DNA from: an uncultured Bacteroidota bacterium
GTDB taxonomy: Bacteria > Bacteroidota > Bacteroidia > Bacteroidales > VadinHA17
Reading direction: 5' to 3'
Length of the DNA: 59,179 nucleotides
Assembly (NCBI GenBank): GCA_903824785.1
Contig: CAIJYD010000087.1
Location: 1-59,179, forward strand
Positions 1 through 59,179 of the stretch are shown piece after piece (within the stretch, counting starts at the first letter, position 1; every line of letters begins with the position of its first letter). Position numbers and translations under genes: made by a program. A model generated the notes under the pieces. It was not told where the DNA came from. It saw only the letters and a program-made list of their open reading frames with translations, and did no database searches.

Positions 1-40
1 GCGAATCGCCGCTTCTTCCTCCTGATAATCAACAACACAC

Positions 41-71
41 CTGTCATCCCGAGCACCAGCGAGGGATCTCC
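41..71. repeat. Dispersed intergenic repeat, CATCCCGAGC...GAGGGATCT type
   Basis: The core has ATCCC at 46-50 and its complement GGGAT at 63-67, with GAGC/GCGAG in between, so it can fold as a short hairpin. Sequences of the form TCATCCCGAGC...GCGAGGGATCT are common intergenic repeats in Bacteroidota genomes (recalled, not searched). Only one copy is in this window. Confidence 0.4.
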
Positions 72-348
72 TTCTCTCTTTCTGCAATTGACTTAAATTG
101 AGATGTGATGAAAGATTAGCTTCAAAATGAGGGGAGGATTTTTTTATCGGACTTTAGCCTGGTGTTTAACTATGTACGGAAGCAATAGTTTCAGTTTTTT
201 GTATATCGTTGTACAAAGGGGGTATTATGTTGTAACGACTTTAAATATAGCTGAATAAGTTAAAAATTAAGAACAAAAAACCTTTTTTATGAATAATTCA
301 GGCTAAAGAAGAGTGGCGGAGAATAACTCAGATTTTATATAAAATGTT

Positions 349-378
349 AAAAGGGAATGTCTCAGACCTCCCTTTTTT
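349..378 (+). terminator. Terminator- or attenuator-like hairpin in the leader of the GH172 gene
   Basis: AAAAGGGA (349-356) pairs with TCCCTTTT (369-376) around a 12-base loop, and the right arm runs into a T tract. With only four G/C pairs it is a weak intrinsic terminator. It lies about 60 bases before the start codon at 440 and no gene precedes it in the window, so it either ends a transcript from outside or acts in the leader. Confidence 0.35.
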
Positions 379-439
379 ATTTCCATTATATTTTCTATTT
401 TTAACTTGTATTTTAAATTCGAATTAAAAAATCTATGAG

Positions 440-1627
440 ATGAAAAAATTACTGGGAATACTCTTAATTATCTTCCTCCTGCCATTAGTGGCATCAGCCC
501 AGAGTAAATTTAACGGGCTTGATATGAACATGGGAAATCTGTACAGGTTGTCCGATGCAAAAACAAGATCAATAAGTCCGGAGAACTTTTCCGGTGAAAA
601 AGGGAAAGCCGGTATGGCCGATCCGGCAAACAAGGACAAAGTCAACATGGCAAATGCTTCAAATGCGGCCCGCGACCTGGGTCAGGGTTGGAAGGTTAAC
701 CCCTATGTGAGAATTAAAGCAGGTGAGACATTTACGATGGCAGAGATTGAAGGCCCCGGAGCAATACAGCATATCTGGATGACACCTGCCGGAGTCTGGA
801 GATTCTCAATATTAAGGGTATACTGGGACGATGAAACAGAACCATCAATTGAATGTCCGGTAGGCGATTTTTTCGGTATGGGATGGAATCAATACTCTCC
901 GCTTGTATCAGCTGCTATCTGTGTCAATCCCGGAAGCGCTTTTAACTCTTACTGGGTAATGCCATTCAGAAAAAAATGCAGGATTACAATGCAGAATGTA
1001 AACGACGTAGATCCGATGACATTATACTATCAGATCGATTATACATTAACTGAAGTTCCGGCAGATGCGGGTTATTTTCATGCTCAGTTCCGCAGGGCAA
1101 ATACTAATGAAACATCCAATTATACTATTAATGACGATATTAAAGGGAAAGGACAGTTTGTTGGAGTATACATGGCCTGGGGAGTAAAGAACAACGGCTG
1201 GTGGGGTGAAGGTGAAATAAAGTTTTTTATTGATGGCGACGGCAAATTCCCGACAATCTGCGGTACAGGTACTGAAGATTACTTCTGTGGGTCGTATGAT
1301 TTTGACACAAGAAAGAAAAATGCTGCCGGTGTTGAGGAGACTGTTTACACTGAATTCTGTACTCCATATTCCGGGTTACCTCAGGTTATCCGTGGCGATG
1401 GACACTATAATGTTATGCAGCGCTTCGGGCTTTACAGATGGCATATTATGGATCCTATCCGTTTTGATACAGATCTGAAGATCACAATTCAGGATTTAGG
1501 ATGGCATCTGGGCGGAAGATACCTGAAACAACAGTCGGATATTGCCTCCACCTGCTTCTGGTATCAGACAGAACCTCATGCTAAATTCCCGAAATTCCCT
1601 GAGTGGCAGAAACTGGAAGTCTATTAA
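440..1627 (+). CDS. Secreted GH172 (DUF2961) glycoside hydrolase
   Basis: The protein has 395 residues with a clear Sec signal peptide (MKKLLGILLIIFLLPLVASA) and a DUF2961 core typical of glycoside hydrolase family 172. Recognisable segments are GPGAIQHIWM (about residue 109), the ECPVGDFFGMGWN stretch (about 138) and GTGTEDYFCGSYDF, whose Glu lies in the region that carries the acidic catalytic residues of characterised family members. Known GH172 enzymes act on alpha-D-fructofuranosyl or alpha-D-arabinofuranosyl linkages; which one applies cannot be decided from sequence. It is followed tail-to-tail by the HAD gene, with a 4-base overlap at the stop codons. It likely acts in the periplasm on a glycan fragment. 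Confidence 0.85.
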   Translation: MKKLLGILLIIFLLPLVASAQSKFNGLDMNMGNLYRLSDAKTRSISPENFSGEKGKAGMADPANKDKVNMANASNAARDLGQGWKVNPYVRIKAGETFTMAEIEGPGAIQHIWMTPAGVWRFSILRVYWDDETEPSIECPVGDFFGMGWNQYSPLVSAAICVNPGSAFNSYWVMPFRKKCRITMQNVNDVDPMTLYYQIDYTLTEVPADAGYFHAQFRRANTNETSNYTINDDIKGKGQFVGVYMAWGVKNNGWWGEGEIKFFIDGDGKFPTICGTGTEDYFCGSYDFDTRKKNAAGVEETVYTEFCTPYSGLPQVIRGDGHYNVMQRFGLYRWHIMDPIRFDTDLKITIQDLGWHLGGRYLKQQSDIASTCFWYQTEPHAKFPKFPEWQKLEVY

Positions 1628-2316
1628 TCACTCCAATACAGAATTTTCCACCCCCTTTTCTGTGCCTCCCTTTTAAGCTTATTATCAGGATTGACACAGA
1701 CAGGGTGGCCTGAAGCACTGAGTGCAGCAAGATCTGAAATAGAATCGCCATAGTACCAGGCATCTGATATTATGGCGTTATTCTTTTCACAATACTCTCT
1801 CATCCTTACTGCTTTCTCTTCTCCAAAACAGATCCGGCCAATTGGCTCACCTGTCATAACTCCCTCCTTTACTTCAAGTTCCGAGCAGATGATATCATCC
1901 ATCTCAAGAGCTTTTGCCGCACTGTTGCATACATATGTTATTGATGATGAAAGCATTACAATTTTTGCATAGTTCTCTTTCCGGAATAATATTTCAGCCC
2001 TTGCTTCTTCAAAAACTGATGGAAGAAGAACATCGCGGAACACTTCAAAGCAAAGATCAGCAATAGTCTTTTCAGGAATCCCTTTAACCCAGCCGGTCAT
2101 GTCATTAATTACTTTCAGCGGATCTTTAAAACTCAGTTTATATAGAATGGAAAGATATAATGCTCTTACAAGACCTGAATGTGAAAGCAGACCTCTCTTG
2201 TATGCCCCTGTTACCAATGCTTTACCACTGATGGCTTTTATTATGGTACGGTCGAGGTCAAAGAATGCTATGTGGCTGTTACCCGGGTTATGGTCTTTTG
2301 AAAAAGTGGTTTCCAT
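1624..2316 (-). CDS. HAD-superfamily subclass IB phosphatase (SerB-like)
   Basis: The protein has 230 residues and all four HAD motifs: DLDRT near the N-terminus (nucleophile Asp), SSS (motif II) in the middle, a Lys in the EEKAVRMREY segment, and YYGDSISDLAAL (motif IV acidic residues). The subclass IB layout matches the SerB-like hydrolases often found beside PlsC acyltransferases. Its start overlaps the end of the lipid kinase gene by 29 bases, so the two are translationally linked. The setting suggests a phosphatase acting on a lipid phosphate or lipid head group rather than phosphoserine; this is inference. It is probably cytoplasmic. Confidence 0.85.
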   Translation of the reverse strand: METTFSKDHNPGNSHIAFFDLDRTIIKAISGKALVTGAYKRGLLSHSGLVRALYLSILYKLSFKDPLKVINDMTGWVKGIPEKTIADLCFEVFRDVLLPSVFEEARAEILFRKENYAKIVMLSSSITYVCNSAAKALEMDDIICSELEVKEGVMTGEPIGRICFGEEKAVRMREYCEKNNAIISDAWYYGDSISDLAALSASGHPVCVNPDNKLKREAQKRGWKILYWSD

Positions 2317-3220
2317 CAGGATTATAAATTGTATTTAATGCCCCTGGAATGACTCTTACTTTAAAACTGCGAGAGAAATTTAATTCACCATCCACATGAA
2401 AAGGCACCTCTTCCGGAAATTCAAGATCCAATCCGGGAGTCTGATAATAATTAACTCTTTTATCGGTTGTATGTTTTCCTTCGGGAACTTTCAGGAGGAT
2501 GCTGAATCTTTCCAGAAGAGATAATTTTTTTATCATGCAAACATCAAGTAATCCGTCATTTGCAATTGCTTTTGGGGTCAGCAGAAAACCTCCGGCAAAC
2601 CTCCGGCCTATCGCAATGGTATTAATAAAACAATCTGTCTCAATGCTGCCTGTTTCGCTTATGACTGTCATTCTTTTTTCCTTGAAGAACAATAGTGTCT
2701 TTATAATATGCCAGATATATTTATGCTTGCCACCTTTTTTTACCTGCCCGGGTTCAACGTAATTTTCTGCAGCAACCTGAGCATCAAAACCAAGTCCCAT
2801 ACCATTAAGGAAAATCATCCCGTTTACAGTTCCTGCATCCATTGCAATCACCTCTTTCCGGAAGAATTTCTCCCAGTCATCTTCTCCAAAGCGGTTGGGA
2901 AAACCTAATATCTGGATAAAATCATTTCCTGTGCCGGCCGGAATAATTCCGATAGTTACCTCTTTGTTATTGATTAATGGTCTTGCGATTTCATTCAGTG
3001 TGCCATCGCCCCCGACACCTATAATATAACTGAATCCTTTTTGCAGATAAGCCGCTGACAATTCAGAAGCGTGGCCGCTCCTTTCAGTGTAAACCAATTC
3101 AGCATCAATACCATATTTCTTAATCATCTCTTCAATTCTGGAAACGATGGTCTTTGCAGACCCGTTTCCTGCAATGGGATTTATTATAAATACCCATTTC
3201 TCCCTTTTCACATCTGTCAT
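2288..3220 (-). CDS. Diacylglycerol/lipid kinase, YegS/BmrU type
   Basis: The protein has 310 residues. The N-terminal DAGK catalytic domain shows FIINPIAGNGSAKT and the nucleotide-binding GVGGDGTLNEIA motif near residue 85, followed by GTGNDFIQILGFP. The C-terminal beta-sandwich has GLLDVCMIKKLS and FHVDGE. Family members phosphorylate diacylglycerol or related lipid alcohols with ATP. It lies between an acyltransferase and a HAD phosphatase on the same strand, with 36 bases to the former and a 29-base overlap with the latter, so the three probably form one lipid-remodelling operon. Confidence 0.9.
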   Translation of the reverse strand: MTDVKREKWVFIINPIAGNGSAKTIVSRIEEMIKKYGIDAELVYTERSGHASELSAAYLQKGFSYIIGVGGDGTLNEIARPLINNKEVTIGIIPAGTGNDFIQILGFPNRFGEDDWEKFFRKEVIAMDAGTVNGMIFLNGMGLGFDAQVAAENYVEPGQVKKGGKHKYIWHIIKTLLFFKEKRMTVISETGSIETDCFINTIAIGRRFAGGFLLTPKAIANDGLLDVCMIKKLSLLERFSILLKVPEGKHTTDKRVNYYQTPGLDLEFPEEVPFHVDGELNFSRSFKVRVIPGALNTIYNPDGNHFFKRP

Positions 3221-3256
3221 AATCTCTGTTTTATTTATGATACTGGAATTTTCAGA

Positions 3257-3979
3257 CTATACCTTTTTAATAACATATGCCGATTCTATTACTGCTTTTA
3301 CGGTTTCAATTATTTCAGGATCAGTTAATTTCATAAGCTTTTCATTGCTGATTGGTTTATGAATGACAACATTAAGTTTAGTATCAAAATCAATATAGGA
3401 ACGGTTCTTTGGTTTCAGCTTGTAAAATCCATTTAATGTAACCGGGAGTATGGCAATTTGAGTTGACCGGAAAAGATAAATGAAGCCTTTATAAAAACCA
3501 TTTATCTCCCCGCTGAGGGTTCTTGTGCCTTCTGGAAAAATTGCAACTGTCTGTGATTTTGATTTTTGTACAAGCTGCTCAAGCATATGCCGGGTGTTTT
3601 TTACTGTAGGCTCTTTGAAAGGCACATAGTCGGTCATCTCCAGGATCTTGCCAAAAACAGGGATCTTCAGAAGCCGCTCATGTCCAAACCAGGAGATCCC
3701 CGGATAGAATGACATTATCGCAACAATATCAAAGAGGCTGGCATGGTTTGCTACAAGAATGTACCTGCACTCTTTATTGATATTCTCCTTTCCGTGTAGA
3801 GTAAATCTTTTTCCTATTATAAAAAATACAGATTTTGCCCAGAACTGGGAGAGAATACCTATTGCCCGTTTCATATAAAGCCAGGCAAAAATCAAAATAA
3901 TCAATACAATTATTGCAGAATAGCAATAGAGAATAACAAACAGGAGAAACGAAATAATTGCGTAAATTTTTTGCCGCAT
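3257..3979 (-). CDS. Lysophospholipid (1-acylglycerol-3-phosphate) acyltransferase, PlsC family
   Basis: The protein has 240 residues. One or two N-terminal membrane segments (residues about 5-35) are followed by the PlsC motifs: NHASLFDI (HX4D catalytic pair), a GHERLLKIPVFG stretch, and FPEGTRTLSG (glycerol-phosphate binding). It transfers an acyl chain to a lysophospholipid at the inner membrane. It is the first gene of the three-gene minus-strand module with the DAG kinase and the HAD phosphatase. Being upstream of both, it probably carries the promoter, in the region just above 3979. Confidence 0.9.
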   Translation of the reverse strand: MRQKIYAIISFLLFVILYCYSAIIVLIILIFAWLYMKRAIGILSQFWAKSVFFIIGKRFTLHGKENINKECRYILVANHASLFDIVAIMSFYPGISWFGHERLLKIPVFGKILEMTDYVPFKEPTVKNTRHMLEQLVQKSKSQTVAIFPEGTRTLSGEINGFYKGFIYLFRSTQIAILPVTLNGFYKLKPKNRSYIDFDTKLNVVIHKPISNEKLMKLTDPEIIETVKAVIESAYVIKKV

Positions 3980-4169
3980 TCTTTCTGAGTATATTTTACG
4001 GGGGAAATTTAGTTAATTTTTAATACAAATTTTGTTTCATAAAGGAAACGAGGCCTGAAGTGAGATAATTTTTCAGGATATTCGTAAAGATTCAAACTCT
4101 TTTGCATATTTTTATAAGCTGACCGAATTATTTTATAAATTGCAACTCCTTTTTAATACAAACCTCAAT

Positions 4170-5519
4170 ATGGAAAACAAAAACGATTTAAGCCGCCGCA
4201 GATTTCTTTCGAATACTGCACTGGCAACTATTGGTACACTTGGTGCCGCTCAGATTATCTCCTCCTGCGCAGGAAAGGCTTCCAAACCCGAAGAGATAAA
4301 ACTTCCGGCGCTTCTTTCCCAGGCTCCCGACGGCAAAGTGCTGAGAGCCGGACTAATCGGTTGCGGTGGCAGAGGAACAGGTGCTGCATTGAACTTTCTT
4401 GATGCCGGTCCAAATCTTGAAATAGTTGCTCTGGGCGATGTTTTTCAGGATCGTCTTGATAAATGCAGGGCAGAATTAAAGACTCAGAAAAATGTCAATA
4501 TTCCTGATGAAAAGTGCTTCCTCGGTTTTGACAGCTATGAGAAAGTAATTGATTCAGGTGTGGATATCGTTCTGCTTACCACTCCTCCTCATTTTCGTCC
4601 ACAGCATGTTGAGGCTGCAGTAAAAGCCGGAAAACATATATTTATGGAAAAACCTTGTGCCGTCGATCCTGTTGGAGCAAGGTCAGTTATGGTCTCTTCC
4701 GAAAGGGCAAAACAGAAAGAACTTTGTATTGTAAGCGGAACAATCCGCAGAGTACAAAAAGATTTTGTGGAGACACACCGAAGAGTGGCTAATGGTGAAA
4801 TAGGGGAGATTGTCAGTGCCCATATAATACGTAATGGTGGTTCTCTCTGGGTAATAAAAAGACAACCCGGAATGTCAGATATGGAGTATATGCTCCGCAA
4901 CTGGGCAAACTTTTGCTGGTTATCCGGCGACCATATTGTCGAACAATTCATACATGAAATTGATGTTATGAACTGGTATATTGGAAAAAACCCGGTAAAA
5001 GCTATGGGATGGGGTGGCCGTCAGAGAAGGGTTTCAGGCGATCAGTATGATTTTTTCAGTGTCGAATATGTTTACGACAATGGAATGCAGACACATTGTG
5101 CAGCCAGACAGATAACAGGATGCAGCAATCTTACAAAACAACTTATTACAGGAACAAACGGTTTTGCCGATGCCAAAGGAACAATCTTTAATCTTAAAGG
5201 GGAGGAGATGTGGAAATATCCTTACCCTGAAGAGGGTTCTACTGACCCGACATGGAAAGTAAAAGATCCGTATGTTCAGGAGCATATAAATCTTGTTACC
5301 GCAATTCGTACAGGAAATATTATAAACGATGCTGAAGCACAGATTAATTCAACCCTGATAACCATAATGGGCAGAATGTCAGCATATACAGGGAAAGATG
5401 TTACATGGGATGAGGTGTTGAATTCCGACCTTTATCTAGGCCCGAAAACTTATGTTTTTGGTCCGGTACCAGGTATCCCTGAAGTAATTCCAGTTATCGG
5501 AGCTGAACCAAAAGTTTAG
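4170..5519 (+). CDS. Tat-exported Gfo/Idh/MocA family oxidoreductase
   Basis: The ATG at 4170 is preferred over an in-frame TTG at 4140 because it gives a compact Tat signal (LSRRRFLSNTAL) followed by SSCAG, a possible lipobox; the product is 449 residues. The NAD(P)-binding Rossmann motif is GLIGCGGRGTGAA and the Gfo/Idh signature is HIFMEKPCAVDP, with the catalytic EKP lysine kept. The C-terminal half is the alpha/beta substrate domain with HEIDVMNWYIGKNP. Family enzymes oxidise or reduce sugar hydroxyls with a tightly bound nicotinamide cofactor. The sugar epimerase at 5561 is 41 bases downstream and is probably co-transcribed, suggesting a shared pathway on keto-sugars. Confidence 0.9.
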   Translation: MENKNDLSRRRFLSNTALATIGTLGAAQIISSCAGKASKPEEIKLPALLSQAPDGKVLRAGLIGCGGRGTGAALNFLDAGPNLEIVALGDVFQDRLDKCRAELKTQKNVNIPDEKCFLGFDSYEKVIDSGVDIVLLTTPPHFRPQHVEAAVKAGKHIFMEKPCAVDPVGARSVMVSSERAKQKELCIVSGTIRRVQKDFVETHRRVANGEIGEIVSAHIIRNGGSLWVIKRQPGMSDMEYMLRNWANFCWLSGDHIVEQFIHEIDVMNWYIGKNPVKAMGWGGRQRRVSGDQYDFFSVEYVYDNGMQTHCAARQITGCSNLTKQLITGTNGFADAKGTIFNLKGEEMWKYPYPEEGSTDPTWKVKDPYVQEHINLVTAIRTGNIINDAEAQINSTLITIMGRMSAYTGKDVTWDEVLNSDLYLGPKTYVFGPVPGIPEVIPVIGAEPKV

Positions 5520-5560
5520 AATTCCTTCTTAATGAGAATGAAAAACTAAAAAAACATAAA

Positions 5561-6457
5561 ATGAACAGAAGACAATTTGCAAAAAATACTTTATTGGCCT
5601 CGGCATTAGTCTCAGCTTCTTCCGTACCAGGTTTATCCGGTATTTTAACACCCGCTCCAAGAACTCTGAAAAAGGGGATCATGTGGGGAAGCATTGGAGT
5701 AGGCCAGACTATTATGGAGAAATTTCAGGCTGCAAAAGAGGCCGGGTTCGATGGCGTTGAGGTAATGAGCCACATGAACAGGGATGAGGTTCTGAAAGCT
5801 CGCGATACAACCGGTCTGGTTATCCCAAGCGTATGCGGTGCCAATCACTGGAAATTTCTGCTGTCAGATCCCGATCCTGCTATTCGTGCTCAGGGTGTCG
5901 ATTCCCTTAAAGTTTCACTGGAAGACGCTTCTGCTTATGGGGCCGATACAGTGTTGATTGTCCCGGGTCGTGTAAGTGACGTGATGAGTTATGATGACTG
6001 CTGGAATCGCTCAGTTGCAGAGCTCAAAAAGGCTATCCCGCTTGCGGAAAAACTAAAGGTTAAAATAGGACTTGAAAATGTATGGAATAATTTTCTCATA
6101 AGCCCGATGGAAGCTGTTTCATTTGTCGATCAGTTTAAATCTCCTTATGTAGGTTTCTATTTTGATTGCGGAAATATTCTTGTCTATGGATGGCCTGAAC
6201 AGTGGATTAAAATCCTGGGTAAGCGCGTTGCCAAAGTCCATATCAAGGAATTCAGCCGGAAGATCGCTGATAAACAGGGTAAAGGAGCCGGGTTTGGTGT
6301 TAAACTACTTGAGGGTGATGTTAACTGGAGTGCTGTTATGTCTGCTCTCGACAATACAGGATATAACGGATGGACAACAATTGAACAACCCGGAGGAGAT
6401 ACCACTGAAGGGCTTAAAGACCTGTGCGTAAGGCTTGCCAAAATCCAGTCCAGCTGA
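5561..6457 (+). CDS. Tat-exported sugar phosphate isomerase/epimerase-type TIM barrel protein
   Basis: The protein has 298 residues. The N-terminus carries a twin-arginine signal (MNRRQFAKNTLLASALVSAS), and the rest is a xylose-isomerase-like TIM barrel (AP endonuclease 2 family). The metal-site acids fit GLENVWNNFL, FDCGNILVYG and KVHIKEFSRK, plus the C-terminal WTTIEQPGG. It pairs with the exported oxidoreductase just upstream. Pairs of this kind occur in Bacteroidota pathways that break glycosidic bonds through 3-keto intermediates; assignment here to such a pathway is inference. A hairpin terminator follows at 6491. Confidence 0.85.
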   Translation: MNRRQFAKNTLLASALVSASSVPGLSGILTPAPRTLKKGIMWGSIGVGQTIMEKFQAAKEAGFDGVEVMSHMNRDEVLKARDTTGLVIPSVCGANHWKFLLSDPDPAIRAQGVDSLKVSLEDASAYGADTVLIVPGRVSDVMSYDDCWNRSVAELKKAIPLAEKLKVKIGLENVWNNFLISPMEAVSFVDQFKSPYVGFYFDCGNILVYGWPEQWIKILGKRVAKVHIKEFSRKIADKQGKGAGFGVKLLEGDVNWSAVMSALDNTGYNGWTTIEQPGGDTTEGLKDLCVRLAKIQSS

Positions 6458-6490
6458 TTTCAGCTTACACTTTTCAGGCTATAGTATACA

Positions 6491-6535
6491 AATAAAACCC
6501 CGGGTCGCAAATCGCAGCCCGGGGTTTATTACTTT
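6491..6535. terminator. Bidirectional intrinsic terminator
   Basis: AAACCCCGGG (6495-6504) pairs perfectly with CCCGGGGTTT (6518-6527) around a 13-base loop, and A/T-rich flanks on both sides serve as T tracts in either direction. It sits between the convergent epimerase (ends 6457) and TolB-propeller (ends 6545) genes. Confidence 0.85.
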
Positions 6536-6544
6536 TCAGAAATA

Positions 6545-8071
6545 CTATTCTTTTCCGGAGTTGCTTACAAAAGCAATCTGCTTGCTGTCTGGTGACCATG
6601 ATGGCACATTGATTGTTCCCTGACCGCCATAGAGATAAGCTATTACCTTAGGCTCGCCGCCTGTTACCGGCATAATTCTCAGCATCACACGTTTATAGGA
6701 AGGGTGGTCGTTTGGTTTTACATCAGAGGTGAATGATATAAGAACGATCCATTTTCCATCAGGTGAGATGTGAGGAAACCAGTTATTATATTTATCTGAT
6801 GTTAGCTGTTCTCTTCCTGAACCATCGGGTTTCATTCGCCAGATCTGCATCGTACCTGTATGGCTGCCATTGTAATAGATGTATTTTCCGTCGGGTGAAT
6901 ATTCACAGCCGTCAACATGCTCACCGGCTTTATTGTTCGTAAGTGCAACCTCTTTTCCTCCGTCGATTGAATTTCTGTAGATATTGTAGATCGGAATTCC
7001 ATTTCTCTGGGCAACATATACAACCTCTTTATTATTTGGTGCCCATCCATGAAAGTATGAAGGGGTGCCTTCTGTAATCATTTTTGGAACACCACCCTCA
7101 AGAGGAAGAACGTAAACAGTTGATCCGCCTCCGGGTAACCCATCGCGATGATTGCTTATTGCCAGAAGCTTCCCGTTAAATGAGATTCCATGATCGTTGT
7201 TATTGCGTTTTGCAAAATCGGTATTTAATTTTTCAAGATCTCCACCTTCAACAGGTATTTTAAATAATGAACCATCCATATTAAAAAGTAGCTTCCTGCC
7301 ATCAGGCATCCAGTTTGGTGCTTCAAACCTGCCGGGTTTTTCGAATATCACCATCCTCTTTCCATCAAATACATTTATAGTCTCCATCCTGCAACCCAGA
7401 AAACCAAGCTTGTCAGGATTGTAGGTGTCACCAACCGGTTTGTCAATACGGACATTCCATACCCTGGCTTCCTCTGTTACATCAGGATTATGGGAGCAGA
7501 TAAACAGGCCTGCGAGAACTTCATCGGGCAGATTTGTCATTTCATGAGAACCAATCAGCTGAAGCGGTTCTCCGTTATGGGCAGCCCTCATAATAATAAT
7601 CTTTCCTGATCTTTCAATCTGTATAATATCATACTTTGACGAGTCGGCAAAGATCTCATCCTGAGGATCTCGCATTGCAGCCCCTGTCTCTCCTCTCCAT
7701 TGCAGAACTGTCAGTCCGTCACCATGAAGCGTTGCTGAAAGATGAATTGATTTCTCATCTGTCGATTCTCTTATCATCCAGCCAACTTTTCTGTGAAGCT
7801 CGGTTCCTTTACCAACAAAAGCGAAGTTGGCAGTGAGGATAAAGTCACCTTTTATTTTATTGTACAGATATTGAAATTCATCTCTTGCAAACCAGATGTT
7901 ATATCCGCCTCCCTTGAGGGTGTAACTCTGATCGGTTTTATTATAAACTGAAGAGCCTGTTTTTTTAGGATTTCCTACATCAGAATGTGACTGGAAAATA
8001 CCTACAGGTTTGTTTTGTGCTGAAGCAATATTCAGCAGAAAGCTTAGAATAATAATAATTGCTTGTTTCAT
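6545..8071 (-). CDS. Secreted protein: laminin-G/DUF1349-like domain plus TolB-type beta-propeller
   Basis: The protein has 508 residues with a Sec signal (MKQAIIIILSFLLNIASAQ). Residues about 30-220 form a beta-rich domain with GWMIRESTDEKSIHLSATLH, as in DUF1349/concanavalin-like domains. Residues about 235-508 carry PD40/TolB propeller repeats, visible as SPDGKYIYYNG, SPDGKWIVLISF and SPDSKQIAFVS. Database records often label such proteins as TolR-like transporters, but nothing here supports transport. A binding or glycan-modifying role in the periplasm is more plausible, yet unproven. The last repeat ends at the C-terminus, so the gene looks complete. Confidence 0.75.
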   Translation of the reverse strand: MKQAIIIILSFLLNIASAQNKPVGIFQSHSDVGNPKKTGSSVYNKTDQSYTLKGGGYNIWFARDEFQYLYNKIKGDFILTANFAFVGKGTELHRKVGWMIRESTDEKSIHLSATLHGDGLTVLQWRGETGAAMRDPQDEIFADSSKYDIIQIERSGKIIIMRAAHNGEPLQLIGSHEMTNLPDEVLAGLFICSHNPDVTEEARVWNVRIDKPVGDTYNPDKLGFLGCRMETINVFDGKRMVIFEKPGRFEAPNWMPDGRKLLFNMDGSLFKIPVEGGDLEKLNTDFAKRNNNDHGISFNGKLLAISNHRDGLPGGGSTVYVLPLEGGVPKMITEGTPSYFHGWAPNNKEVVYVAQRNGIPIYNIYRNSIDGGKEVALTNNKAGEHVDGCEYSPDGKYIYYNGSHTGTMQIWRMKPDGSGREQLTSDKYNNWFPHISPDGKWIVLISFTSDVKPNDHPSYKRVMLRIMPVTGGEPKVIAYLYGGQGTINVPSWSPDSKQIAFVSNSGKE

Positions 8072-8124
8072 AATAATTGTCTGATTAAAATTTTGATTTT
8101 CTACTTGGGTTATATGATTTAGCG

Positions 8125-8192
8125 TTAAGTATTTGTATTCAATAACTTAAGGAATCCACTTCTCTTTTGATTCTTAAATTATTTGTATTCAA
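8125..8192. repeat. Paired 12-base direct repeats upstream of the TolB-propeller gene
   Basis: ATTTGTATTCAA occurs at 8131-8142 and again at 8181-8192, exactly 50 bases apart. The first copy is enclosed by the inverted pair TTAAGT (8125-8130) and ACTTAA (8145-8150). They lie in the presumed promoter region of the minus-strand gene starting at 8071, so they may be regulator sites; this is inference. Confidence 0.4.
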
Positions 8193-8221
8193 AACTATGG
8201 CCGGATCAAAGAGAGCCCTCC

Positions 8222-8563
8222 TTATCCTTTCCCTTGATTGAATAATGAGGGAATTTTCCCGGGCCACAAAGTAAATAATGTTTTTGCCCAAATGAAAATA
8301 AGTAAAGGGAGAATAATCAGAAATAATTTGTTAAAATTATAAGCATTTTCAAATTGAAGATGAATTGCAGAGAATATTGCTCTTGTCATACCACAACCTG
8401 CACATTCATTTCCTGTAAAATACTTAATCAAACAAATGGAATTGTGATTTACCAGCCATTCCATTGGTATTAAATAAAGTACTACCGGAATCAACAGAAC
8501 TCCGGTAATCTTAATATACTGAAAAAGTTTTTTATCTTTTAACCAGTAAATTTCCTTTTGCAT
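8222..8563 (-). CDS. DUF2752 family membrane protein
   Basis: The protein has 113 residues. It carries the hallmark CAGCGMTRAIFSAIHLQFENAYNFN (split as CAGCGMTRA plus an A-x3-N block) of DUF2752 and two hydrophobic segments, at about residues 18-35 and 78-98. The function of the family is unknown. Its start lies inside the end of the TM2 gene (32-base overlap), indicating coupled translation. Genes for TM2 and DUF2752 proteins are frequent neighbours in Bacteroidota, so a shared membrane role is likely. Confidence 0.8.
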   Translation of the reverse strand: MQKEIYWLKDKKLFQYIKITGVLLIPVVLYLIPMEWLVNHNSICLIKYFTGNECAGCGMTRAIFSAIHLQFENAYNFNKLFLIILPLLIFIWAKTLFTLWPGKIPSLFNQGKG

Positions 8564-8918
8564 CTTTGAAATTCCCGACGATGATAATTATAAAGTCTAC
8601 CAGAGTCCATATGCCACAGCCACCAAGTGTCAGTAACTGTACTACTCCAATAGCTGTATGGCCGGTATAGAACCTGTGAACACCAAGGAACCCAAGAAAG
8701 AAGCATAATAAAAGTGTTGTCAGCCAGTCTTTTCCTTCTCCCTGAATTCCACGTCCCCCTCTGAGGCTAACACCACATTTCATGCAAATTTCAGCATTGG
8801 AGGTTGTTTCAGCTTTGCAATTGTCGCAGTATTTATCTCCTGCTTTTGGAGGAGTTCCACAGGCAACACACATAACGGCTTTTTCGGAAACATCGTTTCC
8901 ACAGTTTCTGCAATACAT
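8532..8918 (-). CDS. Zinc-ribbon TM2 domain membrane protein
   Basis: The protein has 128 residues. Residues 1-52 contain four CxxC pairs (CRNC, CVAC, CDNC, CMKC), forming one double zinc ribbon. Residues about 65-125 are a TM2 domain: two membrane helices with LGFLGVHRFYTGHTAIG and the DF motif in LVDFIIIIVG. TM2 proteins are small membrane proteins of unknown biochemical function. It is followed by the overlapping DUF2752 gene. Confidence 0.85.
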   Translation of the reverse strand: MYCRNCGNDVSEKAVMCVACGTPPKAGDKYCDNCKAETTSNAEICMKCGVSLRGGRGIQGEGKDWLTTLLLCFFLGFLGVHRFYTGHTAIGVVQLLTLGGCGIWTLVDFIIIIVGNFKDAKGNLLVKR

Positions 8919-9262
8919 ATTTCTGATATTAAGTTTTGCCTACTCATCTGGCTTTTCGATACCGCCCCGTTTTTATTGTGGTTGCTGGTCTCCACATTAA
9001 AATATCAGGCTTAAAGATAAGTATTTAGAGTAACATGGCAATTCGACGGTAAATAATTAATTATTGAAGATTCCGCTTAATTTATTAAATGGGAATAGCC
9101 ATTCCATTTAAAAATATATCTAAAAGAGTATAATGAAAGCAAATAATTATTTAAATTTGACTTCAAACAAAAAAAATTGACTTAATTTGATAACAGTTAA
9201 AAATAAATAGTTATTTCTTCTGGAGTCCGATAAAACCGATCGGAATTAAAACATGTAAAACT
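8919..9262. other. Intergenic region between TM2 gene and corrinoid cluster
   Basis: This 344-base A+T-rich stretch lies between divergent genes. A TAAATTTG box at 9152-9159 could be the -7 element for the corrinoid operon, but no clear -33 partner is seen. A small hairpin, TCCGAT (9226-9231) with ATCGGA (9239-9244), lies 19 bases before the ATG at 9263. No cobalamin riboswitch B12 box was recognised, although the downstream gene product binds cobalamin. Confidence 0.4.
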
Positions 9263-9931
9263 ATGAATGATATTCTTGAAAAACTTGCACAATGTGTTGA
9301 ATTTGGGAAGATTAATAAAGCATCTCCCTATCCGCCCAATATGAAAGATCAGGACGGCGCTGATGAATTAGCCAAAAGAGCTCTTGAAGAAGGAGTCAAA
9401 CCTGATGAAATTCTCGAAAATGCACTTGTGCCCGCTATGTCAAGGGTTGGTGATAAATTCACCAGGAAAGAGATCTATGTTCCGCAGATGCTGATGGCTG
9501 CAAAAGCTATGAACAGCGCTATGGCACACCTTAAACCGTTTTTTCAGTCAGGCGAAACAAAAAGAAAAGGGAAATTTATTGTAGGGACCGTTTCAGGAGA
9601 CTTGCATGATATAGGTAAGAACCTGGTTGCTATGATGATAGAAGGTGGTGGATGGGAAGTTATCGACTTGGGTGTGGATGTAGGAACAGAGAAATTTCTG
9701 AAAGCACTGGATGAAAATCCGGATGCAGTTGTTGGATTATCGGCTCTGCTTACCACCACTATGGAAAACATGAAAAAAACTGTAACAGCCATAAAAGAAA
9801 AACATGCAGGCTCAAAAATCCTTATTGGCGGAGCCCCTGTTACAATGGAATATTGTGAAAAAATCGGAGCTGATTTCTATTCTCCCGATCCTCAGGGTGC
9901 GGTGAACTACCTTAAGCAACTTGTATCATAA
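9263..9931 (+). CDS. Corrinoid (B12-binding) methyl-carrier protein
   Basis: The protein has 222 residues. Residues 1-95 form the four-helix cap domain (B12-binding_2) and residues about 103-222 the Rossmann-like B12 domain. The signature GDLHDIG gives D113, H115 and G118; H115 is the expected lower axial cobalt ligand. GLSALLTTT and GGAPVT are the other conserved loops. The size and domain order match MtaC/MtbC-type proteins and the central part of MetH. It carries the methyl group between the pterin methyltransferase encoded at 10120 and an acceptor enzyme not present here. Confidence 0.9.
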   Translation: MNDILEKLAQCVEFGKINKASPYPPNMKDQDGADELAKRALEEGVKPDEILENALVPAMSRVGDKFTRKEIYVPQMLMAAKAMNSAMAHLKPFFQSGETKRKGKFIVGTVSGDLHDIGKNLVAMMIEGGGWEVIDLGVDVGTEKFLKALDENPDAVVGLSALLTTTMENMKKTVTAIKEKHAGSKILIGGAPVTMEYCEKIGADFYSPDPQGAVNYLKQLVS

Positions 9932-10119
9932 TGAATTTCAGTTTGAGATACTGATAGCTATTCAATTGTATTAAGAACTTATCTCTTTTTCCTTAAGTCT
10001 GAATCAGGAAATGTAACTTGTTGTATATTAGAAAATATACCCTTCAAGTATCGTTTTTGGAAAGGCGGAGGTAAGTATATTTAAGGGGTCTAAAAAAAAA
10101 ATTAATATTCAATTTTAAA

Positions 10120-10962
10120 ATGCAAACAATTCTCAGAGGAAGATCCAGGGAGGTCATAATTGACACCAATGGACCGGTTATTATTATTGGTGAGTGTATT
10201 AATCCTACAAGGAGAAAGAAGCTGGTATCCACTTTACAGTCTGGAAATTTTGAATATGTTCTTGAGCTGGCGGAAAGTCAGATTAAAGCAATGGCTGATG
10301 TGCTTGATGTGAATGTCGGATTTCCGGGTGTGGACGATGTTAAATTGCTTGCTGAAACAGTTATTGCCATCAGGGATAATTTCGATATCCCGCTTTGCCT
10401 CGATTCTCCTAATCCGAAGGCAATTGAAGCTGCGTTAAAAGTAGCCGGAGGTAAATGTCTAATTAACTCAGTCAACGGTGAAGAGAAATCTATGAACGCA
10501 ATCATCCCTATAGCTAAGGAGTATGGAGCCGCCATAATCGGACTTACAATGGATGATGAGGGTATTACCAATGATCCATTAAAAAGATTAGCTATTGCCG
10601 AGAAAATACTGGAAAGAGCATTAAAAGCAGGTATCAGGGAAGAGGATGTTATTATCGATCCGCTGGCTATGGCAGTAAGTGCTGATCCACAGGCATGTAT
10701 GATAACTCTTGAAACTATCAGGCTCGTTCATCAGAAGCTTGGTCTCAACATTACTCAGGGGTCGAGCAATATTTCATTCGGATTGCCAAACAGGGAGGTT
10801 CTGAACTCGGCTTATATGACTCTCTCTATTTTAAACGGACTTACCTGCCCCATTGCAAATCCTGAGAAAATTACAGCTGCAATAAGGGCAACCGACCTGA
10901 TACTTGGCAGAGACGATTATGCCATGAGGTTCGTTGAGAATTTTCAGGCTAATGATAATTAA
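10120..10962 (+). CDS. Methyltetrahydrofolate:corrinoid methyltransferase (pterin-binding, AcsE/MetH-pterin type)
   Basis: The protein has 280 residues and a pterin-binding TIM barrel. The N-terminal IIIGECINPTRRKKL and DVNVGFPGVDDVKLL motifs, CLDSPNPKAIEAAL, and the NITQGSSNISFGLPNRE loop are typical of AcsE and of the folate domain of methionine synthase rather than of FolP. It moves a methyl group between methyl-THF and the corrinoid protein. It follows the corrinoid gene after 188 bases and precedes the MetVF gene by 34, so one operon is probable. Confidence 0.88.
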   Translation: MQTILRGRSREVIIDTNGPVIIIGECINPTRRKKLVSTLQSGNFEYVLELAESQIKAMADVLDVNVGFPGVDDVKLLAETVIAIRDNFDIPLCLDSPNPKAIEAALKVAGGKCLINSVNGEEKSMNAIIPIAKEYGAAIIGLTMDDEGITNDPLKRLAIAEKILERALKAGIREEDVIIDPLAMAVSADPQACMITLETIRLVHQKLGLNITQGSSNISFGLPNREVLNSAYMTLSILNGLTCPIANPEKITAAIRATDLILGRDDYAMRFVENFQANDN

Positions 10963-10996
10963 TTGATTTTCAGTTCAATTATACAATACTATAAAT

Positions 10997-12469
10997 ATGT
11001 CTGGTATTAAACCCGCTCGCAGATGGCAACCGGCCTTTTATCCTTTTAAGCGGGAAACAGCAGGCAGACGACTGTTAGCAAAAACAGAACTTTGTATAAA
11101 GGGTCCATTATTTGGTTGCCGGATGTGTGGGAATTGCCTGCTTCAGGAGACTGCTTTTATCTGCCCCATGGAATGTCCAAAGGGTATGAGAAATGGCCCC
11201 TGTGGTGGAATAACCCCTGAGAAAAAATGCTATGTCGATGAGACCCGTAAATGCGTCTGGTATGCTATCTATAAACGGGCACTTAAAACAGGAAGAGAAG
11301 AGATCCTTCTTGAAGTACTCCCTCCTCTCGACTGGAACAAGGTTGGTACCGAAACATGGGGTGAGGTTGTAGGGCAGATCAGAAAAGTGGGTACCGGGAA
11401 ATTCATCGGTTCTCTGTTTTCAAAAGATAAGGAGAGGAAAAATGAAGTATGGAACAGCGTTTTTAAAACTATCCGTCAACCCGACTGGTGGCAGGGCGAC
11501 TCCGATTTTCATTCACCTCCCGATCATGAACCGGCCTCGGAACTGGAACGAAGATTGCTTAATGGTGATTTCGTTGTAGCTACAGAAGTCACACCTCCTC
11601 TGAGTACTAAAACAGATAAGCTGATAAGGGATATTGAGTCAGTTATGCCCTTTGTTACAGCAATAAATTTTACAGATTCTTCTTCTGCATCTCCACGTAT
11701 GTCTGGTCTGGCATGTTGTAAAACGGCACATGATCTAAAAGCTGAACCGGTATATCAGATAGCTTCGCGCGATACCACACGAACCGGATTTCAATCGAAT
11801 ATTGTCGGAGCAAACCAGTTTGGCATCAGAAACCTCCTTTGTATCTCAGGCGATAGTGCCAAAGTGGGACCTTCGCCGACAAGCAACATGAACTTCGTTG
11901 ACGTTGATTCAGTTCAGATGCTATGGATAGCAAGACGAATGAGAGATGAGGGGACTTATCTCGATGGAAGGAAAATGAAGGATCCCCCAAAACTGTTTCT
12001 TGGTGCAGCAACCGCTCCATTTTCTTCTGACCCTGAACTACAGGCAATAAAAGACCATAAGAAAGTAAATGCAGGGGCTCAGTTTTTCCAGACAAATCTT
12101 ATTTTTGAAGCCGACAGGCTCGACCTTTGGCTCGAGCAACTGGATAAAAGGGACATTTTAAATAAGGTATATATCCTGATAGGCATTGCGCCTCTGAAAA
12201 GTTTTAAAGTGGCGCAGTATCTCCATAATAAAGTTCCCGGTGTCAGTTTACCTGAAAATATTCTGAAACGGATGGAAAAAGCAGGCGAATCAGCTCCGGA
12301 GGAAGGGGTGCAGATTGCACTGGAACTTATAGATTCAATAAGACGGAAACAGGGTGTTAATGGAATTCATATTATGTCGCTGGGTTGGGAATCGGTTATT
12401 CAGAGAATTGTTGCAGAAGCCGGTCTTCTCAATCATGAAAATCTCAGAAAGTATGAAACAAATAAATAG
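10997..12469 (+). CDS. MetV-MetF fusion: methylenetetrahydrofolate reductase with N-terminal Cys-rich domain
   Basis: The protein has 490 residues. Residues about 25-105 are the Cys-rich MetV/MTHFR_C domain (CRMCGNCLLQ, CPMECPKGMRNGPCGG, CYVDETRKCVW), with enough Cys for an Fe-S cluster. Residues about 185-485 are the MetF barrel (VVATEVTPPLSTKTDKL, AINFTDSSSASPRMS, FQTNLIFEADRLDLWLEQL). In acetogens MetV and MetF are separate subunits; here they are one chain. It interconverts methylene-THF and methyl-THF, supplying or draining the methyl-THF used by the methyltransferase encoded upstream. Confidence 0.88.
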   Translation: MSGIKPARRWQPAFYPFKRETAGRRLLAKTELCIKGPLFGCRMCGNCLLQETAFICPMECPKGMRNGPCGGITPEKKCYVDETRKCVWYAIYKRALKTGREEILLEVLPPLDWNKVGTETWGEVVGQIRKVGTGKFIGSLFSKDKERKNEVWNSVFKTIRQPDWWQGDSDFHSPPDHEPASELERRLLNGDFVVATEVTPPLSTKTDKLIRDIESVMPFVTAINFTDSSSASPRMSGLACCKTAHDLKAEPVYQIASRDTTRTGFQSNIVGANQFGIRNLLCISGDSAKVGPSPTSNMNFVDVDSVQMLWIARRMRDEGTYLDGRKMKDPPKLFLGAATAPFSSDPELQAIKDHKKVNAGAQFFQTNLIFEADRLDLWLEQLDKRDILNKVYILIGIAPLKSFKVAQYLHNKVPGVSLPENILKRMEKAGESAPEEGVQIALELIDSIRRKQGVNGIHIMSLGWESVIQRIVAEAGLLNHENLRKYETNK

Positions 12470-12486
12470 ATTATTTTCATCTTATT

Positions 12487-13203
12487 ATGACAAATTCAAC
12501 TTTCCAGATAGATTATAAAGACCTGAATATCAATGTTTCTCAGATTGAGGAGATCCTGGGGTATAACGAAGGGGAGGATCGCGAAATATTCAAAGTTCTT
12601 ATTGAGGAAGTGTTAAAGGAAACTGAGAGTTTCTGCCAGATCAGGGCTGAGTATAACATCTGCACAGATCTGGTTTTTAATAATGCAGAAAAGTCGGTTG
12701 ATATTAATGGTATCAATTTTCAGATTAAGAAGATTGTATTTGACCAGCTGAAAAACACAGATTCAGTTGCAGTCTTCCTTTGTACTGCTGGAGAGGAACT
12801 TGGGATCAGAACCAGAAAGGCGATGAAGGATGGAGATCTGCTTACCGGTTATATTTATGATGTTGCCGGAAGCGTAATTGTTGACGCAGCAGCAGATTTT
12901 ATGCAGAATGAACTTGAATTATCTGTTAACCTCTCCGGGAAGAAAATAACAAATCGCTATAGTCCGGGATATTGCGGGTGGTATGTGGCGGAACAGCATA
13001 AACTGTTTCAGCTTGTTCCTGATAATTACTGTGGCATCCGTTTAACAGAGTCGGCGCTTATGGATCCTGTTAAATCAATCAGCGGTATAATCGGGATTGG
13101 TGCAAATGTTAAAATGAACCCTTATACCTGCGGTTTGTGTGAGATGAAGAATTGTGTCTATCGCAAGAAAAAAGAGATCAGAGACAAATCAGCAACCGTA
13201 TAA
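12487..13203 (+). CDS. Stand-alone methionine-synthase (MetH) activation domain protein
   Basis: The protein has 238 residues and matches the C-terminal AdoMet-binding reactivation domain of MetH. The NRYSPGYCGWYVAEQHKLF block (about residue 157) and LTESALMDPVKSISGIIG (about 181) are the AdoMet-binding signature. A Cys-rich tail, CGLCEMKNC, follows and is not part of the classical MetH domain; it could hold metal or a cluster. The domain would re-methylate oxidised cob(II)alamin with AdoMet and an electron donor. It sits 17 bases after MetVF, completing a split MetH in which only the homocysteine domain is absent. Confidence 0.88.
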   Translation: MTNSTFQIDYKDLNINVSQIEEILGYNEGEDREIFKVLIEEVLKETESFCQIRAEYNICTDLVFNNAEKSVDINGINFQIKKIVFDQLKNTDSVAVFLCTAGEELGIRTRKAMKDGDLLTGYIYDVAGSVIVDAAADFMQNELELSVNLSGKKITNRYSPGYCGWYVAEQHKLFQLVPDNYCGIRLTESALMDPVKSISGIIGIGANVKMNPYTCGLCEMKNCVYRKKKEIRDKSATV

Positions 13204-13219
13204 CAGAGCAGGGAGGTTT

Positions 13220-14122
13220 CTATTTTTCTTGCTTGTATTTTTCAAAAGCTTTTGCAATCTCAGCCTGTTTATAGTCTCCGGCATGTACAAGAACACGGTA
13301 CCGAAGATCCAGAACAGTTCCTTTCTTCATAAAAATATCTGTTCCGTTTTCAGGCCAGTACATTGGTGTTGGTGAAAAAAATCCGTAATCGCGTGTGAAC
13401 CATGGAGATGGATACCATCTATTTGAAGGGTGCTGCATAATAGCCATCCCTTCGGTCGAATTACCCCGCTTGCCATAGTAGTCCATCCATGGTGAACTTA
13501 TTCCGAATGTCTCTTTTTCACTTTTTAATCCTTCTGCGTTTATCATTGTACCACCATTTAAGACAGACAAGTCTGCTGCCATTCTTGCACTGAATAGTGA
13601 ATGGTTTGTTTTCAGTATGGTTACGTCGGTCAGCATCTCCATTTTCAGTTCAAAGTCTATCTGACTGACGGTAGCCGAGGGGGAGGTGATTATGATTGTT
13701 CTGGTATCTCTCACAGGAGAGATTGCACCGGGACGACTCCAGATACATTCATCTGTTATAATTACAGTATCGCCACCCTGTTTTACTATTTCGGCATTAA
13801 CGGAGATTATCCGGCCCCGCTCCAGCCCTTCCTGCCAGAAGTTTCCTCCGTTTACAAGGTCGCATCCGAAAAAGAGTGAGCTGTGGTGTGGGTACTCTCC
13901 GTTACGCATTGATGTTACCGATCCGCCTGAAACAGGCCCGTTCACAGGGTAGAAAAACGGATATTTTTCATCCTCTGAAAATATGTAGCTGGTAAAATAT
14001 TTATTATCAATGGTTACATTTATTTTTGAACCGACCTTTGCGGCACTGATTTTTGCAGCAGATAATGGAACAAATATCATCACACCGGCAGTAAGGAGAG
14101 TATAAAACAGTAATTTTTTCAT
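13220..14122 (-). CDS. Secreted DUF6807 (PmoA-like) protein
   Basis: The protein has 300 residues with a Sec signal (MKKLLFYTLLTAGVMIFVPL). The family signature MRNGEYPHHSSLFFGCD and VNGGNFWQEG are present, and the C-terminus has MYWPENGTDIFMKKG. DUF6807 proteins are labelled PmoA from a historical annotation, but they are beta-rich proteins with no known role in methane oxidation. It is 33 bases downstream of the exported oxidoreductase gene on the same strand. That pairing is frequent in Bacteroidota glycan loci and suggests a sugar-related role in the periplasm. Confidence 0.8.
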   Translation of the reverse strand: MKKLLFYTLLTAGVMIFVPLSAAKISAAKVGSKINVTIDNKYFTSYIFSEDEKYPFFYPVNGPVSGGSVTSMRNGEYPHHSSLFFGCDLVNGGNFWQEGLERGRIISVNAEIVKQGGDTVIITDECIWSRPGAISPVRDTRTIIITSPSATVSQIDFELKMEMLTDVTILKTNHSLFSARMAADLSVLNGGTMINAEGLKSEKETFGISSPWMDYYGKRGNSTEGMAIMQHPSNRWYPSPWFTRDYGFFSPTPMYWPENGTDIFMKKGTVLDLRYRVLVHAGDYKQAEIAKAFEKYKQEK

Positions 14123-14155
14123 TACAATTATGAGTTTTTCCTTTTAAATATAAGA

Positions 14156-15571
14156 TCACATTTTGATATTGTCAGTTCCGTAAGGTGCACGCTGGGAACG
14201 TGAAAGCATTGAATTGGCTTCCGGATCGTTTATGAATACCTCTTTATCAGGGTTCCAGGTAAGTTTTCTTCCTAATTTCATTGAAATATGGGTGACAAGA
14301 CAAACGCTGCACGCACGATGACCAATTTCAACAGGAGATATTGGTTCTTTTCTCGATCTGATGCAATCAAGCCAGTTCCCATGCTGCTCATTACTTACAT
14401 AAAGGTGAATTTCATTTTCCTTAATTACTGAAGTCAATATTCCGGGATCACTGGCATCAAGTGCTTTTGTACTGTTCGATTTCGAAACAGGATCGCTTGG
14501 AGAAGCAGTATAATCGCCTCTTGTTACAAAAATCCACCCTTCTGTTCCCTCATACCGGACTCCATTAGGATAACCGCCACTGGCAAGCATTGTTACCCCA
14601 TTCTTATATTCAGCTTTTGCCATGAAATCGCCATGTACATCCCACAGTCCGGTTTTTGGAAATTGTGCTACCGCCTCAATCGACACAGGGCCGGTTAGTT
14701 CAGTATCCATTCCCCATGCGGCAGAATCGAAATGATGCTGTCCCCATCCGGTTATCATACCGGCACCAAACTGTTCACAACGCAGCCATCCCGGACGATC
14801 TGTCAGACTGTTCTGAGGATGAACGCGCATCTCTGTATAATAAACCTCGGGAGTTGATCCTAACCACATACCGTAGTTTAGATTCTTTGGTACCGGCATC
14901 TCAGGTGCTTCAGGACCAGACGGGTCTCCGGGAAGGCCAATCTTAACCGTCTCAAGTTTGCCTATTCTTCCATTCCTTACAAGCTCAGCTGCAATTCTGA
15001 ACTGAGACATTGACCTTTGCTGGGTTCCAACCTGAAGGATTACCTTTTTACGCTTTACAGTATCGCTCAACAGCCTGCCTTCTTTTATTGTGAGAGAGGT
15101 GGGTTTCTGTACATAAATGTCTTTTCCGGCAAGGGCAGCTTCAACAGCAGGTTGTGAATGCCAGTGGTCGGGTGTTGAAATTATTACTGCATCTATTGAA
15201 GAATCCTGAAGGATTTTATGGTAGTCTTCGTAAACCCTGACATCCACATATCCCGTTTTTCCGGTTTTTTGGGTGTAGTAGTTTTCAATAAATGCCTTCC
15301 CTTCTGAAGCTCTGTTCTTATCAGGATCGGCAACGGCAACTACCCTGGCAATATCATATTTTAATGTTTCAGCCAGATCATGTGTCATTGCGATGCGGCC
15401 AAAACCTATCTGCCCTATATTTATCTTGTTACTCGGGGCATTTTTTCCAAATACACTTGATGGAACGATGGTCGGAAAGCCTCCAAATGCTACAGATGAA
15501 AGTAATGTGGCTTTCACTGAGGAGTCAATGAACTTCCTTCTCGATATTATTTTATTTGTCTCTTTTTTCAT
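14156..15571 (-). CDS. Tat-exported Gfo/Idh/MocA family oxidoreductase
   Basis: The protein has 471 residues. The Tat motif ISRRKFIDSSVKATLL precedes a hydrophobic stretch and IVPSSVFG. The Rossmann motif is IGQIGFGRIAMTHD, and the EKP signature appears as YVQKPTSLT, with the lysine kept and Glu replaced by Gln. DHWHSQPAVEAALAGKD and the C-terminal CSVCLVTHISMKLGRKLTWN match a common Bacteroidota subgroup. It probably oxidises a sugar hydroxyl in the periplasm with bound NAD(P). It leads a two-gene operon with the DUF6807 gene. Confidence 0.9.
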   Translation of the reverse strand: MKKETNKIISRRKFIDSSVKATLLSSVAFGGFPTIVPSSVFGKNAPSNKINIGQIGFGRIAMTHDLAETLKYDIARVVAVADPDKNRASEGKAFIENYYTQKTGKTGYVDVRVYEDYHKILQDSSIDAVIISTPDHWHSQPAVEAALAGKDIYVQKPTSLTIKEGRLLSDTVKRKKVILQVGTQQRSMSQFRIAAELVRNGRIGKLETVKIGLPGDPSGPEAPEMPVPKNLNYGMWLGSTPEVYYTEMRVHPQNSLTDRPGWLRCEQFGAGMITGWGQHHFDSAAWGMDTELTGPVSIEAVAQFPKTGLWDVHGDFMAKAEYKNGVTMLASGGYPNGVRYEGTEGWIFVTRGDYTASPSDPVSKSNSTKALDASDPGILTSVIKENEIHLYVSNEQHGNWLDCIRSRKEPISPVEIGHRACSVCLVTHISMKLGRKLTWNPDKEVFINDPEANSMLSRSQRAPYGTDNIKM

Positions 15572-15937
15572 CTGAATGATTTTAATGGACGTATGATATT
15601 TATCAAAATAGACCCTGATACAGAAAAATTTGATTCACCAGAAAATGGATGTTTTTTAACCACCGGAATTTACGATATATTTTTACAAATCAGCTTATCT
15701 GCAAATATAAAAAGAGAGGAAAGGGATATTTTGTCTTGTTCCTCCCGGTCTATGTCAGTTTATTTTATTTTTCCCGCTTTCATATATATTAAGAAAGAAG
15801 TTTCAGGCGATGTGTATTAAGTAATTATTAGTAAATTTAAACTTTGTGTCAGTTTGTAAAACAGGCGGGACCTTATAAAGAAAAAAACAGACACACAGCA
15901 TTTTAAAGAGAGTAGTTCTATAATACATTATTGACTT
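15572..15937. other. Divergent promoter region between oxidoreductase and xylulokinase genes
   Basis: No convincing gene is seen in these 366 bases. On the minus strand, TATATTTGC (complement of 15701-15709) fits the Bacteroidota -7 box for the oxidoreductase gene, without an obvious -33 partner. On the plus strand the best candidate before xylB is TAAACTTTG at 15838-15846, one base off the usual spacing. Confidence 0.35.
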
Positions 15938-17416
15938 ATGTTATTACTGGGAATAGATTTAGGGAGCTCTTCGGTTAAGGCTTCTGTAATTGATGGTGAA
16001 TCGGGCAAATGCCTTGTTACAGCTTTTTATCCCTCCGATGAAATGAAGATTATTGCCCGTAAACCGGGCTGGGCAGAGCAGGAGACAGAGGTATGGTGGA
16101 CAAACCTTATGTTGTCTGTAAAAGAGTGTACGGATAAGCTTGGGGAAAAGAAATCGGAAATAGGGGCAATTGGGATCTCTTATCAGATGCACGGCCTTGT
16201 TACAGTCGACAAAAATTATAATGTTTTGCGTCCCTCAATAATATGGTGCGACAGCAGGGCAGTCGGTTACGGCGAAAAAGCCTTTGAATCGCTTGGGAAA
16301 GATCACTGTCTTTCACATCTTCTAAATTCGCCGGCCAATTTTACAGCATCAAAGCTTGCCTGGGTAAAAGAGAATGAGCCGGATCTGTTTAACCGAATTC
16401 ACAGGATAATGCTGCCCGGAGATTATATTGCCTTGCGGTTGACAGGAGAATTAAATACTACATATACAGGTCTTTCAGAAGGAATATTCTGGGACTTTTC
16501 TGAAAACAGAGTCTCACGGGAGCTAATGGATTATTTTGGTTTCAGTCCGGATCTGCTTCCGGAACAAAAACCTTCATTTTCAATACAGGGGAATCTGCTT
16601 AAGTCTGTTGCTTCTGAGTTTGGATTGCCTGAAGGAATACCTGTTTCCTACAAAGCAGGCGACCAGCCTAATAATGCTCTTTCGCTAAATGTTCTTAAAC
16701 CGGGAGAAGTTGCAGCTACTGCAGGCACTTCAGGAGTTATTTATGGTGTTACCGACAGGAAAAAATTTGACCCTCTTTCGCGGGTAAATACATTTCTTCA
16801 TGTAAATCATAGTGAGTCTGCTCCGCGGCTGGGTGTTCTGCTGTGTATAAACGGAACCGGGATACTTAATTCATGGCTTAGAAGAAACAGTGGATGCAAT
16901 CTCTCTTATAATGAGATGAATGATATGGCTGCGAAAGTTGCTCCCGGATCGGATGGACTCTCTGTTCTGCCATTTGGAAACGGATCTGAAAGGATGCTTG
17001 GAAACAGGGATGCAGGTGCCCGTATATCAGGATTAAACTTTAATACCCATAACAATGCTCACCTCTTCAGAGCAGCTCAGGAGGGTATTGCATTTTCATT
17101 CCGGTATGGACTCGACATTATGAAAGAGACAGGTATTGACCCGAAGGTTATAAGGGCAGGGGAAACCAATATGTTCCTTAGCAGAATATTCCGTGAAACT
17201 CTTTCTTCTGTGACAGGAACAGCGATACATTTATATAATACCGATGGATCAACAGGTGCTGCACGGGGAGCAGGTATCGGATGCGGTTACTATAAGTCTG
17301 AAGAAGAGGCATTTAAAGGACTTGTTGCTCTTGGAGTAACTGAGCCTGAAAAGAGCGGGAATAATAATTATGAGGAGTTTTACCAGAAATGGAAAACTCT
17401 TCTTATATCAGCATGA
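15938..17416 (+). CDS. xylB: Xylulokinase
   Basis: The protein has 492 residues and an FGGY-family carbohydrate kinase fold. The N-terminal phosphate loop is LLLGIDLGSSSVKASV, the substrate segment is ISYQMHGLVTVD (QMHG typical of XylB), and the C-terminal ATP site is VIRAGETNMFLSRIFRETL with GAARGAGIG. It phosphorylates D-xylulose to xylulose 5-phosphate in the cytoplasm. Xylose isomerase follows after 78 bases, so the two form a xylose catabolic operon. The length is as expected for the family. Confidence 0.93.
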   Translation: MLLLGIDLGSSSVKASVIDGESGKCLVTAFYPSDEMKIIARKPGWAEQETEVWWTNLMLSVKECTDKLGEKKSEIGAIGISYQMHGLVTVDKNYNVLRPSIIWCDSRAVGYGEKAFESLGKDHCLSHLLNSPANFTASKLAWVKENEPDLFNRIHRIMLPGDYIALRLTGELNTTYTGLSEGIFWDFSENRVSRELMDYFGFSPDLLPEQKPSFSIQGNLLKSVASEFGLPEGIPVSYKAGDQPNNALSLNVLKPGEVAATAGTSGVIYGVTDRKKFDPLSRVNTFLHVNHSESAPRLGVLLCINGTGILNSWLRRNSGCNLSYNEMNDMAAKVAPGSDGLSVLPFGNGSERMLGNRDAGARISGLNFNTHNNAHLFRAAQEGIAFSFRYGLDIMKETGIDPKVIRAGETNMFLSRIFRETLSSVTGTAIHLYNTDGSTGAARGAGIGCGYYKSEEEAFKGLVALGVTEPEKSGNNNYEEFYQKWKTLLISA

Positions 17417-17494
17417 TCTGCTTGCACTTTTACTGATAAGATTGAGAGCAGTCCGTGTAGCGAATTTTAAGGATAATCATAAAATAATATACTA

Positions 17495-18817
17495 ATGGTT
17501 TTAAAAGGTAATAAAGAGGCTTATCCCGGAATAGGGAAAATTGAATACGAAGGTAAAACATCGAAAAATCCGCTGGCATTCAGATGGTATAATCCTGAGG
17601 AGATTGTGGGCACAAAAAAGATGAAAGATCATCTCCGTTTTGCTGTTGCTTACTGGCATTCATTCTGCGGTGATGGTTCCGATCCTTTTGGTAATGCCAC
17701 AAGGTTTTATCCCTGGAAAGATTCAGGAAACGATGATAAACCCAGACAAAGGCTCGATGCCGCGTTTGAGTTTATAACCAAGATAGGAGCAGGATATTAC
17801 TGTTTCCACGATACTGATATTGTTGGAGACGGGTCTGTTTTTGAAATCGAGAAAAAGCTTGAGAAGATAATTCCTGTCATGCAGGAGATGCAGAAAGAGT
17901 CAGGAGTTAAACTTCTCTGGGGTACTGCAAATCTCTTTTCAAATCCGAGATATATGAATGGTGCTGCCACAAATCCTGATTTTGCCGTAGTTGCCAATGC
18001 CGGAGTTCAGCTCAAGAACGCCATTGCTGCAACAGTTGCCCTTGGGGGAGAAAATTATGTATTCTGGGGCGGTCGCGAGGGGTATATGAGCCTTCACAAT
18101 ACAAATATGAAAAGAGAACTGGAACACATGGGAATGATGCTCTCAATGGCGCGCGACTATGGCAGGAAAATCGGATTCAATGGGACATTCCTCATCGAGC
18201 CAAAACCTATGGAACCATCAAAGCATCAGTACGATTTTGATGTGGCCACTATAATCGGGTTTCTGCGCCAACATGGACTGGATAAGGATTTTAAACTTAA
18301 TATTGAAGTCAATCACGCCACTCTTGCCGGCCATACTTTTCAGCATGAACTCCAGGTAGCAGCCGATGCCGGCCTTCTTGGAAGTATAGATGCCAACAAG
18401 GGCGATTATCAGAATGGCTGGGATACCGACGAGTTTCCGACAAATATCTATGAGATAACCGAAGCCATGATGGTCATTCTTCAGGCCGGTGGTTTCTCTG
18501 CAGGTGGTATTAATTTCGACGCCAAAGTACGTCGTAATTCTACCGATAATGAGGATGTTTTTATAGCTCATATAAGTGGAATGGATACTTTTGCCAGAGC
18601 TCTTGTTATAGCTGATAAAGTATTGAAAGACAGTAATTATCTGAATCTCAGGAAAAAAAGATATGAATCTTTTGACACAGGAGCAGGCAGCGATTTTGAA
18701 CATGGAAAACTTACCCTGGAGAGTCTTGGAGAATTAGCCTCTGTCACCGGAGAACCTTTAACCAGAAGCGGCAAACAGGAACTTTTTGAACAACTCATAA
18801 ATATGTATTTGGTTTAA
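17495..18817 (+). CDS. xylA: Xylose isomerase
   Basis: The protein has 440 residues, the class II length. The barrel motifs are [10 protein letters not shown] (catalytic His with Asp), [32 protein letters not shown] (metal-binding Glu and Lys), [18 protein letters not shown] and [20 protein letters not shown]. It converts D-xylose to D-xylulose using divalent metal. It lies directly downstream of xylB and 11 bases ahead of the DUF302 gene. Confidence 0.97.
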
Positions 18818-18828
18818 AATGTATCGTT

Positions 18829-19230
18829 ATGAAAAACAGCCAATTGGTAATTGAACATCAAAGTAAATTCAGTTTTGAGAAAACAGTTGAGATGCTGGTT
18901 GCAGGTGCAGAACAAAGGGAGTGGAAAGTCCCTGCAGTTCACGACCTTCAGCTTAGTCTTGCAAAATCCGGAAAAGCTGTCCGACCTGTTAAGGTAATTG
19001 AAATATGCAAACCAGAGTATTCAGGTAAGATGCTGGAACTTAATCATGAACGGATAATTTCTGTTATGATGCCTTGCCGTATCTCAGTTTATGAAAAGGA
19101 AGATGGCTTAACTTATATTGGCCTTATTAATGCCGGAGAGATGGCGGCATCACTTCCCGCAAATATTGAAAAAGTGATGAAAGCTGCTTCGGATGAAACT
19201 TTTGAAATCGTTAAATCAGTTTCGAAGTAA
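18829..19230 (+). CDS. DUF302 domain protein
   Basis: The protein has 133 residues and a DUF302 fold, visible in the SKFSFEKTVEMLVAGAEQREWKVP start and the VMMPCRISVYEKEDGLTYIG core. No signal peptide is present. The function of the family is unknown; the Cys in MPCRIS is commonly kept. It is separated from xylA by 11 bases, so it is probably co-transcribed, though a role in xylose use is not evident. The redox-themed operon starts 0.6 kb downstream. Confidence 0.75.
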   Translation: MKNSQLVIEHQSKFSFEKTVEMLVAGAEQREWKVPAVHDLQLSLAKSGKAVRPVKVIEICKPEYSGKMLELNHERIISVMMPCRISVYEKEDGLTYIGLINAGEMAASLPANIEKVMKAASDETFEIVKSVSK

Positions 19231-19288
19231 GGCTAGAGTGTCTTTTGTATATAGTTATCGGTGAGGAAAATGATATCCCGGGAACTGA

Positions 19289-19720
19289 CTAAGAGAAGAT
19301 CCTCTGTATTGAAGACTTTTCTATCTCGGTAAGCGAATCAATCTGCTGAAGAGCCTGTTGTATTTTTGTTTTGAAATTCCAGCATGTCATCTGGCGAAGC
19401 GATAACCGGCGTGCAAACTCATAAGTAGAAAGATTTTCAGTTCCTTTGCACACATTATACGCTATATAAAATGCTTTGCTAATGGAGAATTTGCAATTAT
19501 GAAAAATAGTTCCGGAGGACGCAGATTCTTCAGTTTTGCATTTGGTACATCGTCGTGAATGAGGTGTTTTTCCCTGGCAGTAGTTCGTATTATTGCATTT
19601 GCGACAGGAATAACCCTCGCCCCACTTCAGCCCGGCAAGAAACTGATAACATTTTTCGTCACTTTGAAACAACTCTTCCAGCTGTTCAGTACTTAGTTCA
19701 GTTTTGAAAATGGAACTCAT
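19289..19720 (-). CDS. Stand-alone IS1595-type zinc-ribbon protein lacking the DDE transposase domain
   Basis: The protein has 143 residues. Residues about 33-60 hold a zinc ribbon (CRKCNNTNYC, CTKCKTEES), followed by TIFHNCKFSISKAFYIAY and a helix-turn-helix-like RRLSLRQMTCWNFKTKIQQAL stretch. This matches the N-terminal region of IS1595 transposases. The catalytic DDE part is missing, and only about 60 bases separate its end from the DUF302 gene. Terminal inverted repeats were not found. It may be a remnant, or a domesticated DNA-binding protein. It is divergent from the promoter of the peptide/thioredoxin operon, which makes a regulatory role conceivable. Confidence 0.65.
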   Translation of the reverse strand: MSSIFKTELSTEQLEELFQSDEKCYQFLAGLKWGEGYSCRKCNNTNYCQGKTPHSRRCTKCKTEESASSGTIFHNCKFSISKAFYIAYNVCKGTENLSTYEFARRLSLRQMTCWNFKTKIQQALQQIDSLTEIEKSSIQRIFS

Positions 19721-19784
19721 TATCAGTTTTTTTACCCCGCAAAGGTATAAAAAAACAGCAATGTTTAAAAAATTCGGTGATACT

Positions 19785-19816
19785 ATTGCGATTTATAAAA
19801 AATGAAATTATCTTTG
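19785..19816 (+). promoter_or_regulatory. Bacteroidota-type promoter of the peptide/thioredoxin operon
   Basis: TATCTTTGC starting at 19809 matches the Bacteroidota -7 box TAnnTTTG exactly. A TTG at 19786-19788, 20 bases upstream, fits the -33 element. Transcription would start a few bases after 19820, just before the ATG at 19842. Confidence 0.65.
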
Positions 19817-19841
19817 CATCGAAATATATAGATATGTGAAT

Positions 19842-20087
19842 ATGGAAAGCGGTTGCAAAGTTACCCCAAAACCAAATAGTGTTAAGGAATTTTTTACTTC
19901 CTGGTATTTCTGGAAGCCATTTCTTGGCATTGCTGCCGGTATTCTGGGAGGTTTTCTCTATTTCTGTTTTGTTGAAAGTAAAACAGTACCATGTTTGTTT
20001 ACAAACGATACTTATAGTACAATGTTTTTTGGAGGATTTTTAGGTTACTTTGTTACTGGAAGCCCCTGTTTCAGATTAGGAAGATAA
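19842..20087 (+). CDS. Small membrane protein, DUF6132/YeeE-like
   Basis: The ATG at 19842 is preferred over an in-frame GTG at 19836; the product is 81 residues. Two hydrophobic segments flank a Cys-containing loop: FLGIAAGILGGFLYFCFVE, then TVPCLFTNDTYST and MFFGGFLGYFVTGSPCF. The layout (glycine-rich helix, then Cys, then a Thr-Asn-Asp-x-Tyr loop, then a second helix) resembles DUF6132 and half-size YeeE/YedE proteins linked to sulfur transport. It is the first gene of the operon and ends 6 bases before the methyltransferase gene. Confidence 0.6.
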   Translation: MESGCKVTPKPNSVKEFFTSWYFWKPFLGIAAGILGGFLYFCFVESKTVPCLFTNDTYSTMFFGGFLGYFVTGSPCFRLGR

Positions 20088-20093
20088 AAAACT

Positions 20094-20729
20094 ATGGAAT
20101 ACACCGAAATAATTAAAAGATACAGCGAGCTTGCAGAGACATCCTGTTGCCTCTCATGCGGAGGAGCCATGAATTATTCTGAAGCTGTTCCGGGCGAGGT
20201 TTGTGTCGATCTTGGAAGCGGAAGAGGAACAGATGTCATCAGGCTGGCAGAAGCTGCCGGGAAAGATGGTTTCGTTTACGGCATCGATATATCGGACGGT
20301 ATGATTCTAAAAGCGGTAAGTACTGCTGCCAGGCTCGGAGTAACCAATGTTGACTTTATCCAGAGCCCTCTCGAAAAACTTAATCTTGCAGACTCTATTG
20401 CCGATCTGGTAATTTCAAATTGCACAATTAATCATGCCTCTGATAAACTCTCAGTATGGAAAGAAATTTTCCGGATCCTTAAAAATGGCGGAAGATTTGT
20501 TGTCAGCGATATTTATGCTGTTAATCCTGTGCCTGAAGAATACAGGAATGATCCCGTTGCAATTTCTGAATGCTGGGCTGGTTCTGTTACCCGCAATGAA
20601 TACATGGAACATCTTCGCGATGCAGGATTTTCATCAGTAAGTGTCATTGAAGAATCGGCTCCTTATGAAAAAGGAAAAGTTAAAGTATCAAGCTGGACAA
20701 TTTCAGGAAAGAAATTGTTGGAAAACTAA
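20094..20729 (+). CDS. ArsM-like SAM-dependent methyltransferase
   Basis: The protein has 211 residues. The AdoMet motif is VCVDLGSGRGTDVIRLAE. Three cysteine positions that matter in arsenite methyltransferases appear to be kept: the N-terminal SCCLSCGG, ISNCTINHASDK, and ISECWAGSVTRNEY. The order and spacing of the last two follow the ArsM pattern of NCVxNxxxDK and the later Cys-x-GA. It may methylate As(III), or a thiol or selenol substrate. It lacks the C-terminal extension of classical ArsM. It is inside the thioredoxin/peptide operon, where dithiol reductants would be at hand. Confidence 0.75.
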   Translation: MEYTEIIKRYSELAETSCCLSCGGAMNYSEAVPGEVCVDLGSGRGTDVIRLAEAAGKDGFVYGIDISDGMILKAVSTAARLGVTNVDFIQSPLEKLNLADSIADLVISNCTINHASDKLSVWKEIFRILKNGGRFVVSDIYAVNPVPEEYRNDPVAISECWAGSVTRNEYMEHLRDAGFSSVSVIEESAPYEKGKVKVSSWTISGKKLLEN

Positions 20730-20760
20730 AAGTTAAAAATTAAACAAGGTTGTTAAAGGA

Positions 20761-21240
20761 ATGAAATTATATAAAGAGATGAAAAGAGTTTTTATTATTA
20801 CGGCAATAGTGTTTTCTTTAATTGTAACTAACTGTAAGGCAGATAACCCGGCAGGGGCAGGGGCAAAAGCATCGGCAGAAGGTTCAGTAGTTCAGCTTAC
20901 CGATGCTGTTTTTAAAAAGACGATATTTAATTATGGAAGCAGCAAAGAGTGGAAGTTTGAAGGAAGCAAGCCGGTAATTATTGATTTCTACGCAGACTGG
21001 TGTGCTCCGTGCCGTCAGCTCTCTCCATTAGTTGAGGAAATAGCAAAAGAATATGACGGCAGGATCGTTGTATATAAGGTAGATACAGAAAAAGAAAAAG
21101 ATCTTGCCCGTGCCATAGGTATTACAGGGTTGCCGACTCTGTTATTCATTCCTGCGGAAGGAACTCCGCGTATGTCGATGGGGCTTCTTCCAAAAGCAGA
21201 CCTTGTAAAAGCAATAAATGAGGTTTTATTAATTAAATAA
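20761..21240 (+). CDS. Exported thioredoxin-family protein
   Basis: The protein has 159 residues (a second ATG at 20779 would give 153). A hydrophobic N-terminal segment, RVFIITAIVFSLIVTNC, is either a Sec signal anchor or a lipoprotein signal; the residue before Cys (Asn) is atypical for a lipobox. The thioredoxin domain covers residues about 60-159 with ADWCAPCRQLSPL (C81 and C84) and the cis-Pro loop GITGLPTLLF. It is a periplasmic or membrane-attached thiol-disulfide reductase. It lies 12 bases before the short peptide gene and 31 bases after the methyltransferase gene. Confidence 0.85.
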   Translation: MKLYKEMKRVFIITAIVFSLIVTNCKADNPAGAGAKASAEGSVVQLTDAVFKKTIFNYGSSKEWKFEGSKPVIIDFYADWCAPCRQLSPLVEEIAKEYDGRIVVYKVDTEKEKDLARAIGITGLPTLLFIPAEGTPRMSMGLLPKADLVKAINEVLLIK

Positions 21241-21252
21241 CAATTATCAATT

Positions 21253-21351
21253 ATGAAAAGTGTAATTAAAAAGAGAGTAAACAGAGCCGAAGTTAAAGTA
21301 GCTCAGTGCTGTGCAAAAACATCTAAAACTGTTGTAGGCTGTCACGATTAA
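21253..21351 (+). CDS. Short Cys-containing peptide, putative RiPP precursor
   Basis: This ORF encodes 32 residues. The N-terminal half is very basic (MKSVIKKRVNRAEVKV, like a leader), and the C-terminal half is AQCCAKTSKTVVGCHD with three Cys and several Ser/Thr/Lys acceptors (core-like). It lies 12 bases after the thioredoxin gene and 5 bases before the radical SAM/SPASM maturase gene, the usual place for a precursor. The codons look native. I do not recognise the peptide family. Alternative: a metal(loid)-binding peptide that is not modified. Confidence 0.65.
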   Translation: MKSVIKKRVNRAEVKVAQCCAKTSKTVVGCHD

Positions 21352-21356
21352 ACCTG

Positions 21357-22691
21357 ATGAAGTATTCTAAGTACAATATTTTTTCCAATATCAGGGATTC
21401 TGAGAACTTTTTCATCATTAACCTGCTTACAGGTAATGCCGACATTCTGAATAAAGCTGAGGCTGAAAAGCTTCAGCTTATCAGAAGCGGCGCTATAGTA
21501 CCTGATAGTGATTTTATGGCAGAGGTTACGGAAAAAGGTTACTTTATTGATGAAAATGAAGAGACCAGTCTATACAGGAAAAAGTATCTTGATTTTATCG
21601 ATTCACGGGAAAAGGATGAGATCCAGATTTTCTTTGTAACAAATTACAGTTGCAACTTTGCCTGTACTTATTGTTATCAGGACCAATACACCAATTCTCC
21701 TCATGAGCTCAGCGATGAGATAATTGATGCTTTTTTCAGTTATGTCGGGAAGGAGTTTTCAGGACGTAAAAAATACATTACCATTTTCGGAGGCGAGCCG
21801 CTTCTGAACAGTCCGAAACAGAAGGAGCATATAAAACAGATTCTCAAAAGGGCAAAAGAATCAAATCTTGAAGTTAGCTTCGTTACCAATGGGTATTCAC
21901 TTGAAGATTATTCTGAAATACTCGCTGCCGGGAAAATACGTGAGATCCAGGTGACTCTCGATGGCACAGAGGATATGCATAACAGTCGCAGGTTTCTGAA
22001 GGGAGGGGGAGGAACTTTTGACAGGATTGTCAGAGGTGTTGATGCTTGCCTTAAAAACCAGATCGACATTAACCTCAGAATGGTTATTGACAAAGATAAT
22101 ATCGACAATCTTCCCGGTCTTGCCAGATTTGCTATTGAAAAGGGCTGGACAAAAAGCCGGTTCTTTAAAACACAGATCGGACGTAATTATGAATTGCACC
22201 ATTGCCAGTCTTCTCCGGATAAGCTTTTTGACAGAGTCTCCCTATACGAAAGTCTGGCTGAAATAATTAAACTTCATCCTCATATTCCGGAATTTTATAA
22301 ACCTGCCTATTCGGTAGCAAAATTCCTTTCAGAAAATGGGGAGCTTCCCGATCCATTGTTCGATTCCTGTCCGGCATGCAAAACCGAATGGGCCTTCGAT
22401 TATACTGGACAGATCTACTCATGCACTGCCACAGTTGGCAAATCCGACGAATCACTGGGTAGTTTCTACCCCACTGTTACCAGGAATACGACAGCTATTG
22501 AAAACTGGGAATCCCGCGATTTAACTTCAATTCCTGAATGCAGGGATTGTTCAGTTCAGCTTGCTTGCGGCGGAGGTTGTGGTTCTGTTGCAAAAAACAG
22601 GACAGGAAATATCTGCTCCACTGATTGCCGTCCGGTAAAGGAACTTCTCGAAATGGGCTTTTCAGCCTATATAGAAATCAACAAAGCATAA
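21357..22691 (+). CDS. Radical SAM/SPASM peptide maturase
   Basis: The protein has 444 residues. Residues 1-85 resemble an N-terminal recognition (RRE-like) region. The radical SAM motif CNFACTYC gives C99, C103 and C106, which bind the [4Fe-4S]-AdoMet cluster. TIFGGEPLLN and QVTLDGTEDMHNSRR follow the barrel. The C-terminal SPASM domain carries C395, C398, C404, C408, C420 and C424 (CRDC, CGGGC, CSTDC), plus an upstream CPAC and SCTATVGK, enough for two auxiliary clusters. Such enzymes make thioether or C-C crosslinks in peptides; the peptide encoded 5 bases upstream is the likely substrate. Confidence 0.9.
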   Translation: MKYSKYNIFSNIRDSENFFIINLLTGNADILNKAEAEKLQLIRSGAIVPDSDFMAEVTEKGYFIDENEETSLYRKKYLDFIDSREKDEIQIFFVTNYSCNFACTYCYQDQYTNSPHELSDEIIDAFFSYVGKEFSGRKKYITIFGGEPLLNSPKQKEHIKQILKRAKESNLEVSFVTNGYSLEDYSEILAAGKIREIQVTLDGTEDMHNSRRFLKGGGGTFDRIVRGVDACLKNQIDINLRMVIDKDNIDNLPGLARFAIEKGWTKSRFFKTQIGRNYELHHCQSSPDKLFDRVSLYESLAEIIKLHPHIPEFYKPAYSVAKFLSENGELPDPLFDSCPACKTEWAFDYTGQIYSCTATVGKSDESLGSFYPTVTRNTTAIENWESRDLTSIPECRDCSVQLACGGGCGSVAKNRTGNICSTDCRPVKELLEMGFSAYIEINKA

Positions 22692-22711
22692 GAAATACAA
22701 TTATATTAGCA

Positions 22712-23980
22712 ATGAAAGAGATAAATTCATCAGAATTTGAAATGGATGTTTTGCATTCAGGCAAAGTGATCCTCGATTTTTATTCAACAGAATGCCCTCC
22801 GTGTGAAGCTTTGGCTTCTAAGTTTGAAGAGCTTTCAATGCTCTATGGAAAGGATGTTAAATTCCTTAAAATTTATCGCCAGAAAAACAGAGAACTGGCC
22901 GATAAACTTGGTGTTAAATCATCTCCCACATTATTGTTTTTTGATGATGGGAAAGAGGTTGCTGGAAGACTTAGTGGTGGTGTTAAAAGGAGCGATATAA
23001 TACATAATCTTGATAGTATGCTTCCTTCTGAAAGGGTTGCAGAGATCAAATCGCTCATAAAGCCTACCGTTTCGGAGTTTGATGTTATTATTCTTGGAGC
23101 AGGCCCGGGTGGACTAACAGCAGGTCTTTACCTTTGCCAGTCGAAGATCAATACTGTCCTTATAGATATAGCATTGCCTGGCGGAAATGTGGCAACAACA
23201 CATGAAGTCTCAAACTATCCGGGGTTCATTGAACCTCAGGCAGGGTATATGCTTTCTCACAATATGAGCGAACAGACCAAGCTATGTGGAACAGTTTATA
23301 AAGTAGCCGTTGATGTAACAAGAGTCGACCTCGAAAAAAAGGAGGTCATAATTGATGAATTTGAAACTGTAAGGGCAAAAAGAATAATTATTGCTACAGG
23401 GACAACTCCGAATCTGACAGGGGCAAAGGGCGAAAAAGAGCTGAAGGGGAAGGGCATTTCCTACTGTGCAACCTGCGATGCAAAATATTTTGAGGGCAAG
23501 GAAGCTGTTGTGATCGGCGGAGGTAATTCAGCCATTGAAGAGTCGGAATATATAACAAGGTTTGCTGATAAACTGACAATCGTTCATCAGTTCGATAAGT
23601 TTACCGCAAACAAACAGGCACAGGATAAAGTGTTTAATAATCCAAAGATAAGCGTCATTTTTGAAAATGAACCCAGAGCATTTGTCAGGGACGGAGACAA
23701 AATAGTCACAGAAATAGAGAACACCAGAAACAAAGAGAGCAGGAAGATTGTTAGTGATGGTGTATTTATATTCATTGGTATGAAACCTAATGTGGATTTG
23801 TTTAAAGACAAATTAACGCTCGATAATTGGGGCTATATTAAAACCGATGAAGATATGCGGACAAGTATCCCCGGCATTTATGCAGTAGGGGATGTTATCA
23901 GCAAGAAATACAGGCAGATAACAACTGCTGTCGCTGATGGAACTATTGCCGCAATGGCTATTGCAAAGGAGTTGGATTGA
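22712..23980 (+). CDS. Thioredoxin-thioredoxin reductase fusion
   Basis: The ATG at 22712 gives 422 residues; the reading frame is open further upstream into the maturase gene, but that part has no domain. Residues 1-105 are a thioredoxin with CPPC (C28, C31) instead of the usual CGPC and a SSPTLLFF cis-Pro loop. Residues about 122-422 are a TrxB-type flavoprotein: FDVIILGAGPGGLTAGLY (FAD), CATC (C252, C255), VVIGGGNSAIEES (NADPH) and GIYAVGDV. The reductase would use NADPH to reduce its own thioredoxin and, through it, other partners. It follows the maturase gene after 20 bases. Confidence 0.92.
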   Translation: MKEINSSEFEMDVLHSGKVILDFYSTECPPCEALASKFEELSMLYGKDVKFLKIYRQKNRELADKLGVKSSPTLLFFDDGKEVAGRLSGGVKRSDIIHNLDSMLPSERVAEIKSLIKPTVSEFDVIILGAGPGGLTAGLYLCQSKINTVLIDIALPGGNVATTHEVSNYPGFIEPQAGYMLSHNMSEQTKLCGTVYKVAVDVTRVDLEKKEVIIDEFETVRAKRIIIATGTTPNLTGAKGEKELKGKGISYCATCDAKYFEGKEAVVIGGGNSAIEESEYITRFADKLTIVHQFDKFTANKQAQDKVFNNPKISVIFENEPRAFVRDGDKIVTEIENTRNKESRKIVSDGVFIFIGMKPNVDLFKDKLTLDNWGYIKTDEDMRTSIPGIYAVGDVISKKYRQITTAVADGTIAAMAIAKELD

Positions 23981-24086
23981 ATCGCAGTCAGAGTTTGGCT
24001 TTGGAGGAGTGGCAAAAATGGTTCTCAAAGCTGACTGAAGAAGCATTAATGTGAATTTGAATAGTTTAACAAATATTTTTATAAGG

Positions 24087-24290
24087 ATGAAGAAAAACAT
24101 TGGAACAATTGACAAAGTGATCAGGATTCTGGTTGCAGCCGTAGTTGCAGTACTCTATTTTACGAACATAATTTCAGGTACTGTAGCAATTATTCTATTA
24201 ATCGTGTCTGCGATATTTATTCTGACAAGTTTAATAAGCTTCTGTCCGCTCTATCTGCCCTTTGGGCTGAGCACCAGAAAAAAAGAATAA
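24087..24290 (+). CDS. DUF2892 small membrane protein
   Basis: The ATG at 24087 has AAGG just before it and gives 67 residues; an ORF open from 24051 adds no recognisable domain. The sequence MKKNIGTIDKVIRILVAAVV is the DUF2892 signature, with two helices ending in SFCPLYLPFGLST. Such proteins often accompany rhodanese or thioredoxin genes. It is the last gene of the operon, and an intrinsic terminator follows at 24296. Confidence 0.8.
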   Translation: MKKNIGTIDKVIRILVAAVVAVLYFTNIISGTVAIILLIVSAIFILTSLISFCPLYLPFGLSTRKKE

Positions 24291-24295
24291 TACAT

Positions 24296-24320
24296 GCCGG
24301 AGCAATCCGGCTTTTTTATT
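24296..24320 (+). terminator. Intrinsic terminator of the peptide/thioredoxin operon
   Basis: GCCGGA (24296-24301) and TCCGGC (24306-24311) form a 6-base-pair G+C-rich stem with a GCAA loop, followed by TTTTTTATTTT. It lies 5 bases after the DUF2892 stop codon. Confidence 0.9.
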
Positions 24321-24362
24321 TTATCTCCGCAGTTGCCGTTCTGCTGATAATGAAGCCGGGAA

Positions 24363-24752
24363 TTATCCCTGTGATGTTTTTATATAGAACACCGGTGGAT
24401 TGGCAATTGATTTTTTAACCTTGCACAGTTCTGCAACATTGATAACCGAAGCCTTATATTTTTCCGGAAAATCTTCGGGCAGGTTAATGTCAAGGGTAAT
24501 ACTTACCGGCAAGCCGGTCTCGTTATTATACTCTGTTTTCTGAATGATTTTGATTTTGTCAGTTGGTATTCCGCGGTTGTCGCAGAACGATTTAACATAT
24601 ATCCCTGCACAGGTGCCAATTGCTGCAAGAAAGAGGTCAAAGGGGGCAGGAGCTGTATCTCCTCCTCCATTGTCAAGAGGTTGGTCGGTTTTAATCAGGT
24701 GACCATGTGTGTGTGCCGTAACTACTTTCCCTCCCTCAAATGTTATCTCCAT
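24363..24752 (-). CDS. OsmC family protein
   Basis: The protein has 129 residues. The OsmC/Ohr fold carries two Cys: GTCAGIYVKSFC (peroxidatic position) and VAELCKVKKSIAN (resolving position). PAPFDLFLAAIGTC matches the YhfA-like subgroup of OsmC. Members reduce organic hydroperoxides or related thiol substrates in the cytoplasm. It faces the end of the thioredoxin operon across the terminator. It adds to the redox theme, but is not part of that transcript. Confidence 0.85.
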   Translation of the reverse strand: MEITFEGGKVVTAHTHGHLIKTDQPLDNGGGDTAPAPFDLFLAAIGTCAGIYVKSFCDNRGIPTDKIKIIQKTEYNNETGLPVSITLDINLPEDFPEKYKASVINVAELCKVKKSIANPPVFYIKTSQG

Positions 24753-24811
24753 GATATTGAATTTTAATAATGCTATTGAATATTAAATTAACTGATGAAT
24801 ATGTAAAAGTC

Positions 24812-25429
24812 TTAATTCCTGACTGAGACCAGCAGAAATACTTCAAACTTTTTTGTTTCTGTTTCAGATATTTTACGGTCAATTACAAAGCAGCATTTTC
24901 CTGAAATATTTGTAAACTGATGATTTTCAATTATTTTTGTCAGGTTTTCAATATTAAATCCCAGGTGGCCAGTGAATCCTTCTCCGTGAAAGGATCCGTC
25001 CTCTTCATACAGATCAGCAATAGCCAGATACCCGCCCGGATTCAGTAATTTTGAGAATCTGGCTACAATAGAATCAATATCCGTAACATGATGAAGTACC
25101 ATCTGTGTGAAGATAAGATCAAAAGTTTTATCTTTCAGATCAGATTGTTCAAGATCGAAATTCAGAGCGTTAAGATTACTTGCTTTAGTAGCCTCTATCT
25201 TCCCTTTCATCACCTTTATCATTTCAGGTGAGTTATCCATCAGGGTAATCTCCTTGAGATCATCTTTGAGTAAAAAGCTGGCAATGCCGGTACCTGCTCC
25301 GTATTCGAGGGCAGTCATCTCTTTTGTTAAGGGAATGATTTTTCGTATCTCATTCGCAATAGCTTCAGAGCGAGCCCAGTGCATTGGATTTTTATCCCAT
25401 TCGGCTGCTTTGGAATCAAATTCATTCAT
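24812..25429 (-). CDS. Class I SAM-dependent methyltransferase
   Basis: The protein has 205 residues. The AdoMet motif is MTALEYGAGTGIASFLL, followed by ITLMDNSPEMIKVMK, FDLIFTQMVLHHVTDID and LLNPGGYLAIADL. It belongs to the broad Methyltransf_11/25 group; the substrate is unknown. It runs the same way as the OsmC gene with 59 bases between them and is divergent from the corrinoid activator gene at 25566. Confidence 0.85.
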   Translation of the reverse strand: MNEFDSKAAEWDKNPMHWARSEAIANEIRKIIPLTKEMTALEYGAGTGIASFLLKDDLKEITLMDNSPEMIKVMKGKIEATKASNLNALNFDLEQSDLKDKTFDLIFTQMVLHHVTDIDSIVARFSKLLNPGGYLAIADLYEEDGSFHGEGFTGHLGFNIENLTKIIENHQFTNISGKCCFVIDRKISETETKKFEVFLLVSVRN

Positions 25430-25565
25430 AAGAAAAGTGGTTGATTATTTCAGTTTTTAAAGTTAACCAACTTTTCCATTTTTTTCTGATCAGTTTTATT
25501 AAGTTTACAAAATTAGTTTGAAAATGATCCGGCAACATTTCAGGATATCATGAAAACATATTCTA

Positions 25566-27059
25566 ATGCTTAAAATTAAAATAGTTGGTTCTGATAGCGA
25601 AAAAATAATTGAATCATCGGCCGGTATTTCATTGCTGGAGGTGCTGAGAAAAGAGAGGGTTGCTATTTATACACCTTGCGGCGGTAAAGGGACCTGTGGA
25701 AAATGCAGGGTGAAAATAAAAGATGAAGGAGAAGTTATCGCCTGCAAATATTTTCCGGAAAAAGATATTGAAGTCGTGCTTCCCGGAGAAGAAGAGGCAA
25801 ATATCCTTGTTCATCAGACAGAATATCTTGAGGATCTTCCATATAGCTACAGTAATTACGGATATCTCACCTCCAGCCCGTGTGGTGTGGCAATTGATAT
25901 CGGAACTACAACCGTTGTTATCTATTTTTTGAACCTTTTAACGGGCCAGATTGAGAAAATTTCATCTTTTTTAAATCCTCAGAAACTATTTGGTGCTGAT
26001 GTCATTAGCAGGATAAATCATTGCCAGGAGAATGAGGATGGCTTGAAAGTGTTGCAGATGTCAATTATTGACGCTCTGAATTTTGAGCTTGATGCCTTCA
26101 GGGTTATTAATGGTCTGTCCCGCGAGAATTACGAAAAAATAATTATTGTCGGCAACACAACTATGCTTCATCTTTTACTGGGAGAAGATCCGCTCTCAAT
26201 TGCCCTTGCCCCTTTTAAACCAAAATTCACAGATTCACAGATAAGAAATGGCAGCTCTTCATTATTAAATATTAATGGTAGCGGGGAGGTAACTACTCTT
26301 CCATGTATCTCTGCTTTTGTCGGGGCTGATATCCTGGCCGGCATGTCTGCCATGAAAGTAACGAACAGAAACTATCTTTTTCTTGATATAGGAACAAATG
26401 GTGAAATAGCTCTTATAAAGGGAGATGAGATCTTTACATGCGCCACGGCGGCCGGACCTGCCTTTGAAGGTGCAAATATCTCATGCGGAATGGGTGCTGT
26501 ATCAGGTGCTGTCTCGCTTTTTTCCGGTCCGGGTAAATACCAGGTTATTGGTAACTGTTATCCCGTTGGGGTTTGCGGGTCGGGGATTGTCGATATTGTT
26601 GCCTATTTGCTCGATAAAGAATTAATTGACGAAACAGGGTTGCTTAAGGAAACTTTTTTCATTGATCCTGAAAGAAGAGTAGGGGTAGTTCAACAGGATA
26701 TCCGGGAAATTCAGTTGGCGAAATCTGCCATATATTCAGGAGTCAAAATCTTATTGAACGTAGCAGGATTATCATTCGGAGATATTGACGCATTATATCT
26801 GGCAGGAGGGTTCGGTAATTATATAAGTATAAAATCAGCTGTTCAGATTGGCTTATTGCCCAATGAGTTGAAGGGTAAGATTTATCCCGTTGGCAATAGT
26901 GCAGGAATCGGAGCACTTCAATATTTAAAATCGGATGAGTTTGTCGAAAAAACAGTTTCCATACTGAAGAATACGCGTTACATTGAGTTATCGGATATTG
27001 ATGAATTCACCCTGGAATTTGCTTTAAATATGGATTTTACTCCTGTTCGCTTAAGTTAA
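25566..27059 (+). CDS. RACo-like corrinoid activation protein (2Fe-2S plus ASKHA/DUF4445)
   Basis: The protein has 497 residues. The N-terminal ferredoxin domain binds a [2Fe-2S] cluster through C38, C44, C47 and C60 (CX5CX2CX12C). The rest is an ASKHA ATPase-like domain: GVAIDIGTTTVVIYFLN, GNTTMLHLLLG, FLDIGTNGEIAL and LYLAGGFGNYISIKSAVQIG. Such proteins use ATP to drive electrons uphill and reduce Co(II) of corrinoid proteins to Co(I). It is shorter than characterised RACo proteins, which exceed 600 residues. The corrinoid protein encoded at 9263 is its natural partner, although the genes are 12 kb apart. Its 3' end overlaps the class V enzyme gene tail-to-tail by 23 bases. Confidence 0.85.
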   Translation: MLKIKIVGSDSEKIIESSAGISLLEVLRKERVAIYTPCGGKGTCGKCRVKIKDEGEVIACKYFPEKDIEVVLPGEEEANILVHQTEYLEDLPYSYSNYGYLTSSPCGVAIDIGTTTVVIYFLNLLTGQIEKISSFLNPQKLFGADVISRINHCQENEDGLKVLQMSIIDALNFELDAFRVINGLSRENYEKIIIVGNTTMLHLLLGEDPLSIALAPFKPKFTDSQIRNGSSSLLNINGSGEVTTLPCISAFVGADILAGMSAMKVTNRNYLFLDIGTNGEIALIKGDEIFTCATAAGPAFEGANISCGMGAVSGAVSLFSGPGKYQVIGNCYPVGVCGSGIVDIVAYLLDKELIDETGLLKETFFIDPERRVGVVQQDIREIQLAKSAIYSGVKILLNVAGLSFGDIDALYLAGGFGNYISIKSAVQIGLLPNELKGKIYPVGNSAGIGALQYLKSDEFVEKTVSILKNTRYIELSDIDEFTLEFALNMDFTPVRLS

Positions 27060-28551
27060 ACCATTCTAAACAGACAGCCCTGTTGTTGTCAATATGGCTG
27101 CAATGATGAAATTCGTTTGTGTGTTTGTCGTAGCAGTAATCTTTTTGCCAGCTTGCTGCATTCTCCACAATCTCCTTTATGGCATCGGTAATAAACAACA
27201 GCTCATTATCTGTCATAGTGGGATGGAGTGAAATACGTATCCATCCTGGTTTCATGGAAAGGTCCCCGGCATCAATTTTGTCAGTTATCTCTTTGGACTG
27301 CCCAAAGCCGACATCCAGAAGAAAATGACCATAAGTGCCTGCACATGAGCAGCCTCCTCTTACCTGTATTCCGAATCTGTCGTTCAAAATGGTAGTTAAA
27401 AGATTGTGGTGAATTTTATCAACATAAAAAGAAAATACACCCAGCCGCTCTTTTATGTTTTCCGCAAGGATATGAAGGCTATTTATTTTTGATAGCTCAC
27501 GGAAGGCTGATTTTATGAGTTCCTCTTCCCTTCTCCGGATCTTGCTTGTACCCATATTTTCCTTAAGCGTAATCACGAGTCCCACTTTTATGCCCTGAAG
27601 AAACCCGGGTGTTCCACCATCTTCCTTAACTTCAATGTCGGAAATATAGCTGTAGCCTCCCCATCTGTTTGTCCATTTAACAGTACCTCCTCCGGGGTTA
27701 TCGGGAATGTCATTCTTGTAAAGTTCCTTACTGAAAATCAGGACACCGGAACTGCCGGGACCACCAAGAAATTTATGAGGAGAGAAAAATATAGCGTCAA
27801 GTTGCTGTAACTTGTTTTCAGGATGCATGTTAATATCAACATAAGGTGCTGAGGCAGCAAAATCCACGAAGCAGTATCCATTGTTTTCGTGCATGATCTG
27901 AGCCAGCTCATAATAGGGCGGGAAATACCCTGTTACATTGGAGCATGCTGAAAAAGAACCTATTAGCAGCGGTCTGTCTTTGTATTTAACGATCTCTTTC
28001 CTAAGTGCAGCAGGATCGACAGTAAGATCAGCTGACGGCTGAAGAACAACAACTTCGGCAAGCGTTTCAAACCATGATGTGTGGTTTGAATGGTGTTCGG
28101 TATGAGTTATAAAAACAACGGGTCGTTTATCATTGGGAATATCCTTGCACTGACTGTACCTGCCATCCGAAAAAGAGCAATAGTTAATTGCCTGCTCGGG
28201 TACCTTCAATCCGAGAATACGCTGGAGTTTTGCTATTGCAGAGGTCATTCCTGTTCCGGTAAAGATCAGCAGATCCTTCTCGTCTGCATTGACATGTCGT
28301 TTGACAATCTTCTGCGCGTGATGATATGCATCTGTCATTGCCTTCCCTGTCGCTGTTGACTCTGAGTGAGTGTTGCCTACCATCGGACCGATATCTTCCG
28401 AAAGTCTTTTCTCAATTGGGGAATAGAGCCTTCCACTGGCTACCCAGTCAGCATAGACAAGCTTTTTTGTTCCAAAAGGCGTCTCAATCTCTGTATCAAT
28501 GCCGGTAATGTTTTTCCGGTACCTGTTAAAATATTTTTCCAGCTCTGACAT
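27037..28551 (-). CDS. Class V PLP-dependent aminotransferase, cysteine desulfurase-like
   Basis: The protein has 504 residues and fold type I. The PLP lysine lies in FFSPHKFLGGPGSSGVL, the cofactor Asp/His region is CFVDFAASAPYVDINMHPE, and the TEHHSNHTSW segment follows the SufS pattern. The sequence around the active-site Cys is RGGCSCAGTYGH rather than the SufS or IscS form, so sulfur transfer is possible but not assured. It is longer than SufS (about 405) by a C-terminal extension. No Suf genes are nearby. Confidence 0.8.
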   Translation of the reverse strand: MSELEKYFNRYRKNITGIDTEIETPFGTKKLVYADWVASGRLYSPIEKRLSEDIGPMVGNTHSESTATGKAMTDAYHHAQKIVKRHVNADEKDLLIFTGTGMTSAIAKLQRILGLKVPEQAINYCSFSDGRYSQCKDIPNDKRPVVFITHTEHHSNHTSWFETLAEVVVLQPSADLTVDPAALRKEIVKYKDRPLLIGSFSACSNVTGYFPPYYELAQIMHENNGYCFVDFAASAPYVDINMHPENKLQQLDAIFFSPHKFLGGPGSSGVLIFSKELYKNDIPDNPGGGTVKWTNRWGGYSYISDIEVKEDGGTPGFLQGIKVGLVITLKENMGTSKIRRREEELIKSAFRELSKINSLHILAENIKERLGVFSFYVDKIHHNLLTTILNDRFGIQVRGGCSCAGTYGHFLLDVGFGQSKEITDKIDAGDLSMKPGWIRISLHPTMTDNELLFITDAIKEIVENAASWQKDYCYDKHTNEFHHCSHIDNNRAVCLEWFNLSEQE

Positions 28552-28669
28552 AGAATTTTACATGTTTATTTCCGATGCGAAATTAAAACATTAAATAGAA
28601 CAGGAAATGATATTATTCATTATACTGAAAAGCTATCCTTTTCAGTAAACTTCCAGGGGCTTAACACCT

Positions 28670-31324
28670 TTAGTATTCAATACTGTTTTTTCCGCTGCGG
28701 AGTTCTGCAAAGGAATCTTTCCGCCTGACATCTTCTCCGTTCAATTTATAATCCTGAACACCCTCCGGAATATTTGCTTCGGCTGTACATCCGGCAGGGA
28801 TCGTAATATCCATTTTAAATGCTCCTTTCTCAATACTCCAGTTAACAGTAACTGTACCATAAGGTGTCTCTTTTGATGTATTGGCCCAGGTAACTCCTTC
28901 AGGTATTTGAGGATCAATGATAATATGCTGATAACCCGGGAGATTCCCATCCGAACGAATTCCGCCTACAGCCTGATAGAACCACGAACCAATTCCGTTA
29001 TAACAGTTATGGATCCGGCTTCTGGCCCCGTTCCAGTGTTCCCAGGTTGTTGTAGCTCCATTGTCAATCATATAAAGGTAGCCGGGATAATCTCTCTTCT
29101 TAAGCATTGAATAGAAAAGGTTGGTTTCATGATTTTTAATAGCCCATTCCGTAAACACCGGTATGCCAACAAGTCCGGTGGCTATATGTCCGTTATGATT
29201 TACCTCTATTTCATTAATAAGATTTTTCCGGACTTTCTCCTTCAGTGAATCGGGGACAATACCTGCCAGAAGGGGATAGGTAAGGTCGATCTGGGTCCCG
29301 CTGCCATAAATGTTACTGTTTTTGTCGAATAATTCGCTGTTTATCATTTTGTTGATTTGAAGCCGTTTAGCAGCATATTTTTCTGACTCTTCTGTTTTTC
29401 CGAGAGTTGATGCAATTTTTTGCATGGTTTCATAGCAAACAGACATAAAGGAATTATTAACAAGCGCAATTGAGGCTTTGTTGGTGTGATCAGTTCCTTC
29501 AGGACTGGCCCAGTCTCCCAGAAACCAGCCCCTGTAATCTGTTTCGGGCCAGGGCTGCAGCAATCCGGAAGAGGAGTATTTATCTGCATAACCGAGCCAT
29601 TTCTGCATTACCGGGTAATACTTCTCCAGTATCCTTTTATCGCCGTAGTTCAGATAGGTCTTCCATGAGGCTGTTATAATAAATCCGCACCAGTATGGCC
29701 CGCCTCCTGCCGGATAAGGATTTGGAGCTGTATGTGGCATGCCGCCATCTTCCCGGATACAGTCAGCCCAGGCCTGTAGCCAGTTTCTGTAGAGAGGTGC
29801 CATGTCAAACATTGTCTGAGCTGTTTCCGTTGATGCATTCCCATCGCCTCCGTAGCCCAGCCGTTCTATCTGCGGACAATCGACAAGGTAACCTCCGAGA
29901 CTGAGACATTGCAGGGTATAGAAAATCATGTCGTGAATTTTGTTAAGATCAGGATCAGAACATTTGAATGATGATGCCGGGTTATAGCCAGTCCGGATCA
30001 GATAGGAGGTAATATCATCTTTCGAAGGTTGAGTAATGAGTTTTGATATTTTTATATATCTGAATCCATGATAGTTGAATTTATTACGAAAGATCTCTTC
30101 TGCCTTACCTCCGGCAATATATCTGTCTGATTGACCCTGGTTGTAAAATTTCCCCTCTTTGTCAAGGTGATCGCTGTATTCCAGGATAACCTCCTGACCT
30201 GCCTTTAACCCTGAAAAGTGAATCTCTGTCCATCCTGTCAGTGTTTTACCCATGTCAACAAACCATGTGCTGTCACCGGTTTGTGTTATTGTTTCCGCTT
30301 TAACGGTTCCGGCAATAATGTTTGTTTCAGCCATCTGAGCTGTTGCCTCATGGTCAGGAATATCCACAACTACAACAGAGCTCCATGCGGCCTTGTCAAG
30401 GGAAGGTCCGGTTAAGTCCGGCAGAAGCATGGAGGCATCAACCAGCTCTCCTCCGAATTGCCCGGGGAACCATGTTCCTGTTGTGTAATATCCACTTTCC
30501 CTGCCACTCCAGGCAGAGTCGGTATAAAGAACAGTTTTCCATTTATTATTAATAAGCTGATCTGCCTGGGCTCTTACAACAGGGCCATCGAAAGAAACAC
30601 CCGGAAGTCCCTTGCTGTACCACCCTTTTCCAGCCCAGATTACAAGATCATTTCTCCCTTTTCTGACCAGCGAAGAGATGTCGTAAGTAATTATCTGTGA
30701 GCGTTTCGTAAACTGAGAAACAGCAGGAACAAGAACCTTATCCCCAACCTTGCTTCCGTTTAAATAAACCTCATGATATCCCAGTGAATTAACATAAAGA
30801 TACATTTTATCGCCTGATTCAGAAAGGTCAAAACTTTTCCGGAACTGCGGACAGATGGTGGAAGCTGACTTTCCGGCAAATCCTATGTAGGAGCCGATCC
30901 AGTCAGATTTTTTAAGCAATCCGGTACTGAAGAGCGATACAGGACTCCATTCTGACGCCTTATCATTCTCATCCCAGACTCTTACTTTCCAGAAACAGGC
31001 TGCCCTTGAGGATAATAGTTTACCTCCGTATATGGCCATTATGCCTGATGGTGTTAATACTTTACCTGTATTCCAGAGGTCGGCATCCTTCTCATTTAAA
31101 AGCTTTTTATTCGTAGCAACAATTACCTGATATCCTTTCAGAAGCCCTCCATTCTGATCTGATTTTATCTTCCAGCTTAAAACCGGTTCAGCTGTTCCTA
31201 TACCTTCCGGCTCCAGGAGATTTTCGCATCTGAGTTCACCTGTTTTAATTCCGGATTGATGATCAGCGCATCCTGCCAGAATAAGCAGAATGATGGCCTG
31301 TGACACTACAAATATTCGTCTCAT
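28670..31324 (-). CDS. GH78 alpha-L-rhamnosidase lipoprotein
   Basis: The protein has 884 residues. The N-terminus is a lipoprotein signal ending in LILAGC. Order: N-terminal Fn3-like Bac_rhamnosid_N region (residues about 30-340), concanavalin-like domain, then the (alpha/alpha)6 barrel from about residue 435. DCPQIERLGYGGDGNAST corresponds to the DCPQRDERLGW block, including the acidic catalytic residues, and WEHWNGARSRIHNCYNGIGS is the other signature. The C-terminal beta domain ends at ELRSGKNSIEY. It removes terminal alpha-L-rhamnose from plant glycans at the cell surface or in the periplasm. Confidence 0.92.
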   Translation of the reverse strand: MRRIFVVSQAIILLILAGCADHQSGIKTGELRCENLLEPEGIGTAEPVLSWKIKSDQNGGLLKGYQVIVATNKKLLNEKDADLWNTGKVLTPSGIMAIYGGKLLSSRAACFWKVRVWDENDKASEWSPVSLFSTGLLKKSDWIGSYIGFAGKSASTICPQFRKSFDLSESGDKMYLYVNSLGYHEVYLNGSKVGDKVLVPAVSQFTKRSQIITYDISSLVRKGRNDLVIWAGKGWYSKGLPGVSFDGPVVRAQADQLINNKWKTVLYTDSAWSGRESGYYTTGTWFPGQFGGELVDASMLLPDLTGPSLDKAAWSSVVVVDIPDHEATAQMAETNIIAGTVKAETITQTGDSTWFVDMGKTLTGWTEIHFSGLKAGQEVILEYSDHLDKEGKFYNQGQSDRYIAGGKAEEIFRNKFNYHGFRYIKISKLITQPSKDDITSYLIRTGYNPASSFKCSDPDLNKIHDMIFYTLQCLSLGGYLVDCPQIERLGYGGDGNASTETAQTMFDMAPLYRNWLQAWADCIREDGGMPHTAPNPYPAGGGPYWCGFIITASWKTYLNYGDKRILEKYYPVMQKWLGYADKYSSSGLLQPWPETDYRGWFLGDWASPEGTDHTNKASIALVNNSFMSVCYETMQKIASTLGKTEESEKYAAKRLQINKMINSELFDKNSNIYGSGTQIDLTYPLLAGIVPDSLKEKVRKNLINEIEVNHNGHIATGLVGIPVFTEWAIKNHETNLFYSMLKKRDYPGYLYMIDNGATTTWEHWNGARSRIHNCYNGIGSWFYQAVGGIRSDGNLPGYQHIIIDPQIPEGVTWANTSKETPYGTVTVNWSIEKGAFKMDITIPAGCTAEANIPEGVQDYKLNGEDVRRKDSFAELRSGKNSIEY

Positions 31325-31548
31325 AATAATTTTTTGTTACGGTTACTCAAAGGTTGCGATTTTTTATTAATAGTAAGTATCTGTGTCTTCTTAATTTTTC
31401 GATGAATCAGCCCTCTCTCTGAAAAAAATAATAACTTTATAAGGCAAATCATTTTATTAAGGATAATGCAGGACTGAGTCCTTTTTCCGGTTTATAATAT
31501 TATTAATTGGAACATGCTGAGTTGATACTTTCTTAACGATACTTTAAT

Positions 31549-32847
31549 ATGAAAAGGAAAAAAATTACATCTGGTGCTGATGATGCCTCTTCCGGAGAGA
31601 AGAAAAATCAGATTGTCAGTGATGAAAAGCAAAGCTGGTCGCGACGGAACTTTCTTAAATCCGCTGGAATGGGAGCCATGGCCCTCGGATTATATCAGTC
31701 CGGTTGTAAGGAATCTCCAAAAACCTCTCAGAACCCCGATCCCCCTTTAATAAGTGGATTTGAAAGAACTGCATCTGGGCAGGATACAACAGCTGTGTGG
31801 AAGCCTTTCTCCGACAGGAAGATCCGTGTCGGGATAGCCGGTTACGGAGTCTGCAGGTTTGGTGCTGATTTTGGTTTTCAGAATCATCCCAACGTTGAAG
31901 TAGTTGCTGTAACTGACCTGTTTCCTGATCGTTGCGCTGAACTGGCTAAGAAATGCGGTTGTTCAAAAACCTATCCTTCACTGGAGGAGATGGTAAAAGA
32001 CGACAAAATTGAGGCTGTTTTTGTTGCTACTGATGCTCCAAGCCATGCAAAACATGTTCTGGAAGCACTCCGCCGTGGCAAACATGTGGCTTCTGCCGTT
32101 CCAGCAGTTTTCGGATCGCTTGAGGATGCTGATAAATTATTTGAGGCAGTAAAAACCAGTGGTTTGAAGTATATGATGTTCGAAACATCCTGTTTCCGCG
32201 AGGATCTTTACGCTATGCGCACTATTTATGATGCAGGCGGATTGGGGAAACTGGTCTATTCTGAAGGAGAGTATTTCCATTATATGGGCGAACCTATAGA
32301 CTCTTTCAGGGAATGGAGGGTTGGTCTGCCCCCGCAATGGTATCCGACCCATTCAAATGCATATTATATTGGTGTCACAGGCGAGCGTTTTACTGAAGTT
32401 TCCTGCAAGGGAATGGCCAGCGTTGTCAATCATCTGAAGGCAGAAAACAACAGGTACAAAAATCCGTTTGGTACTGAAATAGCATTATTTGGCACAAGTG
32501 AAGGAGGTATGGCAAGGATGGGTGTTAGCTGGGATACTCCGGGCGACGGAGGAGAAAGAGGTCGTGTCCGTGGTCAGAAAGGTTCTTATTATGCTAATTA
32601 TGAAGGTCTTGAAAAAAATCTTCCGGACATAATCCGACCGGCGCTTCCTCCCGGTGTGCCTCCCGGCGGCCACGGTGGTTCGCATGGTTATTTAATGAAT
32701 GAGTTTGTCTCTTCAATAATCATGGATCGCAAACCCCTTGTAGATATAGGAATGGCTCTGAATCTTACTGTTAGCGGGATTGTGGCTCATCAGTCAGCTC
32801 TGAAAGACGGGGAATGGCTGAAAATTCCTCAATACAAAATTTCTTAA
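31549..32847 (+). CDS. Tat-exported Gfo/Idh/MocA-like protein with a changed EKP motif
   Basis: The protein has 432 residues. A long hydrophilic N-terminus leads to the Tat motif WSRRNFLKSAGMGAMAL and a possible lipobox (YQSGC). The Rossmann motif is VGIAGYGVCRFGADFG and the acidic loop is VVAVTDLFPDR. At the place of HxxxEKP stands KHVASAVPAVFGSL, so the catalytic lysine is not where expected. The C-terminal GRVRGQKGSYYANYEG and GGHGGSHGYLMNEFV are typical of a Bacteroidota subgroup. The GH29 fucosidase gene follows after 40 bases, so both probably act on the same glycan. Activity as a dehydrogenase is uncertain. Confidence 0.85.
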   Translation: MKRKKITSGADDASSGEKKNQIVSDEKQSWSRRNFLKSAGMGAMALGLYQSGCKESPKTSQNPDPPLISGFERTASGQDTTAVWKPFSDRKIRVGIAGYGVCRFGADFGFQNHPNVEVVAVTDLFPDRCAELAKKCGCSKTYPSLEEMVKDDKIEAVFVATDAPSHAKHVLEALRRGKHVASAVPAVFGSLEDADKLFEAVKTSGLKYMMFETSCFREDLYAMRTIYDAGGLGKLVYSEGEYFHYMGEPIDSFREWRVGLPPQWYPTHSNAYYIGVTGERFTEVSCKGMASVVNHLKAENNRYKNPFGTEIALFGTSEGGMARMGVSWDTPGDGGERGRVRGQKGSYYANYEGLEKNLPDIIRPALPPGVPPGGHGGSHGYLMNEFVSSIIMDRKPLVDIGMALNLTVSGIVAHQSALKDGEWLKIPQYKIS

Positions 32848-32887
32848 ACTAAGTCTATTCAATAACCACGATTTAATTTGATAACAA

Positions 32888-34351
32888 ATGAAAATACTAT
32901 TAACAATATTTCTTTGTCTGGCTTCATTGGTTAATACTTTTTCTCAGGAAAATGACCAGATTCAAAAAGAGTGGGAGAAGATGCATGACTCCAAAACACC
33001 CCTTTTTAAAGACTATAATGATCTCAAATTCGGTATGTTCATCCATTGGGGTGTTTACTCCAAATTAGGCGGTGTCTGGAAAGGGGTAAAAATTGTGCCT
33101 GAAACGCATGGATCACAGGCTACAATCGGAGAATGGATAATGTATTGCGCCCAGATCCCTCGGGAAGAATACCGCGAGGTTGCCAAAACGTTCAATCCTG
33201 TTGAATTTAACGCGGAAGAGTGGGTAAAGCTGGCAAAAGAAGCCGGAATGCGGTATATTGTGGCAATGCCAAAGCATCATGACGGATTCGCAATGTACCA
33301 TTCAGAAGTAACAGATTACAATATTTATGACCTGACTCCATTTAAACGTGATCCGATAGAGGAAATCTATAAAGCCTGTAAGAAGTACGGCATCAGAATG
33401 GGTATTTATTATTCTCATTCTATAGACTGGATGGATGGAGGGGATGCAGGTATTGCCCAGGCTAAAAAAGCCAATTCTGAACTCAATGATACCCTTGCCG
33501 CAAATAGATGGGACCCTTCAAAGGCTTCATACAGGGAATATATTGATAACAAAGCAAAACCACAGATGAAGGAAATACTTACCAAATTCCCCGGACTAGT
33601 CGAGATATGGTACGATTTTCCGAGGTATATGAATTTGCCGCAAAGTTTTGAGTTCTATAAACTGGCTTATGAATATCAACCCGGTTGTCTGATAAATAGT
33701 CGTGTGGGGAATAATCTTGGAGATATGCTGACAGCCGGCGATAATCAGATCCCGAAAGATATTAACAGTAAATACAAAACATGGGAGACACCCGGGACAT
33801 TGAATAATACATGGGGCTACAAGAGTTATGATAATGACTGGAAATCGTTGAATGAGATGCTGTTCTGGATTGTCGAGATCGCCAGCAAAGGTGGAAATTA
33901 TCTCCTTAACGTCGGACCGGACGGGAACGGATCTATTCCTGAAGCCAGTGTGAAGATATTAAAAGAGATTGGTCTCTGGATGAAGATAAACGGGGAAGCT
34001 ATTTATGGAACAGGAAGATGGACAACTCTAAAGGAGGGACCTACCGGTTTAGAGATGAAAAGCACAACTGCAAGGAAGGAAAATGGTTTTAATACCGTTT
34101 TTACTCCCGAAGATTTCTGGTTCACGAAGAAGGATAATAATATTTATGTAATTTCGCTGACCTCTTCCATAAACAGCAAAGTAAGTGTCAGATCACTGAT
34201 CAGCATAAGGGACCAGATAAAAAGTGTTAAGTTATTAGGTACTAAGAAATCTCTGAAGTGGGAAGTATCAAACGATAAACTGGATATTTTTCTGCCTCCT
34301 GTAAGCAAAACCAATATCCCCGGGTTTGTATTGAAAGTTGAATTAAAATGA
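32888..34351 (+). CDS. Secreted GH29 alpha-L-fucosidase
   Basis: The protein has 487 residues with a Sec signal (MKILLTIFLCLASLVNTFSQ). The GH29 motifs are LKFGMFIHWGVYS, MPKHHDGFAMYHSEVTDYN and VEIWYDFPRYM, the last holding the nucleophile Asp. GGNYLLNVGPDGNGSIP follows, and then the C-terminal beta domain. It hydrolyses alpha-L-fucosides in the periplasm. It lies 40 bases downstream of the exported oxidoreductase gene, on the same strand. Confidence 0.93.
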   Translation: MKILLTIFLCLASLVNTFSQENDQIQKEWEKMHDSKTPLFKDYNDLKFGMFIHWGVYSKLGGVWKGVKIVPETHGSQATIGEWIMYCAQIPREEYREVAKTFNPVEFNAEEWVKLAKEAGMRYIVAMPKHHDGFAMYHSEVTDYNIYDLTPFKRDPIEEIYKACKKYGIRMGIYYSHSIDWMDGGDAGIAQAKKANSELNDTLAANRWDPSKASYREYIDNKAKPQMKEILTKFPGLVEIWYDFPRYMNLPQSFEFYKLAYEYQPGCLINSRVGNNLGDMLTAGDNQIPKDINSKYKTWETPGTLNNTWGYKSYDNDWKSLNEMLFWIVEIASKGGNYLLNVGPDGNGSIPEASVKILKEIGLWMKINGEAIYGTGRWTTLKEGPTGLEMKSTTARKENGFNTVFTPEDFWFTKKDNNIYVISLTSSINSKVSVRSLISIRDQIKSVKLLGTKKSLKWEVSNDKLDIFLPPVSKTNIPGFVLKVELK

Positions 34352-34393
34352 GATCCTGAAAGTATCTGAAGATTTAATAAACCTGCTATATAT

Positions 34394-35203
34394 TCAGGAG
34401 ATTTTATAATGATCTGCCAGAATCATTCTGAATAGTTTCCCTGGAAGGATATATTTCAAAACAACAGCGAGTTTCTGTTCAAATGATGCAATAATGTATC
34501 TCTGGCAAGGATTTTTGCATTCAACTATTTTTACCAGTTTCCTGGCAAGAATTATTGGTTCCCAGCCATTGGCTTCATCTTTTTCGATTACACCCAGGGT
34601 CTTTTCAAATTGTTCATTATAAGGATCATTGCTGTCTGTGGGTGCCAGGAAATTCCTTCTGTTTGCTGAGTTGCTTGTATGAAAATCACCCGGATTAATA
34701 AGAACAACTTTGATCTTAAACCGGCTGATCTCCATTCTCAGAGCTTCACTGAAACCTTCAATGGCAAATTTGCCTGCAGAGTAGAAAGCCTGGAATGGCA
34801 ATCCCATTAATCCGCCAATGGAGCTGAAATTTATAATTGTTCCGCCTCCCTGGTTCCGCATTACAGGTAATACTTCTCTTGTAAGATGGACCAGCCCGAA
34901 AAAATTGGTATCCATCTGAAGTTTAATGTTTTCCAGTGGAGATGTTTCAATCGGTCCCCCTGTATGCATTCCTGCATTATTTATAAGAACGTCAATCCGT
35001 CCCTCTTTTTCCATAACAGTGGCGACGGCATTTTTTATTGAACCAAGGTCCATAAGATCCATCTTCAGAAAATGAATCAAACTGTCTGTACCAGGCTCAT
35101 TTCTGACAGTTCCATATACAGTATGACCATTTTCAGCCAGAAGGTTTGCTGCCTGTTTTCCAAATCCGGAAGAGATCCCGGTTATGAGAATTACTTTTTT
35201 CAT
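34394..35203 (-). CDS. Short-chain dehydrogenase/reductase, possibly 3-ketosphinganine reductase
   Basis: The protein has 269 residues. The cofactor motif is TGISSGFG, NNAG is at about residue 75, and the active site has Ser in INFSSIGG and YSAGK. The extended C-terminus has KLVKIVECKNPCQRYIIASF. The gene is 37 bases downstream of the serine-palmitoyltransferase-like gene on the same strand. That neighbour suggests reduction of the keto product of that enzyme, but the family is very broad. Confidence 0.8.
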   Translation of the reverse strand: MKKVILITGISSGFGKQAANLLAENGHTVYGTVRNEPGTDSLIHFLKMDLMDLGSIKNAVATVMEKEGRIDVLINNAGMHTGGPIETSPLENIKLQMDTNFFGLVHLTREVLPVMRNQGGGTIINFSSIGGLMGLPFQAFYSAGKFAIEGFSEALRMEISRFKIKVVLINPGDFHTSNSANRRNFLAPTDSNDPYNEQFEKTLGVIEKDEANGWEPIILARKLVKIVECKNPCQRYIIASFEQKLAVVLKYILPGKLFRMILADHYKIS

Positions 35204-35240
35204 ATAAATTTTTATCCTCAGCCAGCCAAACAGCGATTTA

Positions 35241-36428
<1,188 letters not shown>

Positions 36429-36688
36429 TTAGCTAAAATTATTAGTTCAATTGCCAAAAATAATTAAAAATGAATATAATTGACGAAAACCACTGTTTTT
36501 ATATTCAGGTAAATTTTCATCCCTGCAAATATATCAATCATTTTTAATGAGGGAAGTTAAGGAAGTATTTTGAATATCCTTAATGTAAGAAAACTATTTT
36601 CTGCTTTTATACGCGGCTCTCAGGGTTCCTTAAATGATATGCCGTCACTGTTTACAAAATATTGCAATATAATTTGGAAAGTTAGGAG

Positions 36689-36763
36689 ATGAAATTTACT
36701 TTTACCGCCGAAATCAAATTTGAAAATTTAATGGACGACGACCCGGCGAATTTATTAATCTAA
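36689..36763 (+). CDS. Short leader peptide ORF with acidic-proline run, possible Mg2+ sensor
   Basis: The ORF encodes 24 residues: MKFTFTAEIKFENL then MDDDPANLLI. The ATG at 36689 is preceded by TTAGGAG, a good ribosome-binding sequence. The Asp-Asp-Asp-Pro run resembles the acidic/proline stretches that destabilise ribosomes at low Mg2+ in enterobacterial leader peptides such as MgtL. It lies upstream of a probable Mg2+ transport operon. The function is inferred from position and composition only. Confidence 0.4.
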   Translation: MKFTFTAEIKFENLMDDDPANLLI

Positions 36764-36796
36764 TCTCTGGTATAGAAGGGCAGCCGGTTAATCCGG

Positions 36797-36832
36797 TCAC
36801 TTCCTCCTGTATCGGAAACAGTAAGGAGGTGA
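36797..36832 (+). promoter_or_regulatory. Hairpin able to mask the ribosome-binding site of the MgtE_N/CBS gene
   Basis: CCTCC at 36803-36807 is complementary to GGAGG at 36825-36829, which is the Shine-Dalgarno of the ATG at 36835. TCA/TGA outside (36797-36799 with 36830-36832) and TGT/ACA inside (36808-36810 with 36818-36820) add pairs. A strong Shine-Dalgarno is itself unusual in Bacteroidota. Confidence 0.45.
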
Positions 36833-36834
36833 CT

Positions 36835-38109
36835 ATGACATCACTCACAACTTTTTATTTAAGCGGAATAATTGGGAAGGAAGTATTTGGAGCCGATGGA
36901 GATGCTATCGGAATAATTAAGGATATGCTTGTTAATACCGTACCTTCCGGACTTAGCGATCCTAATCAGCAGCTTATTACAGGTGTAAAAATAAAAATAC
37001 ACAAAGAAGCAAGGTTCTATTCCTTTAACAGTTTCAGGGTTGTTAAGGCAAGAGAAAAACTTAGTGTAACTTGTGCTTCCCTTGTTGAACTGAGCAATTT
37101 TGACGTTGAAAACGGACTGCTGCTTGTGGAAAATATTCTCGACAAACAGATTGTAGACCTTAACGGACGTAAGGTTGTCAGAGTTAATGACGTCAGGCTT
37201 GTAACACTGCCTACCGGAACATTCACCGTCGCTGTCGATATCGGAATTGAAGGTCTCCTGAGAAGAATAGGGATATCTATTCCGATAAAAAGAATTCTTT
37301 ATCTTTTTAAAGTTAATATCCCTGCAAAATTTATCCTCTGGGACGATGTGCAGGCTATCGACCATTCAAACCTTAACATCAGGCTTTCAAAAAGTTATGC
37401 AAAATTGCATACCCTTCACCCTTCCGATCTGGCAGATATCCTTGAAGATATGGGCAAAAAGGTGAGTATGTCGGTTTTCTCCTCCCTTGATGAAGAGAAA
37501 GCAGCTGATGTTCTAGAGGAACTTGAAACACATGCTCAGATCCATATTGTAGAAAACCTTCCAGTAAACAAAGCAGCAGATGTGCTTGAAAAGATGCCTG
37601 CCGATGAAGTAGCCGATATCCTTGATGAACTTGAAGATGAAAGGGCTGAGCTTCTTCTTAAAGAGATGGATACAGAATCATCACAAGAGGTCAGGGAACT
37701 CCTTGAATATCACGATAATTCAGTCGGTAGTCTTATGACAACAGATATTCTCTCCTTTAACCCCGAAATTACCGTTGAGGAGGTAATTGAGCAACTCCGG
37801 ATCAAAAAACCGGAATCAGCAGAATTATATAATCTCTTTGTTACAGAGTCAAATGATGAGCTGATTGGAACGTTTAACCTTCGCGACCTGATTGTTTCCC
37901 AGCCCAAGACCATGGTGAGCCAGATAATGAAGTCGGAGCCCGTGTTTCTTTACGATAATCAGAAAGTGGAAGATATTGCTGAATTAATCTCCAAATATAA
38001 TCTTCTGGCAGTGCCGGTACTTGACAAGTTCAACCAGCTTCAGGGTATGGTTGTGGTGGATGACGTTGTTGAGGATCTGATACATAAAAGAAGAACTAAA
38101 AAAAGATAA
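36835..38109 (+). CDS. Soluble PRC-barrel/MgtE_N/CBS domain protein
   Basis: The start is the ATG at 36835 behind AAGGAGGT; an in-frame GTG at 36829 overlaps that site and is less likely. The product is 424 residues. Order: PRC-barrel-like region (IIGKEVFGADGDAIGIIKDM, residues about 10-70, with a second such block near 115-180), the MgtE N-terminal helical domain (LHPSDLADILEDM and VADILDELEDERAELLLKEM), then two CBS repeats (SLMTTDILSFNPEITVEEV; MKSEPVFLYDNQKVEDIAEL). There is no membrane domain, so it resembles the cytosolic Mg2+-sensing half of MgtE. It probably gates the transporter encoded 12 bases downstream. Confidence 0.88.
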   Translation: MTSLTTFYLSGIIGKEVFGADGDAIGIIKDMLVNTVPSGLSDPNQQLITGVKIKIHKEARFYSFNSFRVVKAREKLSVTCASLVELSNFDVENGLLLVENILDKQIVDLNGRKVVRVNDVRLVTLPTGTFTVAVDIGIEGLLRRIGISIPIKRILYLFKVNIPAKFILWDDVQAIDHSNLNIRLSKSYAKLHTLHPSDLADILEDMGKKVSMSVFSSLDEEKAADVLEELETHAQIHIVENLPVNKAADVLEKMPADEVADILDELEDERAELLLKEMDTESSQEVRELLEYHDNSVGSLMTTDILSFNPEITVEEVIEQLRIKKPESAELYNLFVTESNDELIGTFNLRDLIVSQPKTMVSQIMKSEPVFLYDNQKVEDIAELISKYNLLAVPVLDKFNQLQGMVVVDDVVEDLIHKRRTKKR

Positions 38110-38121
38110 CAGAGCGAAAGT

Positions 38122-39372
38122 ATGTTCAGAACAAGACTCAGAGATACAAATATTTTCAAGCACCTGGCAATCTTTTTTGCCATACTGGGACCCGGTATCA
38201 TTACTGGTAGTGTGGATAATGATGCCGGAGGTATTACCACTTACTCTGTGGCAGGAGCAATGTATGGCTACAACCTGATCTGGACACTTATACCTTCCTT
38301 TATTGTGTTGCTTGTTATTCAGGAGATGAATGCCCGGATGGGAATCGTTACGGGGAAAGGACTTTCCGATCTTATCCGTGAAAATGCCGGAATGAAGATC
38401 ACCTTTTTTATATTTATTGGATTGCTTCTGTCAAACATAGGAAACACAACAACCGAATTTGCCGGGGTTGCTGGTAGTATGGAGATCTTCGGGATAAGTA
38501 AATATATTTCGGTACCGATTGTTGCCTTTATGGTATGGATGCTGGTTGTTAAGGGAACATATAAAATCGCTGAACGTATATTTCTGATATTCAGCATTTC
38601 ACTTCTGACATATGTTGTGTCTGCCTTAATGGGTAAACCCGACTGGAAAGAGATAGGAACAGCAATTATCAGACCACAGCTCGAGATTAATACACAAAGT
38701 ATTGCAATGATACTTGCCCTTGTCGGAACAACAATCGCTCCGTGGATGCAGTTTTATATGCAGTCTTCAGTTATTGAAAAGGGTTTGAAGATGAAGAATT
38801 TTAATTACACGCTTATTGATATTGCTGTAGGGTGTGTTGTAACGGTGGTTGTCGCATTCTTTATAATGGTTGCCTGCGGATCAACTCTTCACCCGAACGG
38901 AATTCAGATAAATGAAGCGAAAGATGCCGCCCTAGCACTTGAACCCTTAGCAGGGAAACTTGCATCGCATGTCTTTGCATTCGGATTATTTGTTGCATCG
39001 GTATTTTCCGCAACTATTCTGCCTTTGGCTACAGCATTTTATGTCTCTGAAGCTTTTGGGTTTGAAGCCGGCATAGATAAAAAATGGGATGAGGCCAAAG
39101 AATTCTATATTCTCTATACAGGAATCCTGGTCATTTCTGCAATTATTATTCTTATTCCAAATGCTCCGCTTATACAGATCTCAATCTGGTCGCAGGTGAT
39201 AAACGGAATTCTTCTTCCTGTTGTTCTGGTAAGTATGATCCTGCTGATAAACAATAAGAAGATAATGGGTATTTATGTAAACAATAGAATTCAGAATATT
39301 ATAGGCTGGGGAGCCGTAGCAGTACTTGCAGCACTTTCAGCCTCATTGCTGATCCTTCCTCTGTTCAGTTGA
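38122..39372 (+). CDS. Nramp-family divalent cation transporter, possibly Mg2+-type (NRMT-like)
   Basis: The protein has 416 residues and about 11 membrane helices. The first helix carries GSVDNDAGGITTYS (D32, N33, D34) where classical MntH has DPGN. The sixth has TTIAPWMQFYM (A206-P-W-M) where MntH has MPHN, so the soft Met ligand is not in its usual place. This departure, and coupling to an MgtE_N/CBS protein, point to Mg2+ rather than Mn2+/Fe2+; this is inference. The gene belongs to a three-gene operon with pyrophosphatase, an Mg2+-dependent enzyme, downstream. Confidence 0.85.
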   Translation: MFRTRLRDTNIFKHLAIFFAILGPGIITGSVDNDAGGITTYSVAGAMYGYNLIWTLIPSFIVLLVIQEMNARMGIVTGKGLSDLIRENAGMKITFFIFIGLLLSNIGNTTTEFAGVAGSMEIFGISKYISVPIVAFMVWMLVVKGTYKIAERIFLIFSISLLTYVVSALMGKPDWKEIGTAIIRPQLEINTQSIAMILALVGTTIAPWMQFYMQSSVIEKGLKMKNFNYTLIDIAVGCVVTVVVAFFIMVACGSTLHPNGIQINEAKDAALALEPLAGKLASHVFAFGLFVASVFSATILPLATAFYVSEAFGFEAGIDKKWDEAKEFYILYTGILVISAIIILIPNAPLIQISIWSQVINGILLPVVLVSMILLINNKKIMGIYVNNRIQNIIGWGAVAVLAALSASLLILPLFS

Positions 39373-39427
39373 TAATAAATTATTGTTTATACCTCAAAAG
39401 GAAGTAAATTGGGCAAAATTCAAGATT

Positions 39428-39985
39428 ATGAAATGTGAAAGACATCCCTGGCACACTATTTCTCCCGGTGAGGAAGTTCCCTTGCATGTTACAGCTATAA
39501 TAGAAATACCAAAAGGGTCAAAGGGAAAATATGAGATGGACAAGGCATCCGGTCTGCTCAGGCTCGACAGGGTTTTATTCTCATCAGTTCATTATCCGGC
39601 AAATTATGGGTTTATTCCTCAGACCTACTGCGATGATAATGACCCTCTTGACATTCTTGTTATCTGCTCCATAGATGTTTATCCAATGTGCATTATTGAA
39701 GCCAAGGTGATTGGTGCAATGGAGATGATTGACGGTGACGAGCGGGATGATAAAATTATTGCCGTTGCCAGGCATGATATGTCAGTTAACTATCTGAACG
39801 ACCTTTCTGATCTGCCACCTCATACACTTGTTGAACTCAGAAGGTTCTTCGAAGATTATAAAATGCTCGAACATAAAAATGTAATCGTGGAGCAGTTTAT
39901 GGGACGGGAAAAAGCGTTTGAGATAGTCCTTGAGAGTATGAGACTTTATGAGGAAAATAAGGCCATGCTTATAAAAACTACCTAA
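39428..39985 (+). CDS. ppa: Inorganic pyrophosphatase, family I
   Basis: The ATG at 39428 gives 185 residues; a TTG at 39383 would add 15 residues not typical of the family. The signature is YCDDNDPLDILV (D-x-D-P-x-D metal-binding acids), with YPANYGFIPQT before it and GDERDDKIIAVARHD after it. It hydrolyses PPi with Mg2+ in the cytoplasm. It follows the transporter gene by 55 bases and probably shares its transcript. Confidence 0.93.
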   Translation: MKCERHPWHTISPGEEVPLHVTAIIEIPKGSKGKYEMDKASGLLRLDRVLFSSVHYPANYGFIPQTYCDDNDPLDILVICSIDVYPMCIIEAKVIGAMEMIDGDERDDKIIAVARHDMSVNYLNDLSDLPPHTLVELRRFFEDYKMLEHKNVIVEQFMGREKAFEIVLESMRLYEENKAMLIKTT

Positions 39986-39991
39986 ACAAAT

Positions 39992-41059
39992 TTACTCAGG
40001 CCATTCTTCGTTATTAATTGGTTTTGCTGTAATTCCGGCAGGATCAATAACCACATGCTTTATCAGTTTGCGGTTCCAGGTATAGGTTATATGAACTAAT
40101 CCGTCACTTGTTTGAATAACAGCCGGATATGAAAATTCTGAGTCGTCCGGCCCTGTCTCCAGAATTGCTGCCGCTTTCCAAACGTTCCCATCATCTGAAA
40201 CAGCAACATTTAGGATGTTTCTTCCTTGTGTCAGATGGTTATATACCATAAGCTGCCTGCCGTCTTTTAATGTAACGGCATCGATGCCGGAATTTGGATT
40301 CGGAAGACCGGCCGATTTAAGTTCGCTCCATGTACGTCCATTATCAGTAGACCACGAGGTCATAATCTTTGAGACAGTGCTTCGGCACACCATCTGGAGA
40401 TCTCCTCCCGGATGTATAAGTAAGGCAGGTTGTATGACTCCGGTTTTTTTATCATTCAGGGCACCGGTCCGTTCCCATGTGAGTCCGTTATCAGGGGTAA
40501 TTTCCATATGAACCCTCCAGCCGTCATTCTCAGTGCTCGACGGACAAATCAATTCACCGTTTTTGAGAAGCAATGGTTTGTTCTTTATCGGTCCGTAAAT
40601 ATCTTCCGGAAGACGGTATTGTCTCGACCAGCTCTTTCCCTTGTCAGATGAGGTGACCATTTCTCCCCACCATGTTGAGGGAGAGGGGCCAGTCTTATAA
40701 AAGAGCAGTATTTCCTTTCCGCTGTTGTAAAGAACCGGATTCCAGCATGGATATCTTTTGTTTTTGTACTGAATGCCGTTTACAACTTCAACCGGTTTTG
40801 ACCAGCCTCCGTCAGTAAAGAGACTGACCCAGATCCCAACATCGGGGTTTCTCTCTGCAGTCCCACCAAACCAGGCTGCCATAAGCCCTTTGCCATTTTC
40901 AATCAGAGTAGAAGCATGGCAGGAAGGAAAAACAACATCACCCTTCTGATAAATAAACTCAGATTTTATTATGCATTTTTCACCTTTGAAAGGAATTGAG
41001 AAAATAATCAGGCCGCTTGCAAAAACAAGTAATGCTGATAGTATTAATTTTTTCATCAT
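39992..41059 (-). CDS. Secreted BNR-repeat sialidase-like protein
   Basis: The start at 41059 (MMKKLILSALLVFASGLIIF) gives a clean Sec signal; the frame is open to 41095 but those residues are hydrophilic. The product is 355 residues. Four Asp-box motifs are seen: SSDKGKSWS, TPDNGLTWE, STDNGRTWS and SDDGNVWK. CHASTLIENGKGLMAAWFGGT and NPDVGIWVS match the BNR_2/six-bladed propeller family. Many members are not sialidases and act on other acidic sugars, so the substrate is open. It ends 6 bases from the pyrophosphatase stop, tail-to-tail. Confidence 0.8.
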   Translation of the reverse strand: MMKKLILSALLVFASGLIIFSIPFKGEKCIIKSEFIYQKGDVVFPSCHASTLIENGKGLMAAWFGGTAERNPDVGIWVSLFTDGGWSKPVEVVNGIQYKNKRYPCWNPVLYNSGKEILLFYKTGPSPSTWWGEMVTSSDKGKSWSRQYRLPEDIYGPIKNKPLLLKNGELICPSSTENDGWRVHMEITPDNGLTWERTGALNDKKTGVIQPALLIHPGGDLQMVCRSTVSKIMTSWSTDNGRTWSELKSAGLPNPNSGIDAVTLKDGRQLMVYNHLTQGRNILNVAVSDDGNVWKAAAILETGPDDSEFSYPAVIQTSDGLVHITYTWNRKLIKHVVIDPAGITAKPINNEEWPE

Positions 41060-41200
41060 CTTGAAGTTAGTGGGTGCTTTATCTGTTTTAATCATAAACC
41101 ATGGAAGCCTTAATCAAAACTTTTGAACGGCTCGCAGTTGTTTTCTTCACAATAAAATTCAATGCAAAGTAACACAAAGATGTAAAGCTCTTCAAAAAGA

Positions 41201-41233
41201 TTTGTGAATAGTTCAAGTTAAATATTAGATTTG
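41201..41233 (+). promoter_or_regulatory. Bacteroidota-type promoter of the M20 amidohydrolase gene
   Basis: TTTG at 41201-41204 and TAGATTTG at 41226-41233 are separated by 21 bases, fitting the -33/-7 pattern. The start codon follows at 41274. Confidence 0.6.
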
Positions 41234-41273
41234 TAATCAAGTCATCTCCTATAACTGTTAAAATTATTATCCC

Positions 41274-42833
41274 ATGAGATTATTCCTCCCTTACAACAGC
41301 ACAATTCTGAAAGTCAGTTTTATCTTTTTATCAACAGGAATGATCTTTGGTCAGAAAAAGGCACCAGAGGATTTTCTGGGGAAGGCAGATCTTTATAAAT
41401 CAAAAAAATATGCTCTTGAATACCTGAGCGATACTCTGATAGTGAGAAAGTTCGGTAATATATCCGATGCTATATGGAACTATGCTGAACTCGGAATGCA
41501 GGAATTCAAGTCTTCTGCTTTACTGATTAAAACACTTGAAGAGGAAGGTTTTAAAGTTGAAAAAGGAGTTGCAGGAATGCCTACTTGTTTTGTTGCATCA
41601 TGGGGAAGTGGAAAGCCGGTAATTGGTATTCTCGGTGAGTTCGATGCACTGCCGATGTTGTCGCAGAAAGCCCTGAGTCCTGTTCAGAATCCATTGGTTA
41701 ATGGTGCTCCCGGACATGGTTGTGGCCATAACATGATGGGAACCGCCGCTGTTGCTGCCGTAATTGCGGTTAAGAAAAGTATGGAGGAAAATAATCTTCC
41801 GGGGACAATAAAATTATTTGGATCACCTGCCGAGGAAACTGTAATAAGCCGGCCTTATATGGTAAGGGATGGTGTCTTCAAAGATGTTGATGCTGTGATA
41901 GATAACCACACATCTTCTGATTTGTCAACAAGCTATGGTGTAAACGGGAATGCAGTTATGTCAGTTGTTTTTTCTTTCAGGGGAAAGACTGCACATGCAG
42001 CCAATGCACCCTGGACAGGAAAGAGCGCTCTTGATGGAGTGGAATTAATGAATGTTGCCTCTAATTATCTGAGGGAACATCTTTTTTATACTTACAGGTT
42101 GCATTACGTTATCACCGATGGGGGAGAAGCTCCTAATGTTGTTCCCGACCGTGCTTCTGTATGGTATTATATAAGAAATACTGACGACCGCCTGGAGGAG
42201 ATGTATAACCGAGTACTTGATTGCGCCAAAGGAGCTGCAATTGCCTCAGGTACAACACTTGATACAGTCACAGTCCTTACTGCCATTCATCAGCGCCATT
42301 CAAATAAAGGGATGGCTGAAACAATACAGAGGAATATTGAACTTATTGGCATGCCATCGTGGACAGAAGAGGAACAGCTTTTTGCAAATTCCCTGCAGAA
42401 GGAACTTGGAGAGAAAGAAACAGGCTATACAACTAAAATAAGACCGATGGACAAACCTTCCGATATTCAGGTTGGAGGAGGCTCTTCTGATGTTGGAGAA
42501 GTTACTCTGATTGCACCTACTGCTACACTTAATTTCCCCGGGGGAGTTCCGGGTGAGATTGGTCACCATTGGTCAGTGGTTGCTTCAGTCTATGGTACAG
42601 CAGCATGGAAAGGACTTAATACAGGAGCCAAAGTTATGGCAGCAAGTGCTCTCGATCTGCTTACAAAACCAAAATTACTCACTGAGATTAAGACTGAATT
42701 TGCCGCCTATTCAAAAGATCACCCATATAAATCATTTCTTCCTGAAGGTGCAAAACCACCACTCGGCCTTAATAAGGAGCTGATGGATAAATACCGCGAT
42801 GCAATGATGAATATGGGAAATGAGGTAAGATGA
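41274..42833 (+). CDS. Secreted M20-family amidohydrolase (AbgB-like)
   Basis: The protein has 519 residues. An N-terminal hydrophobic stretch (ILKVSFIFLSTGMIFG) is a Sec signal. The metal ligands fit the M20D pattern: GILGEFDALPML, GHGCGHNMMGTAAVAA (Cys/His), GSPAEETV (Glu-Glu) and DNHTSSD. The dimerisation domain begins around AVMSVVFSFRGKTAHAA. The closest named relative is AbgB, which cleaves p-aminobenzoyl-glutamate, but exported members may act on other amides such as acylated amino acids. The next gene (acyltransferase) is 81 bases downstream. Confidence 0.88.
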   Translation: MRLFLPYNSTILKVSFIFLSTGMIFGQKKAPEDFLGKADLYKSKKYALEYLSDTLIVRKFGNISDAIWNYAELGMQEFKSSALLIKTLEEEGFKVEKGVAGMPTCFVASWGSGKPVIGILGEFDALPMLSQKALSPVQNPLVNGAPGHGCGHNMMGTAAVAAVIAVKKSMEENNLPGTIKLFGSPAEETVISRPYMVRDGVFKDVDAVIDNHTSSDLSTSYGVNGNAVMSVVFSFRGKTAHAANAPWTGKSALDGVELMNVASNYLREHLFYTYRLHYVITDGGEAPNVVPDRASVWYYIRNTDDRLEEMYNRVLDCAKGAAIASGTTLDTVTVLTAIHQRHSNKGMAETIQRNIELIGMPSWTEEEQLFANSLQKELGEKETGYTTKIRPMDKPSDIQVGGGSSDVGEVTLIAPTATLNFPGGVPGEIGHHWSVVASVYGTAAWKGLNTGAKVMAASALDLLTKPKLLTEIKTEFAAYSKDHPYKSFLPEGAKPPLGLNKELMDKYRDAMMNMGNEVR

Positions 42834-42914
42834 TTTTTTATTTATAAAGTGGAAAATTTGAAAATGGTTATTAATTCTGATTTCATCATCAATTAAAATC
42901 AAAATTATAAAACA

Positions 42915-43697
42915 ATGACAGGATATTTTGATTCAACAATTTACCATACTCCGGAAAAGGAGCACCTTACTTTAAAAGATAAAATACTATTAAACAACCG
43001 TTTATATTTCACCCTTAAGTATGCAGGTGTCATTTTCCGGACCAGAAAAGAGGCTATAAGGAAAGTCTATGATACAAAAGCATGGGCAAGTTCCTCATTT
43101 GAAATTTTCAGGTTTATTGAGAAAACAGGAGGGAAATTTCATATCACCGGCATGGAGAACATTACCAGGTCAGCCGATCCTGTACTCTTTATCAGTAACC
43201 ATATGAGTACTCTCGAGACAATGGTATTACCCGGTATAATCGGACCTCTCAGGGAGGTTACATTTGTTGTAAAGGAGAGCCTTGTAAAACATCCGCTCTT
43301 TGGCGATGTTATGCGATCGAGGAATCCCATCGTTGTTGGAAGGACAGACCCGAGAAAAGATTTTGAAGCTGTTATGACAGGTGGGGCGGAATTATTAGCT
43401 AAAGGAGTTTCTATAATAATCTTTCCGCAAAGCACACGAAGCGTTGAATTTAAGCCCGAGGAGTTTAATTCTTTGGGAGTTAAGCTGGCAAAAAAGGCTG
43501 GCGCAGAAGTTGTCCCTGTTGCAATTAAAACCGATTTCTGGGGTAACGGAAAGTGGATAAAAGAACTTGGTCCTATCGATAGCAAAAAGCCAATTCATAT
43601 TAAATTTGGCGAGCCATTCCAGGTTACAGGGAAAGGTAAAGATGACAATCAGAGAGTTATAGATTTTATTCAGTCTTCAATGAAGGAGTGGAAGTAA
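42915..43697 (+). CDS. Divergent PlsC-like acyltransferase
   Basis: The protein has 260 residues. The acyltransferase blocks are present but changed: SNHMSTLETM gives HX4E instead of HX4D, and IIFPQSTRSVEF replaces the usual FPEGTRS. The start MTGYFDSTIYHTPEKEHLTL has no membrane segment. The changes suggest another acyl acceptor or altered activity rather than standard phosphatidate synthesis. It is a second, unrelated-looking PlsC copy next to the one encoded at 3257. There is no obvious partner gene. Confidence 0.75.
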   Translation: MTGYFDSTIYHTPEKEHLTLKDKILLNNRLYFTLKYAGVIFRTRKEAIRKVYDTKAWASSSFEIFRFIEKTGGKFHITGMENITRSADPVLFISNHMSTLETMVLPGIIGPLREVTFVVKESLVKHPLFGDVMRSRNPIVVGRTDPRKDFEAVMTGGAELLAKGVSIIIFPQSTRSVEFKPEEFNSLGVKLAKKAGAEVVPVAIKTDFWGNGKWIKELGPIDSKKPIHIKFGEPFQVTGKGKDDNQRVIDFIQSSMKEWK

Positions 43698-44117
43698 TTT
43701 TTACGCTCATAATTCTCCCTTATCGTCTTCCCATCTCTAATGATCCTACGCCTTTATCAACGGCGAGCCCTTCTTCTTCCGCAATTTCATGCTGCTGCCG
43801 GGGATATTTAAATGACAACCATTCTAAGAGCTGTTTCATAAAATATTTTATTTCAATTGGTCCATGTTTTTTTAAGTGTAATCTGTACATTTAAAAATAT
43901 TTTTAATAGATTTGTTGATAGAAGCAGATTAAAACCGGTATTCCTGTTTCAATACTTAGACATGTTCTTTCTACGTATATATAAAAGGGAGGAGTATAGA
44001 GGGGTCTGATTAACAAATATTTCTTTATTGTATAGTATTTCAATTAGTTATGCTTTGAGTTAATTTTAATTAAGAAACATTTTTATAGATTTTAAAATAA
44101 AATTTAAAGTAGTTATT
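43698..44117. other. Intergenic region upstream of the arabinose operon
   Basis: The 420 bases hold one possible small minus-strand ORF (43720-43839), and a TAGATTTG box at 43907-43914 that may serve the SSS gene (no clear -33 partner). The last 200 bases are A+T rich with no recognised operator. An AraR site would be expected here, but I cannot identify it. Confidence 0.4.
43720..43839 (-). CDS. Possible 39-residue small protein, unknown
   Basis: The minus-strand ATG at 43839 opens MKQLLEWLSFKYPRQQHEIA, followed by an acidic, then Gly-rich tail ending SLEMGRR. The composition (amphipathic start, EEEG run) looks protein-like, and the ORF stays clear of neighbouring genes, though it lies close to the acyltransferase end. 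No family is recognised. It could be a chance ORF. Confidence 0.35.
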   Translation of the reverse strand: MKQLLEWLSFKYPRQQHEIAEEEGLAVDKGVGSLEMGRR

Positions 44118-45770
44118 ATGGGAACTTTAGACTGGATCGTTTTAGGAATTTTCTGCCTCGGATTGGTAGGAATTATTATCTGGGTAATAAGGCAAAAAGA
44201 TGAGACCTCAACTGACTACTTTCTGGCCGGCAGGGATGCCACATGGCTGGCAATAGGGTCATCAATTTTTGCATCAAACATTGGATCAGAACATCTTGTT
44301 GGTCTTGCAGGTGCAGGGGCTTCCAGTGGTATGGCAATGGCTCACTGGGAAATGCACGGCTGGCTGATTCTTATTCTGGGGTGGTTTTTTGTTCCTTTTT
44401 ATGAAAGAAGCGGCGTATTTACCATGCCTGAGTTTCTGGAAAAGCGTTATAATAAAGGCTCCAGAAGCGTATTGTCAATTATATCACTTGTAAGTTATGT
44501 TTTTACAAAGGTAGCTGTTACTGTTTACGCAGGAGGTATAGTCTTCAAGCAGGTTTTTGGTATCGAAACAATGTTCGGAATAGATTTCTTCTGGATTAGC
44601 GCAGTTGGATTGGTTGTGCTTACAGGAATCTATACTACCCTCGGCGGGATGAAAGCTGTTTTATGGACTTCCGTTCTCCAGACTCCGGTATTGCTTATTG
44701 GCTCACTCGCTGTTCTCGTCATAGGTCTTATTAAACTTGGCGGATGGTCGGAAATGATGACTATATGCCGTGCAGTTCCCGTTAATGCCGATGGCGATAC
44801 TATGGTAAACCTGATGCGGTCTTCAAATGATCCGGAATATCCCTGGACAGGAGTAATACTTGGTTCTGCCATTATCGGATTCTGGTACTGGTGTACCGAT
44901 CAGTTTATCGTCCAGCGGGTTCTCTCAGGCCGCAATCAGAAAGAATCGCGGCGGGGAGCAATCCTTGGTGCAGCTTTTAAACTTTCTCCGGTCTTTATTT
45001 TTCTTATCCCCGGTATGATCGCTTATTCCCTTAATGCTAAAGGGATGATTAACCTGACCGATTCTGATGCAGCATTCTCCGTCCTCGTTAAGGAATTACT
45101 TCCATTAGGATTTAAAGGACTTGTTGTTGGTGGGATTCTTGCTGCCCTTATGAGTTCTCTCGCATCTCTGTTCAACTCCTCCGCTACTTTGTTCACAGTA
45201 GATTTTTATCTGAAATACAAACCTCAAGCTCCCGAAAAAGAGCTGGTCAGAGTGGGAAGGATTGCAACTGTGGTTGTCGTTGTTCTTGGTATTTTGTGGA
45301 TTCCTGTCATGAAAGGTCTTGGGAAGGTGCTGTATGCATATCTTCAGGATGTTCAGTCTCTTCTTGCTCCCGGAATCGCTGCCGTTTTCCTTTTGGGTAT
45401 TGCCTCAAAAAGAACCACTCCCATGGCCGGATTAGTAGGTCTTATCTCCGGCTTTGTCCTTGGAATGACCCGTCTCGCTCTTAAAATATTCGCTGCCGGC
45501 ATAAGCCCCGACGGGATCATCTATAAGGTATTTCTTGCTCCTAACTGGCTTCATTACGAAATAGCTCTCTTCTTCATAGTAATTGCTATTATGATCGTAA
45601 CCAGTATGTTCACGGCAAAATCAGACCAGACTTCAATAAAAGGATTATATTTTGGCTCAGCCACTCCTGAACAGAAAGCTATCACACGAGCCAGCTGGAA
45701 TAACTGGGATCTCGTCTTCTCCGGAATTGTAATTATAGTAATAGTTGCCTTCTATGCCTATTTCTGGTAG
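44118..45770 (+). CDS. Sodium:solute symporter (SSS), probable L-arabinose transporter
   Basis: The protein has 550 residues and about 14 membrane helices. SSS marks are STDYFLAGRDATWLAIGSSI, SNIGSEHLVGLAGAG (sodium site), YTTLGGMKAVLWTSVLQT and VQRVLSGRNQKESRRGAIL. It belongs to the SGLT-like group that imports sugars with Na+. It is the first gene before araA (84 bases), with araR, araD and araB behind, so arabinose is the likely substrate. Confidence 0.88.
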   Translation: MGTLDWIVLGIFCLGLVGIIIWVIRQKDETSTDYFLAGRDATWLAIGSSIFASNIGSEHLVGLAGAGASSGMAMAHWEMHGWLILILGWFFVPFYERSGVFTMPEFLEKRYNKGSRSVLSIISLVSYVFTKVAVTVYAGGIVFKQVFGIETMFGIDFFWISAVGLVVLTGIYTTLGGMKAVLWTSVLQTPVLLIGSLAVLVIGLIKLGGWSEMMTICRAVPVNADGDTMVNLMRSSNDPEYPWTGVILGSAIIGFWYWCTDQFIVQRVLSGRNQKESRRGAILGAAFKLSPVFIFLIPGMIAYSLNAKGMINLTDSDAAFSVLVKELLPLGFKGLVVGGILAALMSSLASLFNSSATLFTVDFYLKYKPQAPEKELVRVGRIATVVVVVLGILWIPVMKGLGKVLYAYLQDVQSLLAPGIAAVFLLGIASKRTTPMAGLVGLISGFVLGMTRLALKIFAAGISPDGIIYKVFLAPNWLHYEIALFFIVIAIMIVTSMFTAKSDQTSIKGLYFGSATPEQKAITRASWNNWDLVFSGIVIIVIVAFYAYFW

Positions 45771-45854
45771 AATACTGATATTTAAATCATGGATCCTGAC
45801 GGAAGAGGTAAAATGAAGCAGAAAAGATAATAAACGATCATAAACAGATTAGAA

Positions 45855-47348
45855 ATGGACAAAATTAAAAATCAGGAATTATGGTTTGTTACGGGAAGCC
45901 AGCATCTCTACGGACCCGATACTCTCAGGCAGGTTGCTGAAGATTCTTCAGTAATTGCATCTTCTCTGGATCAGTCTCCTGAAATATCTCAAAAGGTTAT
46001 TTTCAAACCTGTGCTTACAACACCCGAATCAATAACTGAGCTTTGCATGGAAGCAAATAATTCAGAAAAATGTATTGGCCTTATCACATGGATGCATACT
46101 TTTTCTCCGGCGAAAATGTGGATCAGAGGGTTATCTGTTCTTAACAAACCATTTCTTCATTTTCATACCCAGCTTAACAGGGATATTCCCTGGGAATCAA
46201 TTGATATGAATTTTATGAACCTGAACCAGTCTGCTCACGGAGACAGGGAGTTTGGTTTCATCGGGGCACGTATGCGGCTTAACCGAAAAGTGGTTGTTGG
46301 TCATTATCTCGATCCTGAGGCTGTAGGCAGTATTGCTGTTTGGATCAGGGCGGCATCGGCGCGGAACGATGCAATGAGTATGAAGATTGTCCGGTTTGGC
46401 GATAATATGCGCGATGTTGCTGTAACAGAAGGAGATAAGGTTAGTGCCCAGATGAAAATGGGATATTCAGTTTATGGATATGGTATCGGTGACCTTGTAA
46501 AATCAGTTAATGGTGTGAGCCAGGGTGAAATTTTCAGACTCCTGGAAGAATATGGATCTGAATATAAGCTGACAAAAGCTGTCGCTGAATCTGATTCCCT
46601 GAAAGAGGCTGCAAGAATTGAACTTGGTATTGAAGCATTTATGAAAAATGGAAACTTCAGTGCCTTTACAACCACCTTTGAAGATCTTCACGGACTGAGA
46701 CAATTACCGGGCCTTGCAGTCCAGCGTTTGATGGCAAAAGGTTACGGTTTTGGCGCAGAGGGTGACTGGAAAACTGCGGCACTGGTCCGTTCAATGAAAG
46801 TGATGGCAAAGGGTCTGAAAGGAGGTACTTCATTTATGGAAGACTATACTTATCATTTCAATCCGGATGGCATGGCTGTGCTTGGTGCCCATATGCTCGA
46901 AGTATGCCCCTCTATTGCAGCAGGGAAGCCTTCTCTTGAAGTGCATCAGCTCTCTATCGGAGGTAAGGAAGATCCTGCCAGACTTGTTTTCAAAACAGCT
47001 CCCGGAAATGCAATAAATGCCTCTGTCATCGATCTTGGGAACAGGTTCAGGATGATTGTAAATGAGGTTGAAGTGGTTAAATGTCCAGACATGCCTAATC
47101 TTCCGGTTGCCAGCGTATTATGGAAACCCATGCCTGATCTTAAAAGAGGTGCTGCAGCATGGATCCTCGCCGGAGGGGCTCATCATACAGGGTTCAGTAA
47201 TGCAATCCATTCCGGATATCTTGAAGATTTTGCAGGAATGTCTGGGATTGAATATGTCATCATTGACGGTAAGTGCGATCTTCCTTCCTTTAAAAATGAG
47301 TTAAGGTGGAATGAAATGTATTATCATCTTTCCGGTGGAATATCCTAA
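45855..47348 (+). CDS. araA: L-arabinose isomerase
   Basis: The protein has 497 residues, the usual length. It opens with [20 protein letters not shown] and has [32 protein letters not shown] with EDYTYHF, and [11 protein letters not shown], covering the Mn-binding Glu and His residues. It converts L-arabinose to L-ribulose. It lies between the SSS transporter gene and the AraR regulator gene. Confidence 0.97.
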
Positions 47349-47398
47349 TATGTAATGAATTAACTATATAGGAGACTCCCTGATCCTGCTTATTGAAA

Positions 47399-48100
47399 AT
47401 GAAACTATATTCGAAACATACCAGGTATCTTGTTGCAGTTGACTGTATTATTTTCGGTTACGATATCCTTGAGAAGGAGCTGAAGCTGCTGGTTATTAAA
47501 CGGAGCTTTGATCCCGGAAAAGGAAGCTGGTCTCTGGCCGGTGGTTTTGTTGAGGAGAATGAAAGTCTTGATGAAGCAGCAGGCCGGATCCTTCGGAGCC
47601 TGACAGGTCTGGAGATTATTTATCTGAAACAATCTTATTCCTACGGACGGATTAACCGCGATCCGGGTGCCAGAGTGATCTCAACTGCCTATTTTGCACT
47701 TATCACCATAAGAGACATTAACCATGAACTGACAGAACAAAACGGAGCACACTGGAGATCAATTTCCAAACTGCCTGATCTGATCTTTGATCATTCGGAA
47801 ATGGTTAAAAAGGCTCTCGTAGATCTGCACGACCAGATTAAAGTCAAGCCTGTGGGATTTGAACTGCTTCCCGAAAAATTCACACTGGTTCAGCTCCAGG
47901 ATCTCTATGAAGCCATCTACCAGAAAAGCGTTGACAGAAGGAATTTCAGAAAGAAGATCCTCTCCATGGGAATAATTGAGAAACAGGATGAAAAGGAGAG
48001 GGAGACATCAAAAAAAGGGGCCTATTACTATAAATTTAATAAGGAGAGATACGAACGGTTAAAAGAGAATGGGTTCTATTTTAATCTGGATGTTACCTGA
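47399..48100 (+). CDS. araR: Nudix-type transcriptional regulator AraR
   Basis: The ATG at 47399 gives 233 residues; a TTG two codons earlier is possible. Residues 1-145 are a Nudix domain (YLVAVDCIIFGYD, GKGSWSLAGGFVEENESLDEAA). The Nudix-box REXXEE part is degenerate (RILRSLTGLE), so it likely binds rather than hydrolyses a ligand. Residues about 150-233 form a winged helix (FTLVQLQDLYEAIYQKSVDRRNFRKKI, in pieces). Bacteroides AraR of this type represses arabinose genes and senses L-arabinose. Its place within the ara operon supports autoregulation. Confidence 0.9.
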   Translation: MKLYSKHTRYLVAVDCIIFGYDILEKELKLLVIKRSFDPGKGSWSLAGGFVEENESLDEAAGRILRSLTGLEIIYLKQSYSYGRINRDPGARVISTAYFALITIRDINHELTEQNGAHWRSISKLPDLIFDHSEMVKKALVDLHDQIKVKPVGFELLPEKFTLVQLQDLYEAIYQKSVDRRNFRKKILSMGIIEKQDEKERETSKKGAYYYKFNKERYERLKENGFYFNLDVT

Positions 48101-48108
48101 GAAGAGGT

Positions 48109-48141
48109 GACTAAAGCGACTAAAGTTTGGAGTGCCTAAAG
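48109..48141. repeat. Short degenerate repeats of GACTAAAG before araD
   Basis: GACTAAAG occurs at 48109-48116 and 48118-48125, and GCCTAAAG at 48134-48141, all between the araR stop and the araD start. Similar ACTAAAG/CCTAAAG strings occur between genes in other Bacteroidota (recalled, not searched). No function is known to me. Confidence 0.5.
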
Positions 48142-48150
48142 TTAAAAGCT

Positions 48151-48846
48151 ATGCTCGATAAATTAAAACACGAAGTATTAAAAGCCAATCTTGATCTTGT
48201 AGAAAAAGGATTGGTTATTCATACCTGGGGTAATGTCAGCGGAAAAGATTATGAAACCGGACTCATTGTTATTAAACCCTCAGGCATCAGTTATGAAAAG
48301 ATGACCCCTGATGACATGGTTGTGATCGATCTGGAAGGAAATCCGGTGGAGGGGAAATTCAATCCATCAACAGATGCTCCAACCCACCTGCTCCTTTACA
48401 AAACTTTTGAGAGAATAGGCGGAGTAGTGCATACTCATTCATCTTTCGCAACATCATGGGCACAGGCCGGAAGAGCCATTCCTACTCTGGGAACCACCCA
48501 CGCTGATCATTTTTATGGAGAGGTTCCATGTACAAGATCACTGACAGACAAGGAGATAGAGACTGATTATGAGATTAACACCGGAAAGGTCATCCTTGAA
48601 AAGATTGGTCTGTCTGATCCGCTTGCCATACCTTCTGTTTTGGTAAATAGTCATGGTCCGTTCTGCTGGGGAACCGATCCGGCCAATGCTGTTTATAATG
48701 CTGTAACTCTTGAAGAGGTCGCAAGAATGGCGTTCTATACTGTGCTTCTGGGAAAAAGCGAGCCGGTCAGCAGCTCTCTTCTTGATAAGCATTTTTTGAG
48801 GAAACATGGAAGTAATGCCTATTATGGACAGACCAAAAAAAAATAA
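48151..48846 (+). CDS. araD: L-ribulose-5-phosphate 4-epimerase
   Basis: The ATG at 48151 gives 231 residues, the same length as E. coli AraD. An in-frame TTG at 48127 lies within the repeat region and is rejected. HTWGNVSG, KPSGISYEKM and the zinc ligands HTHSSFATSWAQAG plus TTHADHFYG are class II aldolase/epimerase marks. It produces D-xylulose 5-phosphate. It sits 54 bases before araB. Confidence 0.95.
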   Translation: MLDKLKHEVLKANLDLVEKGLVIHTWGNVSGKDYETGLIVIKPSGISYEKMTPDDMVVIDLEGNPVEGKFNPSTDAPTHLLLYKTFERIGGVVHTHSSFATSWAQAGRAIPTLGTTHADHFYGEVPCTRSLTDKEIETDYEINTGKVILEKIGLSDPLAIPSVLVNSHGPFCWGTDPANAVYNAVTLEEVARMAFYTVLLGKSEPVSSSLLDKHFLRKHGSNAYYGQTKKK

Positions 48847-48899
48847 TCAGGTTTTAGTTTCTTATGTAATATATTGAAATAGAATTAAATAAATAAGAT

Positions 48900-50591
48900 A
48901 TGGCAAAAAAATTTGTAATAGGAATCGATTATGGAACTGATTCTGTCCGTTCTGTTGTAGTTGACACGGACGATGGCAAAATTGCCGGAACATCAGTATT
49001 TGAATATCCAAGATGGAAAAAGGGTCTCTTTTGCGATCCTGCATCCAATCAGTTTCGTCAACACCCGCTGGACTATATTGAAGGGCTGGAACAATCTGTA
49101 AAAGGTGCAATCAGAGGGTTGCCTTCTGAAATCGTGAATAATATTGTGGGCATCACTGTTGACACTACCGGCTCAACCCCTGTGGCTGTTGATATAGCCG
49201 GGGTTCCTCTTTCAATGAAGCCTGAATTTGAATGCAACCCCGACGCAATGTTTATTTTATGGAAAGATCATACTTCGGTAAAAGAGGCGGCAGAGATAAA
49301 TGAACTGGCAGGAACCTGGGGTGGAGTCAATTTTACGAAATTTGAAGGTGGAATTTACTCCTCTGAATGGTTCTGGGCCAAGATCCTTCATGCTCTCCGC
49401 AATAGTGAAAGTGTCCGGAAAAAAGCCTGGTCCTGGGTAGAACACTGCGACTGGATACCTGCCCTTCTGATTGGAAATACTGATCCGCTTCAATTGAAGA
49501 GAAGTCGTTGTGCAGCAGGGCATAAGGCAATGTGGCATAAGAGCTTTAATGGATTACCCGATGAAAAATTCCTTTCCCGGCTCGACCCTTTATTAGCCGG
49601 TCTCAGAGAAAAATTATACAAAGATACCTACACCTGTGATGTCGAAGCCGGATCTCTGTCGGAAGAGTGGGCAATGCGACTTGGCCTCTCAACAAATGTA
49701 AAAGTTGGAGTCGGATCATTTGATGCTCATCAGGGAGCAATAGGAGGAGAGATAAAACCATACCATCTCATCAAAGTTATGGGGACCTCAACCTGCGATA
49801 TGATTGTTATTCCTCTCGAAGAAGCCGGAGATAAACTTGTTGCAGGAATATGCGGCCAGGTCGACGGTTCTATCCTTCCGGGGATGCTTGGGCTTGAAGC
49901 AGGGCAATCTGCATTTGGAGATATTTATGCCTGGTACAGCAAGTTATTGATGTGGCCTGTTACCAGCATAGTTTCAAAAATGAACTGGCTCGATGAAAAA
50001 ACCAGAGACAAAATCATAGAGGAGACAGGTGACAGAATAATTGAAGAGCTTAGTAAACAGGCAGAATCCCTTCCGCTTGAAGATTCTGCAATCGTTGCTC
50101 TCGACTGGATGAACGGAAGAAGAACCCCCGATGCCAACCAGGCTCTCAAAGGAGCAATTACCGGGTTGTCTCTTGGGTCGGATGCTCCCCGGATCTTCCG
50201 GGCTCTGGTAGAGGCAACGGCTTTCGGTTCAAAGATGATCAATGAAAGGTTTATTTCCGAGGGTGTTCGTATCGACGGGGTAATAGCCATTGGTGGAGTG
50301 GCCAAAAAAAATCCGTTTGTAATGCAGATCGTTTCAGATGTACTTAATATGCCCATCAAAGTGGCAAGCTCAGATCAGACCTGTGCTCTGGGTTCTGCAA
50401 TGGCAGCATCGGTAGTTGCAGGAGTATATAAGGATATCTCCGCTGCTCAGAAAGCAATGGGCTGCGGTTTTGAAAAAGAATACAAACCAGATCCGGCAAG
50501 AGCAAAAAAATACGAAACTCTCTTCAGAAAGTATAAAGAGTTAGGTCTTTTTACTGAGAAGGATCTGAAAAATTGTTTTAAATTTGCATAA
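48900..50591 (+). CDS. araB: Ribulokinase
   Basis: The protein has 563 residues, FGGY family. FVIGIDYGTDSVRSVVVD is the N-terminal phosphate loop; GITVDTTGSTPVAVD and LWKDHTSVKEAAEIN are AraB-specific. The C-terminal ATP site is VIAIGGVAKKNPFVMQIVSDVLN. It phosphorylates L-ribulose. Its 3' end overlaps the possible start of the GH127 gene by 8 bases. Confidence 0.96.
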   Translation: MAKKFVIGIDYGTDSVRSVVVDTDDGKIAGTSVFEYPRWKKGLFCDPASNQFRQHPLDYIEGLEQSVKGAIRGLPSEIVNNIVGITVDTTGSTPVAVDIAGVPLSMKPEFECNPDAMFILWKDHTSVKEAAEINELAGTWGGVNFTKFEGGIYSSEWFWAKILHALRNSESVRKKAWSWVEHCDWIPALLIGNTDPLQLKRSRCAAGHKAMWHKSFNGLPDEKFLSRLDPLLAGLREKLYKDTYTCDVEAGSLSEEWAMRLGLSTNVKVGVGSFDAHQGAIGGEIKPYHLIKVMGTSTCDMIVIPLEEAGDKLVAGICGQVDGSILPGMLGLEAGQSAFGDIYAWYSKLLMWPVTSIVSKMNWLDEKTRDKIIEETGDRIIEELSKQAESLPLEDSAIVALDWMNGRRTPDANQALKGAITGLSLGSDAPRIFRALVEATAFGSKMINERFISEGVRIDGVIAIGGVAKKNPFVMQIVSDVLNMPIKVASSDQTCALGSAMAASVVAGVYKDISAAQKAMGCGFEKEYKPDPARAKKYETLFRKYKELGLFTEKDLKNCFKFA

Positions 50592-53022
50592 ACGGCCGAA
50601 AAACTTGATTAAAATAGTCTTAAGAAATATTATAGTTTTCTTTGTTTTTCTCATTTATAATGTGAGTTGTACAGATGTTTCCTCATCGGAAGACTATCCT
50701 ATCAGGCCGGTACCTTTTACCTCAGTTAAACTAACCGATAATTTCTGGGCACCCAGGATAAAGAAGAATGCCTCCGTAACCATTCCGATTGCTTTTGGCT
50801 TCTGTGAATCTACCGGGAGGGTTAAGAATTTTGAAATTGCCGGAGGAGCTGATACAGGCAGATTTCAATCCATTTTCCCATTCGACGATTCGGATGTTTT
50901 TAAAATTATTGAGGGGGCGGCCTATTCGCTCCAGACTTTCCCCGATCCGAAGCTGGAGGCATATCTCGATACACTTATCCAGAAGATTGGTATTGCTCAG
51001 GAGGATGATGGGTATCTTTATACCAACCGTACCATTGCCGAAATGCATGGAGGGGCCGGATTACACGAATGGGCAAATAAAAACAGGTGGGTAAACGATT
51101 CTTTATCAAGTCACGAACTCTATAATATTGGTCATCTTTATGAAGCAGCGGCAGCTCATTATCAGGCCACAGGTAAACGCACACTCCTCGACATTGCCTT
51201 AAAATCGGCTGATCTTGTAAATAAAGATTTTGGATGGGACAGGATAAAGGTTTATCCCGGTCATCAGGTTATCGAGATGGGGCTTGTTAAGCTTTACCGT
51301 GTTACAGGAGAAAAAAAATATCTCGACCTTGCACGTTTTTTTCTTGACGTCAGAGGACCACAGGGAGATCAGTATAATCAGGCAAATAAAAAAGTTATTG
51401 ATCAGACAGAGGCTGTTGGCCATTCAGTACGGGCAACATACATGTATTCAGGAATGGCTGATATTGCCGCTATTGAAAAAGATTCATCATACCTGAACGC
51501 AATCACCAGGATCTGGGAAGATATCGTGTATGGGAAAATGTATCTTACCGGTGGAATCGGAGCAACAGGTGGAAATGAGGGATTTGCCGGCCCTTTTGTT
51601 CTGCCGAATATGTCTGCTTATTGCGAGACTTGTGCCTCAATAGGGGATATTTTTTTCAATCACAGGCTGTTTCTCCTGCATGGGCAGTCGAAATATATTG
51701 ACATACTTGAAAAAACACTCTATAATTCAATGCTCTCAGGGGTATCATTATCTGCCGACAGGTTTTTCTATCCTAACCCGCTGGAATCAAACGGACAACA
51801 TGATCGGAGTGAATGGTTCGGCTGTGCCTGCTGTCCGTCAAATATTGCCAGGTTTGTGCCGGCAATTCCCGGGTATGTTTACGCCGTAACTGATAAAGAA
51901 CTTTATGTCAATCTTTTCATCTCGAATGATGCGGATATAACCCTTGGCAGCAGGAAAGTTAAGATCTCTCAAAAGACAAACTTTCCCTGGGATGGGAAAG
52001 TCGTAATATCTGTCAATCCGGAGAAAAGCCGGAAATTTGACCTGAAGATTCGTGTGCCGGGCTGGGCTGTGAACGAAGCTATGCCGGGCGGGCTTTATAA
52101 ATTTTCAGATCAGATAGACATACGGGTTAAAATCTCAGTAAACGGGGATACTCTTTCTGTTATACCGGTTGCCGGCTATGCCGTGATTTCAAGGAAATGG
52201 AAACAGGGAGATACTGTAGAGATTGATTTTCCTATGCATGTCCGCAAAGTTATTGCTGACGAAAGAATTGAAGACGACAGGGGAAAAAGAGCAATTCAGA
52301 GAGGTCCGGTAATTTATTGTGCCGAATGGCCGGATAATAAATCTATGAACATTCTTAGTATAATGGTAAAAACCGATGCTGTTTTTACTACAGAATTTAT
52401 ACCTTCCCTTCTTGATGGAATAGAGGTAATCAGGACATCGGGATACCAGACAAAAAGAGATCTCGATGGTAATGTTAAAATGCTTAATGAGGAACCGGTA
52501 ACATTAATTCCGTATGCCCTATGGAATAATCGCGGTGCAGGTCAGATGAAAGTATGGCTTCCCCTTTCCGCCAGTTCAACATCCCCGCTTCCTGCTCCGA
52601 CTATTTCCTTCAAAAGTATGGTAAGAGCAAGCAGAATGACTAAGGAGCTGGCAGCAGTTAATGATCAGATAGAACCTTCAGGCTCGAATGATCATTCAGA
52701 ATTATATTACCACTGGTGGCCTGAGAAAAATAAATGGGAATGGGTTGAGTATGATCTGGAAAAACCTGAAACAATTTCAAAAACAAAAGTCTACTGGTTT
52801 GATGACGGACCTGATGGTGGTTGCCGTATCCCCGATGAATGGGAAATACTTTATCTTACTGGAAATGTCTGGGAGCCGGTGAAGGCTCTGACTCCTTATA
52901 AAATTACAAAGGACGGATGGGATTCTCTTGAATTTGAACCTGTTACTACCTCTTCAATCAAAATAAAAGTTAAGCTTAAAAAAGATTTTTCAGGCGGTAT
53001 TTACGAATGGATTGTAGAATAG
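50584..53022 (+). CDS. GH127 beta-L-arabinofuranosidase lipoprotein
   Basis: The frame has no ATG near its start: a TTG at 50584 (812 residues, overlapping araB by 8 bases) or a TTG at 50605 (805 residues) must begin it. Both keep a hydrophobic export signal (NIIVFFVFLIYNVSC). The GH127 zinc/nucleophile cluster is intact: YCETCASIGDIFF (Glu and Cys) and WFGCACCPSNIARF (nucleophile Cys plus Cys ligand). The barrel starts at VPFTSVKLTDNFWAPRIKKN, and the extra C-terminal beta domain runs from about residue 690. It releases L-arabinose for the operon upstream. Confidence 0.92.
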   Translation: MHKRPKNLIKIVLRNIIVFFVFLIYNVSCTDVSSSEDYPIRPVPFTSVKLTDNFWAPRIKKNASVTIPIAFGFCESTGRVKNFEIAGGADTGRFQSIFPFDDSDVFKIIEGAAYSLQTFPDPKLEAYLDTLIQKIGIAQEDDGYLYTNRTIAEMHGGAGLHEWANKNRWVNDSLSSHELYNIGHLYEAAAAHYQATGKRTLLDIALKSADLVNKDFGWDRIKVYPGHQVIEMGLVKLYRVTGEKKYLDLARFFLDVRGPQGDQYNQANKKVIDQTEAVGHSVRATYMYSGMADIAAIEKDSSYLNAITRIWEDIVYGKMYLTGGIGATGGNEGFAGPFVLPNMSAYCETCASIGDIFFNHRLFLLHGQSKYIDILEKTLYNSMLSGVSLSADRFFYPNPLESNGQHDRSEWFGCACCPSNIARFVPAIPGYVYAVTDKELYVNLFISNDADITLGSRKVKISQKTNFPWDGKVVISVNPEKSRKFDLKIRVPGWAVNEAMPGGLYKFSDQIDIRVKISVNGDTLSVIPVAGYAVISRKWKQGDTVEIDFPMHVRKVIADERIEDDRGKRAIQRGPVIYCAEWPDNKSMNILSIMVKTDAVFTTEFIPSLLDGIEVIRTSGYQTKRDLDGNVKMLNEEPVTLIPYALWNNRGAGQMKVWLPLSASSTSPLPAPTISFKSMVRASRMTKELAAVNDQIEPSGSNDHSELYYHWWPEKNKWEWVEYDLEKPETISKTKVYWFDDGPDGGCRIPDEWEILYLTGNVWEPVKALTPYKITKDGWDSLEFEPVTTSSIKIKVKLKKDFSGGIYEWIVE

Positions 53023-53130
53023 AAAGTTGAACAGTCATTCCGGGCATTTGCGGGGAATCACATGGTCAATTGTTTCGGTATTAGTATTGATAGCCCATAC
53101 AAATAGTTTTTAATTTACACAATTGATCAA

Positions 53131-54393
53131 ATGGAAAGACGAAATTTCTTTAAAACAGCGGTTTTAGGATCAGCATCGGCTGCAGTATTCCCTGGATTCA
53201 GATCTTCTGAGCTTTCAGGTCATGGACCGGGAGGGGCAATTTCCCCGTTAAAAATAAAGAAGATCAGATATTATAGTGCTCCTGGATATAATAAACCTCT
53301 TTTTAATCAGGCCCGTGGAATTGTAGAGATCGAGACCGACGGGGGCGTTATCGGGATCGGTGAAGGCGGATCAAAGGATATGATTGAGCAATGTGCACAA
53401 ATGATGATCGGGAAAGATCCATTCAGAATAGAGCATATCTGGCAGAATATCTACCGTGGAATGTTTTATCCTCCCGGCAGGGAAAAACTTCATGCACTGG
53501 GAGCCCTGGAAATGGCCCTCTGGGATATAAAAGGCAAGGCCCTCGGCGTTCCTGTATATGATTTGCTCGGAGGACAAACACGCGACTATGTGGAGTGCTA
53601 TGCAACAGGTTTCAGTGCTTCCAAAGCCAAGAGTGAAGAGGAGCGGGCCCGTGATTGTATTGAGTCGGGATTGCGGGTTTACCGCATTGGACCCACCGGA
53701 GGAAATGGAGCAGACAGATTTGATCCCTTTGAGAATGTTCAGAAAACAATTGAATTCTGTAAAACAATAGCAGCAGCTACCGGCCCCGGTAACTGGGCAA
53801 TTGATCTGCACACTCGTTTTGACATGTCAGATTCAATAAGGATCTGTAATGCAATTGAAGAGTTGGGACCCTATTTTGTTGAAGATATTCTCAGATCAGA
53901 AAACCCCGATATGTACAAAACAGTGAGGACAATGACAAAAGTACCTATTGCTGTCGGAGAACAATTCGGAGACCGGTGGGACATAAATGAATTAATTGAA
54001 AATGAACTTATTGATTATGCCAGGGTTACTGTGCCAAATACAGGAGGGATTCTTGAGTTAAGGAAAATAATTGATATGTGCGAGACACATTATATTGGTA
54101 TGGTACCCCATTTTACAGGTCCTCTCTCTGTTGCTGCCCTGGTTCATGTTCTTGGCTCCTCAAGTCCGGCACGCTGTATGATGGAGCTGGCAGGCGGAGC
54201 ACCTGAAAGGCCGCCATATTTTAATGAGGATATTGTAGATTTCAGAAATGGGAAACTATATCTGAATTCCAATCCCGGACTGGGAGTGAAATTTGACCCG
54301 AAGAAAGCTAATTTACTTATGGAGATAACCACTGAGACCCAGTTCCCCCACCCGGTATTGCAGAGTCCCGATGGTGCAATACATAACTGGTAA
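53131..54393 (+). CDS. Exported enolase-superfamily dehydratase (galactonate dehydratase-like)
   Basis: The protein has 420 residues. The N-terminus carries a twin-arginine signal (MERRNFFKTAVLGSASAAVF). The mandelate-racemase/enolase fold shows IDLHTRFDM (D-x-H), YFVEDILRSEN and VGEQFGDRW (metal Glu), and MVPHFTGPLS (catalytic His), as in D-galactonate or mannonate dehydratases. It would dehydrate a sugar acid; export of such an enzyme is unusual. The hexuronate-type transporter gene follows after 87 bases. Confidence 0.85.
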   Translation: MERRNFFKTAVLGSASAAVFPGFRSSELSGHGPGGAISPLKIKKIRYYSAPGYNKPLFNQARGIVEIETDGGVIGIGEGGSKDMIEQCAQMMIGKDPFRIEHIWQNIYRGMFYPPGREKLHALGALEMALWDIKGKALGVPVYDLLGGQTRDYVECYATGFSASKAKSEEERARDCIESGLRVYRIGPTGGNGADRFDPFENVQKTIEFCKTIAAATGPGNWAIDLHTRFDMSDSIRICNAIEELGPYFVEDILRSENPDMYKTVRTMTKVPIAVGEQFGDRWDINELIENELIDYARVTVPNTGGILELRKIIDMCETHYIGMVPHFTGPLSVAALVHVLGSSSPARCMMELAGGAPERPPYFNEDIVDFRNGKLYLNSNPGLGVKFDPKKANLLMEITTETQFPHPVLQSPDGAIHNW

Positions 54394-54480
54394 ACTGGCA
54401 GAACTGGATTGAAATTCATTAACAGCAATTGGGGAACATTCCAACGGATTATTATTTTGATAAACGATTAAACCACACAG

Positions 54481-55785
54481 ATGCCTGTTTCCACTATTAA
54501 AAATTACCGTTGGATCATCGTGACTTTGTTGTTTTTAGCAACTACCATTAATTATGTTGATCGTCAGATTATAGGGTTGCTAAAGCCGATCCTGGAAGTC
54601 GAATTTCACTGGACTGAAACCGACTTTGCCCATATTGTAATGGCATTTACAGCTGCGTATGCAATTGGCCTGATATTAATGGGAAGGGTTATCGACAAAA
54701 TCGGAACAAGATTGGGATATTCATTAATAATCATAATATGGAGTGTTGCCGGGATGTTTCATGCAATAGCCAGAAGCGCCCTCCATTTTAGTCTGGCACG
54801 GATTGGCCTGGGATTGGGTGAAGCCGGTAATTTTCCTGCTGCAGTAAAAACCGTTTCAGAATGGTTCCCGAAAAAAGAGAGAGGACTGGCTACAGGAATC
54901 TTTAACTCCGGAACAAGTGTCGGAGTTGTTATGGCATTGATTATTGTTCCATGGATTTTAAATCGCTTTGGCTGGCATGAGGTTTTCTGGATAACAGGTG
55001 CTTTTGGCTTTGTGTGGCTTATCTTCTGGTTAAAATTTTATAATCTTCCTTCCAGGGAGAAAAGATTGTCGGCAGAAGAGTATAGCCTTATTCTCAAAGG
55101 ACAGGAGAATGAGGGGGAAGTGAAAGGTATTGTCAGGGAGATAAAATGGTATAAACTATTTACTTTTCGGCAGACATGGGCTTTCATTACAGGCAAAGCA
55201 CTTATTGATCCTATCTTCTGGTTTTTTCTCTTCTGGCTTCCTTCATATTTTTCCTCCACCTATCATCTCGATCTTAAGAAACCAAGCCTTGAATTAATGA
55301 TCATTTATGCCGCAACCACTGTTGGAAGTATAGGTGGTGGCTACTTCTCCTCTTTTCTGATAAGCAGAGGATGGCCTGTAATGAAAGCCAGAAAGAGTGC
55401 CCTTTTTATCTTTGCCCTGCTGGAATTAACAATTATTTTTGCTCAGTTTACCACTGCAGCCTGGATGGCTGTGGGAATCATAAGTTTAGCAGTTGCAGTG
55501 CATCAGGCATGGGCAACAAATATTTTTACTATAGCTTCCGATATGTTTCCAACTGAAGCAGTAAGCTCAGTTGTCGGCATTGGGGGAATGGCAGGAGCCG
55601 TAGGCGGAATCCTCTTTCCTGTTTTGATCGGATATCTGCTCGATAGTTTCAAAGCAGCCGGAAATTTGGTGGGTGGTTATAACATTATTTTCACCATTTG
55701 CGGATTTACCTATCTGGTAGCATGGACCATTATTCACCTTCTTACCAGGAAACATGAAGTGGTAAAACTAAGTGAATTACAATAG
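54481..55785 (+). CDS. MFS transporter, hexuronate/anion:cation symporter (ExuT-like)
   Basis: The protein has 434 residues and 12 predicted helices. It starts with NYRWIIVTLLFLATTINYVDRQ, as ACS-family transporters do, and has GRVIDKIGTRLG, LGLGEAGNFPAAVKTVSEWF and a central loop. The family imports hexuronates, hexonates or related acids with H+. It lies 87 bases downstream of the dehydratase gene, so its substrate may be the acid or keto-acid made there. Confidence 0.88.
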   Translation: MPVSTIKNYRWIIVTLLFLATTINYVDRQIIGLLKPILEVEFHWTETDFAHIVMAFTAAYAIGLILMGRVIDKIGTRLGYSLIIIIWSVAGMFHAIARSALHFSLARIGLGLGEAGNFPAAVKTVSEWFPKKERGLATGIFNSGTSVGVVMALIIVPWILNRFGWHEVFWITGAFGFVWLIFWLKFYNLPSREKRLSAEEYSLILKGQENEGEVKGIVREIKWYKLFTFRQTWAFITGKALIDPIFWFFLFWLPSYFSSTYHLDLKKPSLELMIIYAATTVGSIGGGYFSSFLISRGWPVMKARKSALFIFALLELTIIFAQFTTAAWMAVGIISLAVAVHQAWATNIFTIASDMFPTEAVSSVVGIGGMAGAVGGILFPVLIGYLLDSFKAAGNLVGGYNIIFTICGFTYLVAWTIIHLLTRKHEVVKLSELQ

Positions 55786-55933
55786 TTTATTAGAGCGAAA
55801 AGTTTGACAGGTAATAAAATAAATCCTATGTAATCCGTTCTTTAAAGCGGGTCAGATTCAGTAAATATTTTGTTTTTTTAACGGTTGGGACGTATTATTA
55901 ATTATTAATTTAGCAAAAACTAAATATTGCAAA

Positions 55934-57058
55934 ATGAAAAGAGTTTTATTACTAACACTAACTCTGGTTGCATTTATTTTTACGGCTTGCAACCAGTCAG
56001 GAAAAAACAGGGATATGGTTAAAAAAGAAGTTTTTGGCACTCAAAAGGGAAAAGAGGCTTATCTGCTTACCCTTACAAACAAATCTGGGAATGTAATCAG
56101 ACTAACCAGTTTTGGAGCAAAATTAATCTGGATTGAGGTTCCGGACAAAACCGGTAAAAAAGATAATATTACTTTCGGTTATGATACATTTGATGAGACG
56201 GTTGCAGGCGACATGTCATTTGGATCAATTGTGGGCAGATACGCCAACCGGATCGCAAAAGGGAAGTTTACTCTGGACGGAGTTGAATACACCCTTCCTG
56301 TCAACAACGGGCCCAATACACTTCATGGAGGCCCTGCAGGATGGCATAGCGTTGTCTGGGATACTGAAGTTCTTACGGACAAAAATTATCCGGCAGTTAA
56401 ATTTACATACGTCAGCCCCGATATGGAACAGGGCTTTCCGGGTACTGTAACTGTTTCTATTGTCTATTCCTGGACTGATAACAACGAAGTTATTATGGAT
56501 TATTCCTGGTCAACTGACAAGAAGACAGTTGTGAACGTTACAAACCATTCTTATTTTAACCTGCATGGTGCAGGGAATGGTAATATTCTTGACCATGAGC
56601 TCGTTATCAAAGCCTCAGCTTTCACTCCTGTTGACTCTGTTATGATTCCGGTAGGGGAGATCCGCCCTGTTGCCGGCACTCCTTTCGATTTCACAACACC
56701 TCATACAATAGGCGAAAGAATAGGAGATAATTATGACCAACTGAAACTTGGAGGTGGCTATGACCACAATTATGTGCTCGATAATAAGGAAGATGTGGAT
56801 GTAACAGTCTATGAGCCTGTAAGCGGAAGAGTCCTTGAGGTAATTACCGATCAGCCAGGTATGCAGCTTTATACAGGTAACTTTCTTGATGGAACCAAAA
56901 TAGGCCATGGGGGTAAACCATTCAACTACAGATCGGGCATGTGCCTCGAGTCAGGTCATTTTCCCGATAGTCCCAACCAACCTGATTTTCCGGGTACCGT
57001 TATTAATCCTGGTGAAACTCTTAAATCAACAACCATCTACAGATTTTCAGTAAAATAG
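55934..57058 (+). CDS. galM: Aldose 1-epimerase lipoprotein
   Basis: The protein has 374 residues and an N-terminal lipoprotein signal (LVAFIFTACNQSG). GalM marks are NRIAKGKFTLDG, NTLHGGPAGWHSVVWD (catalytic His), TNHSYFNLHG and the C-terminal CLESGHFPDSPNQPDFPG (catalytic Glu). It interconverts alpha and beta anomers of free sugars in the periplasm, feeding the uptake systems. It stands alone, 148 bases after the transporter gene. Confidence 0.92.
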   Translation: MKRVLLLTLTLVAFIFTACNQSGKNRDMVKKEVFGTQKGKEAYLLTLTNKSGNVIRLTSFGAKLIWIEVPDKTGKKDNITFGYDTFDETVAGDMSFGSIVGRYANRIAKGKFTLDGVEYTLPVNNGPNTLHGGPAGWHSVVWDTEVLTDKNYPAVKFTYVSPDMEQGFPGTVTVSIVYSWTDNNEVIMDYSWSTDKKTVVNVTNHSYFNLHGAGNGNILDHELVIKASAFTPVDSVMIPVGEIRPVAGTPFDFTTPHTIGERIGDNYDQLKLGGGYDHNYVLDNKEDVDVTVYEPVSGRVLEVITDQPGMQLYTGNFLDGTKIGHGGKPFNYRSGMCLESGHFPDSPNQPDFPGTVINPGETLKSTTIYRFSVK

Positions 57059-57185
57059 ACACACTCAGGGGGGGATTATTTGAGATTATCGATAATTTAA
57101 GCAGGATTTGAGAAAATTGTATTTATTTTTTACACTTAGACTTTGCATATTTTAAAGGGGTAAATTCTTTTAAAAAATTATTAAT

Positions 57186-58781
57186 ATGGAACGTAGAGAA
57201 ATACTAAAAAGACTGACGGTTTTACCGTTAGCAGGAAGTTTACTTCCTTTGGAGTCCCTTCTTGGGTCTCCTACCGGTCCGCTGGAAGCAGGGCCCAATA
57301 TTTATCAATCTATCGGAGTTGAACCGGTAATCAACTGCAGGGGAACCTTCACCATCATCGGAGGCTCCATTGAACGGCCACGGGTTCGTGCCGCAATGGA
57401 AGCTGCATCCGGTTTCTTTGTACAATACGATGAACTTGCTTTTGGCGTGGGACGTCGTTTGGCAGAGCTTACAGGCGCTGAATATGGTATGGTTTCAGCA
57501 GGATGCGCTGCAGGTATGAAGCATGTTACTGCTGCGTGTGTTGCCGGCGGAAACCCTGAAAAACTTATCCGTATTCCTGATCTCTCAGGATTTGAAAAGA
57601 ACGAAGTTGTTATTCCTGCACGCTCCAGAACAGTTTATGACCATGCTATTCGTAACATTGGTGTTAAAATTATAACAGTTAACTCTACTGAAGAACTCAT
57701 CAAATCATTGTCACCTCGTACAGCCATGATCTATATGATGGCTGGGAATGTTGATCTGCCTAAGATTGCAGAGGCGGCTAAACCATTAAACATACCTATC
57801 CTTGTTGATGCGGCTGCAGAAGATCTTACAGTAAAACCCAACGTTCATCTTCAGCAGGGAGCAACGGTAGTTGCATATAGCGGTGGGAAAGCTCTTTGCG
57901 GTCCACAGTGTGCCGGTCTGTTACTTGGGCCTAAGAATTTACTCATGTCGGCCTGGCAGGCCAGTTCACCACACCATGGCCCGGGCAGGGACAATAAGGT
58001 TGGCAAAGAAGAGATGCTGGGAATGCTTGCCGCAGTTGAGGACTGGGTAACACGCGATCATGTGGAAAAAATGAAAACATGGAACCTATGGCTCGATAAT
58101 ATCTCCAAACGGGTTTCATCCCTTGGCGGAATAACCTGTTCAGTTCGTCAGCCGGTAGGTATCGACAATGCCAGCCCCAGACTGACCATTACCTGGGACG
58201 TGGCAACATTCAATATAGATGGGCAGGATCTGGCCGAGGAACTGGCAATAAAACCACCGAGAATTGCACTTTCCGGATCAGCCGTTGACGCCACCGGAAA
58301 AACCACTCTCAGCATCAATGCCGGTCAGATGCAGTTAGGTAATGATAAGATAGTAGGGAACAGGATAGTGGAAGTGTTATCGCAGAAACGCCCACCTAAA
58401 TCAACAGAGATGGCTCCGGCTTCCTTCAACCTTACCGGACGCTGGGATGTGGATATTGAGTTCTACAGCAGCAAGAGTCAGCATACTTTTTATATTGAGA
58501 GTCAGGATGGAAACTGGATCCAGGGAGCACATAAAGGTGAATATTCAACCCGCGAACTGGTTGGGGTTCTCGAAGGAGATCAGGTAAAACTAAGCAGTGC
58601 TTACAGAGCGGCAGGTGATAACGTTCCGTTCCTGTTCTATGGAACCGCTACAGCCGATAAGATGTCAGGCGAGATCTATCTTGGCGAATATATCAGAGCC
58701 AAGTTTACAGCAACAAAGAATGTAAGGAAAGCTGATCACAGAACTTTAAGGGTTCCAAAGGGACAGCCACTTTCATCATAA
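57186..58781 (+). CDS. Exported SelA-like PLP enzyme with extra C-terminal beta domain
   Basis: The protein has 531 residues. The N-terminus reads MERREILKRLTVLPLAGSLL, a Tat-like signal. Residues about 40-395 are a SelA/DgaE-type fold type I enzyme: INCRGTFTIIGGSIERPRV, EYGMVSAGCAAGMKHVTAAC, DAAAEDLT and the lysine in VAYSGGKALCGPQCAG. Residues about 405-520 are a beta-rich domain (NLTGRWDVDIEFYSS, GEIYLGEYIRAKFTAT) that SelA lacks. It is unlikely to act on tRNA. An ammonia-lyase or racemase-type reaction on an amino or sugar acid is possible. A terminator follows. Confidence 0.8.
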   Translation: MERREILKRLTVLPLAGSLLPLESLLGSPTGPLEAGPNIYQSIGVEPVINCRGTFTIIGGSIERPRVRAAMEAASGFFVQYDELAFGVGRRLAELTGAEYGMVSAGCAAGMKHVTAACVAGGNPEKLIRIPDLSGFEKNEVVIPARSRTVYDHAIRNIGVKIITVNSTEELIKSLSPRTAMIYMMAGNVDLPKIAEAAKPLNIPILVDAAAEDLTVKPNVHLQQGATVVAYSGGKALCGPQCAGLLLGPKNLLMSAWQASSPHHGPGRDNKVGKEEMLGMLAAVEDWVTRDHVEKMKTWNLWLDNISKRVSSLGGITCSVRQPVGIDNASPRLTITWDVATFNIDGQDLAEELAIKPPRIALSGSAVDATGKTTLSINAGQMQLGNDKIVGNRIVEVLSQKRPPKSTEMAPASFNLTGRWDVDIEFYSSKSQHTFYIESQDGNWIQGAHKGEYSTRELVGVLEGDQVKLSSAYRAAGDNVPFLFYGTATADKMSGEIYLGEYIRAKFTATKNVRKADHRTLRVPKGQPLSS

Positions 58782-58801
58782 GACTTAACCTCTTTTATTT
58801 G

Positions 58802-58834
58802 CGGCACCTGGTTATTAGGATCAGGTGCCGTTTT
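58802..58834 (+). terminator. Intrinsic terminator after the SelA-like gene
   Basis: CGGCACCTG (58802-58810) and CAGGTGCCG (58822-58830) form a 9-base-pair stem with an 11-base loop, followed by TTTTAT. It lies 21 bases after the stop codon. Confidence 0.9.
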
Positions 58835-58860
58835 ATATATATATGTCAAAGTCCTTACAG

Positions 58861-58908
58861 GTTGCAGAGCTAATCCGAAGCATGGTTGCTGAGCGAAGTC
58901 GAAGCATC
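58861..58908. repeat. Two tandem 24-base units containing CGAAGCAT
   Basis: 58861-58884 (GTTGCAGAGCTAATCCGAAG, then CATG) and 58885-58908 (GTTGCTGAGCGAAGTCGAAG, then CATC) match at 19 of 24 positions. The second unit contains GCTGAGCGAAGTCGAAGC, a common dispersed intergenic repeat of Bacteroidota (recalled). It lies between a terminator and an IS end. Confidence 0.55.
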
Positions 58909-58975
58909 ATCATTTACTGAAGGACTAATAAGGGACCTGATACTTTTACTACCAGAGTTTGTTAGGATAAATTAT

Positions 58976-59179
58976 AGGGCATCTCTAAAAACCTATTGTT
59001 AATATAATCATTTGAATGTTAATAACATAACTATAATATAATAGATATATTTGCTTAGTATTACAGTATAAATATAAGCAAAATGAAAAACATTAATCCA
59101 CTTGGGCTATTTGATGATCATTTTTTATTGGAAGCTCTCAGTAAACTTGGTGATCCACTACAAAAATTGAATAAATATA
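58976..59179 (+). mobile_element. Left end of an IS5-type insertion sequence, cut by the window edge
   Basis: AGGGCATCTCTAAAAACC at 58976-58993 looks like an IS terminal inverted repeat, 90 bases before a transposase start. The right end is outside the window, so the boundary and target duplication cannot be confirmed. Confidence 0.6.
59083..59179 (+). CDS. IS5-family transposase, N-terminal part only
   Basis: The ATG at 59083 opens MKNINPLGLFDDHFLLEALS, then KLGDPLQKLNKY, and runs off the window. This start is characteristic of Bacteroidota IS5-group transposases. About 32 residues are visible, and no catalytic residues are included. Confidence 0.75.
   Translation, partial: MKNINPLGLFDDHFLLEALSKLGDPLQKLNKY

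Follow-up and report, generated by a model that had tools for sequence, protein, structure and literature searches.

A peptide of 32 residues, three of them cysteines, is encoded directly ahead of a radical SAM/SPASM enzyme in the window (the whole 59,179-nucleotide stretch analysed here). This raises the question of whether the peptide is a RiPP precursor and, if so, what its product does in the company of an ArsM-like methyltransferase and two thioredoxin proteins.

Gene layout and the conserved unit

The seven genes described in advance as tightly packed are all present as such and are co-directional (Table 1), with gaps of 6, 31, 12, 5, 20 and 106 bases, the last shrinking to 70 bases if the DUF2892/YgaP-type gene starts at the GTG at 24051. 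The 5-base gap is that between peptide and maturase, as described. A promoter and a terminator had also been placed around the operon, and a candidate for each was found: a TAnnTTTG box, which we take to be of the Bacteroidetes -7 type, and a terminator-like hairpin with a T-run. The exported thioredoxin (active site WCAPC) scored 98.8 bits against TIGR01068, above the cut-off of 96.8. The thioredoxin-thioredoxin reductase (Trx-TrxR) fusion matched Pfam Thioredoxin at residues 3-101 and Pyr_redox_2 at 123-410, has CPPC and CATC centres, and scored 313 bits against TIGR01292 (cut-off 343). The first membrane protein had no Pfam match of its own; its relative in locus L045 matched PF19628 (DUF6132) at E 3.6e-4, below cut-off.

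Table 1. Features of the operon and its upstream region
Feature	Coordinates	Strand	Basis
Zn-ribbon/HTH DNA-binding protein, 143 aa	19289..19720	-	Pfam Zn_ribbon_IS1595, E 2.5e-7
Candidate operator GTGATACTATTGCGATTTA, one copy	19777..19795	+	sequence match
TAnnTTTG promoter box, putative	19809..19816	+	sequence
Small membrane protein (TM), DUF6132-like, accessory module	19842..20087	+	via L045 relative
ArsM-like SAM methyltransferase, 211 aa, core gene	20094..20729	+	NF008823, PDB 5evj
Exported/lipoprotein-type thioredoxin, accessory	20761..21240	+	TIGR01068; export read from sequence
Precursor peptide MKSVIKKRVNRAEVKVAQCCAKTSKTVVGCHD, 32 aa, core gene	21253..21351	+	conservation across loci
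Conserved peptide core AQCCAKTSKTVVGCHD	21301..21348	+	alignment of cores
Radical SAM/SPASM maturase with N-terminal RRE-like domain, core gene	21357..22691	+	Cys set, families, fold
Trx-TrxR fusion, core gene	22712..23980	+	Pfam, TIGR01292
DUF2892/YgaP-type TM protein, accessory module	24087..24290	+	PF11127, E 1.6e-22
Terminator-like hairpin GCCGGA-GCAA-TCCGGC with T-run	24296..24317	+	sequence

The peptide matched no Pfam or NCBIfam family above cut-off. Its core has the form AQCCAKxSxxxxGCHD-stop, and ten residues (A17, C19, C20, A21, K22, S24, G29, C30, H31 and D32) were invariant in all 77 copies, i.e., 76 loci plus the window. At the nucleotide level all 77 cores differ from one another, whereas at the amino-acid level there are 31 versions; every invariant residue is encoded by two or more synonymous codons. 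Ten invariant residues in 77 different DNA sequences indicate that the peptide is a real, selected gene and no chance ORF. Three weak peptide matches (G141, G366 and G151; E 0.005-0.009) were treated as noise, which changes the count from 8/296 to 5/296.

The peptide gene lay upstream of the maturase gene in 76 of 78 testable loci. A search for maturase loci lacking the peptide, the finding that had been named as telling against the proposal, gave only the other two, in which it sits elsewhere in the same genome, behind an ArsM-like gene. The expected co-occurrence of peptide, maturase and fusion was borne out, and membership of the set needed redrawing: the ArsM-like gene is also linked, and the seven genes do not form one unit. 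Across 98 related genomes (21 operon-bearing and 77 others), ArsM-like methyltransferase, peptide, SPASM maturase and Trx-TrxR fusion were found together, the only mismatches being contig ends and one orphan peptide; the conserved unit is these four genes. An ortholog of the fusion follows in 74/75 testable loci. The system is also present in a record titled Paludibacter jiangxiensis (L102). By tblastn, the exported thioredoxin lies between the ArsM-like and maturase genes in 12/69 testable loci, and together with the DUF6132-like and DUF2892 proteins it looks like a separable module, as seen in seven of the nine operon-free loci read. A short precursor gene with a conserved core, linked to a maturase gene, is the arrangement of radical SAM-modified RiPPs, and we regard the RiPP module as almost certainly real. 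No published description of the peptide motif or gene set was found in a search of open-access journal papers.

The maturase and its substrate

Cysteines 99/103/106, 338, 341, 356, 395, 398, 404 and 408 of the maturase are kept in 79/79 members, and Cys 424 in 78/79. The CX3CX2C motif is thus accompanied by the full SPASM cysteine set, as in ranthipeptide maturases; the spacing read from the sequence is CX9GX4C, CX2CX5CX3C and a last Cys, on the SPASM motif form that we assume. The best curated models were CefB NF038107 (162 bits, cut-off 600; covering residues 1-439), TIGR04463 (135, cut-off 525; residues 6-409) and PapB NF047865 (127, cut-off 340), and the maturase exceeded none of these three cut-offs. 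Its best PDB sequence match was CteB (5wgg), which was also a full-length fold match to the AlphaFold model among the matches listed. Mean pLDDT of this model was 75, with values <50 at residues 104-107, 277-285, 315-342 and 394-426; as these include much of the SPASM part, the model was used for the N-terminal domain and barrel only. The N-terminal domain, with block pLDDT of 77-93 over residues 1-60, has three strands and three helices and aligns with 5wgg from residue 4, suggesting an RRE-like, putatively leader-binding domain.

Two maturase relatives at 29-30% identity (G148 and G325) had no CCAK...GCHD peptide in ORF lists or the peptide search. G148 carries another small Cys protein downstream. 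The second radical SAM match in the window's genome (L002) appeared sulfatase-maturase-like by eye and was discarded.

The peptide could instead be an unmodified small Cys protein, a scaffold or regulator, with the radical SAM enzyme acting on another substrate. One 99%-complete genome (G094) retains the peptide with no maturase ortholog (best match 28% identity, E 3e-7), so that the peptide may work unmodified there. Against this reading as a general one, which we judge highly improbable, stand the leader-plus-core layout, the RRE-like domain, and the adjacency or co-presence of the two genes in all 78 loci. That the modified product is a secreted signal or antimicrobial of the sactipeptide or ranthipeptide kind is also very unlikely. 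The maturase fold belongs to that class, and a review reports a quorum-sensing role for SCIFF ranthipeptides (PMC8326336). On the other hand, the same text takes broad SCIFF conservation to speak against an antimicrobial role, the core here hardly varies, and neither a peptide exporter nor a peptidase was recognised among the 20 largest neighbour clusters (7 family-checked). TauE-type and TonB-like clusters do occur near operon loci.

Sulfur and arsenic

The ArsM-like protein scored 177 bits against the NF008823 arsenite methyltransferase model, under the curated cut-off of 263; it also matched the PDB arsenite methyltransferase 5evj (E 3e-24). Cys22, 37, 110 and 160 occur in 63/63 members and Cys18 and 19 in 62/63. 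Cys22, Cys110 and Cys160 align with the arsenite-coordinating cysteines of PDB ArsM, and on this reading of the alignment they would be equivalent. Arsenite methyltransferases differ in Cys number (PMC8649762); with the score below cut-off, the cysteines are therefore no proof of an arsenite substrate.

These invariant cysteines do fit an arsenic detoxification system, in which the three-Cys peptide would chelate As(III) and pass it on to the ArsM-like enzyme while Trx-TrxR supplies the reducing power. Acr3 above cut-off is likewise enriched with the operon (17/21 operon-bearing genomes versus 36/77 other relatives, p 0.006; within the genus 12/15 versus 19/43, p 0.033), an association that is weak when stratified by size and genus (P 0.02). 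Conversely, four of the 21 operon genomes had no Acr3 match, no arsenic-resistance gene was recognised in the 20 largest neighbour clusters (7 family-checked), and neighbours and promoter repeat indicate sulfur. We consider arsenic detoxification possible, though fairly unlikely.

Sulfur context is the stronger signal and arsenic the weaker. Operon loci often lie among sulfur-handling genes. Telling against a sulfur role, SQR-like genes are present in only 8 of 38 full loci; as a genome marker the SQR-like gene (3/21 operon-bearing versus 1/77 other relatives) was too rare to weigh. An MT2 count (18/38) was set aside because the search may also pick up the ArsM-like gene. Reactive sulfur is favored because the promoter repeat is also found ahead of a CoA-disulfide reductase/rhodanese gene, although all four cases fall in one Paludibacter-type subgroup; arsenic is the less likely element.

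The promoter repeat lies ≤350 bp from the first gene in only 37/65 loci. The window's copy, the candidate operator, is the sole match there at ≤2 mismatches (0.07 expected); many relatives carry two copies where the window has one. Its consensus was found in 20/21 divergent regions next to the Zn-ribbon gene versus 7/4200 shuffles, a partly circular comparison because the consensus was derived from those regions; an independent sign is its presence at 25/57 loci without a Zn-ribbon neighbour. In 21 related loci the Zn-ribbon gene is likewise divergently oriented, with called lengths of 137-181 aa; its product is a candidate local regulator. It is not operon-specific, being present in 14/77 other relatives as well as 16/21 operon-bearing genomes; two of those 14 (G079 and G086) lie in 308-315 aa frames and may be full transposases. 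For the window's protein, identity as an IS1595 transposase was rejected: it resembles the N-terminal part of such enzymes but lacks the catalytic domain, and the NCBIfam IS1595 match (E 3e-7, below cut-off) covers only profile positions 2-57 of 215.

Proposed mechanism and comparison with known systems

The following mechanism builds on what was observed: the four genes are linked, the core is under selection, the Fe-S and arsenite-site cysteines are intact, and the genome and promoter context is linked to sulfur. The maturase would bind the basic MKSLIKKK-type leader through its RRE-like domain, and its radical SAM/SPASM domain would form a thioether in which a Cys is most likely joined to the beta carbon of the invariant Asp32 in GCHD. 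PapB likewise joins Cys to Asp (PMC9413430); for Asp32 the chances fall slightly short of even. The Trx-TrxR fusion would keep at least the vicinal C19-C20 pair in the dithiol state, and this dithiol would carry a thiophilic species, sulfane or other reactive sulfur more likely than As(III); the ArsM-like enzyme would methylate either that cargo or a thiol of the peptide. That the module yields a small modified thiol peptide acting inside the cell has slightly less than an even chance, and that it handles a thiophilic element is evenly balanced.

More speculatively, and rather improbably as it stands, the product would be a thiol cofactor made on the ribosome and modified by a radical SAM enzyme, a peptide equivalent of glutathione or bacillithiol used to carry and methylate reactive sulfur or arsenic. 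Bacteroidota and some neighbours may use it, with Trx-TrxR as its own NADPH-dependent reductase and a methyltransferase of its own. PQQ and mycofactocin are small cofactors made from peptide precursors, and the peptide might likewise serve only as the starting material for a small cofactor, of redox or thiol type, that the fusion reduces. The near-fixed core in records titled Bacteroidota, Ignavibacteria, Kapaibacterium and Spirochaetia and the constancy of the downstream fusion agree with this; the fusion, however, resembles a common Trx reductase, both CxxC sites being present in the window's protein, and no releasing peptidase recurs in the 20 largest neighbour clusters, making such a precursor decidedly unlikely.

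Most radical-SAM peptides have been interpreted as antibiotics or signals. A near-fixed core in records of several phyla, tied to a reductase and an arsenite-type methyltransferase and often among sulfur neighbours, may instead represent a peptide doing metabolism. With four genes, the maturase chemistry, thiol reduction and thiophilic-element methylation could be rebuilt in vitro; if the proposal is true, bacteria of lakes and sediments with this operon would have an unrecognised sulfur or arsenic route.

As in the ranthipeptide systems PapA/PapB and CteA/CteB (SCIFF), a radical SAM enzyme with RRE-like and SPASM parts stands beside a Cys peptide. Unlike PapA and CteA, the peptide has three Cys (CC...C), one C-terminal Asp and no repeated motif; SCIFF peptides have six Cys in about 45 residues. 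The partners also differ, being an ArsM-like methyltransferase and a Trx-TrxR fusion, and the crosslink here is only predicted. CefB and TIGR04463 maturases gave the best-scoring curated models, yet far under their cut-offs, and the Cys-every-fifth pattern of their systems is absent from the peptide. The methyltransferase shares its domain and three aligned arsenite-site Cys with ArsM (NF008823; CmArsM) but has 211 aa versus 377-387 in the best PDB relatives, six nearly invariant Cys, some of them in an N-terminal CCLSC, and a linked peptide gene. The fusion has the thioredoxin-then-TrxR order and the CPPC and CATC centres of thioredoxin reductases and other Trx-TrxR fusions, but unlike those it follows a peptide module.

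The peptide and the conserved four-gene unit

The seven-gene arrangement read from the sequence was confirmed in gene positions and translations. Profile searches gave family matches for the ArsM-like methyltransferase, the thioredoxin, the maturase (radical SAM), the fusion (thioredoxin plus Pyr_redox_2) and the YgaP-like TM protein. The first TM protein had no family in a Pfam search; one of its relatives came near DUF6132 with a score below cut-off. The peptide had no family over cut-off in the profile libraries, its single Pfam match (BTK, E 0.026) lying below it.

The 32-residue peptide is a real gene. A collection scan with the maturase as query retained the best 80 of 183 confirmed relatives; leaving out L048 and L084, which both begin at the maturase, the peptide was upstream of the maturase in 76 of the remaining 78 loci, at ≤203 bases in 72 and at 426-1338 bases in the other four. 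The core, AQCCAKxSxxxxGCHD, runs up to the stop codon; the 77 cores (window plus 76 loci) comprise 77 nucleotide but 31 amino-acid sequences, with ten residues invariant and Q18 altered once. The leader, lost to a contig end in L068, is short, basic and variable except for a start of MK[SN][LV][VI]KK type. Both loci with no peptide at the maturase (L041, L045) come from genomes carrying it elsewhere: in one it shares the maturase's contig, about 10 kb upstream, and in the other it is on a different contig, in each case as the next gene after an ArsM-like gene.

Cysteine occurs in 13 of 75 leaders, and a Paludibacter-type subgroup (L089, L090, L092-L099, L101, L102) has additional leader cysteines (KSCGC, KSCC and similar). 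In L115, a different small Cys protein, PWICVGYVDCIGKCDSICSP, lies downstream of a maturase relative of 30% identity.

The conserved unit is four genes. With E thresholds set to part orthologs from numerous paralogs, 98 genomes of relatives (the window's own included) were scored: the maturase was present in 21, the peptide in 21, the ArsM ortholog in 20 and the Trx-TrxR fusion in 19. By set comparison, ArsM and peptide were each absent only from G023, where the contig opens just ahead of the maturase (first base of the gene at position 3), and the fusion only from G002, G019 and G021, where the maturases touch contig ends. The sole extra fusion (G036) reaches the final bases of a contig 5672 bases long, and in G034 the ArsM frame is incomplete and contains one stop. 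The sole mismatch away from contig edges was G094, whose peptide, without an orthologous maturase, follows a different methyltransferase (by eye like the second methyltransferase of the window), with an HdrA-like gene nearby and also, by eye, Fur/PerR-like, AhpC-like and thioredoxin genes. Of the collection loci that could be scored, 67 of 69 had ArsM upstream (all but L041 and L045) and 74 of 75 had the fusion downstream; in the one exception, L083, the fusion is more distant, with another gene in between. The proposed co-occurrence of peptide, maturase and TrxR fusion was supported. Among 296 genomes of the phylum, strong peptide matches occurred in five (own included), and the orthologous maturase in the same five.

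Coordinates of features in the window and in two related loci
Feature	Position	Strand
Corrinoid protein, MtrH-like methyltransferase and ASKHA-type corrinoid activator genes, either side of operon (by eye)	9263-13203 and 25566-27059	
DUF302 (flanking; homologs recur in some related loci)	18829-19230	+
Zn-ribbon/HTH protein	19289-19720	-
Promoter repeat, one perfect copy	19777-19795	
Seven-gene operon	19842-24290	+
OsmC (flanking; homologs recur in some related loci)	24363-24752	-
Second methyltransferase (flanking; homologs recur in some related loci)	24812-25429	-
Small Cys protein, L115	1100-1285	-
Orphan peptide of G094, L137	about 6299-6394	-

The divergent promoter and the accessory block

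The Zn-ribbon/HTH protein encoded divergently from the operon is transposase-derived, lacks a catalytic domain and recurs beside thiol/sulfur-type genes. Of the 98 relatives, 30 have a homolog: 16 of the 21 operon-bearing genomes and 14 of the 77 that lack the operon. Two of these 14 may be full transposases, judging by frame length. Nine of the 14 operon-free loci were inspected, with genes named by eye. In seven (L158, L162, L163, L167, L174, L175, L176) the gene adjoins some accessory-type genes (DUF6132-like TM protein, thioredoxin, DUF2892, rhodanese-like or AhpC-like), and in two (L170, L172) no such neighbours were seen. The operon genes outside the four-gene unit thus look like a separate module, and in the window the four RiPP genes appear embedded as a block in another made up of Zn-ribbon, TM, Trx and DUF2892 genes.

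A repeat, GTGATA-N-YA-N4-GATTYA (≤1 mismatch), occurred in 20 of the 21 divergent regions at Zn-ribbon loci, as against 7 of 4200 shuffled regions; the shuffles preserved nothing beyond base composition, and the same 21 regions had supplied the consensus. At least two copies at 20-24 bases were present in 16 of the 20. Among 57 loci where no Zn-ribbon gene adjoins, 25 also had the repeat, and it lay ≤350 bases from the first gene in 37 of 65 testable loci. The Zn-ribbon protein, a possible domesticated-transposase regulator, may bind this repeat. The repeat also precedes thioredoxins (L030, L095), a TM1 gene (L080) and, by 79-135 bases, a CoA-disulfide reductase/rhodanese gene in four loci of one Paludibacter-type subgroup (L090, L094, L095, L098), with domains checked in L094 only, where the gene has three rhodanese stretches.

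Sulfur or arsenic context, and relation to known systems

Arsenic as the operon's context is favored by the arsenite site of ArsM and by Acr3, present in 17 of 21 operon-bearing relatives vs 36 of 77 others. All 63 ArsM-like members have Cys22, Cys110 and Cys160. In an alignment with arsenite methyltransferases from the PDB these appear equivalent to the arsenite-site Cys, which in CmArsM are Cys72, Cys174 and Cys224 (PMC12608789). Some arsenite methyltransferases have fewer Cys (PMC8649762). An extra Cys-rich C-terminal tail (e.g., KKDSCGCGN) is found in 41 of the 63 members, and the window protein has none.

We lean to sulfur, counting for it the promoter repeat, a SQR relative (PDB 3hyv, E 1.6e-34) directly after ArsM-peptide in G394, and, between the peptide and maturase blocks of G393, an octaheme tetrathionate-reductase-family cytochrome (over cut-off) and a Sulf_transp protein. 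Also counted were the neighbour clusters of the 78 loci: SQR-like in 18, DUF1847 in 20, rhodanese in 9 and TauE in 8, along with DUF302 in 40.

The radical SAM RiPP class is already known; this peptide and the four-gene set were absent from the profile libraries and literature searched.
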